Below, piece by piece: positions 1-64,000 of a stretch of DNA of 64,000 nt. Position 1 is the first letter of the stretch, and each line of letters opens with the position of its first letter. The notes under the pieces are model-generated. The model worked only from the letters and a program-made list of their open reading frames with translations, did no database searches and was not told where the DNA came from. The DNA is from Serendipita indica DSM 11827 (taxonomy: Eukaryota; Basidiomycota; Agaricomycetes; Sebacinales; Serendipitaceae): the NCBI GenBank assembly GCA_910890315.1, contig CAJVGD010000002.1, positions 1,736,001 to 1,800,000 of the forward strand. The letters run 5' to 3'. Both the position numbers and the translations under genes were made by a program.

Positions 1-3000
1 AAGAGAAACCTAAGTGCGTACCTCGCGTCTGATGACAAGAATTCTATGACCCATCTTGTCACCAGGCTGCTGACTACCCGCACGAGGAAGTGAAGAGTGA
101 CTTGGAGACGGAGATGCAGCCGAGTCGGCAGCAGGTGTACCTATGACGCTTCCATACCGAGCTCTGAGTGCCGGTCGCTCATCTTCTTCATCAGTGAGTT
201 CGGGTGGGTCTTTACGGCTCAGCGATCTCATCTGCGCCTGCCAGATTCGCTCCTTCTCCTGGGCGTAAACTTTTTGCTGCTCTTGGACATTGTATCTGTG
301 CCCAGACTTATTCATCTCTCCCTCTGACAATCCGTTAGTGATCTACTGCTGCTCTGAGGTGCATGACTTACTGCCAGGTTTCTTCTCTCCTTCGCGAACG
401 AAGACATCTTTCATGGATACCTTCAGGTAGCTAAACGCTTCGCCGCGACCGGTCGGGTCTCCCTCGCCGTAGAGCTTGAGCATGGCCTTGTGCTGGGCAG
501 CTTGGAGGACATTTTTGGTCGTCATCCATGGCGCAAGCTGTTGCGTAATGGTCAAAGGCGTTCCATCTTTTGCCTTTACAATGGTCGCCTGCTCGTCGTC
601 TGCCTCGTTGGTGTCCGCACTATAACCGGCATCTAAGAGTTGCTGTTGGCCAACTTGCATACTCTCTGTGAGTACGACATCTTCTGGTTTGACCATTTTC
701 ACAATTGTCGATTCATCAGGAATTGTCAAGTTGGGTTTGAGACGCCAAAAGCCCTGATGGGGTCCCTTGCGTTGGTATTCCATAAACTCTTGAAGGTGAG
801 CCTGTAACATGTGAGTATGTTAATTAGTACGAGTGTAATGCAATTACCTTGAGCCTTTGTTTGAGCTGGGTTTCGTCCTGATCAGGGAAGTACTTGGGCA
901 GTTGCATGATGCGTATGCGCTCCTCCTCTGAACGCCGAAGGAGACGGTAGCATATCTGTTGTAAACGGCTTTTCGCAGTTGTAGTGATCTTGCGCGAATG
1001 GGGACCGGGAATCTCAGTTACTGGGATTGTCTGGCCCAGTACAAAGAGATGCTTGATTTCTCGAATATAATACTTTGATTCGCCAGCTACAGTGCTCCTG
1101 CAATAGTTTCAGCGCCTACATTAATATCGCACAGCCAATATACTTACCGCACCACTAGAAAGTCGGTCGGTGAGGCCTTGTGTTCAAAGATTGGAGCGCG
1201 AATCATATTATTGTACAGAGCTGGAACAGTTTGACCTGGGGCCACGGATCCTAGCTTCAAGAATGGGGTGTCGTCTGAGGGCTGCAGCACGAACGGAGTA
1301 CCAAATTCTCGCTGCAATCGTCGTGAGCGAGGAATATAGTCACTTCTGAGCTTCATACCTTTGGTATGTGCTCATCCTTTTCGTCCTTTTTACGATAGTA
1401 ATTGACGAGCATGCTTCCCATGCCAAAGTTCGAAATTGTCGGTGGATGCTCCTCCTGGTGAACAAGTCAAAAACACTACGGGCATGACTCGCGAAGGAAA
1501 CGCACCGAGTACTCCCAAAGAACAAACTTGCTCGTGTCCTTTAGAGTAAGATCACCTGTTTTTCGCAAACCCTCTCCAAAGTCACCGCCCTTGCCAAGCT
1601 TTCGACCAGATTTGTCTTTCAACTTGGGGGCAGTCTTGACTTTTTGGAACTTGATCTCCTGGTTGATAGGGAAGTGAAGAGCCGGACGATGGAAGGAGCG
1701 GCACTCCTGCTTTGTGAGCCTGATCTTGTACTAGAAATATGTGTCAAAATCGAGATCATGGGGCGAAAATGCGAGTGCTTACAAAAGGAAGCTGCAGTTT
1801 CAGAGCAGGGTAAGCGTGCTCGACCTCCAAGGCACCAAAGGTCTGGCGAACAAGCTTTGTCTCTTTGGCTACCTCGTATGTGTGGTCATTGGAGAGGTTG
1901 AACTTGTCTTTGGCGATAGCTTGACCAGCTTCATTCCGGAAGCGCTTTCTCATGCGGGGCTCCGGTCGTTGAACCTCGTCTTCGTATGCATCCTCGAGGT
2001 AGCTCAGGTCGATTTGTGTGAAGTCGCGAAAGGGCGTCTTTGAGTCCCAGAGGATACTCTGCGTCCAAACCCCAGATTCAAGAGTACTGTTTGTTGGCGT
2101 AGTAAGACTGGGCCGAAAGGCTGGTCGAGTCTTTGGTAATCTGGGCAGCGCATTAGCTTATCCAGAGAGAAAACAAGGATTATTTACGTCTTAGGGTCGA
2201 ACATGATTGAGTCCTCCCACGTAGAGAGGTTGATCATGTCGAAGCTCCGGTCATCCATGTCAATATCTGGTTTGACGATTCCCGCTCGAAGCTAGAAAAA
2301 GGTTAGAAGATACGCTGGATTCTCGATTGCTCGTACCTCGATAGCCTTGGCCAAGTCAGCGTCCAGGCTGGCTTCCGTGACAACCTTCTGAACCCGTTTC
2401 TTCTCCTTTTCTTTCTTCGTCTCAGTGACGAGAGCACGAACAACTCCTCCTTGATAATTACGCTTTTGGGGCAGGAAAACCTCCTCTAGAGCAAGGTGAG
2501 TATGGAACGGTAGCATCTGAGGTTTGCTTACGAATCGGAGGTACGTCGCGGGCCCAAATTCTAGACGGCTTCTTTGCTCTCTGTCCAAAGAGATCGACAA
2601 AGTCAAGTGGTCGGTCGGGGGTAAAACTTGGGAAGATTTCATAGACAGTCTTCTTTCGCTCTATAAGCCGCTTCGTCTTGACAATCTTTGTCTTCTTCGC
2701 AGGAGCTTGCACAATATTGGAGGTCATCATTGGAGCAGTGATAGCGGTGCTATACGATGCTCCCTTGCGAGGCGCGCTCTCCACAAGTTCGTCGTCGGAC
2801 ATAGGTTCGTCGTCCATGTAACCAGCACCCGTCTGGGCAGTTAGACGAGGTCCAGTTTGGATTCCGAGTTGCTGGAGGCCGGATGCATCAACGCCAACAT
2901 CCCGTAGGACCTCGTCCAGTCCGAGCATCCCGCCGGTGAAGTCAGACTCAGTCTAAGGCTCATCAGAACATGTAAAACAGAAAATAGAGAGATTATAGTC

Positions 3001-3014
3001 ACATGTTGAGCCAT
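1..3014 (-). CDS. TAF1: TAF1, TFIID subunit 1 (partial, 3' end outside window)
   Basis: Largest subunit of the general transcription factor TFIID, a nuclear scaffold for RNA polymerase II promoter recognition. The open frames on the minus strand join through short introns into the conserved TAF1 core: N-terminal DFTGGMLGLDEVLRDVG, VDLFGQR, then the central segment with FNLSND followed by QTFGALEVEHAYPALKLQLPF-like sequence, RAPIFEHKASPTDFLVVR, and APWMTTKNVLQAAQHKAML with GEGDPTGRGEAFSYLK. These match the TAF1 DUF3591 region. The likely start is ATG at 3014-3012 (MAQH), followed by an intron whose acceptor lies just before SDFTGG; the next in-frame Met is at 2928. The reading frame runs off the left edge, so any zinc knuckle or bromodomain part is not seen. 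It is divergent from DMC1. Family assignment is secure; exact exon borders are inferred. Confidence 0.9.
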
Positions 3015-3141
3015 TATAGTTGCAAAATACAATAATTCAAGGAGGGCAGACGGTCAAGATGGAGAGACGCTTTGCTGACGTGGTCCGGCTTCAGCAGCTT
3101 TGCGCCCTAACCACTTGCTTCCGTCTCACGTATTGTCGACC
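3015..3141. promoter_or_regulatory. Head-to-head promoter TAF1 / DMC1 (127 bp)
   Basis: Only 127 bp separate the predicted start codons of TAF1 (minus) and DMC1 (plus), so both 5' UTRs and both promoters must lie here or inside the genes. No clear TATA box is seen. The boundaries depend on the two predicted starts. Confidence 0.55.
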
Positions 3142-5002
3142 ATGCCGGCTAGAAAATCCACCGTTCAGCAATCTGCAGAGTCTGTGGCTGCAGAGTCCAG
3201 AGTTCCATCTCGAGCTAGCTCACCCGTCGGGGACGAGGACGAGGTGCGTTGAGGAAAAGATCGGTGGCTAACGGATCTTAACGCGCTTGACACGTGCCAG
3301 GAGCCTTTCTTCGACATGATAGAGGAACTCCAGAACCATGTATGTGCAGCGACGCGTCCAATCGGTCTCGGCTCAACGTCCAATAGGGCATCAATGCACA
3401 GGATATTGCTAAGCTCAAGGTAAGTCGTGAATCACTCTTCAAGATCCTAAGTAACCTCTCTTCAGTCTGCTGCACTCAATACGGTCACAGGGTATGAAGT
3501 AGTGCCAGACACAGCTCATGCTCATCTCTCCTCAGAGTTCGGATGACTCCAAAGCGCCAGCTCCTCAAGATAAAGGGTTTATCTGAAGCAAAGGTAGATA
3601 AGATCAAGGAAGCAGTGCAGAAGATTTTGGTACGATAATGCCATTGCTCTATTCGTTTGGATTGACGACGTTCAGGGCTCTTCCTTCTCCACTGGCGTCG
3701 AAGTATCGGAAAAGAGGAAGAGAGTCACCAGTATCAGTACTGGGAGCAAGGCGGTCGATGCTATTCTTGGCGGTATGAATAGCGGCTTGCCCTTGGTCAC
3801 TGCTCACACTCAGTCAGGAGGAATCCAAACCCAGTCGATTTCCGAGGGTACTTCGTCGTCTATAAGCGAGAATTTATCTCACACGGGCATAGTTTATGGC
3901 GAGTTTCGGACTGGAAAGACGCAGTTGGCACACACTATGTCCGTCCTGGCGCAGTTGCCCGCTGACATGGGAGGCGGTGGCGGAAAGGTCTGTTTTCAAG
4001 TACGGTGGTGGCCAGGGCTGAACAATATACAGGTTGCATACATAGATACCGAAGGTACGCATTGAGGTAGGTGCAATATGTCCGTTGCATGCGAACCACC
4101 TCTTTCTAGGCACCTTTCGACCCGACCGTATTCGTGCCATTGCTGATCGATTTGGCGTTGATGGAGAAACTGCACTGAGCAATATACTCTATGGTATGTA
4201 CCTTGCAGGGCTCGCAGGCCTGGCTCATGTTCCCAGCTCGGGCATTCAATAGCGAACATCAGGTACACGATCAAGTTCAGCGTAGCATACATACTGACTG
4301 GACTACGAGATGGAACTTATTAACGAAGCTACCACCCGTTTTGCCGAGGAAAAGGATTATAAGCTCATGGTGAATACAGACCTTTTGCTGTAACTATACA
4401 CTGACCCAATAAAGATTGTCGACAGTATCATGGCACTCTTTCGCACGGACTTCTCGGGAAGAGGCGAGTTGAGCGAGAGGCAGCAGAAGCTCGCCTCGGT
4501 AGGCAACATTGGACAAAACAAGCCATCATTAAGACAGCCGATAGATGCTTTCAAAGCTTAGCAAAATCGCAGAAGAGTACAATGTAAGCTCCCAGCTCTC
4601 TTCTGTAGGAGCTTTGTCTTACTCGCACAGCTCGCTATTCTTCTGACGAATCAAGTGCAATGTACGCGAATTTATATATGCTAGCAACTAGCTCACTCCG
4701 GCTAGCTGACCCTGGGGCGACCATGACTTTCGTTGCTGGCGGCGCGCTCAAGCCGATTGTACGTAGGTTGATACAGTCACTCAGTGCTCACGTCTCTCAG
4801 GGGGGTCATATACTCGCTCATGCTTCGGCTACCCGAATGTTCCTCCGTAAAGGTATGCCGCCCACACGCGCGCGTTGGTCCTGCACTCATAATGGCTTTA
4901 GGGCGTGGAGAAGAGCGCGTTGCAAAACTGGTAGACTCGCCTGATCGCCCTGAGAGCGAAGCGACATACAAGCTCGACGAAGGCGGCTGGTCTGACATTT
5001 GA
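3142..5002 (+). CDS. DMC1: DMC1, meiotic RecA-family recombinase
   Basis: Strand-exchange recombinase that forms filaments on single-stranded DNA in meiosis. The start [10 protein letters not shown] is followed by [19 protein letters not shown] and [18 protein letters not shown], the DMC1-type helix-hairpin-helix N-terminal domain. The core has Walker [10 protein letters not shown], the IDTEGTF block, Walker [23 protein letters not shown] and LTNQV. The C-terminus has [12 protein letters not shown] and [21 protein letters not shown] and the DSPD-PE tail are DMC1-like, whereas the paralogue at 15-16.4 kb carries RAD51-type versions. About nine short introns interrupt the gene. The protein ends GGWSDI, where relatives usually have GGI-type ends. 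The 3' end is convergent with the glycerol-3-phosphate dehydrogenase gene, 191 bp away. Confidence 0.92.
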
Positions 5003-5193
5003 GCAAGTGCTGCATGTCTTGTTCATCGAGTACCTTTTTGTCATTTTCTTGTTGGTCAGCATCATTCTAGATTGAATTATAACGATATCTGAACCGCTCA
5101 TATGTTCGGATGAGTTAGGAAGATGATGATTCATCGTATACCCATGGATAAGTACTGATCATCCCGTCGGTCGGGTATTACAAATCTTTGTCC

Positions 5194-6696
5194 TCACCAT
5201 GGCCTAGTACTCAAGCGTAGTTTAGAGAGCAAGTCGTCGACGGGTGATCTCCCTAGCGGTAGATCATGCTCAACGACTCTTGGACGATTTAGCATGCCTT
5301 CAACAACGTCTTTAATGACGGCACCCTGAGAGCAGGTTAAGCTTCGTGAAGTCTATAGGAAAGTAAACTCGCCTCGTAGAGGACGCTGTAGACGGCGTTG
5401 GCGACAGGAGCCTGAACGCCTACTTTGTCAATGATCTTTTTGTATCCTTTTGCCGTCGTGACACCTTCAGCCACACTCCCAAGAGTCTCAAGAATATGTT
5501 CGAGCTACGGAATACAGAGTTAGCGGGATGGTATTTGATAAGGATGCGAGATTGCAATTGCTTACCGACTCTCCTTTGCCAAGACGGTATCCGACGGTGA
5601 AGTTTCTCGAGTTCTCCGACGTACAAGTGAGCATTAAATCGCCAACACCAGCGAGAGAGAGAAAGGTGATTGGGGATGCCCCAAATGCCACGCCCACCCG
5701 GGTCATCTCAGCAAGACTTCGGGTGATTAAACCTATTGGACAATGAGCTGTCTGAAAAGAGTTCAGAGATGAGACCTCACCCGCTCGTGCGTTATTCTCG
5801 AACCCGAGGCCAGCCGCAACTCCTGCTGCGAGTGCATACACATTCTTTCCCGCACCACAAAGCTCAACGCCAATAGGGTCGTTGTTAGTGTAACTGCTCA
5901 TGATGATGGTTAAACAAGAGATTCTACCAAGGGAAAAATCTCACCAACGGAACCAAGGCTGATGGAAGACTTCTGCCGCTCGATCTGCGTGAGTTATTGA
6001 TAAGGAAGCGACAGAAACCTGCGTGGGTTGGCGTTTGATTACTATTGGAGGTAAGCTCGTTTGATCGTACCCTTTCGCCGGTTCGGTACATACTTTCTTT
6101 AGCAAATGAAGGACCAGACTGAAAATAAGATGAATATAGGTTCTTTTCTGTTGACATAAAGGGACTTACGAGGAAGACAGAAGTTTTAGCTATCTCGGTG
6201 CCACACTCGTCGGCGATGATCTCCAATGTCAGAGCTTGTGTGTCTGTTTCAATACCCTTGTTGACGAATATCATGAGTGGGTGATTGTCTGGATCTAGTA
6301 GCGAGCTCATATCCTTGAGCACTTTCCTAACCGGCAATCAGAATTCCACACTGATCAAACTACCCAACTCACCGGAGGTTCTGAGTGGGTATAGCGAATA
6401 GTAGGACGTCCATCTTGCTGACCACATCCTTGGTAGGAAATTCAGGACCAATGGCCGTAATGTTTGATGAGAATAGGTGATCCCGGAGATATTTTGGATT
6501 CCTGTGCTCTTTGTTCATAAGTTCGACGGCCTCTAGAGACCGCGAATAGAGTAGCACGGTCGAGCCTGCATCGGCGAGGTGGTCTTGCGGCGACGAGCGT
6601 CATAATTTGGCCTTGGAGCAATGATAGTGAGCGCGTACCTGCAAGACAGAGTCCAAAGTTTCCAGATCCAAGAACAAGGACCTTTTCGGAGCTCAT
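5194..6696 (-). CDS. GPD1: NAD-dependent glycerol-3-phosphate dehydrogenase
   Basis: Cytosolic or peroxisomal enzyme reducing dihydroxyacetone phosphate to glycerol-3-phosphate with NADH, used for redox balance, osmolyte glycerol and lipid precursors. The start [15 protein letters not shown] carries the N-terminal dinucleotide-binding glycine motif. An intron follows, then [17 protein letters not shown]. Further family blocks are [21 protein letters not shown] (catalytic Lys block), [46 protein letters not shown] and the C-terminal VEGMLNRP. The frame remains open upstream of this ATG without another Met, so a 5' exon cannot be excluded, but MS-EKV matches the usual family start. The stop is TGA at 5196-5194. 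Confidence 0.92.
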
Positions 6697-7101
6697 GTCG
6701 ACGATCGATTGGAATCCAGATGAAGCTGTGAGGTCCCGACTCGGTGACCCTGCTTGTGATGCCACTTGTTCGTCTTTGAGATAGCCTCTGGAACCTTAAT
6801 TATAAGGAAAGGAGCTTACACACTCAAGCGACTGAAGTGGTCGAGATCAAGATGCCTATTTCTATTGTCGTAGAGGAGTGAGTATGGGTCACTTCGCACG
6901 TTGCTATTATAGATTGTGGCAATATGCTATGAGAGCATCAGTCATTACTGCAAATACTGCCTATGGATGGGCACTCCTGACAATTATTAACTGGTCGACT
7001 TAGCGGACCGCTCAGGGAGAGAATGTAATTGATAACTAGCAAATTTTCACGAAAGAAGGTTCGTAGTCAAAATTTGACCTACTGGGATGCAAGGATCGGT
7101 T
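6697..7101. other. Intergenic: GPD1 5' flank and peptidase copy-1 3' flank
   Basis: About 400 bp with no convincing gene. It should hold the promoter and 5' UTR of the glycerol-3-phosphate dehydrogenase gene; no further structure was recognised. Confidence 0.5.
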
Positions 7102-8788
7102 CTAGATGGGCTTAGGAAACAGCTCGGTGTTGTGGAGTACTTCCATAATGAATGATATCGGTGTGACATATCTCACGTCGCATGAATCGGTAGCTCCCGC
7201 ACCTCCGGTGAGTAAGCCGGCAATGCGACCGTATGCATCTGCAACACTGGCACCAGAGCCCCCTTCATCCGAGAATGCACCTGATCTCTTGTCTGTTGGG
7301 ATAATTGCCCATTCCCGGGATTCACTTTGGAGGCCACCGCCATTGCGAATGTACGAGGCGACATTATTCGCTTTCCCGAACGTGATACCCGTTGTCGCGC
7401 CGCTTTTAAAGACCGAGAGACAAGATTCCTTGACTTGGTCGATCATAGGTAAATTGCGTACCTCGCTCTTCGGAGTTTGACCTTTGAGCCTCACGAGCTG
7501 GTTTTTGGGGCATGAAAAGGTTGTGGGGGTTGCCAGACGAAGTTGAACTTTATCCGAGATTTGTTTCTCTGTATATTGTTGCCAAGGTTAATAGTGTTGC
7601 TGAGAAAGTTGGAAGCGTCGAGTTTCCCTTCGTCAATTTCTATGACTGCGAAATCTTGAGTGTACTGATCTGGTTCCGTGGAGAAGGCAACTGGGGTGCC
7701 CAGACGACATGCCCAATGACGCGGTCATCTTTATCCTGCCACTGAGTCGTGATCTCGTCACGCAAGGTCTTTAGAGCCTTCACAGTCTTCTCGGTCTCCT
7801 TCAGTTGTAATTTGTAGAATTCCCGGGTTTCGTTGGACTCTGCATCGTCCATGCCCTCCGTTTCGTCTAGTGTATTATTGGCCTTACAGGCAATCTCGTT
7901 TTGCATGTCGATTTCATTATCTACGGCCATAATTTTGTTCTCGAAATTGGACTTGCCGAGAATGATAAAGTCCTGGCGTGGCTGACCGTGATTACTGTGA
8001 GCGTATTCGACATTTTCCGTTTCGGTTGGAGGGAGGACAACGTGACGTGCGGTGATTAGATAAATCTTCTTGTTCTCTCCCCCGGCACCAAGGAAAAAAC
8101 CACCTGTCCCTTCATGCGAATCATTGTCCCTTGGGGCGATTGGGATACCGAGTGTGGGGGTGTATGGCTCACGAGCTGTGAAGATGCGGTGGTAGGGGAG
8201 AGGGTCGAGGAGTCTGATCCCGTTGTGCCTCGTGACGCGCGACCCTCGAATTTCTACATGACAGTCCTCGATGCCACTGTCGTGGATGATTTGACCACAC
8301 TGAGCAGCCCAGATGTGGCCCTGCTCAAAGTCGATAGTTCCTGGGGTTACACCGATCCAGATAATTGCAGGGCCAGAAGGCTCGCCGACTTCAGGAATAC
8401 GAACTGCGTCGATACTAGTCCAGTCAACCCCCCACGAATTCAAGCTGCTGCTGCGAAGAAGAGTGGCCACCTTGTCCCAACAGGCGGCGAGCGGATGGTC
8501 GCCCAGTATTCTGAGCTCCTTCGAAACTGGATAGGCCTCGGGAAGTTTGAGTCGTCCAGGCTTGGTAGTCGCAATAAATCGGGGATTAGAAGGCAGTCCC
8601 TTGTAATAGGTTCTAGCGATGATTTCTGTTACGACAGAACCGAGTGCAGTTGTGTTCACCGAGGCGGAGGGCTGAGTGTCACCGCTTCCACTGGCGGTGA
8701 GGGAAAAAGACGAAATGGGTTCTTCGTCTTTAACTGAGATCAGATTGTTCTTGGAAGGATCCACTAGGAGAAACGAGCGAATAAACAT
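7102..8788 (-). pseudogene. Trypsin-like serine peptidase, copy 1 (frame-disrupted)
   Basis: Encodes an unknown N-terminal region (YYKGLPSNPRF, GPAIIWIGVTPGTI) followed by a chymotrypsin-fold peptidase. Visible triad positions are His in LITARHVV, Asp in DFAVIEID and Ser in GGSGAS. Between His and Asp lies a charged, probably coiled-coil insertion of about 85 residues. Compared with the paralogue at 31.2-33.0 kb, this copy has a one-base-shorter C run near 7695, and a second change of frame near 7590, so the domain is split over three frames. The residue before the catalytic Ser is Gly where the paralogue has the usual Asp (GDSG). The first in-frame ATG is at 8788; an upstream exon is possible. 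It may be a pseudogene, or the C-run change may be a sequencing error. Confidence 0.65.
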
Positions 8789-8833
8789 CAATACTGGACC
8801 ATTGTGACAAAGAGAACAAAGACACTCACTGGT

Positions 8834-9239
8834 CTACGAGACCAGGAGGATAAAAAACAATAGAGTATGAACGACTGAACGTCTTTGGATGGCTGTTTGG
8901 CAAAAGACCAGTGGGTAGTAGACGTGGTGGAAGTTCAAGAGATCGACCCACTTGGTCGTCCCCCAAGACTGCAGACCATCTTGTACAGTCTGTAAATAGA
9001 TTGATATAAGCCTCTCAAAACGCTTGTCGTACAACTTGCTAAGCCGACGATTAAGGGTTAGACCTCGGCCGGCTTACAGTTGTCGGAAGGATAGTCCCGC
9101 TGTTCAAGATTTCTATTACTCCGATTATAATACACCAGAACGATAGTACTATCAGCTGTGTGCCACAATAAATTGAAGAAGCCCATACTACCCAAGTCGC
9201 TGCCGTAGAGCAAGAGGTAGCAGTGCTTCCCGAAGACAA
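8834..9239 (-). other. Two short open frames upstream of peptidase copy 1, one hydrophobic
   Basis: Open frames at 9051-9239 and 8834-9034 on the peptidase strand. The first is rich in hydrophobic residues (LIVLSFWCIIIGVIEIL) and could be one membrane segment; the second has no recognisable feature. They could be 5' exons of the peptidase gene or chance frames. No family recognised. Confidence 0.2.
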
Positions 9240-9250
9240 TACCTATTTAA

Positions 9251-12200
9251 TTATATCCGATTATCCGCTGGGCCAATGTACGATGTACCTCTTTTTTCCC
9301 GATTGGCAGCCACTTGAGCGGCCATTGCTACCGCGGCAGGTGGGGGCGTCGGAGAAGTACGCGGATTATCTCCAGACACCCGACCACTACTTAGGGTAGC
9401 CTTGTGGCTCGGAGCCGGGGAAGTCCTTCCGCTCGAACCCGTATTTGGCGAGGGTGTCAATGACGCCTCAGCTCCGGTGGGCAGACTTGGTGCCGCATGA
9501 TGACCACTACCGTGACTCGAGCCACTGACGCTGTTGTTTGTGTGACTGTGCTTGCTTCCAGTCCCTATCGAGCTGATGCTGGCCTTGCTGCCTTGCTTCG
9601 AATGACCGCTGAGAATATTTGTCAAGCTGGGCCTCCTGCCCTTCTTTCCACTCCCAATGGATCCAAATGATGATGGAGGGTGATTCGATCCCTGGGGTGA
9701 CGGAGATGTAACTCGGTTTGCGTCAAGGTCGCCAGAAGTGCGCTTTGTCGGGCCCTTGGATCCCCAACCCTTGAGAATTCCCTTCTTGACAGCAGGTGGT
9801 GGTGGGGCAGCAGTTGGGCTGGCTACTCTGCTTTCGCTGGCAGCCGAAGGAGGGACCACGTCTGTAAAGGCCTGCGAGGGCGATGGCATTTTATGGACGG
9901 GATATCTCGACTCTTGATCAAAGTGGAACGGGTCGAGTCCAGAATCAGAGCGTCGATGAGTTCCCGAGCTCGCCGTTGATGGGGTGCTGGGATCAGGGGA
10001 GAAAGAGTTTTTCAGCAGTGGCGACTTGGGGACTGGCGGAGGTCCCATGGATATGGGAGAGAATAGACCTCCGGCGGAGAGAGGAAGCGGCGGTGCATCA
10101 GAGAATGGTGGGGGGGTTGGTGGAAGGTTGAGTTGGCCATTGCCTCCAGGCGACACGGGCGGTTGCGAGCCATTCTTTTGATTTCCGCTCTTTCTCCAAA
10201 GGCTCCTGATACCCTTGACAGAAATCATCGAAGGAGCACGATCGGACTTGGTAACACTGGTTTGACCATCCTCCGAAGTCACTGAATCCGCAGAGAATCT
10301 GCTGGATACTCGGGGCAACGATGCTGAGTTTGTTGGCACGGTGGCACTGGTTGGAGACGTCGCGGCCTCGTTCGCTGGATCAGCCAAAGGAAATGTCGAC
10401 GCAATGGGTGTTGGCGCAGCGCTGGACAGATCAATGACGGGGAGTCCATTGACTGTTTGACCGTTCGATGCGTCAGCATCGTCGGTGGGGACAGGAGGGA
10501 GTGGCGGAGAGGACGAACTCTCGGCGAGAGTTTCAGCGAGAGCAGCGGCACCGGGGATTGAGTTGAAGGAACCGATTGAAACTTGTCTACGAGAGGCCTT
10601 GGTCGAGGGAACTGGAAGTGAGCCGGACAGAGGAGTTGCAGGGGAAGATGGTTGAGGGGAAGAAGTAGGAGATCTATATATATAATGTCGGCGTATGCAA
10701 CCGAATATGGCACACGACATTACCTGTCGGCTGAATCTTTGGCCTCGGCACTGTCAAAGACAATGGTAGGCGACTCGACGACAAATTTTTGTTGAGGGGA
10801 AAAGGCATCATCGCTTTCCCATTGAGAATTTGGAGAAAGACTCTCGATTCTCTAAAAGATTTTGAGCACATGGGAGTACTGGGCTCAAAAGTGAACTCAC
10901 CCTTTCCAATTCATCCAGTCGTCGACTACGGGCCTCCTCGCGCCCCATGGGAGTCATAGAGCGCGAGGCATTGGAGCCATCCGCGTTAGTATCGAGGTAA
11001 GGAAGATCGCTGTGGCCTCTCATGCTAGGACTGGCAGAAGGCGGGGCAACTTCGACGTGAGGGATCTGAGACTTTGACGAAGAAGAGAGATCTAACGGCG
11101 GAGGAATGTGCTTGCTTGCCGATCTCGAACGTCCGCCGTGTGTAGAGGCGCTAGCCGATGGTGAAACTCGACCTGAAGCATCCAACGTCTGCTTGTGTTT
11201 ATCCTTCCATAGCCTAACAACGTCTTCGGTATCGTCTGCAGCGCTCTCGTCGTCGTCTCCTTCCAAACTCATGATCGTACTTCCAATTCGACCACCAATC
11301 ATGAGGTCGGGAGCATGAGGCGTCATTGAATTTTGTCCATCATCCTGTACTCGAATTTGGGCCCATGTAGCGCCATCGGATGGAAAAACACCATGGAGCG
11401 GATCATCGGTAAACTGGCCCATGTGTCTCATGGGGCCTCTGCGGCGGGGCATCTCGTCGTCGTCCAAACGCACGTATTGACCCGCATCATCAGAATCGAC
11501 TGGAGAATTTAACGATGCCGCAGAGGTGCTCGGTGTTGGTACAAACTTTGCTTTCCACTCTGCCAAGCTTGGGCTGGTCGAACGGGCACGGAGTGGTAGC
11601 TGGAGTTCTCTGGTAGAACGCGGGTTCAAGCTGTTACTGTCCGTGTAATTACTGAATTGGGAGGAACCGGCCATGGAATGCGAGGTGGTCCGTCCGCGAC
11701 GTCTCCATAGTTCGTACCACTGTGCCTTTCTTCGATCAATATCAAATTCCACCTTGGCAAGAATCGGAAGAGCAGAGCTGGGGTTCAGGTTGATGGCGAG
11801 GTCGAGGGAAGTCGAAGACGAAGCGGGGGTCATTTGGGAGCCAAAACGGCCCTCGGAGGTCGAGGAAGGTGATGGATATGGGCTACTGACGGACGAGGCA
11901 ACGGATCGAGAGTGAAAACGCGCAATCGTCTTGCCATTGCTCGAACCATCTTTGTCTTTCTGAAGCGCGCGGTGCCAGAGCATCCTCCAAGCGTCGTCGG
12001 TGATCCGCGGTCCGGGGTCATTGTCCGTCGAGATGAGGTAGAGGATCATTCCGCCGGTGCTCGGCAAGGAATACTCGCGGGCAATGGCCCCAAGTTGTGA
12101 GGGAAGTGTCGGATAGAGGGGGACGAGCGTCCCTCTTCGAAACTGAGCTTGAGTATAAGGGTCGTTTACGTCATCTTGCTCAGCCAGCAACAAGTGCAGC

Positions 12201-12517
12201 GGCGGAATGACATGAAGGAGATATCGTGACGGGGTTGAGGAACCGTACGCGCTGCTACTCGACGTCGTGGGCGAATAGAGAGGATAAGGTACAGAGACCG
12301 GAGCTGGAGTAGATACACCGAGGGCGTTGGCAAGCTTTGCTAGTTTGTGAGGCGATATCGGAGTCCGGGGCTTGTTACTCGTGGTGGTTACAAGCGCTAG
12401 CGACCTTGGAGCGGCCTTCGGGGATGGGACTGGAGGCGGAGTAGTCGCCGCGGTGGACTCTGTTGCCTGGCGAGAGGCACTCCTGCTGCTGTATGGCGGA
12501 GATGTTGTCCAGGACAT
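9251..12517 (-). CDS. Large Ser/Pro-rich protein of unknown function
   Basis: Three exons are visible. Exon 1 runs from ATG 12517 to about 10902, a small exon covers about 10856-10725, and the last runs from about 10675 to TAA at 9253-9251, giving roughly 1,050 residues. Clear GT-AG borders bring ELER together with IESLSPNSQWESDDAF. The only compact-looking stretch is near residues 95-210 (RYLLHVIPPLHLLLAEQD, then AIAREYSLPSTGGMILYLIS and DDAWRMLWHRAL). The rest is low-complexity and probably disordered, with many Ser/Pro/Thr runs, a typical feature of fungal regulatory or scaffold proteins. I recognise no domain family. It is divergent from the bHLH gene. Confidence 0.75.
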
Positions 12518-13485
12518 GCTATACGAATAGTCAGCACTCTGATTCAGAGCCTCAAAGCTGTAGTGTCTGGCGACTACTAGTGGCTGCGCCCCGCTGTGAC
12601 AGTAGCCCGGGACGGAGACAGCCTGGGACCGTTCAGAGGAAGGCTCTTACCTGGGGGATGAGAGGGGACGGAAGGAGCGTAAAACTACTGTAAATCAAGT
12701 AAAATCAGCCATCAGATGGAGTATTCCCCGCGTCGGCCTTACAGGAATGGAGTTACAGGGCTCGTAAGTTGACAGCCGTAGTCGGGATGGGATTGTCCCG
12801 AGGAAAAGAAAGGAGCCTTGACTAACAGCGAGCCAAAAGCTGTAGATGTTTGCTAGAAATGCGAGCCGGGATGGACTGCGCGGGGATGGCGAAGAAAGTA
12901 ATGGCGGAGATCAAGGTACTGTTGGTTTGTTGATAGACAAGAGAGCTCCGCTTTGGGAAGAGTCCCTTCACAACGGTATATTAGAGTCGTTGACTGCTGA
13001 ATAGTATAGCACTTGAATATCGTCACTGTCGCTGAGATGGCAGGAGCCAAGTTGTGGGTTAGGGAGCAGCTGACAAGCTGTGAAACGCCAGCTCTCTCAA
13101 ATATTTTACACTTTTGTTACACTTTTTGATACTTGCTTACATTCTCCACGATGCCTGCTGAGCCTTTTGGGTGGCGATTTGCAGCTCTGATCCAGACCAC
13201 GACAGCCCAGCGAGTCGAGCAATCGTTTCAGCGGATTGGAAGCTGCCCGTAACGCCCTTTACGATCTAACGCTAACGCCTTGTGTCGTTTCGAGTCAGCC
13301 CGCGGTCTCAAAGGCTTGCTGTACACAAACAACGAATCTCTCTCGGCCCAGTACTTGATTCTCCACGCCTTCAAACAGTTCTTCTAACGTCTAGATCAGT
13401 CGATTGCAACGTCCTCACCCGCTTTCAACGGCTCCCAAGCACAAACCCGCACCAGTTCTCCCGTGAATCAATCGACGCGTGCCCA
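12518..13485. promoter_or_regulatory. Shared 5' region between unknown protein gene and bHLH gene
   Basis: About 970 bp between two divergent start codons. Open frames here begin at non-ATG codons or lack support. It must hold both promoters and 5' UTRs; no specific site is claimed. Confidence 0.45.
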
Positions 13486-14663
13486 ATGGATCCAAACGGC
13501 CAGCATATCACAAATCCCTATGGATACTACAGTTCTGGAGATGAAGGCGGACTCGCCGTAGACGAGTATGGCAACGCGGTCGGGTACGCCCATCAGCCAG
13601 TCCAACATCAATACGCGATGCAGGGTCCAAGTAAGTGTCCTCTTGCTTTATCTTTGCCTCGAGCGCGGACTCTTGCCCTCGATGCGTCCTAGCCCGCCTC
13701 GTGCCCTGCTCGCACCCTGGCGTGGCCGCGGGTTAACTCATCCGGATCCCAAATGTTTCTGACGATCTAATAGATATTGCTATGCCGCTCCAGATGCAAC
13801 AACAGCCGCATGCGGCATATGTAATGCAGCATGGCTCGATGGCACTCACCCAGGTCCAATACGCGCCAGCTCATAATGCTGCTCCCGTCTATCATCAAGC
13901 CATCACCTCTCCTCCTCCCCCACCATCTCCCTACGACCCAGTCTCCCCGGCCCCTTCTGTCTCGGACCACTCAGCCAGCGGAACAGAAAGCGCAGGTGCA
14001 ATGCCCATTCGTACAGGAGGTGTTCCCATGATGCCCAATCGTGTATATCACAAGCACTCTCATTCCCACTCGAGCCAGAGCTCGACGTCGTCCCTTCACG
14101 GTGAAAGCCATCCATATGCGCCGCCCATCATGCCCTTCCAGGGACCCGATCCTCGACGCCATCACTCGAGAACGCGAAGCATTGACAGGCACTCGGTCGA
14201 ACGGACCCCTCCGCCCAACCAATATCAAGGCTCCGATGACGACTATGACGGCCAAAACACGGCCGATCCATTCGTCAACCAAATCAACCTCCTCAACCGG
14301 AAGGAATCCACGCGTCGCCAGCGTATCCAGGCCGAGCAGCGCCGCCGCGACGAACTGCGCGATTGCTATGCTAGGCTCAAGGACGTTCTCCCCGTCAGTG
14401 GCTCGAAGAGCAGCAAGGTCTCTCTCATCGAGCGAGCTCGAAGCTACATTATCGAAATCAACGCGGAAAACCTCGAGCTGAAAAAACAGGTCGAAGACTT
14501 TAAAAGAGAGGTCAACCGGCTTCAGCAGCTCAGCGAACAGATTGGCATCGGTCTCGTGGGCACTTCCACGACGGGAGCCACCGATGAAGCCCCATCTTCT
14601 ACCGCAGATGCCGCTCAGGCTCCTACTTTGACCCCAAAGGATGAGCCGGCTGCAGCTGCGTAA
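13486..14663 (+). CDS. bHLH transcription factor
   Basis: Nuclear DNA-binding protein of about 350 residues in two exons. The first codes MDPNGQHITNPYGYYSSGDE. A GT-AG intron of about 140 nt (13634-13773) joins MQGPN to IAMPLQMQQQ. The N-terminal two thirds are Gln/Pro/His/Ser-rich and probably act as transactivation or flexible sequence. The bHLH lies near residues 235-290: basic helix STRRQRIQAEQRRRDELRD, loop with VLPVSGSKSSK, and helix 2 VSLIERARSYIIEI. It continues directly into a leucine-heptad-like coiled coil (NLELKKQVEDFKREVNRLQQL), so a bHLH-zipper is likely. The basic region has the His/Gln-Glu-Arg arrangement (AEQRRR) expected for E-box binding. The target pathway is unknown. The longer frame upstream starts at GTG and is not used. 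Confidence 0.85.
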
Positions 14664-15012
14664 GCAGGCTTCCACCGCTCACAAAGATTTTTCTTGGAGT
14701 TTCGAATCATATTTCTGGAGCATTATTCGATCATTGCTCCCTTTTCTTGGTCTGAATGTCTATACAGCCCTCCACGAGGCATCCTTCTCGCATCTGGTAT
14801 GCTAACAAGTCAATAAACGGCCGAGATATTGACTCGGTACTCAGACACTTCCTACATTCTTTTGGATCGACAGCGTTTATTCCTCATTCTTCCAGATTCA
14901 GCGTGTATCTTGAATACAACGCAGGAATCTAGTGTACCATCGATATGCGATTCAGAAACTTGTCATACACTGCTAAATAAGGCGATGTTCATACAGTACG
15001 AGTCACGAATCG
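14664..15012. other. Convergent 3' region bHLH / RAD51
   Basis: About 350 bp between two convergent stop codons. It holds 3' UTRs and poly(A) sites; no gene is supported. Confidence 0.5.
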
Positions 15013-16442
15013 TCAAGGTGCCTCTTCCTCAGGGTCGCCGATACCTCCGGCCAGAATAGCAAACTGCGCCTCACTTTCTGGTAAACAAGGAGAGTCGTAA
15101 ATCTTGCACACGCGCGTATTGCCTCGTCCTTTGCGTAGTTGTAACCTATCACGGATGAGCCATACATGTTGCCAGGCAGGTATTCATCACTGACCGAGTG
15201 GTCGACGCGTGTGCCATGATATTCCCTCCAATAGGCTTTTTGTCATTTCCGGCAAACATGGCAGCAGCAGCATCAGGCGAGGACATGACCTGATTTGTGA
15301 CAACGACAGCGATGCCATACTGTAGGATGTCAGGTATAACATATGTAGATATTCAAACCGAGACTCACTTCGTCGGCAAGGCGTAAGAGCGTTCTCAGGA
15401 ATTTGCCCAAGTGTCCTTGACGTGCGGACAACTCCCCTCTCCCATTGAAATCGGTACGATAGAGTGCAGTACAGGAATCCACGATGAGAAGAGCGAATCT
15501 ATGGTTGATGTGAGATTATTTGAAGAGGAAATTAAGTCGCTCACCGTGATTCTGCCATCAGGGCTGACGCAGTCACCAACAGTTGTTGCTGATGGTCGGC
15601 ATTGTACGCTCGAGCGTACGCAACATTGTCAAGGACTTCCTCTCCGTTCAGACCATATCTCTCTGCAACCGCAAGCAGGCGAACTGGACGGAAAGTTCCT
15701 TCAGTGTCAATGTACAAACACTTGCCCTCGCCACCGCCCATGCTCGTCGGAAGCTTGTTTCGATGTCAATTTCCGAGAATCGCAGACGACAAATATGCGC
15801 ACCTGGCACGTGACAGCCAACGTGTGGCAAATCTGTGATTTCCCGGTCCTAAACTCGCCAAAAAGCTCTGTGATAGATCCAGTTTCAATGCCACCTACAA
15901 ACAATTAACAATATTCCGCGCTGAAACTGCATCTAAACGTACCACCAAGCAGAGTATCGAGTTGCTTTGAACCAGTCGTGATGCAGACGAGCTCAGATCG
16001 TCTCAAATGCACCTCGGTGGCACTTTGAAACCCAAGGGGAACCATTTTCTGGGCTAAAAGGCGTCACATTAAGCAGACGACCAACCCGTGTTGATCAAGG
16101 CAGCATACCTTCGGCGATAATCTTATCGGCTTTTGCTTCTGAAATACCCTTGATGGCACAAAGTACCTTCTTTGGTGTATATGCAACGGATTCCATCGTG
16201 TACAGACCCGCTTCTTGGAGTTTCTTGATATCCTGGTTTGTGATGCCACATTCCTGTCAGGTAGACACGCGTATCAGCTTTTAAACGTGTGCTAAATCAT
16301 GATGGGGACGATTTCATGGGATTTGACGCGTCGATACGCGCCAGACGAGGTGCCGCTCGATGCTTACAGCTAGCTTGGAGACCAGCAATGGGCCAAAGTT
16401 TTCTTCTTGCTCCTCCTCCATCTGTTTCTCTTCTTGGGACAT
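15013..16442 (-). CDS. RAD51: RAD51 recombinase
   Basis: RecA-family recombinase for homologous repair in mitotic and meiotic cells. The start [19 protein letters not shown] is followed by the helix-hairpin-helix domain with [32 protein letters not shown] and a [11 protein letters not shown]-type block. The core shows [16 protein letters not shown] (Walker A), [33 protein letters not shown], a [19 protein letters not shown]-type block and VTNQV. It ends [15 protein letters not shown], the usual RAD51 tail. Several introns of about 50-60 nt. The start is the first Met of the conserved acidic N-terminus; the longer frame upstream is not RAD51-like. DMC1 lies 10 kb away on the other strand. Confidence 0.94.
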
Positions 16443-16670
16443 GATTACAAGGCGCTTGTGGGTGTTCACGAACGACCCCTGGTTGTGGTTGGCGTCAACA
16501 AACTGACGGCCACCACAAGGCATCCAACGCAACTCGAGATACAGCATCTTAGTAAAAGTTGAATGGAACAAGAAATAGTGGGCAAGCCATATTTTGAACG
16601 GGCATAATACATGAAGGCATGTATGTCGGCATACCACTCAAGAACTCCAAAGACGCCACTAGAAATCTCT

Positions 16671-17455
16671 TTACTTCTTCTTGTTGGCCTCTTCTTCGTC
16701 TTTCTGCAGATATGCGTCAGTAGATATCAACGCAGGGAGAGGGAGAGTCATACCTTTGCCTGACGCGCCTTCCTGGCACCCTCGTGACGAGCCCGAGCCC
16801 AGGCCTCACGGAGAGTCTTGTAAGCCTCGAATGATCGCTCCTCATCAGTAATCTTGCGAGGTGCCTCACGCTCATAGGGGTCTACAAGCGCGAGCTGAGT
16901 GCGCGTAGTCTCGCAGGTAAGGTCATCACCCTGGCATAGATAATGAGTATTTGAGCATATGAAAAGGGGTCTAACATACCGTGGCATCACCCTTCTTGGG
17001 CTTCTTCGCCTTTCGTGGATAGACAATCAAGCGTTCGCTATAGGCCTTTAGTCTGGCGACATTGACAGCCTTTCCCTCCTCGCTGAGATTTCTTCGTCTG
17101 TGGTCGACGACGATTCCAAGACCGAGAGCCTTCTTCCTGCCGATACCGGCCTCTTTGAGCTCTGCCAAGGTGAAGCCACGACCCTCACGGATCTTCGAGT
17201 TGTAACGAACGGTTTGACCACGAACGGCAGGGCGGAGGAGTTGAAGAGGACGAGCACCAAGGAGTCCTGCCTTTGTCTTGCGTGCAACGCGGCGGCGCTG
17301 TTTGCGACCGGGCTGATCGAACCAAGTCCGAACCCGACGTTGCCAATCCTTGCGGAAGTGATTTTTGTGGAGGACTAGGGGACGTGGATGGTTCAGCTCA
17401 TCGGTCACTGCTCAATGTCGAGTGAGTGCGCACCGTTATTATGTGCGAAACCCAT
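16671..17455 (-). CDS. RPL13: Ribosomal protein eL13 (60S)
   Basis: Cytosolic large-subunit ribosomal protein. A tiny first exon (ATG 17455, MGFAHNN) splices onto VLHKNHFRKDWQRRVRTWF with the acceptor just before TCCTCC; this matches the known N-terminus of eL13, whereas the longer unspliced frame (HPRPL...) does not. Next come DQPGRKQRRR, AGLLGARPLQLLRPAVRGQT, KIREGRGFTLAELKEAG, GIVVDHRRRN and the C-terminal ARARHEGARKARQAK. It ends in a Lys-rich tail, with the stop at 16673-16671. At least three introns. It lies tandem with uL4m. Confidence 0.93.
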
Positions 17456-17711
17456 CCTCTAAAGCTACAGAATATCGATTAATACCAGCAGTTTGCAATG
17501 CGGTTTGAAGCAGAAACGCACTTGGTCGAGATTAGGTTCTGTGGCCAAACACAACCAAGCAAGCATGGCGACCACAGGGAGTAGTGAATAAAATGAATAA
17601 AATTGACTAATCGTTGTGTAGTTACAGTGAAAGTATGCTACCGAGAGAGATGGAGAGCACACTGGAGCAGAGGAATCATGGTGACCCACAAGAAACCAAC
17701 GTAGAACGTCT

Positions 17712-18822
17712 TCAAGCTTTCTCTTCCGTATGGGAAGCATTCTTGGCGTCAGAAGACTGGTTAGGTCTTCTCAAGCGATTGGGTGAATCTCCCACTGTCA
17801 ACTCCGGACGTCTGGAAGCCTGACCGAGATTTTCCTGGAACCACTGGAGAGCCTCGAGCGAAAGAATGGTATGATGATGACGGAGGATATCCCAGACTTG
17901 GACCTTGTCCGCGCCTTTGCAGGCTACCCACTGCAAGTTGTTTGTCGCCCGTTCGAGCAACGGTGGGACACCACTTGGGCCGTTGATGAGTAGACAACCC
18001 TTTTCAATCTTCTCTGACAGTTTACGCAGCCGCGAGAGAGCGACGCGCGTTTTGCCCTCCTCCAAATCCACACTGGGCACCACAATAAGCTTGCGTTCAC
18101 GTAGCTTGGTGCTAAGTGCAACTCTGAGACCCATATTTCTAATCTTCCTGGGGAGTTCGGTCGAGAAATCACGGGGTTTTGGTCCAAATGCGCGACCACC
18201 TCCACGGAGCATAGGACTTCCCCTGCTTCCCAAACGTGCTCGCCCGCTTCCTTTTTGAGGTCGTATCTTGCGCTTTGAGTAGGCAACCTCTGATCGTGAC
18301 TTGGTGCTCGCTGTCCCTCGTCGCAGACTGTCGCGATACCAAACGATACAAGCGTGGAGTATATCGCGACGTATCGGATGGTTGAAGACAGAAGGGTCCA
18401 GATGAACCACTGTCGGTTCCTCCTTGTCAAACTCTCCGCAAAACGGCTTTAGTTCAAGCCAAGTCGGCACCTTTGACTCGAATTTAGCTGTTAAACATGT
18501 ATTCAGAAAATTAAAATCCCAGCTTTCTTTGGTGACCCATACCTTGGACAGGAATGAATGGGGTTTTTGCAGTATCGTCCAGGAGCCATTTGAGAACAGG
18601 TTCGACTAGGTTGGGATCGACCTGTCCATCAATCTTGATCTTTGATTTAGTCTTTTGAGGTAATAAAGGCTCTTGCGCCGGCGCTCTGGTCGCTGCTGTG
18701 TGCAAAAGTGCAACGCGTCCAAGGCGCGACAAGCAGACACTCTGAGATATCATAAATTACTATAGCAGTCATTTAGATGAAGATAGAGTACGCACCGTTG
18801 CGACAGCGCGCCGTGCCAACAT
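17712..18822 (-). CDS. MRPL4: Mitochondrial ribosomal protein uL4m
   Basis: Large-subunit protein of the mitochondrial ribosome. The first exon MLARRAVAT (ATG 18822) joins SVCLSRLGRVALLHTA, an Arg-rich, acid-free leader typical of mitochondrial import. The mature part has VVHLDPSVFNHPIRRDILH and then the uL4 signature KIRPQKGSGRARLGSRGSP followed by GGGRAFGPKPRDFS, then KLRERKLIVVPSVDLEEGKT. The rRNA-binding loop is intact. The C-terminal extension ends in SDAKNASHTEEKA. Stop TGA at 17714-17712. A GTG-initiated frame within the gene is the body exon and not a start. Confidence 0.92.
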
Positions 18823-19175
18823 CTAGGTCGAAATGAACGTGGTCAAGATTCCCCCACCACCCATGGTTCTATTTTACTTTTACTGGATTTCAAACGTCTG
18901 CAGATGAATTCTTTGACAAGCAGAAGGAAATAATTTAGAAATGCGAGGCACGTGATAGGGGCTATTGAACTCCGCTCACATGAAAGAAATGGAACCCAAC
19001 CCATGTAATGTACTTGTTATACTATGGATATACTCTCAATATTATTTTTAGAATTTCCCTCGAGGATCCTGGAACAGTGTTTGGCCCTTGTTTGTCTCCT
19101 GCCCACGAAATTCTCCCCGACCACGACTGTCTCCTGTGCTGCACATAGGAGAAATCTAGGTCTATAAAACCCATC
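18823..19175. promoter_or_regulatory. Shared promoter uL4m / uS9
   Basis: 353 bp between divergent starts of a mitochondrial and a cytosolic ribosomal protein gene. No TATA-like element is convincing. Confidence 0.45.
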
Positions 19176-19755
19176 ATGTCTACTACAAATGCTGTCCAGA
19201 CATTTGGCAAGAAAAAGGTGCGATGCGCTGTTGGCGGATTCAGCAGACAGCGAGTTGACTTTTGCAATCTCTTGGGTGCATCTACAATCTGAATGTATTA
19301 TCTCTGCCGATTTTAGACGGCTACTGCTGTCGCGCATGCAAAGGAGGGCCGTGGCCTCGTCCGCATCAACGGCCAGCCTCTGAATCTCGTCCAACCCACC
19401 ACGCTCCGCTACAAGATCTACGAACCTATCCTGATACTTGGAGAGGAGAATTTGTCTACAATCGACATCCGTGTCCGCGTCTCTGGTGGTGGCCACACTT
19501 CGCAGATTTACGCCATCCGACAAGCGATTGCAAAGGCTGTTGTCGCGTACTGGATGAAGTACTACGATGCTAGTCATGCGTTGACCCTGAAGAAGAGCCT
19601 TGTCGACTATGACCGCTCGCTCATCATCGCTGACCCTCGACGAATGGAACCGAAGAAGTTTGGTGGTGGAGGTGCTCGTGCCAGAAGGCAAAAGAGGCAA
19701 GTCTTTACTCTCTCTTCGGAAGCTAGATCTAACGATGCCTCACAGTTACCGATAA
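19176..19755 (+). CDS. RPS16: Ribosomal protein uS9 (S16, 40S)
   Basis: Cytosolic small-subunit protein whose C-terminal arginine tail reaches the P-site tRNA. Exon 1 codes [14 protein letters not shown]. An intron of 101 nt (19218-19318) leads to [79 protein letters not shown] and finally RRQK. The universal tail SYR is only obtained if the last intron (19698-19745, 48 nt) uses a GC donor: AG|GCAAGT...ACAG|T, giving QKSYR and TAA at 19753-19755. Reading through gives an unrelated tail of about 80 residues. Roughly 145 residues, normal for the family. Confidence 0.93.
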
Positions 19756-19890
19756 ACGGGCTGCTGCTTTTGTATCTTGCCGTGTTCCTCGAACATGCAT
19801 CATCCTTATATGTGTGTAGCCACGAAATACATGCTAAAACACCAAAACCAAACGTTTGGTTTGAATTCCAAGAAGCGGGTACATCGACGG

Positions 19891-20758
19891 CTATGAAATC
19901 TTTGCCTTGGAAAAGTCCATCTCTGGGTGCATCGCCTGGAATCTTTTGAGGGTCTATCGAGTATCAGTGACTGATTGTCTTGCTTAGAGTCTACTCACCT
20001 CCATCTTCTTCAACTCGTCTGAAGTCGGCTTTCCCATTTGCTGTCAAAATTAAGCCACTGAACCTTCATATCACTGTTCTTTACATACCCTTTGCTGTTG
20101 GTCGAACTATTCGAGTCGTCAGCTCGAGAATCCAACATTGCTGAGACACTCACCATCATCTTTTCTACCATACCCCTAAACATAAACATCAACGCAACAG
20201 CCTGTGCGTGTTACATTACTTACCGTGTTTCCCCGTCCAGGTCGCTTAGTTTGCTGTTCTCCGGTGTAATCTTTGTCGTGTCGAGTTTGGGGTGGTGGGT
20301 GAGGACATTTTCCCACCACCGCTGCTTGTTCACCTTCTCCAAATGAATCTGGACCTCCTTTTGATCCTCTGCGTCCGATCAGTGTCAAACATCCATCTAG
20401 CCACAAACGGCCACATACCAAGGGTCCAAGCGCTTTCTTCTACCTTGATATCTTGACACAATTCCCCAGCCATAATAGGCTCCTGATTCTTCAGTCCAAC
20501 GCTGAGCTTCTTCTTCGCGATTGTGATAGCCAGATCCCTCGCTCTTGTACCCTTTGGCACAGGCACGACGATATCGACGTCTCCTAGCTGTTGTGACCAT
20601 GCATAAGGGAGGGCTAGCGGATAATCAGTCGGTTATTCTGCTCAAATCCGATCTAGAGCACCTGCTTGTTCCTCCCGCTCACGTTGACGTTCTCCAGCAT
20701 CATACTTTTCGCGTTCTTCCGTCGTGAGTTTATCGTATTCTTCGGAAGATAGTGGCAT
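19891..20758 (-). CDS. nudC: NUDC / nuclear movement protein (CS domain)
   Basis: Dynein/LIS1-pathway co-chaperone needed for nuclear migration in hyphae. The start [20 protein letters not shown] matches a helical NUDC N-terminus. The CS (p23-like) domain follows: [38 protein letters not shown] and [10 protein letters not shown], then [20 protein letters not shown]. The C-terminal block [14 protein letters not shown] splices to [16 protein letters not shown] (stop TAG at 19893-19891), the hallmark NUDC end. Five or so short introns. Divergent from the PsuG-PfkB gene with only 78 bp between starts. Confidence 0.9.
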
Positions 20759-20836
20759 TGTGGAGTGATGGTTGAGAGCAGCTCAGCGCCTGCTGCCACC
20801 CAGTTCTAGCTCTTTCCTCGCCGGTTAACTTTGTCA
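20759..20836. promoter_or_regulatory. 78-bp head-to-head promoter nudC / PsuG-PfkB
   Basis: Only 78 bp lie between the two predicted start codons, one of the tightest divergent gaps in the window. No motif is assigned. Confidence 0.45.
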
Positions 20837-23827
20837 ATGATCAGTGTTCTGCAAACGACAGGAAGGGGTATATGTAGATATAACGCCTACAAACCCACGT
20901 TTCAAAAACGCTTTGCGTCTTTCAAAACAACGCACGTGAGTGTATATACCAAGCCCGACATCGTTTAATGACTTAGGATCAAAGGCTATTCCTCCCTCTT
21001 TGTTGTCTATTTCAGAAGAAGTTCAAGACGCTATCGAACATGGAAAACCGGTCGTGGCTTTGGAAACGGCACTGGTGACCCATGGGATGCCTCGACCAAC
21101 AAACCTCGAGACAGCGCTCGCGCTGGAACAGTGCGTCAGAGAAAGCGGAGCTATTCCAGCAACGATCGGGAGTGAGTTTATCTATCGCAGTTGATCATAA
21201 CTAATCCATACGGTGCAGTCGTTCGAGGTCGAATTCATGTTGGCCTTTCGCAGCATCAGCTAGAATTACTCGCGGATACCAAGAATACGGTTTCTTCAAA
21301 GATTTCGCGAAGAGATATCGCTGCCGTGTGTGCTAAACGAGGAAATGGAGGAACGACCATTGCTGGCACAATGGTCATCGCGCACCTCGCCGGGATCAAG
21401 ATCTTTGCGACTGGAGGGTTGGGTGGTGTACACCGAGGTGGGGAGAACTGTAAGGCGCATCCAATCTACATTGCACACTCCTTACTCGTTTGCAGCCCTC
21501 GATATTTCCGCAGACCTCACTGAGTTGGGGAGGACGCCTGTTACCGTGTTCGCTGGTGGGGTGAAAAGTATTCTCGACATTGGGAGAACCCTAGAATATC
21601 TGGTGAGATCCGCACAGTGGGTCCTTCCCGAGCGTTGATATCCGTCGTAGGAAACACAAGGAGTTCCCGTTATCACCTATGGTAAAACGGCGGAGTTTCC
21701 GGCCTTTTTCAGCCCGAGGAGCGGATTCAAGGTAGCTCTTTGACGTGCTCGTACCAGACGACTCATATCTTGAAAGAGCGCGTACAACGTCGAGTCGCCC
21801 GTCGAAGCAGCTGACATCATTCGTGAGTTTCAAGTCTTCAACTATATCTACTTAGGCAGGGCTTTAGATCACGGGGACCTTCTCGGGCTGTCGAATGGGT
21901 GTCTGTTCGGATGCCCGATTCCAGAGGAGTACGCACGAGTTGGTGAGAAGATTCAACTGGCCGTAAATCAAGCGGTGGAAGAAAGCAAGCAGAATGGCAT
22001 GGACAAACGTGGAAAAGAGGTCACGCCGTGGCTCCTTCAACGAGTCAACGAACTTACCAACAGCGCATCGTTGGAAAATAGTAGGTTGTCTAAATAGAGA
22101 TCAAGCATCTTACCAGGTTTTCTCGTAGACATCGCATTATTGGAGAATGCAGCGCGAATCGGTGCGTCTGTCTAGTTGTTCAAAGCTTACGCTGATGCTT
22201 TGCAGGTGGAAGGGTGGCAGTAGAATACTCCAAACTGAAAAGCGGTAGCAATATTTCTCAGGTATAGGTCACTGTAAGTAGCCTATCGGGTCGTTATTCA
22301 CCAGATTATTACCAGCCAGCCGCACTTGTTCTTCCTGAGTTGACGCCGACGGATACAGTCAGGGGTACAAAGAGCGAGGTACACCTCTTATCTCTTAGAA
22401 AAGATCGTTAAATCCTTTTCAGCAGCATAAACCCGCGAATCTGGTCGTGATTGGCGGCGCCGCAGTCGACGTTGTTTCAAAGGCATCTCCCAGGACGGGC
22501 GAATCCATCAAACAAAGCACCGTCCCTGGAACCATTAGTAACGCATTGGGTGGAGTCGGACGAAACATGGCTGAAGCAGCTCATCGACTGACGACTGCAA
22601 GCAACGACGGTACTGGAGGCGACGTTCTCTTGGTATCACCCATAGGCAACGATCTATATGGGCATAAGATTAAGAACGGCACAGGCTCCATGGGAATGCG
22701 GCTTGATGGACTCATCGCGAAGCAAACGAATCGAACGGCTGTCTGTAATATGGTCCTCGATGAACAGGGAGATCTTGTCGGTGGCGTCGCTGACATGGAG
22801 ATCAATGACGCCTTGACGTTTGAGGATGTCAAACCAATACTAAGCAAGCAAGAACCCTCTCTAATAGCGCTCGACAGCAACATCGCGAGCTCACTCATGA
22901 AGGAAATCTGTCACTGGGCCCAAACTCGACAAGTACAAAGTGCGTTACATTCAATGGTTAAGTTGTGTACTCACAATCTCAAAGCCTTTGTGTATGGGCA
23001 GCTTCACCCAGCCCTGTCTCTACTAATTTGATCTCTTAGTGAGCCCACCTCTATAACAAAGTCGGAGAGAATTGTGGACGTGCTCGCCCAGCTATTGAAG
23101 CAACCACCCAACGTCCTTCCGGGAAAGATGCCTTTTGCGCCTATTACATATACCTCGCCCAACTTATTCGAGTTAGAGCGAATATACTTGGCGCTCGAAA
23201 AAGGGATCGAGTTACACCCGGCCATGCGAGATTGGTGGTGGACCGTTGTTGATGACCTCGGCCTCAACCAGGATTATCAGTCTCAACTCGCCGTTCTCTC
23301 ACGAAAAACCATCTTTGACGATACTGGTCTCTCTCCCCAAACCTTAGACTTCTTGACAGAGAAAGGCGTATCACGCATGGCCATCCAGCTGCTCCCCTTC
23401 TTCCAGCACCTATTCATCAAATGTGGCAGAGCAGGTAAGCTGACTATGATAACATGGCTGAGGCTCAGGGTCGATAGGCGTTATACTTGTGATGCGTGTC
23501 CCGAATACGCCGGCGCAACCTTGGGGCGTTCAAAAGACAGACATTCAGAAACGCCAGATTGTCTTCAAAGGTCGCTCTACTATTCTTGTTCTCAAGCATT
23601 TCCCAGCGATTAATCTTGATCCATCTCGCATTGTCAACGTTACCGGGGCTGGCGATTCGTTGGTCGGTAGCCTTTTAGCTACACTTTCCAAACGGCCAGC
23701 GGTGCTCGAGGATCCGTCACAGCTTGATGAAATGATTCGAATCGCACAGTCGGCTGCGGTGCTCACTTTGGAGAGCGACCATGCTGTCTCGCCTCTGCTT
23801 GGAACACTCAGAACCACACGGAAATGA
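20837..23827 (+). CDS. Bifunctional pseudouridine-5'-phosphate glycosidase / PfkB kinase
   Basis: Fusion expected to phosphorylate pseudouridine (PfkB half) and split the C-C glycosidic bond of the product (PsuG half). The N-terminal half shows [20 protein letters not shown] with the block up to SGAIPATIG, then [53 protein letters not shown] and ITYGKT. The C-terminal half starts [15 protein letters not shown], has [17 protein letters not shown] and ends with the PfkB signature [13 protein letters not shown] with the catalytic Asp. The start is ATG 20837; exon 1 encodes an Arg/Lys-rich, acid-free leader ([18 protein letters not shown]) that looks like a mitochondrial presequence, and a GT-AG intron joins it to [11 protein letters not shown]. 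The same two-domain order is known in other fungi. Its 3' end lies 59 bp from the desaturase stop. Confidence 0.88.
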
Positions 23828-23886
23828 CATGAATCCCAACGAAATAATTATTCGATCTAGAGTATATGCATCTATCTAGTCTATAA

Positions 23887-25578
23887 TCAGGAATTATTAC
23901 CCACGATTGCCTCTTTGACCTCTTCATTGGCCACCATTCCGACGATGCGGGCTTGCTCGGCCACATCCTTGAGCACACCAAGGACTTCTCCATTGCCCCT
24001 GAGGAAGCCAAACTCGTGGTATGTTAGTCCCCTCTCTTTTGAGAATTCTTTGACGAGCATGCTTGCTTTGCGCAAATTGTGTCGCGGTAGTCGCGGGAAT
24101 AGATGGTGCGTGACTTGTAAATGGAGACCACCGTGAACAAATGCGAGCGAGTCGGGACAGATAACGTCTGTTGTCGTGCGAAGCTGACGGGCGACAAATG
24201 ATTCGGATGGCCCAAGATCTTGAGTTGACCGAGAGAAATGAGAGAGTACGATCTAGACCATATCAGACAAAATTGATACAAGATTGGTAGATCTCACCTG
24301 AACATGCAAAGGACTAGGCACCATATGGCTGATCAGAACAAAGCCGAGGATTTGCTTCCAATTGCCGATGTGCACCAAAAGAGCGCTATACCACGTCCAA
24401 AAGAGCGCAATAAATGTAAGCTCGAGCCAAAATGTCCACTTTCCACCTCGTGCACGCTTGCCGTCAAACGCGCGCTTGTATAGGAATCCATAAGAGTTCG
24501 CATAGAGATTGAAGCGAGCAAAGGACATGATGATGTAGTAGAGTTGATGTTGGAACTTGAGGACGATGTTGGCAAACGCGTCGAAGACCATGATTCGGCG
24601 ATAATATGAGGAATAAAGATTGCTGAGGAATGACTTGGAGATTGCAAAAAAAGGCATGTGTTGGATATCTGGGTCGTGAGTTGGATGGTTCGTCACAACT
24701 AGAGTTGAACAAATCAGCCTTCGTAAGACCTAACAGCAAAGATACTCACGGTGATGAATGTTATGGTTATCTACCCACCACCCGATACTCAACCCACCAC
24801 AAAAGTCGGCGATAAACGTTCCAATGATCCGGTCAAAAACCCAGTTGTGGGTAACGCCCATATGCCCCAAGTCGTGTGCCGTAAACGTGAGTTGATGCCA
24901 TACCAGGCCAAGGAAAAAGGCACTGGTCATGTACCACCCATGCATAAACGCAAAAGCAGACAGGGCGGCTCCGAGGAGATACCTGGCCACCTCGGGACCG
25001 TAGCCGGTCAAGTACGGCGTTTGGTATAAATCCGCGTCTATGATCCTCTGATGAAGTTCGCGATAGGATTTAGAGTGCTCCGTTTGCTCGTCAAGACGGA
25101 TGGAAGGCGGAGGTGGGGGAGCCTGAAGACTCTCTAGCGTCGGCGCGCTCCCTTTTTCCTTTGCATCCACACCAACGAGAAGAATCTCGGAAGAGAGCAA
25201 CGACCCGTCATGTTCCTGCGTGCGCACGTTGGCCTCGCGCACCCATGCTCCCTCCTTTGAACGATACATCCATCCATTGGCAACAGGGGGCGTGAGGGGT
25301 TCCCATGAGCCAGATTTATTCAACTCAACTCTCCCAACAAGGTAGTTTTTGACTTTGCTCGCCATGGTCGGCTCGGCGTGAAACGCCTCGATTTCGTCCG
25401 TCGCATCGCGGCCGACAAAGTGTAAGATGGCTAATGCACCTCCTGGGTGTGCTTGTAGCCATGAATGTGGTATTTTGAGTAGCTGGCCGCGGTAAATGAC
25501 CAGGTTCTCTCCTTGGACGATCCTTTCCGCAATTTCCTGGCGTGTCCAGACGGTTGTTCTGCCATTTGGAACCACCAT
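23887..25578 (-). CDS. Cytochrome b5-fused delta-8 sphingolipid-type fatty acid desaturase
   Basis: Membrane di-iron desaturase of the ER, probably acting on the long-chain base of glucosylceramides. The N-terminal cytochrome b5 domain has the heme motif HPGG (PHSWLQAHPGGALAILHFVG) followed by DEIEAFH. After a variable linker come membrane segments and the three His boxes: HDLGH, HNIHH and a C-terminal QVTHHLFP, in which Gln replaces the first His as in front-end desaturases. The start MVVPNGRTTVW is at ATG 25578 and the stop TGA at 23889-23887. Two or three introns lie between the second and third His boxes. A b5-fused delta-5/6 acyl desaturase is the alternative; the overall pattern favours the sphingolipid type. 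Confidence 0.87.
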
Positions 25579-26043
25579 GTCGTCGTTTAATATCTTAATT
25601 TTTGTAATTTACGGAGCAGCCAAGCAAGCCACGTCGCCAAATTTCGCAAACGTGGAGTGGGACGAGGAGACGAAGGGTCGGGTCGCGGCCAACCCAGCTC
25701 GCTCCTCTCCAAATTCTCGCAGTCTGGCCTGTCAATTGCAGATCGAATCAATCGTATTCCAAATATCCAGGACACGAAAGACGAATACAGTTGCTAAGTC
25801 TGCAAAGCCCAAAACTCCTAGAGCAAACAAGGACAGAGCCAAACAAGCAGAGGGAGAAGAATCCAAAAACCAGTGAATTACATGCCACAGAAGAAAGAGA
25901 AATGCTACAACGCATAATGAGGAAGAAGATGCAAGAGTCCCTGAACTTGTATGGATGCGAGTCAATGCTAATCACGATCCCTGATGATGAAGAAAATATG
26001 CAAAATGTGGCATGCAAAGAAAGCACAAATTTTGCCGCTAGAG
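25579..26043. other. Intergenic: desaturase promoter and phosphatase 3' flank
   Basis: About 465 bp. Plus-strand open frames here have no coding features and overlap the phosphatase 3' end. No gene is supported. Confidence 0.45.
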
Positions 26044-28366
26044 TTATTGGTCACCAAACAAGCCTCGTGCGTCAACGCGCGCCGTTGCTGTCGTTGGCGT
26101 GACGGCAGAGAGCCCAATCCAACTCTTACGACTGTCTGTCCGCTTCCTGAACAGACCAGCTCGTGGCGTCTGAATTCCGAGACCGAAGCTCGGAGTCAAC
26201 AGTGGTGTCGAAGTAATGGTTACAGTCGAAGGAGTGCTGACTCCTCGAGTACGTGGCGAAGGGGGGAAGACGAAGAGAGTCTGAGAGGCTGATGGGGTTG
26301 GTGTTACGCCTACCGTAGGTGTCTTCCCTGAAGAAAAGGCGGCTAGCGCCGTCTTGACAGGGAATGGGACCATGGACGATATCCTCTGGGAGAGACGTCG
26401 GGTACGCGAAGCGGAAGGAGTAACCGCAGATTGAGTAGGTGCGCTCGATGAAACTTTGGCCGTCTCTTGCGAGCGAGACTCATCGTCTGCGACGACCTGC
26501 ACCAAAGGGAACGGTACAACCGTGGATACGCTCAGCGGGGGAGGTCGGCGCTTCTCCTTCTTGGTAGCCGTCTCCTTAGGACGCTCTTCAACGGGTGATG
26601 GAATGGTGGGCAGAATGTCATTCTGAATGCCGCTGCGAGGACGGGAAGAGGAGGGTGGTTGCCGAGTGACCATGAACGTCTGCCGATAGGCAGAAGCAGA
26701 AGGTGGACATGTAGGAGTTCCAAACGAGGTCTTTGTCGCTGGTGCTGATGGAGGCGGCAAATTCGACTTTTGCTGACGATCCCGCGTGCCAAACCGTTGT
26801 TCGTCCGTGAGGCCAAAGCAATGCGTGTCCTCATCGGTAGCGTCTGTATCGGGGGTCGTCACCTTTTCCGGATCTCGATGTTCGAATTCTTCTTCTTCCT
26901 CGAGAATGTCCTCGGAGACTATGCTAACCGAGCTCCGAGAGGTCACGCTGCTGCCCATTGAAGTCGCACGACTCCGATTGTACACGCCTGAGCCATAGCG
27001 AGTCCGCCATGGCGCACCGTTACCAACAGCGCCGGTGAAGCCGGTTGCATTAGTCGAATTCGAGTGAGATGATGCCAAGGAGAGTTTTCGTGCCCTTCGT
27101 TCCTCCATCTCACGATCCAGCTCTTTTGCCTCTCGTAAAATTTCCTGGCTTTCTGGTTCAGGCGAGTCCATTGCTAGGCGACGGCGTTCCCACTCCTCAT
27201 CCTCGGAGGCGCCCTTGGACGACGGTGTCGGAGAATCACCACCCTTGAGTGCGCGTTCGTAGTCGAGTAATTGATAGATCAAGCTGGATAATAATGTGAG
27301 TCATGGTTACGAGGAGGCGATCGAATGTTACATACGACATATTCGGCCCGATCGTGTTGCTCCTTTGCTGGACGTAGTCATATGCAGCCTGCATTCCTTT
27401 GCCGTTGAGAGCCAAAACCTCTGGCGGAACAGATGGACCGCCTTGAGAGGCGGCGCGCATCACATAGGCAATTGTCATGGTAGCCGATCTCGATACACCA
27501 CATTGACAGCTACATCAAGGGTGAGAAGACGTCGAAAGTTATGTCAAAAAAACAACTGCGTACTGAATCAATACGCCTTCACGTCGAGCCAGGGCGGCGT
27601 CGACAAAGGCAAAGCCCTCTGCGAATCCGGTGCGCACAAGGTCGGCCTGGCCATGCGACCAGGGCAGCTTGAGATAATGCATCGGAGGTCTGCCAGAAGG
27701 CAAATGAGCGGGTTGGTACGTTTGCGCGTGTCGTGATGATTCGTGGAGGGTGATGGCGGATGCCGTATTGCGACGAGCGGGAGGGGCAGGGTGCGATGAG
27801 TCGAATGAAATGACGACTTCTTTTGCGACGTTGAGAATTGAGCGGATACCACGCTTGATGAGTTCTGGCCAGTCGCGAGCGTTGTCCTCTGAGCCCAGCC
27901 AGATTCCAGGCATAATCTCAATAGGACCATCTTGATACGCGGACGTTGCAGCATCTCCCTCGTCGTTTCTACGGAGGATACTGGAGACGCTAGCGCCGGG
28001 CAAGGAAGCCACCGAGGCCCTCCTGTGCTGCGGTGGAGCAGAGGCTTTGGGATCGGCCGGCTGCGAGAGGGTGGCTGCTAGCGGAGCAGGGCTCTGGGTT
28101 GGTGCATTTGAGATGCTGAGCGAGAGACGCTTGACATTACGATTGCCCGAGGGTTTTCGCTCGTGGCCAGCAGGCTTGGACATGATGGAAGTCGCACCCT
28201 CGGGCTGTGGCACTGGCCTGGCGTTAGCTTGAGCGGCATCGTCTGCGTCTGCAACTGCAACGACAATGGAAGAAGATGGGAAAGGCTGCGAGGCGAGCTG
28301 GAGAGGCGCTGGGGGTCCTCGTTTGCGGGATGATGTCTGCTGAGAAGTGGATGCGTTGTTGGACAT
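26044..28366 (-). CDS. Dual-specificity protein phosphatase with long disordered tail
   Basis: Cysteine-dependent phosphatase. A Ser/Pro-rich N-terminus of about 150 residues (MSNNASTSQQTSSRKRG) precedes the catalytic domain: MPGIWLGSEDNARDW, IRSILNVAKEVV, MHYLKLPWSHGQ, FAFVDAALARREGVLI. The active-site loop is assembled over a GT-AG intron as HCQCGVSRSAT, giving the full HCx5R(S/T) signature. It continues MTIAYVMRAA and NTIGPNMSLIYQLLDYE. About 400 residues of Ser/Pro/Arg-rich, probably disordered sequence follow, including an acidic stretch (ILEEEEEFE), to the stop at 26046-26044. The tail suggests regulation by phosphorylation; the substrate (a MAP kinase is typical) is unknown. Confidence 0.87.
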
Positions 28367-29168
28367 TTGCTACAGTCGGAAAATTCAGGAAAAAACGGCC
28401 AGCCGTTTCACAGTATAGATTTTGATGTAGAAGTGGATGTAGAAAGCGTCAAAAGGCGGAGAATGATCAACCGCAATCGACGCGCTGAACGCTGCGCTTG
28501 TGGACGAGAGTTCGTGAGAACTGAAGGGCGTGAAAGTAGTCGGAAAGCTGGAGGGTTTAGAGTCCACGACGATCCTGAGGCAGCGACAGCGGACGGGCTT
28601 GTTGGCTGCAGATACGGTCAGGTCGAAGTTTGGATGACGGCCAACCTCGAGAGTTGGCAGCCATGGTATAAAAAAAAAAAGAAAGGGAAAGGGGCAATCA
28701 CAAATGTCCGGTAGAAAGCGTGGCAACACAGAAATCATCCGAATTCTCACAGACATCAGCAATCTCTCCCTGAGCAATGCCCCCCGAAAATGGCTGCGCA
28801 CTCCATCCGAGATTACATGCATTATGTGTAGAAATCGTACGAGAGTAAATACAACTTCAAACTCCGCGTTAAAAAAAGGTAAAAGAGAAGGCGCTCAGGG
28901 GTGCTGAGAACAGAAAAATTGGTCAAGGTAACATATGTGAGGTCGAAACACGGAATTCTCTAGTAAAAGGCGAGAGAATTGTACGGTCTGCTCCAACCTC
29001 AGTTACCATCTTGAAATACCCAGAGATGGATCGCCGAATGCTCATCTTTATTCTCATTTTTCACGTCTGCTCAACCATCAGGATTGCGATAATGCCCGCA
29101 AATACTTGGATATTTCCTGGACTTTAATCTAGAGATCCTTGAGAGTGTATATTGATGGCAAAGTAAGG
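28367..29168. other. Intergenic: phosphatase promoter and Ngl2-like 3' flank
   Basis: About 800 bp without a supported gene. It contains an A-run at about 28669-28680 after GGTAT. Short frames on both strands lack coding character. Confidence 0.45.
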
Positions 29169-30949
29169 CTACGAGGTCTGTTCCACCTTGGCTGACTCGC
29201 CAAATGCGAGCGTCGCTCCGAGTGAGATATGATCCGACCCACACACGTTGCGTTTCGGAAGACCCGGGTCCATATCCGCCTTCTTGTGTGGGGGGAGTAT
29301 CGCCTCAACGGTTGCCGTCCGGTTGCGAGGCATCGCCAAAAAGATGTAATCTGGCATAAATGAAGGGCCGCATGGAGTCGTTAGCCTCGTAAATGACGGT
29401 TTGATGTGTACGCACCTAATTTCGACTTCCAATAATGTGTGTAACTCGTGAAAGATGGCTCGTTCGATCCACGTCTTCCTTGTATCGTCGAGGCCCGACC
29501 GTCGGTTTCGATCAGATGAGTGGGAAGAAGAGGCATCGATTCGTCATAAACGCTCCGAAGCGGCAACATCCCCGATGACCTATACAGCCTTTAAGCACGC
29601 ATTCTGCTCATGGGCTTGACAACGTACTCGTGCAGCGCCCGTAACTCTTCCAGAGTCATTAAGCCATCCTCTTCTCGGCAGGGCCTCGAGTTGGTGATCA
29701 CTCGGTCAGGATCATTTTGTTCTCCACCGCCACCGCCTTCTTCGTCGTCCTGGACCTCTTGGTGAAGCTGTGTTGTCGGGACATAATCAATTGTTGGATC
29801 GACTGAAACGTGCACGACACGGGAGGCACTGAACATTTTTTCTTGGGAAGCCGTGACGGATTCCCCGACCATCGTAGAATATGTCACGTCGTCGGGTGTA
29901 AGGTTAAGGTCTACAACAGTTAGGCCTTGATAGCTCGATACATTTCGACTTACCGCCTGCAATAATGCATGGCCAATCCTCAAGCTCGAGTTCCTTCTTG
30001 AAATGTGCAATCGACCTCAGAAGGAGTCCTACTTGTCTACGGACGTGAGCCTTGGCCAAAATTCTAAGAGATGTATTACCTGAAGCGCTCATAAACGTAT
30101 CTAAGCGGTCATTAGCTTCCTTCGGGGAGCGGCGACACACTCACGCAGGGTGCCAGAAGAGATGCGTGGTGGCGAATATATATCCTGCTCCAGGATCATT
30201 CTTTCGCTTGATAGCAGCGATTAACCCTATGTTCTTTGTCACTCTACTCATCCCTCTTCTCCAAAGCTGGGCGGTCGCATCGTCCATGCCCTCTAATGAT
30301 CCTTGACGCACGTCCTCCTCATCGTAGTATACCACGCGATGAGACACCTCTTCAAGTAGATCTTTGCGTAGCAGCATCATGCATCCGTGGGCCTTGTTGC
30401 GACCAGCGGCATAGATGTGGGTGTAGCGAGAAGACACGGCTGGTAAGAGTTCGTCTAGCCTGTCCGCCTCTTGTAGACATAGTATATCTGCGTCGTATGT
30501 CATAATCTCTGTAGAAAGCATAGGGCCTCGAGTGCCAAACTGGGAGCGTTAGGACGATGAATTCCTTGGACCAGTTGCTCACTTTCAATGCGTCGCTTTT
30601 AGGAAACAGTTCACGTCCTATACGTCGTCAACATTTGAAGAAGGCGAAAAGATTGTCACTTGCGTATTAGGGACTGAGCGAGCACCTAACGAATGGGATG
30701 AGCTTTGATCAGGTTCCGAAAAAGATGACGCACATTCCATGTCATGACTGATAGCTTAAACGAATTTTGGTCCGGCTCTCGGATGTTGGTCCATTCCCGT
30801 CGTAAGATGTAGCCAGGCTCATCCCATTTCGGGCCCTGCTTGTCGGTGGATGCAAGAGCTGCTCGTTTCGCTTTTTGTTCGCGTCTTGCAGCTTGCAGAG
30901 CTTGCTGCTCGGGTGTCAACTGATACGGCGCCTTTGGCTTTGGTGGCAT
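29169..30949 (-). CDS. Ngl2/Angel-like RNA exonuclease (EEP family)
   Basis: Mg-dependent exonuclease of the endonuclease/exonuclease/phosphatase fold, the CCR4-related group; yeast Ngl2 trims the 3' end of 5.8S rRNA. The start MPPKPKAPYQLTPEQQAL is followed by a Lys/Arg/Ala-rich helix as in Ngl2. Then come FKLSVMTWNVR, DADILCLQEADR (Glu metal ligand), the RNKAHGCMMLLRKD block, FATTHLFWHP (HLFW, conserved in the group), CIIAGDLNLTPDD (GDxN motif) and DYIFL...CGSDHISLGATL (terminal SDH). All catalytic blocks are present over several introns. The open frame extends 5' past the Met with a presequence-like stretch but no ATG. Its 5' end is partly duplicated at 33.6-33.8 kb. Confidence 0.88.
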
Positions 30950-31236
30950 AGAAAGTCGAACTGGGATAGATCTAATGAGGTTCGAATAATACTTCGAGGT
31001 GCCTGAACGCCGTGTAAGGTGTGCAAGACGGAGGAGAAGCGTGGTGGGTGACCGAGACAAAGAGGGGTTCAACCTTGTTCCTCACCACGTCTGTTGCCCG
31101 CACCCTCCCTCACCAGACAACCATCCAACAAGGCATCCAGTCGTATATCTACCTCTCTACTATTTTTTGACCGTCTTGGTGAACCATCGCTAGTGAGTGT
31201 CTTTGTTCCATTGGGCTCCCGGCATCAAATTTTAAT

Positions 31237-33044
31237 TTGCTCGTTTCTCCAGTGGAACCGTCTACGAACGTTTTCTTAGACAAAGACAGAGTCTTAAATC
31301 CATCTTTTCCTCTTACTGGCACGGCATCCATCGGGAATCCATCGATTTCGAGTTCAGACCCGTCTGGCGACGGTACTTCGATGCAGCTTACCTCTAGTGA
31401 TAGTGGTTTGAGCGACCTCTTGTCTGACCCAAACGCCATTCCACCCGCTTTTATGGTAACAGAACCAATCTCGAACGTTTATTATAAAGGACTCCCATCC
31501 CAACCTCGTCTTATCGGTACCACCAAACCCCAAGCGTTTGAATTCCCGATTGGGCCCGAAGCCTATGTAGACCCAAAGGAAATCAGAGTTCTGGCAATCA
31601 TCCCTTGGTGGCACATTGGGACGAGGTGGCCACAGCTCTCCGGAGCCGTCTAAACTCGTGGAAAGTCAACTGGACTAGCGTCGATGCCGTCAAAATCGCC
31701 TACGTCGAGGAAAAGCTCTCTGGCCCGGCCATTATTTGGATAGGCGTCATGCCTGGAACTCTCACTTTCGAGAAAGGTGCCGCCATTGCCGCGAACTGCC
31801 GTCCCATAGTCGATGCGTATGGTATCACCGACTATCACGTGGAGGTTAAAGAGTCACTCGTCGCAACACTGGGGAACAAATTCCTTGATCCTCTCCCTTT
31901 CAATCCCACGTTTATCCATCGTGAGCCGTTCACTGCCACTCTTGGCACTCCTATTGCCAGTCGAGTCATGTCGAAGGATGTCAACGAGGAGGAATGGGTC
32001 GAAGGATCGGGAGGTTTCTTCCTAAGCGCTGGAGGTCAAAATAAGAATATCTACCTCATAACAGCACGACACAACGTCCTGCCCGTTGGTGACGAAAATT
32101 TGGAATACGCGTATGAAGACGATACCAAGCCACGTAGGGATGTGATTGCTCTTGGCCCGATGGCCTTCAAGAGGAAGCTGGCAGTCATCGAGCACGCTAT
32201 TGCGACTCAACAAAGGGCGATTGATTATGCCAACGAAGATCTCCACTCTCTCTCTCGAAAGTGTGTGATTGATCCTGCGTCAAGTAAAGCGCGCCAAGTT
32301 GCACAGCAAGCGTTGGAAGAGGCGAAAGAGGCATTGGAGAAGCTCTAGGCACTACACCACGAGATTACGGTACATTGGAAGAACTCTGCGGATCGTTCTA
32401 TCGGTCACCTTGTCTGGGCACCCCCTATCGTACTCTCAACGGAGCCAAACCAATTTACCCTCGACATTGCAGTCATCCAGATTGATCCGGGAATGCTCGA
32501 TGCGGAAAATTATCTCGGAAACACAATCAACTTGAGCACTAATTGCACCCGCGATGAATTTCTGGACAAGGTGAAACTCAATCCTGGTAATCATCTACCC
32601 TTCCGATTTCCGCGCGGCTCCCTCTTCAAGCTAGAAGGCCAGGTCCCAGAACACGACGTACACAATTTACCTATGCTTGACAATAAAGGTGAACCATGTC
32701 TGGTTGTCTTCAAGAACGGCGCAAAGACCGGCATTACCGTCGGTAAAGCCAATGATGTCGCTTCATATACACGGGTATATCACCAAAACCTGTATCAAGA
32801 ATCCAGAAAGTGGGCGATCATTACCACTAACAAAAACTCTGGTTCTTTCTCCTGCAAAGGTGACTCTGGGTCGTGCGTCGCCGATGTCTATGGCCGCGTA
32901 GGTGGAATTCTTACATGTGGTACGACGTCTATTTTCAATGATAAGTGCGACGTGACCTATGTCACCCCCATATCGTTCATCATGAAAACACTCCGCGCCA
33001 ACCCGCTCTTCGGACAAGCCCGCCTTGAACCATCTCTCGTTTAG
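31237..33044 (+). pseudogene. Trypsin-like serine peptidase, copy 2 (frame-disrupted)
   Basis: Paralogue of the gene at 7.1-8.8 kb, in the opposite orientation. It has the same order: YYKGLPSQPRLIGTTKP, WTSVDAVKIAYVEEK, GPAIIWIGVMPGTL, then ITARHNVLP (His), a helical charged insertion, DIAVIQIDPG (Asp) and GDSGSCVADVYGRVGGI (Ser, complete GDSG). Relative to copy 1 there is a one-base loss near 31594 and an in-frame TAG at 32346-32348, so three open frames are needed to cover the family. It begins near 31237 without a convincing ATG; the true 5' end is unclear. The stop is near 33044. Calling it a pseudogene is inference; splicing around the breaks is possible but no good sites were seen. Confidence 0.65.
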
Positions 33045-33113
33045 GTCAAGCGAGTTGATCATGGACTTCTGAGATGATCATCCAAATAGTGTAGCATGTT
33101 TTACATTGTCTCC

Positions 33114-33410
33114 TTACAAGTCCACTGGCATTCGATACGCTATACGATGTCTATTCGCTATATATATGCAATATTGTTTGAACAATGATCTGACGAACTG
33201 ATATGTGAGCTCAAGCGAACCCATTACAACGCCAAAGAGAGTGTAGGCAGCCATCATCCAAAGACTAATGCCGTCGTAGCGTTCCAATGGCTTACACTTA
33301 CCTTCTGAGCCTGGGAACTTGAGTATTCCATACACTATGATAGACGCCTCGACATGGAACGGATGTCGGAGGAAGGGTTTGTATAAACGCTGGGTATGCC
33401 AGAAGCACAT
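33114..33410 (-). other. Small open frame with one hydrophobic segment
   Basis: 98 codons opposite to peptidase copy 2, with a membrane-like stretch (ISLWMMAAYTLFGVVMGSLE). No family recognised and no expression signals seen; it could equally be a chance frame. A short hydrophobic frame also sits near peptidase copy 1, but similarity between the two is not clear. Confidence 0.2.
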
Positions 33411-33639
33411 AAAAAGGCTGGGAGCGGATTGCCTTGCCTGTCGCCCTTATGTCCGAGTAGTATACCTCTGATGCCAACTGCCAATATGATTGTCAGGAGC
33501 CCAAAATATAAGGCTGTTCCCTTTTATACAGTCCTGCCGTGAAACAGTTTGGTGGATGTACTGCGGATCTGGCAAAGTGGTCCCCGTTTCGAATGTCCTG
33601 AAGCAGCCAATGCACACGTTCCATACGCTATCATCGTCT

Positions 33640-33800
33640 TTCTGAGCTTGCAGTGCCTGTTGCTCGGGTGTCAACTGGTCGGCGTCTGCTGGAAGCGAAA
33701 TGAGACCGATCCGAGGAGCGTCGAATGTGTCGAGTGGATATCCTGTAAATTCTGCAAGACGGCATGTCAGCGTGGCAAATGACCAAGACGGAGACAAGTC
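33640..33800 (-). repeat. Decayed duplicate of the Ngl2-like gene 5' end
   Basis: On the minus strand this region encodes DQLTPEQQALQAQ followed by a divergent sequence, matching YQLTPEQQALQAARREQ at the start of the ribonuclease gene. The match continues 5' through AGACGG...AGCGTGG and TGACC(G/A)AGAC, corresponding to about 30880-31060. The copies are clearly diverged. It probably records an old segmental duplication that now leaves peptidase copy 2 between the gene and its fragment. Confidence 0.7.
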
Positions 33801-33956
33801 CAAGTTACTTTTCTCGGCCAAATGACAAGGGCCCGCCATCATCACTTGAACCGCACCTACATCTGCCGCTCGCTGCTCACTCGCCAGAACATCGTTCAGA
33901 GCGACTGTAAACCTTCTTTCAGCAGCAACATCGACCTCAAACACCCTACAAATCAA

Positions 33957-36900
33957 ATGTACGACAGCCCGTCAGGACTGGTTCGTCCGTTGCCGCCCAA
34001 TCCTCCTCCCGGCGCAGACGATTTCGATGGTCCAAACGGCGCAGACAGAAAATTCGATGGCCCTCCAATGCTCCCTCCAATGGCATCGTTCAATGACGGC
34101 GGACTAGCGCCCCAGGCGACACGCTCGGGTCCTCCATCGAGGGCTGCCACGCCGCCGCAGAGTCCTGGCTTCCCCAATAACGGCGGAAAACCAAGGAATC
34201 CGCTGACAGATCTGATTGATAGCGAGGAGCAGTTTGTCGCCCTCATGAGCGCCATCATCCGAGTACGCCTCTCAGCATCATACCCCAGCCGTCGAAACCG
34301 CTGATCGTCGCTCACAGAAAGTCGCGTCGGCTTGGTCAAGAAAAAACTTTCCTCCTCCCGAGCTGGATCTCATGTTCAGAGGCATCGAGGGCGTGTTCAA
34401 GGCCAGCCGCACCTTTCTCTCGGTACGCTCTGCTATCAAATCACTTGTGATTCTTCACTCACGTCTCTCCCAGAATCTCAAAGAGATTGGCCCCAACCCT
34501 TCGTCTCCAAAGGCGCTAGGTGATCTATTGATACGATGGGTAAATACGCTTCTACGAAACATCACAACAACCTTCCAGCTCATGTTACTATACAGGTTGA
34601 TGATTTAGAAGGACCCTATACACGATATTGTGAAGCGTTTGCTACCGGATTCGATCAATGGGACGCTGTTCAGTCGAATACCAATCTTCCGCGTATCCTT
34701 GCCGAGCTCTCCGAGACCATTCCGACTCCCCCGAACGTGGACCCACCAGTGTGGACATTGGATACCCTCTTCCTGCTTCCGCGTACACGGCTAAAATACT
34801 ACAAGAAGCTTTACGCGCGCTTGCTCAAGAGCACAGTACCCGGAAAGTCGGATCATGCTCTCTTGCTCGATGCTACTTCAACCTTGGAGACGCTTTTCGC
34901 AATGTCAGAGAGCAGGCTAAACGTCATTGTCGGCGAGCCAACGTCGTCTGAACCACCACCGCCGCTCTCGATGCAAGACCTAGAGAGAGATTTACCGCCA
35001 CCACCTCCTCTCACAGACCCTCAAGGTCGAGATTCGTTTGGTAGCTCTGCTCCAGCCAGCAGTCGATCTAGCGCGTAGGTAACATTAGGCCCAAATCGTT
35101 CGGTTCTCTAAGGATTTTTGCAGGCATAGGATGTCTCGAGAGACTGGACAGACATCACTGCCATCGTCGACGAGTACCTCTGTCGGTTGGCAAGCCATGG
35201 AGCTGGAGACCAAGCTGTCAACAGCCAAAGTTTTGGATATATTCACTATGGAACCCCGAGTATGTTGCGATTGTATTCCAGCGACAGAAGCTTATCTGGC
35301 TGCAGCAATGTCGACTTCAAATCAACCCTGCTTCCCTTCCATTTACCCGCGAGCTCCGTATAGATACAGATTGCATCATTTATTTCACACCAAACTCTAC
35401 GGGCGTTCAGCAAACGACGACAAATGCTCACATATTCATCCTTACCGACCTCTTCCTTGTGTGCGAACGCATGACGCCAGACGAAAAGAAGGATTATGAG
35501 TTGGAAGGTTCCGAAATGTGGCTCTCATACCCGCCGCTTTCAGGAAAGGTGCTCAAGGTCTCCGAAGCACAAGGGGGACCAGGAGGTGAGCGGTTATTGA
35601 CACAAGTTGAGGGCTCTCTGACGGACAGCCAGAGCACGTCATTCAGGTCACAATCCTGAAGAAAGAGACGATCTACATACACTTTGAGAGTGCTCAAGTT
35701 AAGGAACAAATGTTGCGAGAGTTTGCAGAGTGCCGAGAGGCTGCAATGTCGACTTGTACGTATGGGTTCATCGACGACTAACATGGGGGCCTGACTTCGT
35801 TGGCAGCGAATCGCAATAATGGTCCGCCACCTCCTGTTCCACCTCTCTTCCAAGGTGGCCCTAACCGGCCACCATCTGCTCCTACCGCAAACAGAGGCTT
35901 TGGTGGTATGAGAATTGATGACTGTATGGTCAAGTCTGACAACTGTATAGATCCGTCGAGACCAGGAGGACACATGTCGGACCCGCCGCCATTACGTTTC
36001 CAGGAGAATGGACAGGCGCTCCCTGCTCGAAATGGCTCGTTACATGATCCTAATACGCACAGTCCGCCACCACCACCAGGCATGGGGCTGCCCGGGATGG
36101 GTATGGGCATGGGCTTTGGAATGCCGCCTCTGGGTCCAGGTGGCCCACCTGGTCCACCAGGGGGACCGCCAGGGCAGTTTATTCCGCCTCCGAGAGGGTC
36201 AAGCGCAGGTCCTGGAATGGGACCTGGGATGGTGCCCGGTATGGGACCGCCGATGGGACCTCCCATGGGGCCAGGACCGCATCGGATGCAAACCGCACCC
36301 CCTGGCGCACCATTCCCACCACGGCATCCTGGTCAGCTGGGCCCATTCCCGCCGCCAGGTCGCCAACCATCTCCTGGTATGCCGCCAGGTGCGATGGGAC
36401 CTCCGTGTAAGTGTGCTTTGGCTATTAGGAGTTCAAGTTTCTCACGCCGCTTTCAGTCAACGGGATGCCTCCAATGGGACCAGGACCGCTACAACCTCCG
36501 GGGGCTCCATTTGCTGGACCACCTGGACCTTATGGATCTCCCCGTGCCCCGTCGATGGCTATGCATTCAGGAGGCCCTCTTTCGGATGAGGACCATTCGC
36601 CTCCCACGTCACCGACAGCCACCGGACCCACGACGACGTCGATCACCGCCCGAATGCGCTGCAAAGTATTTTTGAAGCAACAGCACCAGCAGTGGAAGGC
36701 ACTCGGATCGGGCACGCTGAAGCTATACCATACGCAGCCGACAAACGTCAAGCAGCTAGTGGTCGAATCAGACTCGAGCAGCAAGACGATGCTCATGTCG
36801 TCGATTGTACTCACGGACGGTGTCGAACGTGTGGGCAAGACGGGTGTGGCAGTCGAGATGAGTGACCAGGGCGCGCGAACCGGAGTAGTGTACATGGTTC

Positions 36901-36986
36901 AGCTTCGCAACGAACAATCGACGCAGGGACTGTTTGACAGCCTTTTGGCTGGGTCTGATCGAACTGTTGTCGTTCGACGAGGCTGA
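33957..36986 (+). CDS. Rho guanine nucleotide exchange factor (DH-PH) with GPP-rich segment
   Basis: Activator of a Rho-type GTPase at the cell cortex. The start MYDSPSGLVRPLPPNPPPG opens a Pro-rich N-terminus. A DH domain follows: NPLTDLIDSEEQFVALMSAI, a KVASAWSRKNFPPPELDLMF block, GIEGVFKASRTFLSNLKEIG, DDLEGPYTRYCEAFATGFD, and FLLPRTRLKYYKKLYARLLK. After a disordered linker comes a PH-like domain with FILTDLFLVCERM, MWLSYPPLSGKVLKVSE and IYIHFESAQVKEQML. A low-complexity segment rich in Gly, Pro and Met (about 36070-36400) precedes a final folded region (MRCKVFLKQQHQQWKALGSG, GTLKLYH, AVEMSDQG) that resembles a second PH/RanBP1-like module. Stop TGA at 36984-36986. Several short introns. 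Confidence 0.8.
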
Positions 36987-37395
36987 TTGGAGGAAGAGGG
37001 AATGACCGTATGGGCCTGCGTATTTACTGATTACTACTAGTATGATGCCAACGATGATGATACGTCTTCTAATGACCCCACTATTGTTCCGAATCGTCTA
37101 GCGTTGAAATGTGAAACGCGTCCAAGCTTAATGGACAGGTGGCCGCCGGAGACTGGTCGGACTAGTAGCTGTCCAGCTTGTTCAATCTTGATCTCAGCCT
37201 CGTCTGCCCTTTTTTTTTCTTTGTCTCCAACATCTCGCCGCGAGGCCTGCTTTCGGTTGATTATAACCAGCATCTTGCACTTCATCTGGCAATCCGTTGC
37301 CACTTGGACTGCTTCCCTTGCATCAAACGTGCTCCTCTAGCACCGACATTCGTTAAACCCGTATACCTACAACTGCTAATCAGCCTAATATAAAG
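36987..37395. other. Intergenic: Rho-GEF 3' flank and 5' flank of next gene
   Basis: About 410 bp. It holds the Rho-GEF 3' UTR and the promoter and 5' UTR of the Ser/Pro-rich gene. Open frames on both strands here are weak. Confidence 0.4.
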
Positions 37396-39549
37396 AGTAG
37401 TCGTCATTCTCCTGTGCGTTGGCATTGCTAGCTAACGACCAAACCAGTGCTCTACAGTCAGCGGGCATGGAACCAGGCCGAAGACGGTGATCGCGTCGAG
37501 TCTACGTACTCTGTAGCTCGTTCAGAGACTCCTTCAGACTATAGCAAGCGTGCTTGGGACTCTACTGCATCGCTCGACGAGGATCTGATCCAGGACCGGC
37601 CAGACTCGTACGCGCCGTCTTCGCACACGCACAATGGCTTTGCAGACAGCGCACATGATACCGTGGACACGCTCCAAACAGACACAGACGACACGCGCAT
37701 GAGCGTACTCGGTCCCAAGACGAGGCACTTTGCGCCCGCTCCTTGGGAACCCGGAGGAGAGGATTTAGTCGAAGAGGAAGAAGAAGTACCAGAGGCGGAA
37801 ACACGTTCGCTCTTTGGAGGTAGAGGTCGCCACAAGAAGCCAAAGGAGACTCCAACCAAGCCGCGCATCTTCCCAGCTTCTTTTGCTCCCAGAGCCTCTA
37901 GCTCATCTCGACCTTCTGTCGACGTCTCGACACCCACTTCGTCTTCCTCTGGTGGTGGTCGTCCGCGTCCTCCGGTGCGTCCTGGCAGCTCCGGAACGCA
38001 GTACTCTGTCGTCTCCGACGCGGTCCCTTTCCCCGGTAACAACCGTTATGAAGCGCGTTCTGCAATTGCATCGCCCAAGATGAATCGTCGTGACAATTTG
38101 GACAATGAACTGGCGAGTTCACCTTCACATCCGTTTGCAAATCCGCGATATGCCGCTTCGCAACATTACGATGATGCGGCAAGTGTCAATTATCCGCCCT
38201 CCCCCGCAAGTGTCTATCCTCCGTCCATCTACGCGGGCAAACCTCCGTCTGGTCACGCCACTCAGCCACAGCACGTCGCCTCCGCGTCCACCAGAGACAT
38301 GCCTCCGCCTCCGTCTTCACAGCCCGGCATCCCGCAAAAGATGGCTCCATGGCAATATACACCAGGCAGCCCCACATTTCAACTCGTTAGTCTGGAAGAG
38401 GCACAAGCGCTCAAGGCCCGTCAGCGGCAAATGTCGCTCGGAGCGGTCGAGCAGTCTGGCCCACGGACACGTACGGTCAGTGGACCGACGAGTCGCAAGT
38501 CGATGCTCCCGATCGAACAACACCCGCCGCAGCCTAGCACCGAGCCGACGACAGAAACGAACCCTGCACAAGGCAAGACGCTCAAGGGCAGGAGGAGTTT
38601 GATGAACCTTTTTGCAAAAGGAAAGGAAAAGGGGGGTATCACGCGCTCGGAATCGCCGCCTCCAGTCCCATCGCTTCCAAACAGGGCTGCGACCACGTCC
38701 GTGGTGGAAACCTCGCCGGTTGTAGAAACACAGCCGGCGGTCACTCCTCTAGATTCTTCTTCACATCAGCAAAGGACCATTAAACGGTCTGCACCTCCTG
38801 CGCTCAACGTCGTCATCACCTCTCCTCAACCGCAGATTGCTCACCCGTATCGAGACCAGTATGCGCCTCCTCCACCGATCCCGACGATTCAGAAATCTGC
38901 GACTCCACCACCTTCGTTTCAGCAAAAGCCCAAACATGTGCCCAGAAAACAGTCGTCGGCTCAAACACTGTCACCTGCATCGGACGCGCGATCTCCGACG
39001 CAAAAGCCCAACTCGGCACCGTCGACTGTCCAAGGATTCAGTGGCCTTTCGATAAGACCCGTTTCTACCATGTTCAGTTCCATGCCCCTTGACTATTTGG
39101 CGTCACCCGCGCTCGCGACGCCAGTTCCTAGCCTCGCAGCAGGCAACTCTACTGGACAATCCATCACACAGTCTCCCACCACTCCATCCCTTTGGAGTTC
39201 ACGCTCGGAGTCCGTGTCTACTGGATCAATGGACCTGCCACCATCTACCCCCGGTGGCTTGGTCCATTCACTGAGCTCGGGATCTTCGATGGAAACCGGA
39301 AATATCGCCTCTTTGCCGTTGTCGCAGAAGCAATTTTATGGTACGCGCGACATATGGAAGTCGCAGATTGCAGACTTGGAGGCACAGATCCGGGCGCTCA
39401 AATCCGAAGTGGCTGCTCTCAAGGAGGCGCCGTGCCCTTCCTGTGGCCATTTTGGTGGTGGATCGAGCTGCATGGAGAAGACGAGCGTGCTTAATCGACC
39501 CAGAGCAAAGACTGCTGCTGGTAACCAGCGTTTTGGTGGAGGCGAATAG
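37396..39549 (+). CDS. Ser/Pro-rich protein with C-terminal coiled coil and CxxC; unknown function
   Basis: One long frame of about 700 residues that opens at an acceptor, not at an ATG. The most economical start is a split codon: A at 37396, a 51-nt intron (37397-37447, GT...AG, with a GCTAAC branch site), then TG at 37448, giving MLYSQRAWNQAEDGDR. The body is low-complexity with acidic, Ser- and Pro-rich tracts. The C-terminus has a short heptad-like stretch (DIWKSQIADLEAQIRALKSE), then CPSCGHF with further Cys, suggesting a small metal site, and ends RFGGGE (stop TAG 39547-39549). I recognise no family. Phosphorylation-rich scaffold is a guess. Confidence 0.7.
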
Positions 39550-39829
39550 GTCTTTCGTTGTTTGCTCTGACACAAACGGTCCATCAACACTTTACACTAT
39601 CGGTTTCTAAACTTGTCACACTGTGTTCTGGCTCTATCATTCATACCATGTACTCCTACTCTTCCCGCCCCGGCACTCTTCGTTTTCCTCACGCCACGCT
39701 CCAGTGGGTTCTTTATGCTGCATTAAGATAACATACCACTATGTTATTCGCATCACGCGTATTCTATCGCATCCTTACTTGTTGCATTATCACTTAATCC
39801 GGCGTGCGCGCCGTCTGTTCATAGAAACC

Positions 39830-40614
39830 GAAGGGCCCTCTGGGTGGACCCCTGACCTTTATGTCCTTTTGGGCTCGACGATTTATCGCGAAATATACGT
39901 TATACACACAACTCGCGTGGGACCCCTTAGACGCTCGCAATGAACAGGGAGGAGGGGTGTGAACGAAATAGGAGATTTTATCAGAGACCTAAATGGCAAA
40001 CAAAAGCAATCGCGCCGTCTGGATCCAGGAGGAGACAGAGCACGCAGGCGGAGATTGTGAGGGGCACTAAGGCTATGGGCCCGAGCCTTCAGTCCTCTTT
40101 CCCTTGATCTGCTGGAGCTCGCGCTCAGGTGCATAGGAGTAAGCTGTTCGACAAAAGAACGTAAAGTTTCAGCTGGTGATGCACTCACAATACTCAAGGG
40201 AGCAACGTCTCTCCTGGAAACAACAGATGCATGCAAATTCAACGGATAACGAGTGACATAAACGTCTCTGACGGGTGAAACGGACCGCAGAGGTTCGTGT
40301 GAAACGACATTGGAATGCTCGCGTGGTATACAGGCGGCGCCGGCAACACCTAATACAGGCAGTCAGAGTAAGTCCAGGGGTATCAAGAGGTCCGACACAC
40401 TTTGAGGTGGCAAATTAGATAGCTTTACAGGAAAAGGTCAGCGGTGAGTAGACTTCGAAGCCAAATTGAACGTGTTCGAGCGGGAGGGTGTTGTCTTGGG
40501 AGTGTCAGTAAAATCCATAGTGGTAGGGAGAACGTACTGGTTTACGTGCAGACATTTCAATTACTGTGTCTGGGCCTGTAAGACCGTTCCCTCCACTTCG
40601 TTACGGTCAGGGGA
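39830..40614. repeat. Direct repeat copy A, upstream of the NLR gene (785 bp)
   Basis: Matches 46617-47838 in the same orientation, about 94% identical by eye over the first 265 bp, from GAAGGGCCCT to TTACGGTCAGGGGA, and ends abruptly at both sides. It lacks the 433 bp present in copy B (junction at 40544/40545). Near its ends the motif CCCCTGACC occurs in inverted orientation (about 39850 and 40605), a possible vestige of terminal inverted repeats. The minus strand has a 119-codon open frame in both copies that starts at a non-ATG codon and contains splice-like sites, so it may derive from an exon of an unknown gene. No target-site duplication was recognised. Confidence 0.8.
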
Positions 40615-40993
40615 CTCACTGGCTAATTTGGTTCCTCTTCTATCAAACCGTCGCCTTATTCCATGTAAGGCTGCAGAAGAAATAGACGCCTCTTCAGAGG
40701 CCTCGCTATTGAATTTCCATCCGTCTTATAGATACAGCTCCTATGCATATCGAGTTGTGCACTGTCCAGATCCAACGTGTTATAGAACCATAACCCTTAG
40801 CTAGTGGCTCTACAATTTCTTGCGATAACGACCGACGCGGTGCCAAAAAAGATTTGGTGGCTCCTCGGGTACTTTGCCCTCCAATTTGCGGTCCTCCCAT
40901 ATATCCAGCGTATCGATAATATGATGCGTTGGTTTATCTAACCGACAGCCTGGCATTGGCGCTGACCACATCTTGGAGCCCTCCACCTTCACG

Positions 40994-43900
40994 ATGTCGA
41001 CCCAAAAATCAACAAAGCACAAGAAACAACATCTGCCCGTAGATTCATCGGGATCCTCGTCAGCACAGCGCCCAACAGGCAAAAAACGTCAAGTATACGA
41101 CACGCTCAATGTCGGCCTGGATGTAGTGGCCAACATATCCGAGGGATCAGATGTACTCGCTCCTCTCAAGGCAGCTTGTCGAACCACCAAGTCAATTCTC
41201 GAAGTCGTACAGGCAAGTTGGCGAACCTGCCACGACTGCGTCTAACGGATTCAATAGGCAGCAGAGATCAATCAAGAGGAATGGATTGATCTAGCTGGAC
41301 GTTTGAAGGAATACATGTCTGCGCTCGAGAAACAAATCACCCTATTGGAGGCATATCCTGAGGAAGACATGGCCGTTGACGAGGCGTTTAGGCAGCCGCT
41401 AATCCACTATGTCGAGTACGTAGCACTTCAAATTTGCTTCAGTAGGCTGATGATGTAGATTTCTCGAAAATATGCACGATACAATTGTCGACCTGAAGGA
41501 GAAACGCAACCGCAGCAAGCTCAGCATCTTTAAAGCGTTCAGCAAAATGAAAATTGACGCAGAAGAGATTCGCAAACTCAATCGAGACATCGAGGACCGG
41601 CATAGGCAATTCATGGTGCGAGCCTCATCGACCTTGTTCACAGTACTCACTATCGACAAAGGAGGCCTTGAGTCTTTTTACAGCCTTGCGTATTCAAAAT
41701 GTCGAGAGGAATACCAAAGCCACCAAGGCGAACGTGGAGACCATTCTTACAGACAGTAAGCTGAAATTTGGGATGAGACGCTTACTAATCATTCGAAGTC
41801 GACGCCCATGCTATACTACAGCTACCGGTGGTAGCTTTCGTCGCATCCTCAGTCCACAGCCCCTGTCTGAAAGGAACACGCGAGGCTGTTCTTCAGACCA
41901 TCTACCGCTGGGCCGACGATGATACGTCGGACAAGCCGATATTTTGGCTGTGTGATATCGCCGGCTCTGGCAAGTCCACAGTCGCAATGTCTGCAGCAGA
42001 GACTTGGAGGAAGGAAGGAGTGCTAGGAGGCCGGTTCTTCTTCTCCATTGCAAACAGTGAAGGATCTACCACAGACAAGTTCTGCTCTACAATAGCAAGA
42101 GACCTGGTCGACTACATACCCAGGCTTGCGCCGCACGTCGCTGGAGCCGTGAAGCGGCACCCGTCGTTCATGCGAAGCTCTCTAGAAGAACAGTTCCAGA
42201 AGTTCGTCATTGATCCCATCCATCATAGTCAAGAACGTGTCATTCTCGTCATCGACGCTCTTGATGAATGTAAATCTGGATTGCAGCGAAGAGAGCTCGT
42301 CGAAACGCTTTCTACAGCTGTTCAAGGAACAAAAAACCTCAAGATCTTCATGACGAGTCGGCCAGATCCCGTAATCCAAGCCGTCTTGGGGTCACTCTCA
42401 ATCAAATCCAAGTTGGAGGACCGACTGCACGATGTCAAGCATCATGATAACATTGGTGATATCGCAGTGTACATACACAAAGCACTAGACAACGTGCTGC
42501 CGGAGGACAAAAGGCAGAGACTGATCGAAAAGGCCAACGGATTGTTCATCTGGGCGAGCACTGCATGTCGAATGCTCACCAGCCAGACAAGCTTAAGCCC
42601 TCCGGAGATCACGTATGATCACCTCATGTCCATGGACAAGGCTGGGGCCATAGACGATCTATATAACCTCATCTTTATGCGCACGGATCCCGAGTTCCAC
42701 GCGATCATGTACAAGATGCTCGCTGTATTGCTTGCAGCGTTTGAGCCGCTGACTGCGGACGACGTGGACGACATTCTCAAGCATTCCGGGGTATACGGAA
42801 GTGCAAAGGCACTGGTACGGAATCTCGGCAGCGTACTTATTGAGGATGATACCACGAGTCTAATCCAATTTCGGCACCCCACTTTCGTCGAATACCTTCG
42901 GCGTTGCTCTGTTGCCCCACCCATCAATACGCATAACAACGTGTATATCAGGATTCCTGACGCACACAGCCAAGCCGCAGTTTGGTGTCTCAAACATCTC
43001 ACATCGCGAAGAGATGGTCTCAAGTTCAATATATGTCAACTGGAGTCATCTTTCTATCTTAATAGAGAGATTCCAAACCTCGATACGAGAGTATCGAGAT
43101 TCATTTCAAGACGCCTGCGATATGCCAGCTCTCATTGGCTGTTCCATGTGGCCGAAGCTGACGACAGCTGGCGGTCCATCGTCAAGAAGGAAATCCAACA
43201 GATTATTCAAGTTCCATATGTGTTATACTGGATGGAGGTTCTGAGCTTGACCGGAGGAGTGCCACGAGCAATAACCGGTCTTCGAGCTATTAAACGCCAC
43301 GCAGGAGTAAGTTGCTGATCCGAGCCAATTCAACTCTGACGCCACAGATAGCTTGAAACATGGGATGAAGTCAGCACGGACCAAATTCGACGGTTTATAA
43401 TGGTATTTTCAGTACCGATTCAAGAGAGCGCCCCACACATATACATTTCCGCACTCCCATTCACCCCTACAAATTCAATATTGCATATCGAGGGTGCGAA
43501 GATGTATAGTAATACCCTCTGTGTAACCGAAGGCCTCGAGGAAATGTATCCTGGGCTCCCAAATAGGCTTCGAGGTCATGAGGGCGAGGTCAGCGCCGTC
43601 GGATTCTCGCCAGACGGCTCACAGATTGTGTCTGGCTCGTGGGACGACACAATTCGATTGTGGGACGCGGCAACTGGTCAGGCTCTGGGAGAGCCACTCC
43701 GAGGTCATGAAGGCACAGTCAACGCCGTCGGATTCTCGCCAGACGGCTCACAGATTGTGTCTGGCTCGTCCGACAACACAATTCGATTGTGGGACGCGGC
43801 AACTGGTCAGGCTGTGGGAGAGCCACTCCGAGGTCATGAAGGCGGAGTCAACGCCGTCGGATTCTCGCCGGACGGCTCACAGATTGTGTCTGGCTCGTCC

Positions 43901-46609
43901 GACAAGACAATTCGATTGTGGGACGCGGCAACTGGTCAGGCTGTGGGAGAGCCACTCCGAGGTCATGAAGGCAGAGTCAACGCCGTCGGATTCTCGCCAG
44001 ACGGCTCACAGATTGTGTCTGGCTCGTCCGACAACACAATTCGATTGTGGGACGCGGCAACTGGTCAGGCTGTGGGAGAGCCACTCCGAGGTCATGAAGG
44101 CAGAGTCAACGCCGTCGGATTCTCGCCAGACGGCTCACAGATTGTGTCTGGCTCGTGGGACAAGACAATTCGATTGTGGGACGCGGCAACTGGTCAGGCT
44201 GTGGGAGAGCCACTCCGAGGTCATGAATTGGGTCAACGCCGTCGGATTCTCGCCAGACGGCTCACAGATTGTGTCTGGCTCGTTCGACAACACAATTCGA
44301 TTGTGGGACGCGGCAACTGGTCAGGCTGTGGGAGAGCCACTCCGAGGTCATGAAGGCACAGTCAACGCCGTCGGATTCTCGCCAGACGGCTCACAGATTG
44401 TGTCTGGCTCGTGCGACAACACAATTCGATTGTGGGACGCGGCAACTGGTCAGGCTGTGGGAGAGCCACTTCGAGGTCATGAACATTGTGTCTCCGCCGT
44501 CGGATTCTCGCCAGACGGCTCACAGATTGTGTCTGGCTCGTGGGACAACACAATTCGATTGTGGGACGCGGCAACTGGTCAGGCTGTGGGAGAGCCACTT
44601 CGAGGTCATGAAAATGGGGTCAACGCCGTCGGATTCTCGCCAGACGGCTCACAGATTGTGTCTGGCTCGTACGACAACACAATTCGATTGTGGGACGCGG
44701 CAACTGGTCAGGCTGTGGGAGAGCCACTTCGAGGTCATGAACATTGGGTCTCCGCCGTCGGATTCTCGCCAGACGGCTCACAGATTGTGTCTGGCTCGTA
44801 CGACAACACAATTCGATTGTGGGACGCGGCAACTGGTCAGGCTGTGGGAGAGCCACTCCGAGGTCATGAAGGCAGAGTCAACGCCGTCGGATTCTCGCCA
44901 GACGGCTCACAGATTGTGTCTGGCTCGTGGGACAAGACAATTCGATTGTGGGACGCGGCAACTGGTCAGGCTGTGGGAGAGCCACTCCGAGGTCATGAAG
45001 GCAGAGTCAACGCCGTCGGATTCTCGCCAGACGGCTCACAGATTGTGTCTGGCTCGTGGGACAACACAATTCGATTGTGGGACGCGGCAACTGGTCAGGC
45101 TGTGGGAGAGCCACTCCGAGGTCATGAAGGCACAGTCAACGCCGTCGGATTCTCGCCAGACGGCTCACAGATTGTGTCTGGCTCGTCGACAACACAATTC
45201 GATTGTGGGACGCGGCAACTGGTCAGGCTGTGGGAGAGCCACTCCGAGGTCATGAAGGCACAGTCAACGCCGTCGGATTCTCGCCAGACGGCTCACAGAT
45301 TGTGTCTGGCTCGTCCGACAAGACAATTCGATTGTGGGACGCGGCAACTGGTCAGGCTGTGGGAGAGCCACTCCGAGGTCATGACAATTGGGTCAACGCC
45401 GTCGGATTCTCGCCAGACGGCTCACAGATTGTGTCTGGCTCGTGGGACAACACAATTCGATTGTGGGACGCGGCAACTGGTCAGGCTGTGGGAGAGCCAA
45501 TCCGAGGTCATGAATATGGGGTCAACGCCGTCGGATTCTCGCCAGACGGCTCACAGATTGTGTCTGGCTCGTGGGACAAGACAATTCGATTGTGGGACGC
45601 GGCAACTGGTCAGGCTGTGGGAGAGCCACTCCGAGGTCATGAAGGCACAGTCAACGCCGTCGGATTCTCGCCAGACGGCTCACAGATTGTGTCTGGCTCG
45701 TCCGACAACACAATTCGATTGTGGGACGCGGCAACTGGTCAGGCTGTGGGAGAGCCACTCCGAGGTCATGAAGGCAGAGTCAACGCCGTCGGATTCTCGC
45801 CAGACGGCTCACAGATTGTGTCTGGCTCGTGGGACAACACAATTCGATTGTGGGACGCGGCAACTGGTCAGGCTGTGGGAGAGCCACTCCGAGGTCATGA
45901 AGGCAGAGTCAACGCCGTCGGATTCTCGCCAGACGGCTCACAGATTGTGTCTGGCTCGTGGGACAAGACAATTCGATTGTGGGACGCGGCAACTGGTCAG
46001 GCTGTGGGAGAGCCACTCCGAGGTCATGAAGGCACAGTCAACGCCGTCGGATTCTCGCCAGACGGCTCACAGATTGTGTCTGGCTCGGAAGACAACACAA
46101 TTCGATTGTGGGACGCGGCAACTGGTCAGGCTGTGGGAGAGCCAATCCTCGGTCATGAACACACAGTCAGCGCCGTCGGATTCTCGCCAGGCGGATCACA
46201 GATAGTCTCCGGCTCGTGGGACAAGACGATCCGATCATGGGATGCAGAAACAGGTGAGTTCAACTCAGCTCGCCTTCGAGATTGTGATGCGACTCGACAA
46301 ATAGCCTTGAGTGCAAACGCAAATTCTTCTGGTAAAGAGTCTGTATATTCAAGCCTCAGTGAGGATCTACCGGCCACTCCTCTAAGAATCCATGTACCTG
46401 GATTCCAAATTTGCTTACTCTCGCAGGACGGCTGGGTACATTCTTCCGGCAAACGTCTCTTCTGGGTACCACCAGACAATCGACACGGACTAAAATATCC
46501 ATATCTCCTGACAATTCCAAACGAGGCTCCATTCCGCAAGACCAAGTTTGATTTCACCAATTTTCAATGTGGTCTCTCTTGGACAAATGTTCGAACAAAT
46601 GTCCCATAA
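40994..46609 (+). CDS. NACHT-WD40 NLR (STAND) protein, HET-E/NWD2-like
   Basis: Large intracellular receptor-type NTPase of about 1,790 residues. Start [12 protein letters not shown] at 40994. The N-terminal ~200 residues, over four small exons, are helical ([50 protein letters not shown]) and resemble the MLKL/HeLo-type domain common in basidiomycete NLRs. The NACHT domain has P-loop [21 protein letters not shown] (Walker B) and [10 protein letters not shown] helical region follows ([28 protein letters not shown]). 21 WD40 units then fill 43571-46276, and a conserved tail ([31 protein letters not shown]) ends at TAA 46607-46609. Intron 1 (41213-41257) uses a GC donor; intron 5 uses the acceptor ATAG before CTTGAAACATGG. 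Two WD units are 2 and 1 nt short (see findings). The probable role is non-self recognition or incompatibility. Confidence 0.85.
43571..46276 (+). repeat. Array of 21 near-identical 129-bp WD40-coding units
   Basis: Each unit codes about 43 residues around GHE[38 protein letters not shown]. Units begin about every 129 bp from 43571. Unit 6 (from about 44219) is 127 bp and unit 13 (from about 45120) is 128 bp. The first and last units are the most diverged. Between units, changes concentrate in the two residues after GHE (GE, GT, GG, GR, HC, NG, HW, NW, YG, HT), N/S before AV, the residue after VSGS (W, S, F, C, Y, E) and N/K/D before TIR. This fits seven-bladed propellers with selected surface positions. 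Confidence 0.93.
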
Positions 46610-46616
46610 TGACACT

Positions 46617-47838
46617 GAAGGGCCCTCCGGGCGGACCCCTGACCTTTATCTCCTTTTGGGCTCGATGATTTATTGCGAAATATATATTATACACACAACT
46701 CGCGTGGGACCCCTTAGACGCTCGCAATGAACAGGGAGAAGGGGTGTGAACGAAATAGGAGATTTCATCAGAGACCTAAATGATAAACAAAAGCAATCGT
46801 GCCATCTGGATCCAGGAGGAGACAGAGCACGCAGGCGGAGATTGTGAGGGGCACTAAGACTATGGGTCCGAGCCTTCAGTCCTCTTTCCTTTGATCTGCT
46901 GGAGCTCGCGCTCAGGTGCATAGGAGTAAGCTGTTCGACAAAAGAACGTAAAGTTTCAGCTGATGATGCACTCACAATACTCAAGGGAGCAACGTCTCTC
47001 CTGGGAACAACAGATGCGTGCAGATTCAACGGATAACAAGTGACATCAACGTCTCTGACGGGTGAAACGGAGTGCAGAGGCTCGTGTGAAACGACATTGG
47101 AATCCTCGCGTGGTATACAGGCAGCGCTGGCAACACCTACAGGCAGTCAGAGTAAGTCCAGGGGTATCAAGAGGTCCGACGCACCTTGAGGTGGCAAATT
47201 AGATAGCGTTACGGGAAGAAGGGTCAGCGGTGAGTAGACTTCGAAGCCAAATTGAACGTGTTCGAGCGGGAGGGTGTTGTCTGGGGAGTGTCAGTACAAT
47301 CCATAGTGATAGGGAGAACGTACTGGTTTATGTCTGTCGCGTGTAACAAAACTCAATGAATTGGGTGAGGTGGCCCAGACGTTCGTCGATATTTCCAATC
47401 AGATGAATGTGGAGAGCCAGAGTGTCGGGTGCCAGGGAAGTTAATGGCAGCATTGCTGCTTCCTTAGTATGTAGAAGCGTTGAAAGATACTGATAGAACC
47501 CGAATTGTTGAGCGAAGGTGGGCAAGCTTGACTCGCCTTTCGGCATCGGTGCTGAAGTCAAGAAACCGGGGAGGATAGACCAATAAGCTGCGGTCAGCCT
47601 GTACAATAAGCTGACAAAGTTCACTGATACGCATTGGGAGCGCAAGGTCCGAGGGGAGGCCAGTGAGCTCGAGCCAGGAGAACAATGTCTTAGGACAAAG
47701 GCTCGAGCGGGCTTTTCAAGTGGCCGCCGCAGTCTGACAAGGAGCCAAATATTAGTTGAAAATCGTGCAGACATTTCAATTACTGTGCCTGGTAAAGGCT
47801 TGTAAGACCCTTCCCTCCACTTCGTTACGGTCAGGGGA
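46617..47838. repeat. Direct repeat copy B, downstream of the NLR gene (1,222 bp)
   Basis: Starts 8 bp after the NLR stop codon. Same sequence and orientation as copy A but with 433 additional bases (47331-47763), which contain most of a 148-codon minus-strand frame starting with a true ATG at 47774 (MSARFSTNIWLLVRL). In copy A that ATG and the first codons remain (40546-40555) but lead directly into the shared sequence. Either copy A lost the segment or copy B gained it; the junction does not look like a GT-AG intron. I recognise no protein family in the frame. Confidence 0.8.
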
Positions 47839-47885
47839 TATGACTGATATCTTGCAATAATTACGAGTCGCTAAAGTATGAGATT

Positions 47886-50800
47886 CTATCTATCGTCGTC
47901 ATCTCCACCGATCAGCCATCCCATGCCGCGTGCGAGAGCGTGCCGTGCAGTCGCGGCAACTTCGTCCGTCACATGATGCCGTGGAGATGGAGTACCGGCC
48001 AAATTCCTGGAGAAGAGTTGACCAAAGTCGCGTGGCGACGATCCGCTTCGTTCCATTTCGTCGCTCCTGCGCCCACCACCGCTGGCAGTATTCCCTCCAC
48101 CAAGTGAAAATGGGAGGTTGGCTGTCACACGACTGAGCATATGCGTGGCCGCTTCCTGACCTTGCGAAAACTCTCGTAGGCCCTTGAGCAACGATCCAGC
48201 CGCGGCACCCGCATGAACTTGTAAAAGGGATGGACCAGTTTCTCGTCGTTTTCCCGTAGGACGCGCAGCGGCACGTGCAGCAGACCTTTTCTTCCTCTCA
48301 TCAATGTCCTCTGCTTCAATCTTCCTCCAGGCCGCGAGAATGTCGAGCGTGTTGTCGGTCGGGCAAAGCTCGATTGCGAATCCTAACAGCCGCATTTTCG
48401 CGGGCGTATCGTGAAATTCAGATTGACGTCCGAGTTGATAGCAACATCTCCAGGCGACTTCGAGAGCCTCGTCGTGGTGCGTAGATTGGCTTATAGACAT
48501 ATCGGATCGAAGACGACGGGCGTCGACCATCATTCGTTCGCAGGTGGCTTGGGCTCGCATAAAGTCTTCATGTTGGAGTGCTACCTCGACTAGCATGGCG
48601 AGAATCTTGACCTCTGCAGCTACATCGTTTTTGAAACCGAGCTTATGCGCGAGGTCGAGAATGACTTCTTGATGTTTATACGCGTCTTCGGAACTGGAAA
48701 GCACACGTGCTATTAGCTCCAAACGGTCCTTTGTCAAGCGAATCTCGAGTGGTGTAATGGATATGCCGGGTCTTGTCATGACGTTGAATGAGCATATCTT
48801 GGAAGTCGCTTCGATGAATTCTCTTTCTGCTTGGACTTTTGGACTTGGGGTAGCTACTGTCAAGCTGAAATTGTCTCAATACAGTGGTCCAGAAGTTGGT
48901 CATAGACTTTACCATTCATAGGCCGTCTTCATGTCGCCTCGATGCATATTACCCGAGCTAGCATTGTCGTAAAGCTCCCGAGAAACATTGAGGCAAAGTT
49001 CCTCAACGACTGGTCCTGTGAGATACTTGGCTGCGCTGCCTCGGCCCTTGATGCGTTTTGCAACCCCAAAGTCTACCAAAGTCAGTGCCATCTAGCATAC
49101 TTTAGCATGACTTACTTCCAGAGCTCAGAAGCCCAGTGAAGAAGATCCTGGTAATCTCCTCTCGAGATAGCATGCAGAAAGCAGACTTGTTCCCCTCTCT
49201 TTTCGCCGTGAGCTTGAGCATATCCTCCAGCAGATCTCGCCATTCCTGCTCATCCTCCAAAGCCTCCCCACTGTCACCCGACCGTCTCGACATCCTCACG
49301 GCTCGTGCTCGTTGCTGCCCTTCATCCTTTCGGCTTAGAATGAACCATTGAAGGTTGGTCGCAACACCCCATTTATCCAGAATCTCTGCTCCTTCTAGAT
49401 GCGAGTCGAGGATATCGAGTAGCCGCGAGAGGGCCGAAGCTGGTAGAGGTTTGAAGAAGATGAACAATTCCTCTGCCGAGGGCGCGTCGCGAGATGCCGA
49501 AGGTGCAACAAACTCGGCCAGCGACGTCAGCGTTGCGTATGCTTCGTCGTCCTCATCTCGGTCATCGCCCCAATCTGGTTGACATTCGAATATCCGACTC
49601 ATCATAGGCCAGTCGGTTATTCGAGGCAGACCATAGACGTAGGCTAGTGCAAGCCGCGCAACATCTTCGTCATTACGCACAATGCGATAGGAGCGCTGCA
49701 TGTCGGCTTTGGAACTCTCGAAGATGGCAACGACCAGTTCCAAGGGCGCATGAAGAATATAGTCGTAAAGAAGGCGATTGACGAGCTCCAGGTCGGGTCG
49801 CTTGGCTCTCTCTGCCTGGGCCTCGAGAACAGATAGATACGGAAGGACCAGTCGTCTTATATCCTCGGCAACTGACTCAAAGTCCGAGAAGGCCAAGTAG
49901 GCTTTGATGACTTCTGGTGGGGACATGGTTCGCCATCGCGCGAGCGACCAATCCGTTAGGAGGGAAGGATCTGAAGGCTGGGGGGCTTCATACACCAGTC
50001 TGTCGAGAAGGATAAGGTCTTCGCCAAGTTCGTCAAGGCGAGGAACGCCCTGCGATGCACCGTGCTGTAATAACGCGAGCGCGGTGTCGAGTAATCCTGA
50101 CTGTGAGTCCGTCGATTCGACTCTGCGTGTATACCAATCTGTCAACTCCTCTGACTTGAGAAGCGAATCCTTTCGTACTCGAGGAAATTCGTCGTCAGAG
50201 ACTTCCATATCATCCAGCCACGCCAGCTCCTCCGGCGTGGAGGTTGCTCGCAGGGCGTCTACAACACTGGTTTCTTCCACCCAATCCGGCTTCTCTCGCC
50301 AAGAGCTTCGCTGAGGTTTGATCTCCATGTTTGTCTCGTAATCGGCGGCAGGGAGTAAATGATGATATTCAGATGGATGGGCGGAGAGGGGGATGGCGTC
50401 CAGAATGGAGAATCTGTACGGAAACAGCGCTGCATCATGATAACTTTGAAGCAGGTCCAATGCTCGGAAACGCTGCTCTGACGCTAATATGATTGCGCTA
50501 TCGACAAGTGGCTGAGAGAGGAACTCGAATAGGGTGAATGAAGCCTTGGGACCTGGAGAAGAGTCCTCCTTTTCTTCTTCTTCCTCAGGGTCTGCCCACG
50601 GGTCATCCTCCTCTAGTTCACGCTCGTCTTCAGCAGTCGCTGCCTGAATCGCGTTTTCCATGATGAGGAATGTTTGGATTCTGTCCAGACGGTCGAATAA
50701 AAGCTGTCGTAGAATGCAGAGCCTCCTTTCACGCTCGTGTATCCTGAAGTAGGACTGAAGGGATTGTTCAGGTCCTGCTGCAGAATCCTCCGTTTCTCCG

Positions 50801-51027
50801 ATATGCTCATATGACGCCAAGGAGCCCTTAATAGACTCTATTACGCGTGTACTCCGTCGGAGGCCAGTCTTGACGAGTACTTGTGCGACTTCAGGGTTTG
50901 ACACGACGCGTTCTGCGCATGCGGCAGTCACCCAGATATCATCTGAGACATCTTCGAGCAGTTCTGCGATGAGCTCCGCATTAAGTTCGTCGTCTTTTGT
51001 CTCCGACCATTTCTTTGCGAATGACAT
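47886..51027 (-). CDS. SEC39: SEC39-domain protein (Dsl1 tethering complex subunit)
   Basis: Helical subunit of the ER-bound Dsl1/NRZ complex that captures Golgi-derived COPI vesicles. The main exon from ATG 51027 (MSFAKKWSETKDDELNAEL) runs to about 49130, then GT-AG introns lead to VDFGVAKRIKGRGSAAKYLT, CLNVSRELYDNASSGN and the last exon ending GMGWLIGGDDDDR (stop 47888-47886). The arrangement of helices, CILRQLLFDRLDRIQTFL, SLARWRTMSPPEVIKAYLAF, RLVLPYLSVLEAQAERA, and the C-terminal QAEREFIEATSKICSFNVM with GISITPLEIRL, matches the fungal Sec39 family. A Glu/Asp-rich insertion lies near residue 140. About 1,000 residues. The copy-B repeat ends 47 bp from its stop. Confidence 0.85.
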
Positions 51028-51173
51028 TGCTGGCGGAGGATCCAAGCTTGAGATGCCACCCAATTTGACAGTATATCTCCATCCAATATTTGAACCAGTA
51101 TTGAAGAACTATTCTACTTATCCTTTGTCAGTGGCAAACTCCAAGCCGAAATCTTGGACTCGCCCGCTTCGTC
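51028..51173. promoter_or_regulatory. 146-bp head-to-head promoter SEC39 / m-AAA protease
   Basis: The gap between divergent starts of the SEC39 gene and the mitochondrial protease gene. No motif is assigned. Confidence 0.45.
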
Positions 51174-53840
51174 ATGGTCCCTCGAACGGCCAGAGCTGGC
51201 CTTCTATTACAACGCCAGCTCCATACATCATGCATAAGACTAGCAAAGTCCCCTAAATCTGCATTTTCGAAGGAGTTGGCAGTCATTCTTCCATCCCGAG
51301 ATGCAAAGCTCGAGCGGCCTCGACCAGTTCAACACAAGAGAGACTCCGGCCCATCAGCGGAACAGATTGCTAACCAAGCTCTTTCTGTTTTCTTCTGTTC
51401 AGCAAAACCAACTCTTTCCAAGCCCAAGGCCACGCAACTCCGGCACTACGGCACATCTGCCATTAGAAATGACATTCTCCTGAGCAGGAAGAAGCCAGAA
51501 AGAGAGGCTTCTGTTGACGAAAACAGGGATACAAGTCCAAACGAAGAAAAGGCTCGTCCTGGAGAGCGAGATGCTCGAGAGCATCGAGAGTCCAAGGAAT
51601 CAGAAACCAAAGAGGGGCTTCTGACAAGGCGAAAGAGAAATCAGAGGATGGAAAAGAGGTGATTATACTCGTTTATAGTCTCTAATACGCTCAATATCAA
51701 CCTACAGAAGCAGACTGATCCACAGCCTGGTGCCAACCCGAATGGAGGATTGAGTCCCGGTCAATCATTCCTCATATTCATAATCTCCGCGGTTCTTTAT
51801 GCCATTACGAGCTCTTCTTCTTCGAACCTCGCCCAAAGGAGATCACCTGGCAGGAGTTTAGGACCGCTTTTCTCGACAAACGTCTAGTCGACAAGCTTAT
51901 CGTCATCAACCGCTCGAAAGTCCGTATACAACTGCACAGTAATGCGACTGGCACTATGCCAACTGGTTCGGCCCACCAGCATTACTACTTTTCCATTGGC
52001 AGCGTCGAAGCCTTTGAACGCAAACTAGACGCAGCGCAGGACGAACTTGAAATTCCGGCATCCGAACGAGTTCCTGTCGCATACCACGAGGAAGTGTCTG
52101 CGCTCAATACCATCCTCACATTCGCCCCTACTATTCTCTTAGTCGGCTTCATCTGGTGGATGAGCCGACGAGCCAATAATGCGGCTGGCGGTGGAAGTGG
52201 AATCTTCGGTATCGGAAAGAGTCGAGCCAAGCTCTTCAACCACGACACCGATGTAAAGGTTCGTTTCCAAGACGTCGCCGGTATGGACGAGGCCAAACAG
52301 GAGATCATGGAGTTTGTCAAGTTCCTCAAAGAGCCAGCACGCTTTGAGAGACTAGGGGCCAAGATTCCGCGAGGGGCTATTCTCTCTGGACCTCCCGGGA
52401 CTGGAAAGACGCTCCTCGCAAAGGCCACGGCAGGCGAAGCTTCTGTGCCCTTCTTATCCGTGTCTGGCTCGGAGTTTGTGGAGATGTTTGTTGGCGTCGG
52501 AGCATCGCGTGTACGTGACTTGTTCGCGACGGCGAAGAAGAATGCTCCATGCATCATCTTCGTCGACGAAATCGACGCCATTGGCAAGTCACGAGGCAAA
52601 GGTGGTCAATTTGGTGGAAACGACGAACGCGAGTCGACCTTGAATCAGCTTCTGGTAGAAATGGATGGGTTTGGCACTGCAGACCATATCGTTGTGCTCG
52701 CTGGCACTAACCGTCCCGATGTTTTGGACGCTGCTCTTCTCCGCCCGGGGCGTTTCGACAGACACATCGCCATCGATAGACCCGACGTCTCTGGTCGGTG
52801 CCAAATCTTCCTGGTTCACCTTGCACCACTTCGGCTTTCTCCCTCTATCACGAACCGCGAAGAGTTCGCCTCCAAACTTGGAGTACTGACACCCGGATTC
52901 TCTGGAGCCGACATCGCCAACGTCTGTAACGAAGCGGCCTTGCATGCTGCGCGAAGGGAGAGCGACCATGTCGAGGAAATTGACTTTGAGAGTGCCATCG
53001 AACGAGTCATTGTCGGACTAGAGCGCAAGAGCAGAGTGCTAAGCAAGGAAGAGAAGACGACGGTTGCGTACCACGAAGCTGGCCACGCCATTTGCGGCTG
53101 GTTTTTGGAACATGCCGATCCTCTTCTTAAAGTTAGCATCATTCCGCGTGGTGTTGGTGCACTTGGTTATGCACAATATCTCCCTGCGGAGAGATATCTG
53201 CTTTCGCATCCTCAGCTCATTGACCGCATGTGCATGACTCTTGGTGGACGCGTGTCAGAGGAAATCTTCTTCGGCAAGGAGAATATCACCTCTGGAGCAC
53301 GCGACGACTTGGACAAGATCACCAAGATGGCCTACGAAGCCTGCGCAAGCTATGGCATGGACAAGGAAATTGGCCCGGTCAGCTATGGTGGACGAGAGGC
53401 TCTCAAGGAGAATTGGCAAAAGCCGTTTAGCGAGAAGACTGGGGAACTCCTCGACTCACGAGTACATCAGATGATCATGTTAGTTCAATTCTCATATTGT
53501 TATGGCATTTCTAACGTCTTGCAGGGATGCCCACCAACGGACCACGGAGCTGTTGACAAAGTACAAGCCCGAGGTCGAGAAGGTAGCCAAGCTATTGTTG
53601 TCAAAGGAGATTATCACTAGGTGCGAAGATAGCATATCCCAAATCTGGTTTATCTAACAAGATACAGAGAGGACATGATCGAACTCCTCGGCAAGCGTCC
53701 ATTCCCGGAGCGAGCCGACGACATGGACAAATGGCTGGACAAGCATCGAGGCGGCTCGGTGGCTCCACCTCCGTTAGAAACTCCTCCAATCCCGGTCGCG
53801 TCTTCAGAGGAGCCGCAGGTAGAACCTTCACGGATATGAT
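51174..53840 (+). CDS. AFG3: Mitochondrial m-AAA protease (AFG3/YTA12 type)
   Basis: Inner-membrane ATP-dependent zinc protease facing the matrix, for quality control and protein maturation. The start [20 protein letters not shown] is a mitochondrial presequence. A charged region leads to two membrane segments ([14 protein letters not shown] and [19 protein letters not shown]) around a YTA12-type intermembrane domain. The AAA module has [13 protein letters not shown] (Walker A), [13 protein letters not shown] (Walker B) and [19 protein letters not shown] (second region of homology). The protease has HEAGH and [12 protein letters not shown]. It ends with a Pro-rich tail, stop TGA 53838-53840. 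Three or four introns. Two membrane segments and [11 protein letters not shown] favour the m-AAA group; AFG3 versus YTA12 cannot be settled here. Confidence 0.92.
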
Positions 53841-54019
53841 TCCATATTAATTATTATTCCTGATGTATCATTCAGCATCTTTTCAAATGAACGGCCAAGG
53901 CATACCACTGAGCTATCAAATTGCAAACTGTGAATCGTCTCCCAAGAATCCTCGCACCGGTGACGTTGCCTTCTTTTTCGTTTTTGGCCTAGCAGCCAAC
54001 TCAGAATCGCAAAAAACCA

Positions 54020-55513
54020 TTAAAAGTCTACATACCTAATGGTCAGCCGTTCAATTCGGCGGCGTATCTCATCAGAGGGAGAGTTTGTATAGGTCCAGTA
54101 GAAATCATTGAAAGCCAACGTTTCCAGGTGCCATTCTCTGGAGCCTTCTTTCTGCCTCAAGGCGATCCATTCGTCGAGAAGTGCGATCTTGTGATGACTG
54201 TCTTCCCCAACCATCTTCATTCTGCCGAAAACGATTGTTTGCATCTGATGTAGACAGGGGTTGATATAACTGGTTAGGGTCTCCTTGGAAACCTGTATAT
54301 GTGCAAGTTTGAGGCATCGGAAGTTTGGTTTCTCTGCCTTGGACGAGAGAAGAAGGTCGGCAAAGTGCGGTCCATCTTCTATACCTCTAAGCATCAAGCC
54401 TTCGAGGTGCGAGAAGCTAACACTAAATGCCTTGAGTAGCTGCATTCCAAGTCCTTTGGGATCCAATCTATCCTGGGTGCGATAATGGTTCCGCTGGTAA
54501 CCTCCTCCTAATACTCCGGATGAGGCATCTCGCTTAATCACCGCGTAAGCCATTTTGCGGTAGCTGAATCCGAATGTCGTAAACTTGTGCAGGACGTCCG
54601 AGACAAGCTGTTGGTCCAACGACTGTCCAGACTCTTCGATATGAGTAATGGGGCAGTCTAGGATCTCAAACGTCGCGTTTGCAGATATTTTTACGTCTCT
54701 AAGGGCCTTGAAAGTTCGCACAAGGACTCTGCCATATACAGACGGATAGACAATGTCGTACTCCGAGACATAGCCATCTGCAGGTTTTATGCGAACCAAC
54801 TTGACGAGGTCAGTCGCCTTGAAGAGATTCCGGAGACCGTTGGCTAGCTCTTTGTCGTAGTCGACGCCACGTCGGGTTGAAGGCTGGAAGCGTTGCTTTG
54901 CTGGTCCTTTACGGAAAATACCAGAGATTCGTTTGCTAATAGTCCGTGTGGTGCTCTGTGCATAGTTACGAACGGGATGGTTTATCTCGCCAAACCTCTC
55001 CTCTGCTGCAGGTGAGTATATGGACTACGGCGTGTTTGATTTTGGGGCTCACCATAGAATGCGGACAGACTATAAGGCCTAGTGACCCTCAAAGCTATAT
55101 AATATCAGACACAGTTGCATGTGGGTCGTATACGCACTGAGAGTCCTGACATGATCCGCAATTCGACTCTTTGCAACGTCGTTGAGTCGCTGGATTGCAA
55201 CTCCGTCACGCTCAGCATCATACCATCTCGTTAAATCATCGGAACCGTCCACATTGATGACGAGATTTTCGAATACGATTGAATTGACCTCTGGGAGAAG
55301 TTGTCTCGGGCTGACAAGCCTGAATTTAAGGAGGTCCTCCCGGGTGAGCAGACTGGCGATGGAGAGCCAGATTTCTCGTGGGAGAGCATCTATCGAGCGC
55401 ATTGGAGGAGAACAAGTTGCAAAAAGAGGCGCCGAGTCGAACGCTGTCAGATCAAGTGTCGGAATGGAAGCGGCATCAGTCGCTCGTGATTGGTAAGTTT
55501 CAGGTAGAATCAT
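54020..55513 (-). CDS. F-box protein of unknown substrate
   Basis: The N-terminal exon MILPETYQSRATDAASIPTL is followed by the F-box: MRSIDALPREIWLSIASLLT then REDLLKFRLVSPR. This would bind Skp1 in an SCF ubiquitin ligase. Further exons encode an alpha/beta leucine-rich-like region without clear repeats: LVRIKPADGYVSEYDIVYPS, FEILDCPITHIEES, LKAFSVSFSHLEGLMLRGIE, FRCLKLAHIQVSKETLTSYI and WHLETLAFNDFYW. It ends ERLTIRYVDF with stop 54022-54020; a GTATGT donor right before the end means another small exon is possible. Such F-box genes are numerous in Agaricomycetes. Confidence 0.75.
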
Positions 55514-55614
55514 CAGTTGAATATCTATTAGAGGACCATAAACATTGTCCTTGGAGGGTTAAATAAACTTGGTGGTAGCGGTTCAAGAGGGATACTTGAG
55601 CCCAATCCGCATTG
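55514..55614. promoter_or_regulatory. 101-bp head-to-head promoter F-box / RRP46
   Basis: The gap between divergent predicted starts. No motif is assigned. Confidence 0.4.
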
Positions 55615-56471
55615 ATGGCTCGCCCACAAGGGCGTCAAATGGATGCACTTCGAGAAGTTACAGCCAGAATTGAGCGCCTAGATCGTGTAGATGCGAGTGC
55701 TCGCTTTGCATTTGGTTTGTCCTAGCTTTAATCGCATTACATTACGATTTGACGAGCATAAAAAGGTACCTCGTCCGCACTTGCATCCGTTTCCGGGCCA
55801 ATAGAGGCAAAACTGGGCGTCGAAGCACCGTCCAAGGCGACGCTTGATATTCTCGTCCGCCCACTTAGTGGCATACCAGGTGTGGGCTCTCTTTTCTGGA
55901 AAGAACAAGACATTGATGGTTTCCAGGAATCACGGAGAGACTGCTAGTCTCGAATCTCCGGAACGTCTTCACACCCGCGATAATCCTCGGTGCACATCCA
56001 CGAACACTCATCCAAGTCGTGATACAAAATCTCTCGCCTCCACCACCAAGTTCAAACTTTAAAAACTCGTTGTTTGAAACGAATCCATCAACGACCGCAG
56101 TGATGGTCAATGCGGCATCCATTGCATTCCTGCAAGCATCATCACTTCCTCTTACTGGAGTTATTGTGGCTGTAGCCGTTGGAGTTAGCTTGCATGATGG
56201 TGAACGAGTTATTCTCGTTGACCCCGAAGATTCGGAACTGGAGACTCTGGTGGCTGGAGGAGTGTTTGCATTTCTATCAGCACAACCAAATGCTGCTGAC
56301 CCAAATGACTTCTCAAAGGCAAAAGTCGTCTGGTCGTTCTGGGATGGAACATTTAGACCAGCTGAAGTATCGCAGGCAGAGGTACTGGCTCGCGCTGCCG
56401 GATTCAAAGTTCTTCGGACATTTTACTCTGTCATATTCGAAGGAAATAGTCCCTCAATGGAACTTGATTGA
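55615..56471 (+). CDS. RRP46: RRP46, RNase PH-like exosome subunit
   Basis: Ring subunit of the RNA exosome in nucleus and cytosol. Start MARPQGRQMDALREV; the first exon ends VDASARFAF. An intron leads to GTSSALASVSGPIEAKLG, ATLDILVRPLSGIPG; a second intron (CCAG|GTGTGG...TTCCAG) leads to ITERLLVSNLRNVFTPAIIL, HPRTLIQVVIQNL, NAASIAFLQASSLPLTGVIV and VILVDPEDSELETLVAGGVF. These are RNase PH fold blocks in RRP46 order; the phosphorolytic active-site residues of bacterial RNase PH are not all present, as in eukaryotic exosome rings. Stop TGA 56469-56471. NUS1 follows 116 bp downstream on the same strand. Confidence 0.83.
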
Positions 56472-56587
56472 TTCTAAACCCTTGCTGCGGCCGCGCGCGA
56501 ATGGCCGCCGACCGGCTGGCTGCGAAATTATTCTGGACCTGCCGGCCACGTAGTGTTTTGGTCGTGTGTAGCTCACAAGCAGCCAAA

Positions 56588-57774
56588 ATGCTCCGATACG
56601 CACTCTTATGGCTCTTTCATCTCTTCCTCGCCCTCAAACGTTTCTTTGCTTCACTACTTCCGAGGAAACAGCCACGTCCCCTCCGCGCTCACCGTCGAAA
56701 GTTGCCAAACCATCTCGCCGTACTGTTGAGTACCAAAGAGAGTGTAGGAAACGGGGAATATAACCTCGGAGAGGCCATAGAAAGTGTTTGTCGTCTCGTT
56801 GAATGGTGTCGAGCATCCGGCATTGAAATTCTAAGCGTCTTTGACTCTGCGAGTAAGTTTCCCAATCGACGATTTGCTACACTTCTGAACTAAAATCCTC
56901 TAGATTTGTTGCCGGGTGCATGGGAAGAGGTTAAAGATGCACTACAGACGGTTGCCGTCATCGAGAGCGTCCAAGCATCGTCCAATTCCGACGCATTTGA
57001 GCCTTCTCGAAAGGGCTGGTCCCAACTATCTTCAGCTCTTCGTCTCCCGCCGACACCGCCGCTTTCCAAAACAGCCTCGTGGGCCTCGATTAGGTCGATG
57101 TCCCCCGACTCACGAGACTCGACACGCGCACACAGCTCAGAGAACACGACACCCACACTCGTCTCGTTTAAACTACAGAGCGAGGAGCATAGCAGGAAGC
57201 GCCAAGCCTCTCTTATATCACAGGAACCTCCACGTCGACCAGGTCCGTTGACGTTGTACATCATATCGGAGCAGCTTGGACGACCACAAATTGCACGAGT
57301 CGCAAGAGAGCTGGCTTTCTCGGCAGTCTCAGAACCTGTATCCAAGCAAGGCGCTTGGAAGGAATCGACGTCTGTGTCCGGCCTTTCCGCCCGTCTAGAA
57401 GGCAAGTCCGTCCTATCCAGGGATACGACCCTAATGCCTTCCAGATCCCTCTGAACAGAATGGCTGGCCATGTCCTGATTTGATGCTCATCCACACTCCT
57501 CCAACCTCTAGAAAGGCCCTCAAGTCTCCGCTAGAGTTTGAAGGGTTTCCACCATGGCAAATACATTTGTCAGAGGTCACGTACGTCCTTAAGCTTCATT
57601 AAACGAGCGCATATAATATTTATGAACAGCTACATCCCCCCACGAAGACCTCAGAGCGACATTCTACGCCAGTTCTGGCCCGTGCCGCAGGAGTTTCCAG
57701 GTGCTATCACCGAGGCCGCCTTTAGGACCGCGCTCGACGAATATGATGGCGCAGAAATGCGCTTTGGAAAGTGA
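56588..57774 (+). CDS. NUS1: NUS1, dehydrodolichyl diphosphate synthase subunit (NgBR-like)
   Basis: ER membrane subunit of the cis-prenyltransferase that makes dolichol. The start MLRYALLWLFHLFLALKRFF is a membrane anchor. Next come RAHRRKLPNHLAVLLSTKES and LVEWCRASGIEILSVFDS, which splices to ANLLPGAWEEVKDAL. The middle (about residues 110-250) is Ser-rich and probably a loop; LTLYIISEQLGRPQIARVAR lies within it. The end has WPCPDLMLIHTPP, LEFEGFPPWQIHLSEVTY, and a final helix to YDGAEMRFGK; the R-x-G-x terminus (here RFGK) is the catalytic motif of NgBR/Nus1. The intron before WPCPD is not resolved. The stop is only 37 bp from the permease stop. Confidence 0.85.
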
Positions 57775-57811
57775 TTATCTCGCTTTACTAGACGACAAAT
57801 AGGATTGTCCA

Positions 57812-59961
57812 CTATGCGATCCAGTAATATAGTCTCCATCCTATTCCCCTCCATCCTTGAAGTCGCTCGTTTCTCAATTCTTCTGCTGCATCAAGGGCGG
57901 CACGCGTTTCCTCATCGGGAATGTAGACGTCGGCTGCTAAATCCACAGTCTTCAAGTCAACGAACTTTGACCGCCGGAAGAGTTTCCAGCCCGCGAATAG
58001 GACAAGGAATACCGGTAATTGGAGGTATAGAGAGAGAAAGTCTACTATGCCAAAGTGAGGCGCAACGGCGCTGTAGGTTTGAACTTTGAACGCGTTAGGG
58101 AATTTGCAATGAGTATTCTTATGCTCGTACCTCCCCAAATAGCAACAACGGCAAAGATCTGTATCGAGTTTTAGGAGTTGCACACATGTAGTACACAAAC
58201 TCACGACGAAAGGTGGACCCCAGAACCTCGTCCATTTTGGGTGCCAGAGCAAGTCGTCCAAGGAATTGCCTTGCAAAGTCCATGCTCTCCTAAAACGCAA
58301 GCTGGCCAGTCCAATCGACAGCCAAGCTAACTGGGGGCCAAAGTTTAGCTTTCCATTCGTATAAATAGTATCATGCAAATACCTGGTTTGAGACACCGAC
58401 TAGGTTTTGCAGCCAATACCACAGTTGCCCACTGCCAACATATGACGATGCAAAGCAAAGTGCAGAACCAGAGCCAGTTGCGACTAATGCTAGCCATGGT
58501 ACTCCACGCAGACTCGTGCGTGCAAAGACGCGGGGTGCTTGTGATGATTTGGCGAGCGAATAAAGAATTCGAGTCCCAGCGAACAATGCGTGATTGCCCG
58601 CTGAGAGAACCGAGGTTAATATGACGGTATTCATAGCGGATGCCGCAATGTCTACGACGCTATTAGCCATTGCCGTCGGAATTAAAGGCCAAACTCACTC
58701 GAGCCCGCCATTGAGAATATGATGGTGAATGGAGATGTCGTGGTCGATTTATTTGACAGATTAGGGTATGTGTATGGCACTGTCGAAAGTCAGAGGACGT
58801 AACGGACGGCAGGTACGATCGTCACCGTTGAGTCCGATGATGAAGCAGGTCAAGAGGTAGAATATCAAAATTCTGAGAGGAATGAGCATACAGCTCACGC
58901 AATTAGAGAGGTACTTGCCTCCAAAACACCAAACGAACAGTCCTTGGTACAGTCCGGGTCGGGTCTCTCGTCTCGCCCGCCGTGATTGCCAATGATTCAG
59001 TGCCTCCATCTGGTTGTATATCAATATCAGTGCCAAATGGTCACACATTAGGGCGACGTACACGACATTGCAGAGGTCACAAAAACGGTAGCCCACCCTT
59101 CAATCCCCCCTACAAATGGCGCATCTCCTATCGTCCAGTTGACCCATCCGATGTATTGATGTTCGCGGTTAATGCCAGTGTTGACGATAGCTCCGGTAAT
59201 GATAAAGACAATAATGGTGACAATCTTGATCGAAGAGAGCCAGTACTCGAGTTCACCATATACCTTGACGTGTATAGCATTGGCTCCGAGAAGGAAGAAG
59301 AGAATCAACAAGGACAGGGCCCATCCTGGAATCTTGGAATCCCAGAAACCAACAACGAGCTGTGCAGCAGTAAGGTCCGAGGCGACTGATACTGCATCAT
59401 TGAACCAATAGTTCCATGTCAAAGCAAAGCCAAAAGCATCATCAACAAAGCGTGTTGCATATGATGTGAAGCTCCCTAAGGGGTGGTGAGTGCTCATGGA
59501 TCACGAATTAGGGGAAGGCTTACCAGCTACGGGATATTGCGTTGCCATCTCTCCTAATAGTAGAAGAGTGATGTAGACAATAAAGCCAGTGATGGAGTAA
59601 CAGATGATCATAGTGCCAGGACCCGCTGCGGCCAGAGACCGTCCCGTACCTATGAAGACATGTCAGGAGAGCGAATGCCAGGAGAAAGAAACAGCATACC
59701 AAGAAAGAGACCTGTTCCAATCGCACCTCCAATGGCAATCATGGAGACTTGGCGTGCAGAGAGCTCTCTTCGTAATCTTGTGTGCTCGTCATCGAGCTGC
59801 GAGTGCAAACTCCCATCTTCCTCTCGGGAACTTTCCGTGTCTTGCAACTTTGATAGGGATTTGGTGCCGTTAGAACCCCCCGTCGCCAATGTGCCATAGT
59901 TTTGATGATCAGAGGCCATATTGGATGCTGAAGCGGGCCGTAGTAAGCTCTCTTGCTCCAT
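57812..59961 (-). CDS. Amino-acid permease (AAT/APC family)
   Basis: Plasma-membrane H+/amino-acid symporter with about twelve membrane segments spread over many short exons. An N-terminal cytosolic region (MEQESLLRPASASNMASDHQ) is followed by TM1 with the family signature RQVSMIAIGGAIGTGLFLG. Later segments include FGFALTWNYWFNDAVSVASD, WALSLLILFFLLGANAIHV, IKIVTIIVFIITGAIVNTGI, AMNTVILTSVLSAGNHALFA with GTRILYSLAK, and FGIVDFLSLYLQLPVFLVLF. It ends with a soluble tail (DLAADVYIPDEETRAALDAA). Stop 57814-57812. Specificity (general or arginine/lysine/proline) cannot be read. Regulation by ubiquitination through N-terminal Lys is a family trait, not shown here. Confidence 0.87.
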
Positions 59962-61242
59962 CTTTATAGCTCAACGAGTGGAGGTCAATGGCGTAATCAA
60001 GGATTCTTCTGGCGTTCTAAGTTGAAGAAGCTGGGGTAGCGTGCGTGAGACGTCGGTTATCGACACGAAATAGCAATGTAGTAGAATAGCGAGCGTTGGT
60101 TAGAAGAAAGGCGGCAGTGTTCAAGTTCAAAGGAGAAGGCCAGGTGTTGCGTCGGCTCCAAGCGGTGCTTTGGATCCGACCGCGTCTCACCACACGCCAT
60201 CAAGAATGTCAGCAGGACAAAAATCTGTTCTGATCGTCTGTCTTGGGAATATTTGTCGATCACCGATGGGTGAAGCCGTCCTTGCGCATGTGTGTCGCCA
60301 CCTTTTACCCGCGATCTGAGCCCTATGGACTGATTGACAAGTCAAGATTGCGCAGCAAAGGGGTATCGATATCAAAGTAGAGAGCGCTGGTACCGCTGGC
60401 TACCATGTCGGCGAGGAGCCAGACGAAAGGTGCGTCCACATCGCTCAAACAGCCGAGTTTAATAGTATTTCTAGGACAGTTGACACATGCAAAAAGGTAC
60501 CCATCTGTTAGAGCCGCTCGGAGATGCGTCTGATGGAGATGTGTTTGCTAGCACAAGGTCAAGATAGACCACACGGCTCAGCAAGTGAAACCATATCATT
60601 TCAGGACATTCGATTACATACTAGCGAGTGACAAATCTAATCTCTCAAACTTGGAACGTATGAAACCAGCAGACGCGACAGCGGAAGGTGTGCTACCGTT
60701 ACCTTATAAAACGTATTCTTAATATTTGCTCAGTGCGGCTCTTTAGCTATTGGGATGACAAGAACGTCATCGCGGATCCGTATTATGGAGGCCAGGTACC
60801 TTTTCCCACTTGTACGCGGATATGATCCTGAAGCAGGCACAGGATGGCTTTGACAAGTGCTTTACACAATGCGAAAGATATAGCAACGCATTCTTAGATG
60901 CCATTACTGAGGGAGGATCCAAGAGCAATCTCTGATCGATCCTATAGATGGCATACAGTATTGTATCACTCTATAGCTCACAAAATGATGTCAGATCGTA
61001 GGAAGGATGCCATGATTCGTCTGGCGCAGGGTCTTGCGCCGCACCATTATTCTAGTACATGATCTTGAGCTCCAGCAACTTTGTCCATGTCCGAAATAGC
61101 CGCGAAAATTATGACCCGACTCCAATAGATCGAGATTGTGGCGTTAAGCGGGCCGTGTGTACGAGAGTCATCGCTAGTAACTAGGGACCGTCGGTCAACC
61201 TCAGCTGCTTTGCTCGCCCGCCCCCACGCCATCACATACTTG
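59962..61242. other. Intergenic region (1.28 kb)
   Basis: It holds the permease promoter and 5' UTR at the left. Frames on both strands are short, without family features. I see no repeat or RNA gene. Confidence 0.4.
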
Positions 61243-62500
61243 ATGACGACGCCAGAGCAACACCTCTACCAGTATTTGCAGCTTCCCGGGGTGACAGAAG
61301 AGACCCGTGCGGTGTTCCTCACCCTTTTGGCTCGGTGCGCGAAACGGGCCAGCTTCAGCGTCTTCGTGTTGGACAGCATTATCCGTCAACTGGACGCAGG
61401 AGACCAGGTGAGCCCTTTAATATGACGCCAGTAACCCTAGCACTCAAAGATAGCGACTCACGCAACGCGACCAAGTCTAACGATCACCTCGCGGACGCGT
61501 TGAACGAAGAGGCGAGCAGGTGGCTAGCCGACTTTTTGACGATTGGTAACCTTTCCAAAACTCTTCTAGAGACAAAACTGCATTTGAGCTGACTTTGGGC
61601 TTTTGAGCAGCGGTCGGGAGGCGAGAGTGTTATGGGAGCACCAGCGCGTCTCATCCATATGGAGGGCCTAGACGCCGCGAAAGACCTTGGTCAAGCAATG
61701 GCCAGCTGGTTCAGACACTTGACCTCGTACGTTGTGTAAGCTAGCAGGGACGGGTGAGCCTGACGTCCGCGGACAGGAGGTGTTTCTGCGAGACGGACAG
61801 AAATGCAGCGTTTCTGGGTCCACTCATAGCTTGGTCTGCGTGCAATTGATCCCCACAAGCGAGGATACCGATCGCCTGGTCTGTCGTTCTTCGGTGTTCC
61901 AAACAAATCTGACTATGTCTGACTCTGATTCAGTCCCGTTTCCGACGTCTAGCTCGCGCCTTCTTCGACAATGATTTGCCCTGTATTGAAGACCCAGTGT
62001 TGCGGTCGACCGAAAACGCAATGCTGGTGACCTGCTTCTGGAAGGACCGTCTAGATAGTGGGTTTTTGACATTCAACAGTATCGATAAAGAGGTGAGCAT
62101 TCAACGTTTGAGAGCCTAAAGCTGACAGCTATTAGTTGCATGCCACCCCAATGTCAATGAGTGATTCCGACCTACTGGATGAAGAAAGGCGTTTGAATGG
62201 CGTCCAAGGGCCAACTCTACTTCAGCTCTGTGGAGGGGTTTGCCAGTACCCAAAACCAGTGAACCAAGAGCTCGCCAAGGTTCACCATACAATCATCGGG
62301 GTGTTGCGTGAAACTGGTACTGTACATACTGCGTCCCGCTACAAAGGCCTGTTCTGACTTTGATTCCTGCAGGTTTACTCGGTCGGCTAATGTCCCAGAT
62401 CGAATACATCAGAAGTATTCCTCCAAGTTTTCTCTCTTTGACCATCCTGAGTCCGGATGACTTTGCCAGGGTCCTCAAGCACAAGTTGAGACTACTCTAA
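61243..62500 (+). CDS. Multi-exon protein of unknown function
   Basis: Several short exons on the plus strand read coherently through GT-AG introns: start MTTPEQHLYQYLQLPGVTEE, then FSVFVLDSIIRQLDAGDQ; an exon with SRNATKSNDHLADALNEEAS; a later exon LDAAKDLGQAMASWFRHLTS; FRRLARAFFDNDLPCIEDP and MLVTCFWKDRLDSGFLTFNS; LQLCGGVCQYPKPVNQELAK; and finally LLGRLMSQIEYIRSIPPSFL with FARVLKHKLRLL, stop TAA 62498-62500. Mostly helical, no transmembrane segment and no recognised domain. Exon borders are tentative. It may be a lineage-specific family. Confidence 0.5.
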
Positions 62501-63265
62501 TCCCCCGTCGATGAGTTTAACATTCCATCCAATATGTAGCGTAAGTCAATCCTGGCAAGGAGATGTGACAGCGCTCAAAGTTTCAGCAGATAAGCAATAT
62601 GTAAAGTACCAACCTTGGACTAGGAGGCATAAACATGCAGATACGTACCTTATACCCCTTACGCATAGAATGTCGATGCAATATAGGCGCCTCTACTGCA
62701 ATGGAGCACGAGCGTCGGAAAATTCAACAACAGGATCCAGCCAACAGCGAGGTCCACTGGATGTCTGAGGTCATCATGAGTATGTCTACTGAGAGTATCT
62801 TGAGTCGTAGACGATTCCAGACCCAGAAGCGGCGCGATCCACAGGTTCTGGCGTCAACACTATTCGCATTTGGCGCGTTGAAGCTCTACAGACGGCATAT
62901 TCCATGCTGTAGGGAGCAGCCATGCTCATTTCAACACGTTTAGAAACTGCCATGAACAACATCACGTTGGGGCTCGGTTCAAGAGTTGGCCATCTCCTCA
63001 ACAATTTAACCATACAAGCTATAGGGTGGACGTGCCTCTGAGCCACTGTCAGAGTAATAAGAAATTGAAGTGAGAATCGCGGATGCTATATCCATGCGTG
63101 CACCCGGCGGCACTTGGGGGGGGGAGGATGCCAGAGCACTTTTTTTCCAGAGCCAATATTCTAAACCTTTAAATTTATACAGCTTGCGACTACATTGTGT
63201 TTCAGTGGAGCTATATCTTTGACTCCAACTGCATCCTCGTGTTGGATGGTTTGTCAACAAAGTCA
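62501..63265. other. Intergenic region (765 bp)
   Basis: Open frames on both strands show no family signature. There is a run of G at about 63118-63125. Nothing else recognised. Confidence 0.35.
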
Positions 63266-64000
63266 ATGTCCGAATCTATTACACCCGCAGTAGCCGCCCC
63301 GAAACGACTGTTAAGACCACTTCCAAGCGCTGGTGCAAGCCGCCGCGTGAGGAAGCAGCCAGTCGATACGGGCATTCAGTCAACACCCGTCAGCCAGCCA
63401 GACGATGATACACCGACTCCAAAGGCATCTAGTACGTTGATAAGATCCAGAGTGACTGATGTCTCATATCCAGGGTAGCAACACCCCTGCCACCAGAAGC
63501 ACCCGACGTCGCATTTACCTTTAGTGTGCCGATTCTGAAAGTCAACGACGCACCTCCAAAGGAAATCCCCACGACGAGTTTGACTGATCCTATCGACGAA
63601 GCAAAGGACGCGGAGCTTCGCAAGAAATTCCTAGGTCTTCGGATTCAGGAGCCAGTCAAACCGATTGCCCCCGTACTCAAGATTCCAAAGAAGGCAAAAG
63701 CACCTGTTGCACCTGTTGAGAGACCCTTGGCAAAGGGTAAGACGTTTAGACTACGTGCAGACTTCTGACATATGTTGCTACAGTCAAAGACATCGACACG
63801 GCACCAAAGCCACAGATTGTATTTGGTGATACGACTACAGTGTTTGGGGAAAGTAAAGGTAGGATTCTGCAATCGCTCAGACTTGTTCTGACTATCCCTT
63901 AGACGCAACCCCTGAAAAGGATGCAGAACCCCCTGAGGTCAACCCTACAAGCCATTTTAGAGCTCAGCAAAGACGAATGGAGCGCGAGAGAAGGGAGCGA
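63266..64000 (+). CDS. Unknown Lys/Pro-rich protein (partial, 3' end outside window)
   Basis: Start MSESITPAVAAPKRLLRPLP at 63266, with several short exons joined by GT-AG introns: the first with Ser/Thr/Pro-rich VSQPDDDTPTPKASS, the next ATPLPPEAPDVAFTFSVPIL and LTDPIDEAKDAELRKKFLGL, then PVKPIAPVLKIPKKAKAPVA, IDTAPKPQIVFGDTT, and a charged part (FRAQQRRMERERRER) running off the right edge. It looks disordered and basic. I do not recognise a family; a nuclear protein is a weak inference. Confidence 0.5.

Follow-up and report, generated by a model that had tools for sequence, protein, structure and literature searches.

The window locus

The window is a 64,000-nt stretch of one Serendipita indica DSM 11827 contig; loci are labelled below by the contig numbers of this one genome, with the window locus as C2. 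A NACHT-WD40 (NLR) gene lies here between two copies of a repeat, A and B (Table 1). The gene, whose start codon was placed by eye, holds both a NACHT domain and an array of near-identical WD40 repeats, as fungal NACHT-WD40 NLRs do, and it may have a role in incompatibility, as supposed in an earlier, sequence-only reading of the locus. Within the WD array one spacing of 127 bp and one of 128 bp stand in place of 129 bp, and the reading frame of the first WD repeats ends at 44353. Judged from its sequence, the window copy of the NLR, out of frame in the WD array, looks broken.

Table 1. Features of the window locus (positions in the window)
Feature	Position	Strand	Remarks
Host A preceding copy A (target between A and T)	39827	.	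flank comparison across copies
Copy A, short (s) form	39828..40614	-	Helitron-like polarity on the minus strand: 40614 is the TC end, 39828 the opposite one; CC in place of the left CT
NLR upstream segment	40616..40959	+	common to C13, C6 and, from 40673, C19
TGGCATTGG	40951..40959	+	here C13, C6 and C19 have ~900 bp extra, absent from the window
NACHT-WD40 (NLR) gene with introns	40994..46609	+	stop TAA at 46607-46609
NACHT exon (NPHP3_N/NACHT)	41789..43318	+	PF24883 E 3.5e-26, PF05729 E 4.9e-11
WD40 array	43589..46260	+	~20 near-identical 129-bp repeats
Copy B, long (l) form	46615..47838	-	5 bp behind NLR stop; TC end at 47838
Host T following copy B (target between A and T)	47839	.	flank comparison across copies

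The sequence-only reading had described two repeats in the same orientation on either side of one NLR gene, and A and B are indeed direct copies, approximately 94% identical. They align in four ungapped blocks, 39824-40123 with 46611-46910 (94%), 40354-40433 with 47138-47217 (95%), 40433-40547 with 47219-47333 (96%) and 40573-40614 with 47797-47838 (95%). In the bounds of that reading copy B measures 1222 bp and copy A 785 bp, the latter lacking B positions 718-1147; a flanking CT common to all intact copies (CC in A) sets the bounds given in Table 1. Copy B does follow closely behind the TAA, at a true gap of 5 bp, the 8 bp reported earlier having been counted from 46617. The absence of a target duplication was also confirmed, as none is visible at the flanks of A or B. 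The reading as a composite transposon was also rejected, since the duplication expected at its outer borders is not present at 39827/47839.

A misassembly, of a single repeat copy or of the entire unit, is highly improbable. Such an error would suit the highly repetitive WD array and the odd spacings in the window NLR, but A and B differ by ~6%, are unequal in length and have different flanks, which makes an assembly duplication unlikely. Furthermore, C13, on another contig, has the same order of remnant repeat, NLR and repeat, and the transposon loci described below show matching target duplications.

A dispersed repeat family with Helitron2-like ends

Copy A alone, used as query, gave 41 matching pieces in the genome, far above chance. 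These were merged by hand into 27 places and 17 insertion groups (our grouping), and they represent a dispersed, non-autonomous repeat family. The base preceding the repeat is A in 17/17 copies with an intact left end (9 groups), and T follows it in 19 of the 21 copies whose right end is intact; the two exceptions, window copy A and the C40a copy, are followed by C. By eye, the insertions sit between A and T with no target duplication. An asymmetric inverted repeat of 9-10 bp, short and read by eye with no chance control, places TCCCCTGACC terminally at one end and GGTCAGGGG 21 bp inside the other.

The sequence of these ends appears Helitron2-like. Helitron2-type elements (FoHeli, Helentrons/DINEs) likewise have no target duplication and a TC at one end, and the FoHeli paper, in the excerpts available, describes asymmetric terminal inverted repeats (PMC5148889), similar to the arrangement of TCCCCTGACC and GGTCAGGGG here. 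According to the same excerpts, the insertion site of FoHeli1 and 2 lies between TNAT and T (PMC5148889), compared with A and T for the window repeat family. Unlike the FoHeli ends quoted there, the other end of our repeat reads TTCAG and not ATTTT or CTCCTGT; this terminus differs also from the canonical 3′ CTRR of Helitrons. Nor is there support for a hairpin such as canonical Helitrons carry 10-12 bases inside the end, as DNA folding of the repeat ends was no better than for shuffles (z +0.65 for B, +0.88 for A), which also sets the repeat apart from FoHeli. A PF14214 search of the genome gave 0 matches, with controls that likewise gave none, and a PF05970 profile search, in which matches alone were considered, gave 4 matches at 2 loci. 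As neither profile supplied a partner gene, Helitron identity could not be drawn from one, and no autonomous relative with a Helitron2-type Rep/helicase was found in the genome. Since neither a Rep/helicase partner nor a stable hairpin was found, we do not class the family as Helitron, despite its ends. In Pleurotus ostreatus the Helitrons HELPO1 and HELPO2 have AT insertion specificity and may contain genes, as stated in the portion of the paper at hand (PMC4289320). They resemble the window repeat in being fungal and in their AT specificity, but are described there with RepHel and CTRR/CTTG ends, whereas the window NLR lies outside any single repeat copy. An LTR or solo LTR was rejected, as there are no TG...CA ends and no 4-6 bp target duplication.

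Association of the repeats with NLR genes

To relate the repeats to NLR genes we used a NACHT set of 91 scored out of 218 candidates (thus at least 91) in the 24.7 Mb genome, and proximity was tried at 2, 4 and 5 kb. For six of the 17 repeat groups, at least one of the 91 listed NACHT matches is no more than 4 kb away, vs. 2.9% of the genome (p 5e-6); with 91 of the 218 candidates scored, the background density is a minimum estimate, and the true enrichment may be smaller. When groups flanking the same gene were joined, for which counts were taken at 4 kb only, the value was 4/15 (p 7e-4), and at 2 kb it was 2/17 without joining (p 0.025). The predicted recurrence of the repeat beside other NLR genes is thus seen within this genome. 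Surroundings were read for 13 of the 17 groups (all except C41, C40:2396435, C27 and C22), and 5 of the 13 do not adjoin a recognised NLR, so the repeat is a general dispersed element. This speaks against the proposal of the sequence-only reading.

A second two-sided bracket was observed at C13, around the same NLR, where the upstream copy is merely a 185-bp remnant. Another NLR is bracketed at C6:250952, with a downstream piece of 35 bp. The expected state of one repeat and no NLR was likewise found within the genome, in an element with terminal inverted repeats (TIRs) and a single repeat at C19:18977-20998 (C19s, distinct from the C19 NLR locus). Multiplication of the gene by unequal exchange, on the other hand, found no support, as no tandem copies of the window NLR were seen and its relatives are dispersed. 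The idea of a cassette is partly supported, by recurrence beside NLRs and by the solo-repeat state.

The genes at C10 and C50 were accepted as NLRs in part only: they have TPR arrays, with a nucleotide-binding part seen by eye. DUF7779 was matched in C10 alone, under the cut-off, and both genes fall outside the 18 NB-ARC matches. A repeat-driven tandem duplication was rejected for the C10 pair, as the duplicated block runs beyond the repeat.

Relatives of the window NLR at dispersed loci

Six relatives of the window NLR, 94-99% identical to it, are present elsewhere in the genome (C6, C19, C13, C40a, C40b and C1), giving a clade of 7 genes. Of these, the C13 gene has an open NACHT exon and regular WD spacing. 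A repeat in the position of copy B stands behind six of the seven (window, C19, C13, C40a, C40b, C1). The C6 relative has neither repeat: its match to the window begins at 40616, the A junction, and ends at 46614, so that both sites are empty. On this ground we take the insertion of repeats on either side of the NLR as shown. Right-hand borders at C2, C19 and the TIR loci coincide with the TC end of the repeat. Sliding-window values for 40615-40950 were excluded, being misaligned over the 900-bp insert. An older lineage as the source of the window upstream segment was rejected, as C2 and C13 differ by 4.9%, the least among 6 pairs.

Four of the relatives (C13, C40a, C40b, C1) lie within a TIR DNA transposon that spans 6.3-8.0 kb between its TIRs. 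The 24-bp TIR, TATGAGCGGCCACGGTGGACAAAA, is present at both ends of these four and of C19s, with 2 mismatches at one end of C40a; C20 has a TIR at one end only. A 6-bp target duplication is matched at 6/6 positions in C40b, C1 and C19s and at 5/6 in C13. The four NLR-bearing loci thus comprise two exact duplications, one of 5 of 6, and C40a with none (1/6), the last counting against carriage by the transposon after recombination. Genome-wide, the TIR 24-mer gave 12 matches at ≤3 mismatches and its reversed control 0. At the site where repeat and NLR stand together in C13, C1 and both C40 loci, C19s and C20 have a solo repeat but lack the NLR. A transposase, itself unseen, presumably exists; no ORF >225 aa was present in the 6.7 kb read at a lone TIR, C12:404777, and this was rejected as an autonomous copy since the second TIR is missing and there is no clear transposase ORF.

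Ordinary segmental duplication of the NLR locus, with independent insertions of repeats and transposons and later gene conversion among repeats, would leave the bracket without a causal part. Other repeat-bearing receptor-like genes are indeed plain duplications: C6:247500-255030 matches C15:17376-24900 over 7.5 kb, to the edge of the sequence compared, and the two C10 genes arose by tandem duplication of a 7.2-kb block that reaches past the repeat. Part of the clade pattern, too, could come from gene conversion plus ordinary duplication. Yet 16 outer flanks (0.25-2.6 kb each) are unrelated, with 0/120 similar pairs; homology mostly ends at repeat or TIR ends, with the left border of C19 excepted; and three NLR-bearing loci combine TIRs with 6/6 or 5/6 target duplications. 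We consider this explanation rather unlikely for the clade.

Structure of the B-position repeats

All six B-position repeats have T at positions 58 and 69, whereas T is absent there from 10 comparison copies and from C19s and C20. The distal half of the B-position repeats is of the long form at C2 and C19; at all four TIR loci it is of the short form, like the TIR-resident repeat copy. For positions 1-125, 126-250, 251-375, 376-500 and 501-717, divergence among B-position copies (n=5) was 3.4, 1.4, 4.5, 7.9 and 7.2%, vs. 7.7, 6.8, 6.6, 6.2 and 6.4% among 10 other copies. C40b was omitted from this gradient, since it departs from B at 20 bases within the first 250 bp, an unusually high divergence. 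With NLR-side ends in common and distal halves that differ, the B-position repeats look like products of recombination between copies at different loci. The gradient is modest, with Fisher p of 0.066, 0.013, 0.032 and 0.014 for B vs. C19, C40a, C1 and C13.

Several observations count against recombination. Past position 717 the B-position copies are somewhat closer to each other (6.1, 8.2 and 5.4%) than the background (8.9, 12.4 and 8.2%), and at the far end of the repeat B equals C19 at 75/75 bases. Distal divergence of B vs. C1 (32/537) is not above the synonymous divergence of the NLRs (26.5/357), and the left border of C19 corresponds to window position 40673, away from any repeat end. Nor did a transposase or a Rep/helicase come to light for the repeat or the TIR element, on the PF14214 and PF05970 profiles and the ORFs at the lone C12 TIR.

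A rolling-circle transposon that bypassed its own end could also have produced the bracket. Replication would start at the B TC end (47838), miss the B terminator, copy the NLR and stop at the A terminator (39828), and the A-NLR-B unit would insert between A and T as a large Helitron-like element, perhaps via a circle. The polarity fits, as the NLR lies beyond the terminal end of B and ahead of the start of A; the whole unit is flanked by A (left) and T (right) with no duplication, and the right borders fall at the TC end, as end-bypass predicts. Both end-bypass and circular intermediates are known for Helitrons, as reported in excerpts of PMC5148889. It is opposed by the distal halves of B-position repeats, which are not common to the loci (long vs. 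short form, 7-8% divergence at 376-717), and by the solo repeats of C19s and C20 at the site of the NLR unit, which need two insertions between the same A and T or NLR loss by recombination. Nor did PF14214, a search with no positive control, or PF05970 yield a Rep/helicase partner. End-bypass is therefore possible but doubtful.

Proposed spread of the NLR by recombination and transposition

Recombination between dispersed repeats, together with carriage by the TIR transposon, is the explanation we regard as probable, by a limited measure, for the spread of the NLR. In an ancestor, one repeat would have inserted upstream of the NLR and a second one directly after the NLR stop. With the same repeat at many places, homologous recombination between loci could occur, and it would link the NLR, along with the adjoining section of its repeat, to a different repeat-bearing locus. 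One such receiving locus may have been a TIR transposon that already held a short-form repeat; the NLR inside it would then be cargo and travel with the transposon, whose insertion duplicates 6 bp of the target. We infer that the exchanges were crossing-over and not repeated gene conversion, and their order and any involvement of a circle are put forward in the same sense. The first step is unseen, as at no clade locus is the original outer flank found together with the repeat in place. Taken as a whole, the pattern suggests that repeats and transposons move such NLR receptors around the genome.

One genome here aligns the NLR without repeats, with one or two, inside a TIR transposon, and the transposon with a solo repeat. 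As these states stand side by side, the mechanism of NLR gain and loss is testable by comparison of strains, and this bears on the turnover of large NLR receptor sets in fungi. A more tentative proposal is a two-layer traffic, in which rolling-circle-type repeats might serve as docking sites for NLR cassettes and a TIR transposon with such a site might carry the receptor genome-wide, NLR copy number and presence/absence then being set by mobile elements and not by local duplication. For Piriformospora (Serendipita) indica, the accessible part of the genome paper reports a 25-Mb genome with 99 NACHT-WD ORFs and, for most of the families that expanded, names unequal recombination as the source of local duplicates (PMC3192844). 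The expansion compares with the at least 91 NACHT matches in the 24.7 Mb examined here; the close relatives of the window NLR, by contrast with the local duplication described there, lie scattered, in most cases with mobile elements at their borders.

Carriage of fungal NLRs by transposons is already in print, as judged from parts of two papers (PMC9815663; PMC12134995), and a search of open-licence PubMed Central papers found no report of a fungal NLR on a short TIR transposon. The excerpted text of PMC12134995 reports one putative NLR in a Gaeumannomyces Starship, to this extent a similar case of a fungal mobile element bearing a NACHT-WD NLR. Unlike the giant Starships, the NLR-bearing TIR element described here is 6.3-8.0 kb in size, with 6-bp target duplications and one NLR.

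Window NLR gene and its direct repeats

As proposed in the sequence-only reading, the window NLR gene has direct repeats on both sides (A upstream, B downstream), which we found to be in the same orientation and 94-96% identical in ungapped blocks. B does follow the stop codon closely, although at 5 bp past the TAA rather than the 8 bp given before. By the earlier bounds B has 1222 bp and represents the long form of the repeat; A is a short form, in which B positions 718-1147 are absent. Domain profiles identified the gene as a NACHT-WD40 NLR: exon 41789-43318 matches NPHP3_N (E 3.5e-26) and NACHT (E 4.9e-11), and the array matches WD40. In the assembled array one spacing is 127 bp and one 128 bp instead of the usual 129, and the reading frame of the first repeats ends at 44353, so this copy looks broken or else mis-sequenced.

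Coordinates of the loci and features described
Feature	Coordinates	Remark
Repeat A	window 39828-40614	upstream of NLR
Repeat B	window 46615-47838	behind NLR
Window NLR	window 40994-46609	+ strand
Relative C6	C6:1410081
Relative C13	C13:1108450
Relative C40a	C40:1681501
Relative C40b	C40:889730
Relative C19	C19:294052
Relative C1	C1:1959681
C19s	C19:18977-20998	NLR-less TIR element
C20	C20:100482	partial copy
Second NLR	C6:250952
~900-bp upstream stretch	C13:1111060-1111970; C6:1409172-1410081; C19:293145-294052	missing in window at 40951-40959
WD anchor hits	window 43589-46260	21 hits
Lone TIR	C12:404777-404800	2 mismatches
Diverged partial repeats	C7:63998-64714; C38:20757-21137	common downstream flank
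Repeat between two ORFs	C12:1191187-1196774	ORFs same-strand, ~600 aa
TPR-array gene duplication	C10:322059-335329	7.2 kb, tandem
C40b repeat, first 250 bp	C40:894496-894745

Repeat family

The window corresponds to C2:1736001-1800000 in the genome used here, which has 24.7 Mb in 55 contigs and is alike in size and content to the P. indica genome described, in the passage cited, as 25 Mb with 99 NACHT-WD ORFs (PMC3192844). Queries A and B matched at least 41 and at least 37 pieces, respectively; manual merging reduced the pieces to 27 places, which shared flanks joined into 17 groups. Ends of the family are sharp: a host A precedes the repeat in 17/17 copies whose left end is intact, a host T follows it in 19/21 with the right end intact, and, as already remarked for A and B, no target duplication was seen. 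On the minus strand the repeat opens with TCCCCTGACC and ends in TTCAG. The inverse of this start, GGTCAGGGG, is found 21 bp in from the opposite end, an arrangement similar to the asymmetric terminal inverted repeats that the cited part of the source describes for Helitron2-type FoHeli elements (PMC5148889). At the same time, folding close to the GGTCAGGGG-bearing end gave no hairpin better than in shuffled sequence, the end differs from the canonical Helitron CTRR, and two profile searches of the genome found no Rep/helicase partner, the first matching nothing in control genomes either. The repeat thus inserts like a Helitron, whether or not it belongs to that class. Allowing ≤3 mismatches, the genome has 15 occurrences of the end motif (reversed control, 0).

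No Pfam match was obtained for the one ORF searched beside the diverged C7 copy, or for the two ORFs around a repeat on C12, whose beginnings are alike.

Association of the repeat with NLR genes

With a NACHT set of the 91 candidates scored out of 218, by which the NACHT background is underestimated, 6 of the 17 repeat groups lie ≤4 kb from the centre of a NACHT match, in surroundings making up 2.9% of the genome (p 5.3e-6); the count was 4/15 with same-gene groups merged (p 7.2e-4), 6/17 at ≤5 kb (p 1.7e-5) and 2/17 at ≤2 kb (p 0.025). The expectation that the repeat recurs beside other NLRs held: of the 13 groups with surroundings read, six adjoin a NACHT gene, one of them at 2.4 kb, and five have no recognised NLR alongside. 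These counts indicate that NLR neighbourhoods are favoured by the repeat, yet not exclusively, and the association could come from a common preference for the same genome compartments. A second NLR is flanked by two same-orientation pieces of the family: a full copy ~330 bp upstream and, ~40 bp past the region that corresponds to the NLR 3′ end, a 35-bp repeat end.

The remaining two of the 13 groups, on C10 and C50, have a TPR-array gene at 243 and 91 bp, respectively; both genes look like STAND receptors, the nucleotide-binding part being judged by eye; the C10 gene has a DUF7779 match under its cut-off, and both are absent among the 18 NB-ARC matches of the genome. The C10 gene is duplicated in tandem, with the repeat 243 bp behind.

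NLR relatives and the TIR transposon

Six relatives of the window NLR share 94-99% identity with it. The C6 relative lacks the repeat. It matches the window from 40616 to 46614, up to the inner end of A on one side and of B on the other, and reads GTATA/TTCACTGG and AACA/TATTATAAC across the two repeat sites, showing the empty state of both. The other five carry a repeat at the same place behind the stop; C13 has in addition a 185-bp A-position remnant whose inner junction is that of A. Among the five relatives compared, the NACHT exon reads open in two (C13 and C40b), with frame changes in C40a, C19 and C1; over 15 pairs the pN/pS of this exon ranges from 0.22 to 0.61 when the window's frame is used for counting. 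WD repeat number varies, with 13-15 anchor hits in the six relatives vs. the higher window count. Upstream of the NLR, C13, C6 and C19 have a stretch between near-duplicates of TGGCATTGG, cleanly missing in the window, with an opposite-strand ORF that is by eye a putative methyltransferase.

C13, C40a, C40b and C1 each lie between inverted repeats that start TATGAGCGGCCACGGTGGACAAAA (2 mismatches at one C40a end), with 6-bp target duplications matching at 6/6 positions in C40b and C1, 5/6 in C13 and 1/6 in C40a. C19s carries a TIR at either end, a 6/6 duplication and one short-form repeat; in C20 a repeat occupies the same site, and the part read contains no NLR. The left arm of C13 matches C19s up to 19733, and then come the remnant repeat, NLR unit, short-form repeat and right arm; NLR unit and solo repeat thus share one site in the same transposon. 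An internal junction (C13:1112743 joined to 1111452) is common to C40a, C40b and C1 at three genomic places, and this favours the view that the NLR-bearing element has moved. Among 16 outer flanks (0.25-2.6 kb) of clade loci and C19s, 0/120 pairs were similar. Because C40a has no duplication, and its left arm is nearest C1 (1.6%) but its NLR nearest the window copy (1.0%), it looks like a recombinant. Across the six repeat-bearing loci, divergence is 1.6-9.6% in the element arms and 0.6-2.8% in the last 355 bp of the NLR, a difference that may partly reflect coding constraint.

For a lone TIR on C12, no partner was found in the 6.7 kb read.

Probable exchange between repeats

Positions 58 and 69 are T in all six repeats directly behind an NLR stop, and not in ten comparison copies, C19s or C20; since these bases are confined to B-position repeats among the copies compared, the six seem to descend from one insertion behind the NLR. 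Their distal half has the long form in the window and C19 but the short form in the four TIR loci; the deletion that marks the short form recurs in A, in the remnant at C13 and in C19s. The best reading is that homologous recombination between repeats, together with TIR carriage, relocated the NLR. Dispersed copies, one resident in a TIR transposon, would recombine and bring the NLR, along with its repeat's near end, into new surroundings, from which the TIR element would transport it by transposition. Exchange at the TIR site would need repeat pairing for NLR gain and loss (C19s) alike. The main rival, end-bypass by a rolling-circle element from B to A, accounts for the borders at the TC end, but leaves unexplained the mixed distal halves and the site common to NLR unit and solo repeats. 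In the passages cited, transposon carriage of fungal NLRs was already stated as possible (PMC9815663), one putative NLR is reported as Starship cargo (PMC12134995), and Pleurotus Helitrons have genes of unknown origin on board but are said not to tend toward host-gene capture (PMC4289320).

For repeat-repeat exchange, form swap and flank swap outweigh the divergence gradient. Over positions 1-125, 126-250, 251-375, 376-500 and 501-717, five B-position copies (C40b left out) diverge by 3.4, 1.4, 4.5, 7.9 and 7.2%, vs. 7.7, 6.8, 6.6, 6.2 and 6.4% for ten other copies, some of which duplicate one another; near ends track the NLR, with the middle at background. Fisher tests were modest (p 0.013-0.066) and the pairs not independent. 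Against the gradient count the values past position 717 (6.1, 8.2 and 5.4% vs. 8.9, 12.4 and 8.2% in the others), the identity of B and C19 at 75/75 bases of the far end, and a C1 distal repeat divergence not above NLR synonymous divergence. The first 250 bp of the C40b repeat have 17 differences from C13, vs. 4 over positions 251-717, either a localised cluster of changes or errors in the sequence.
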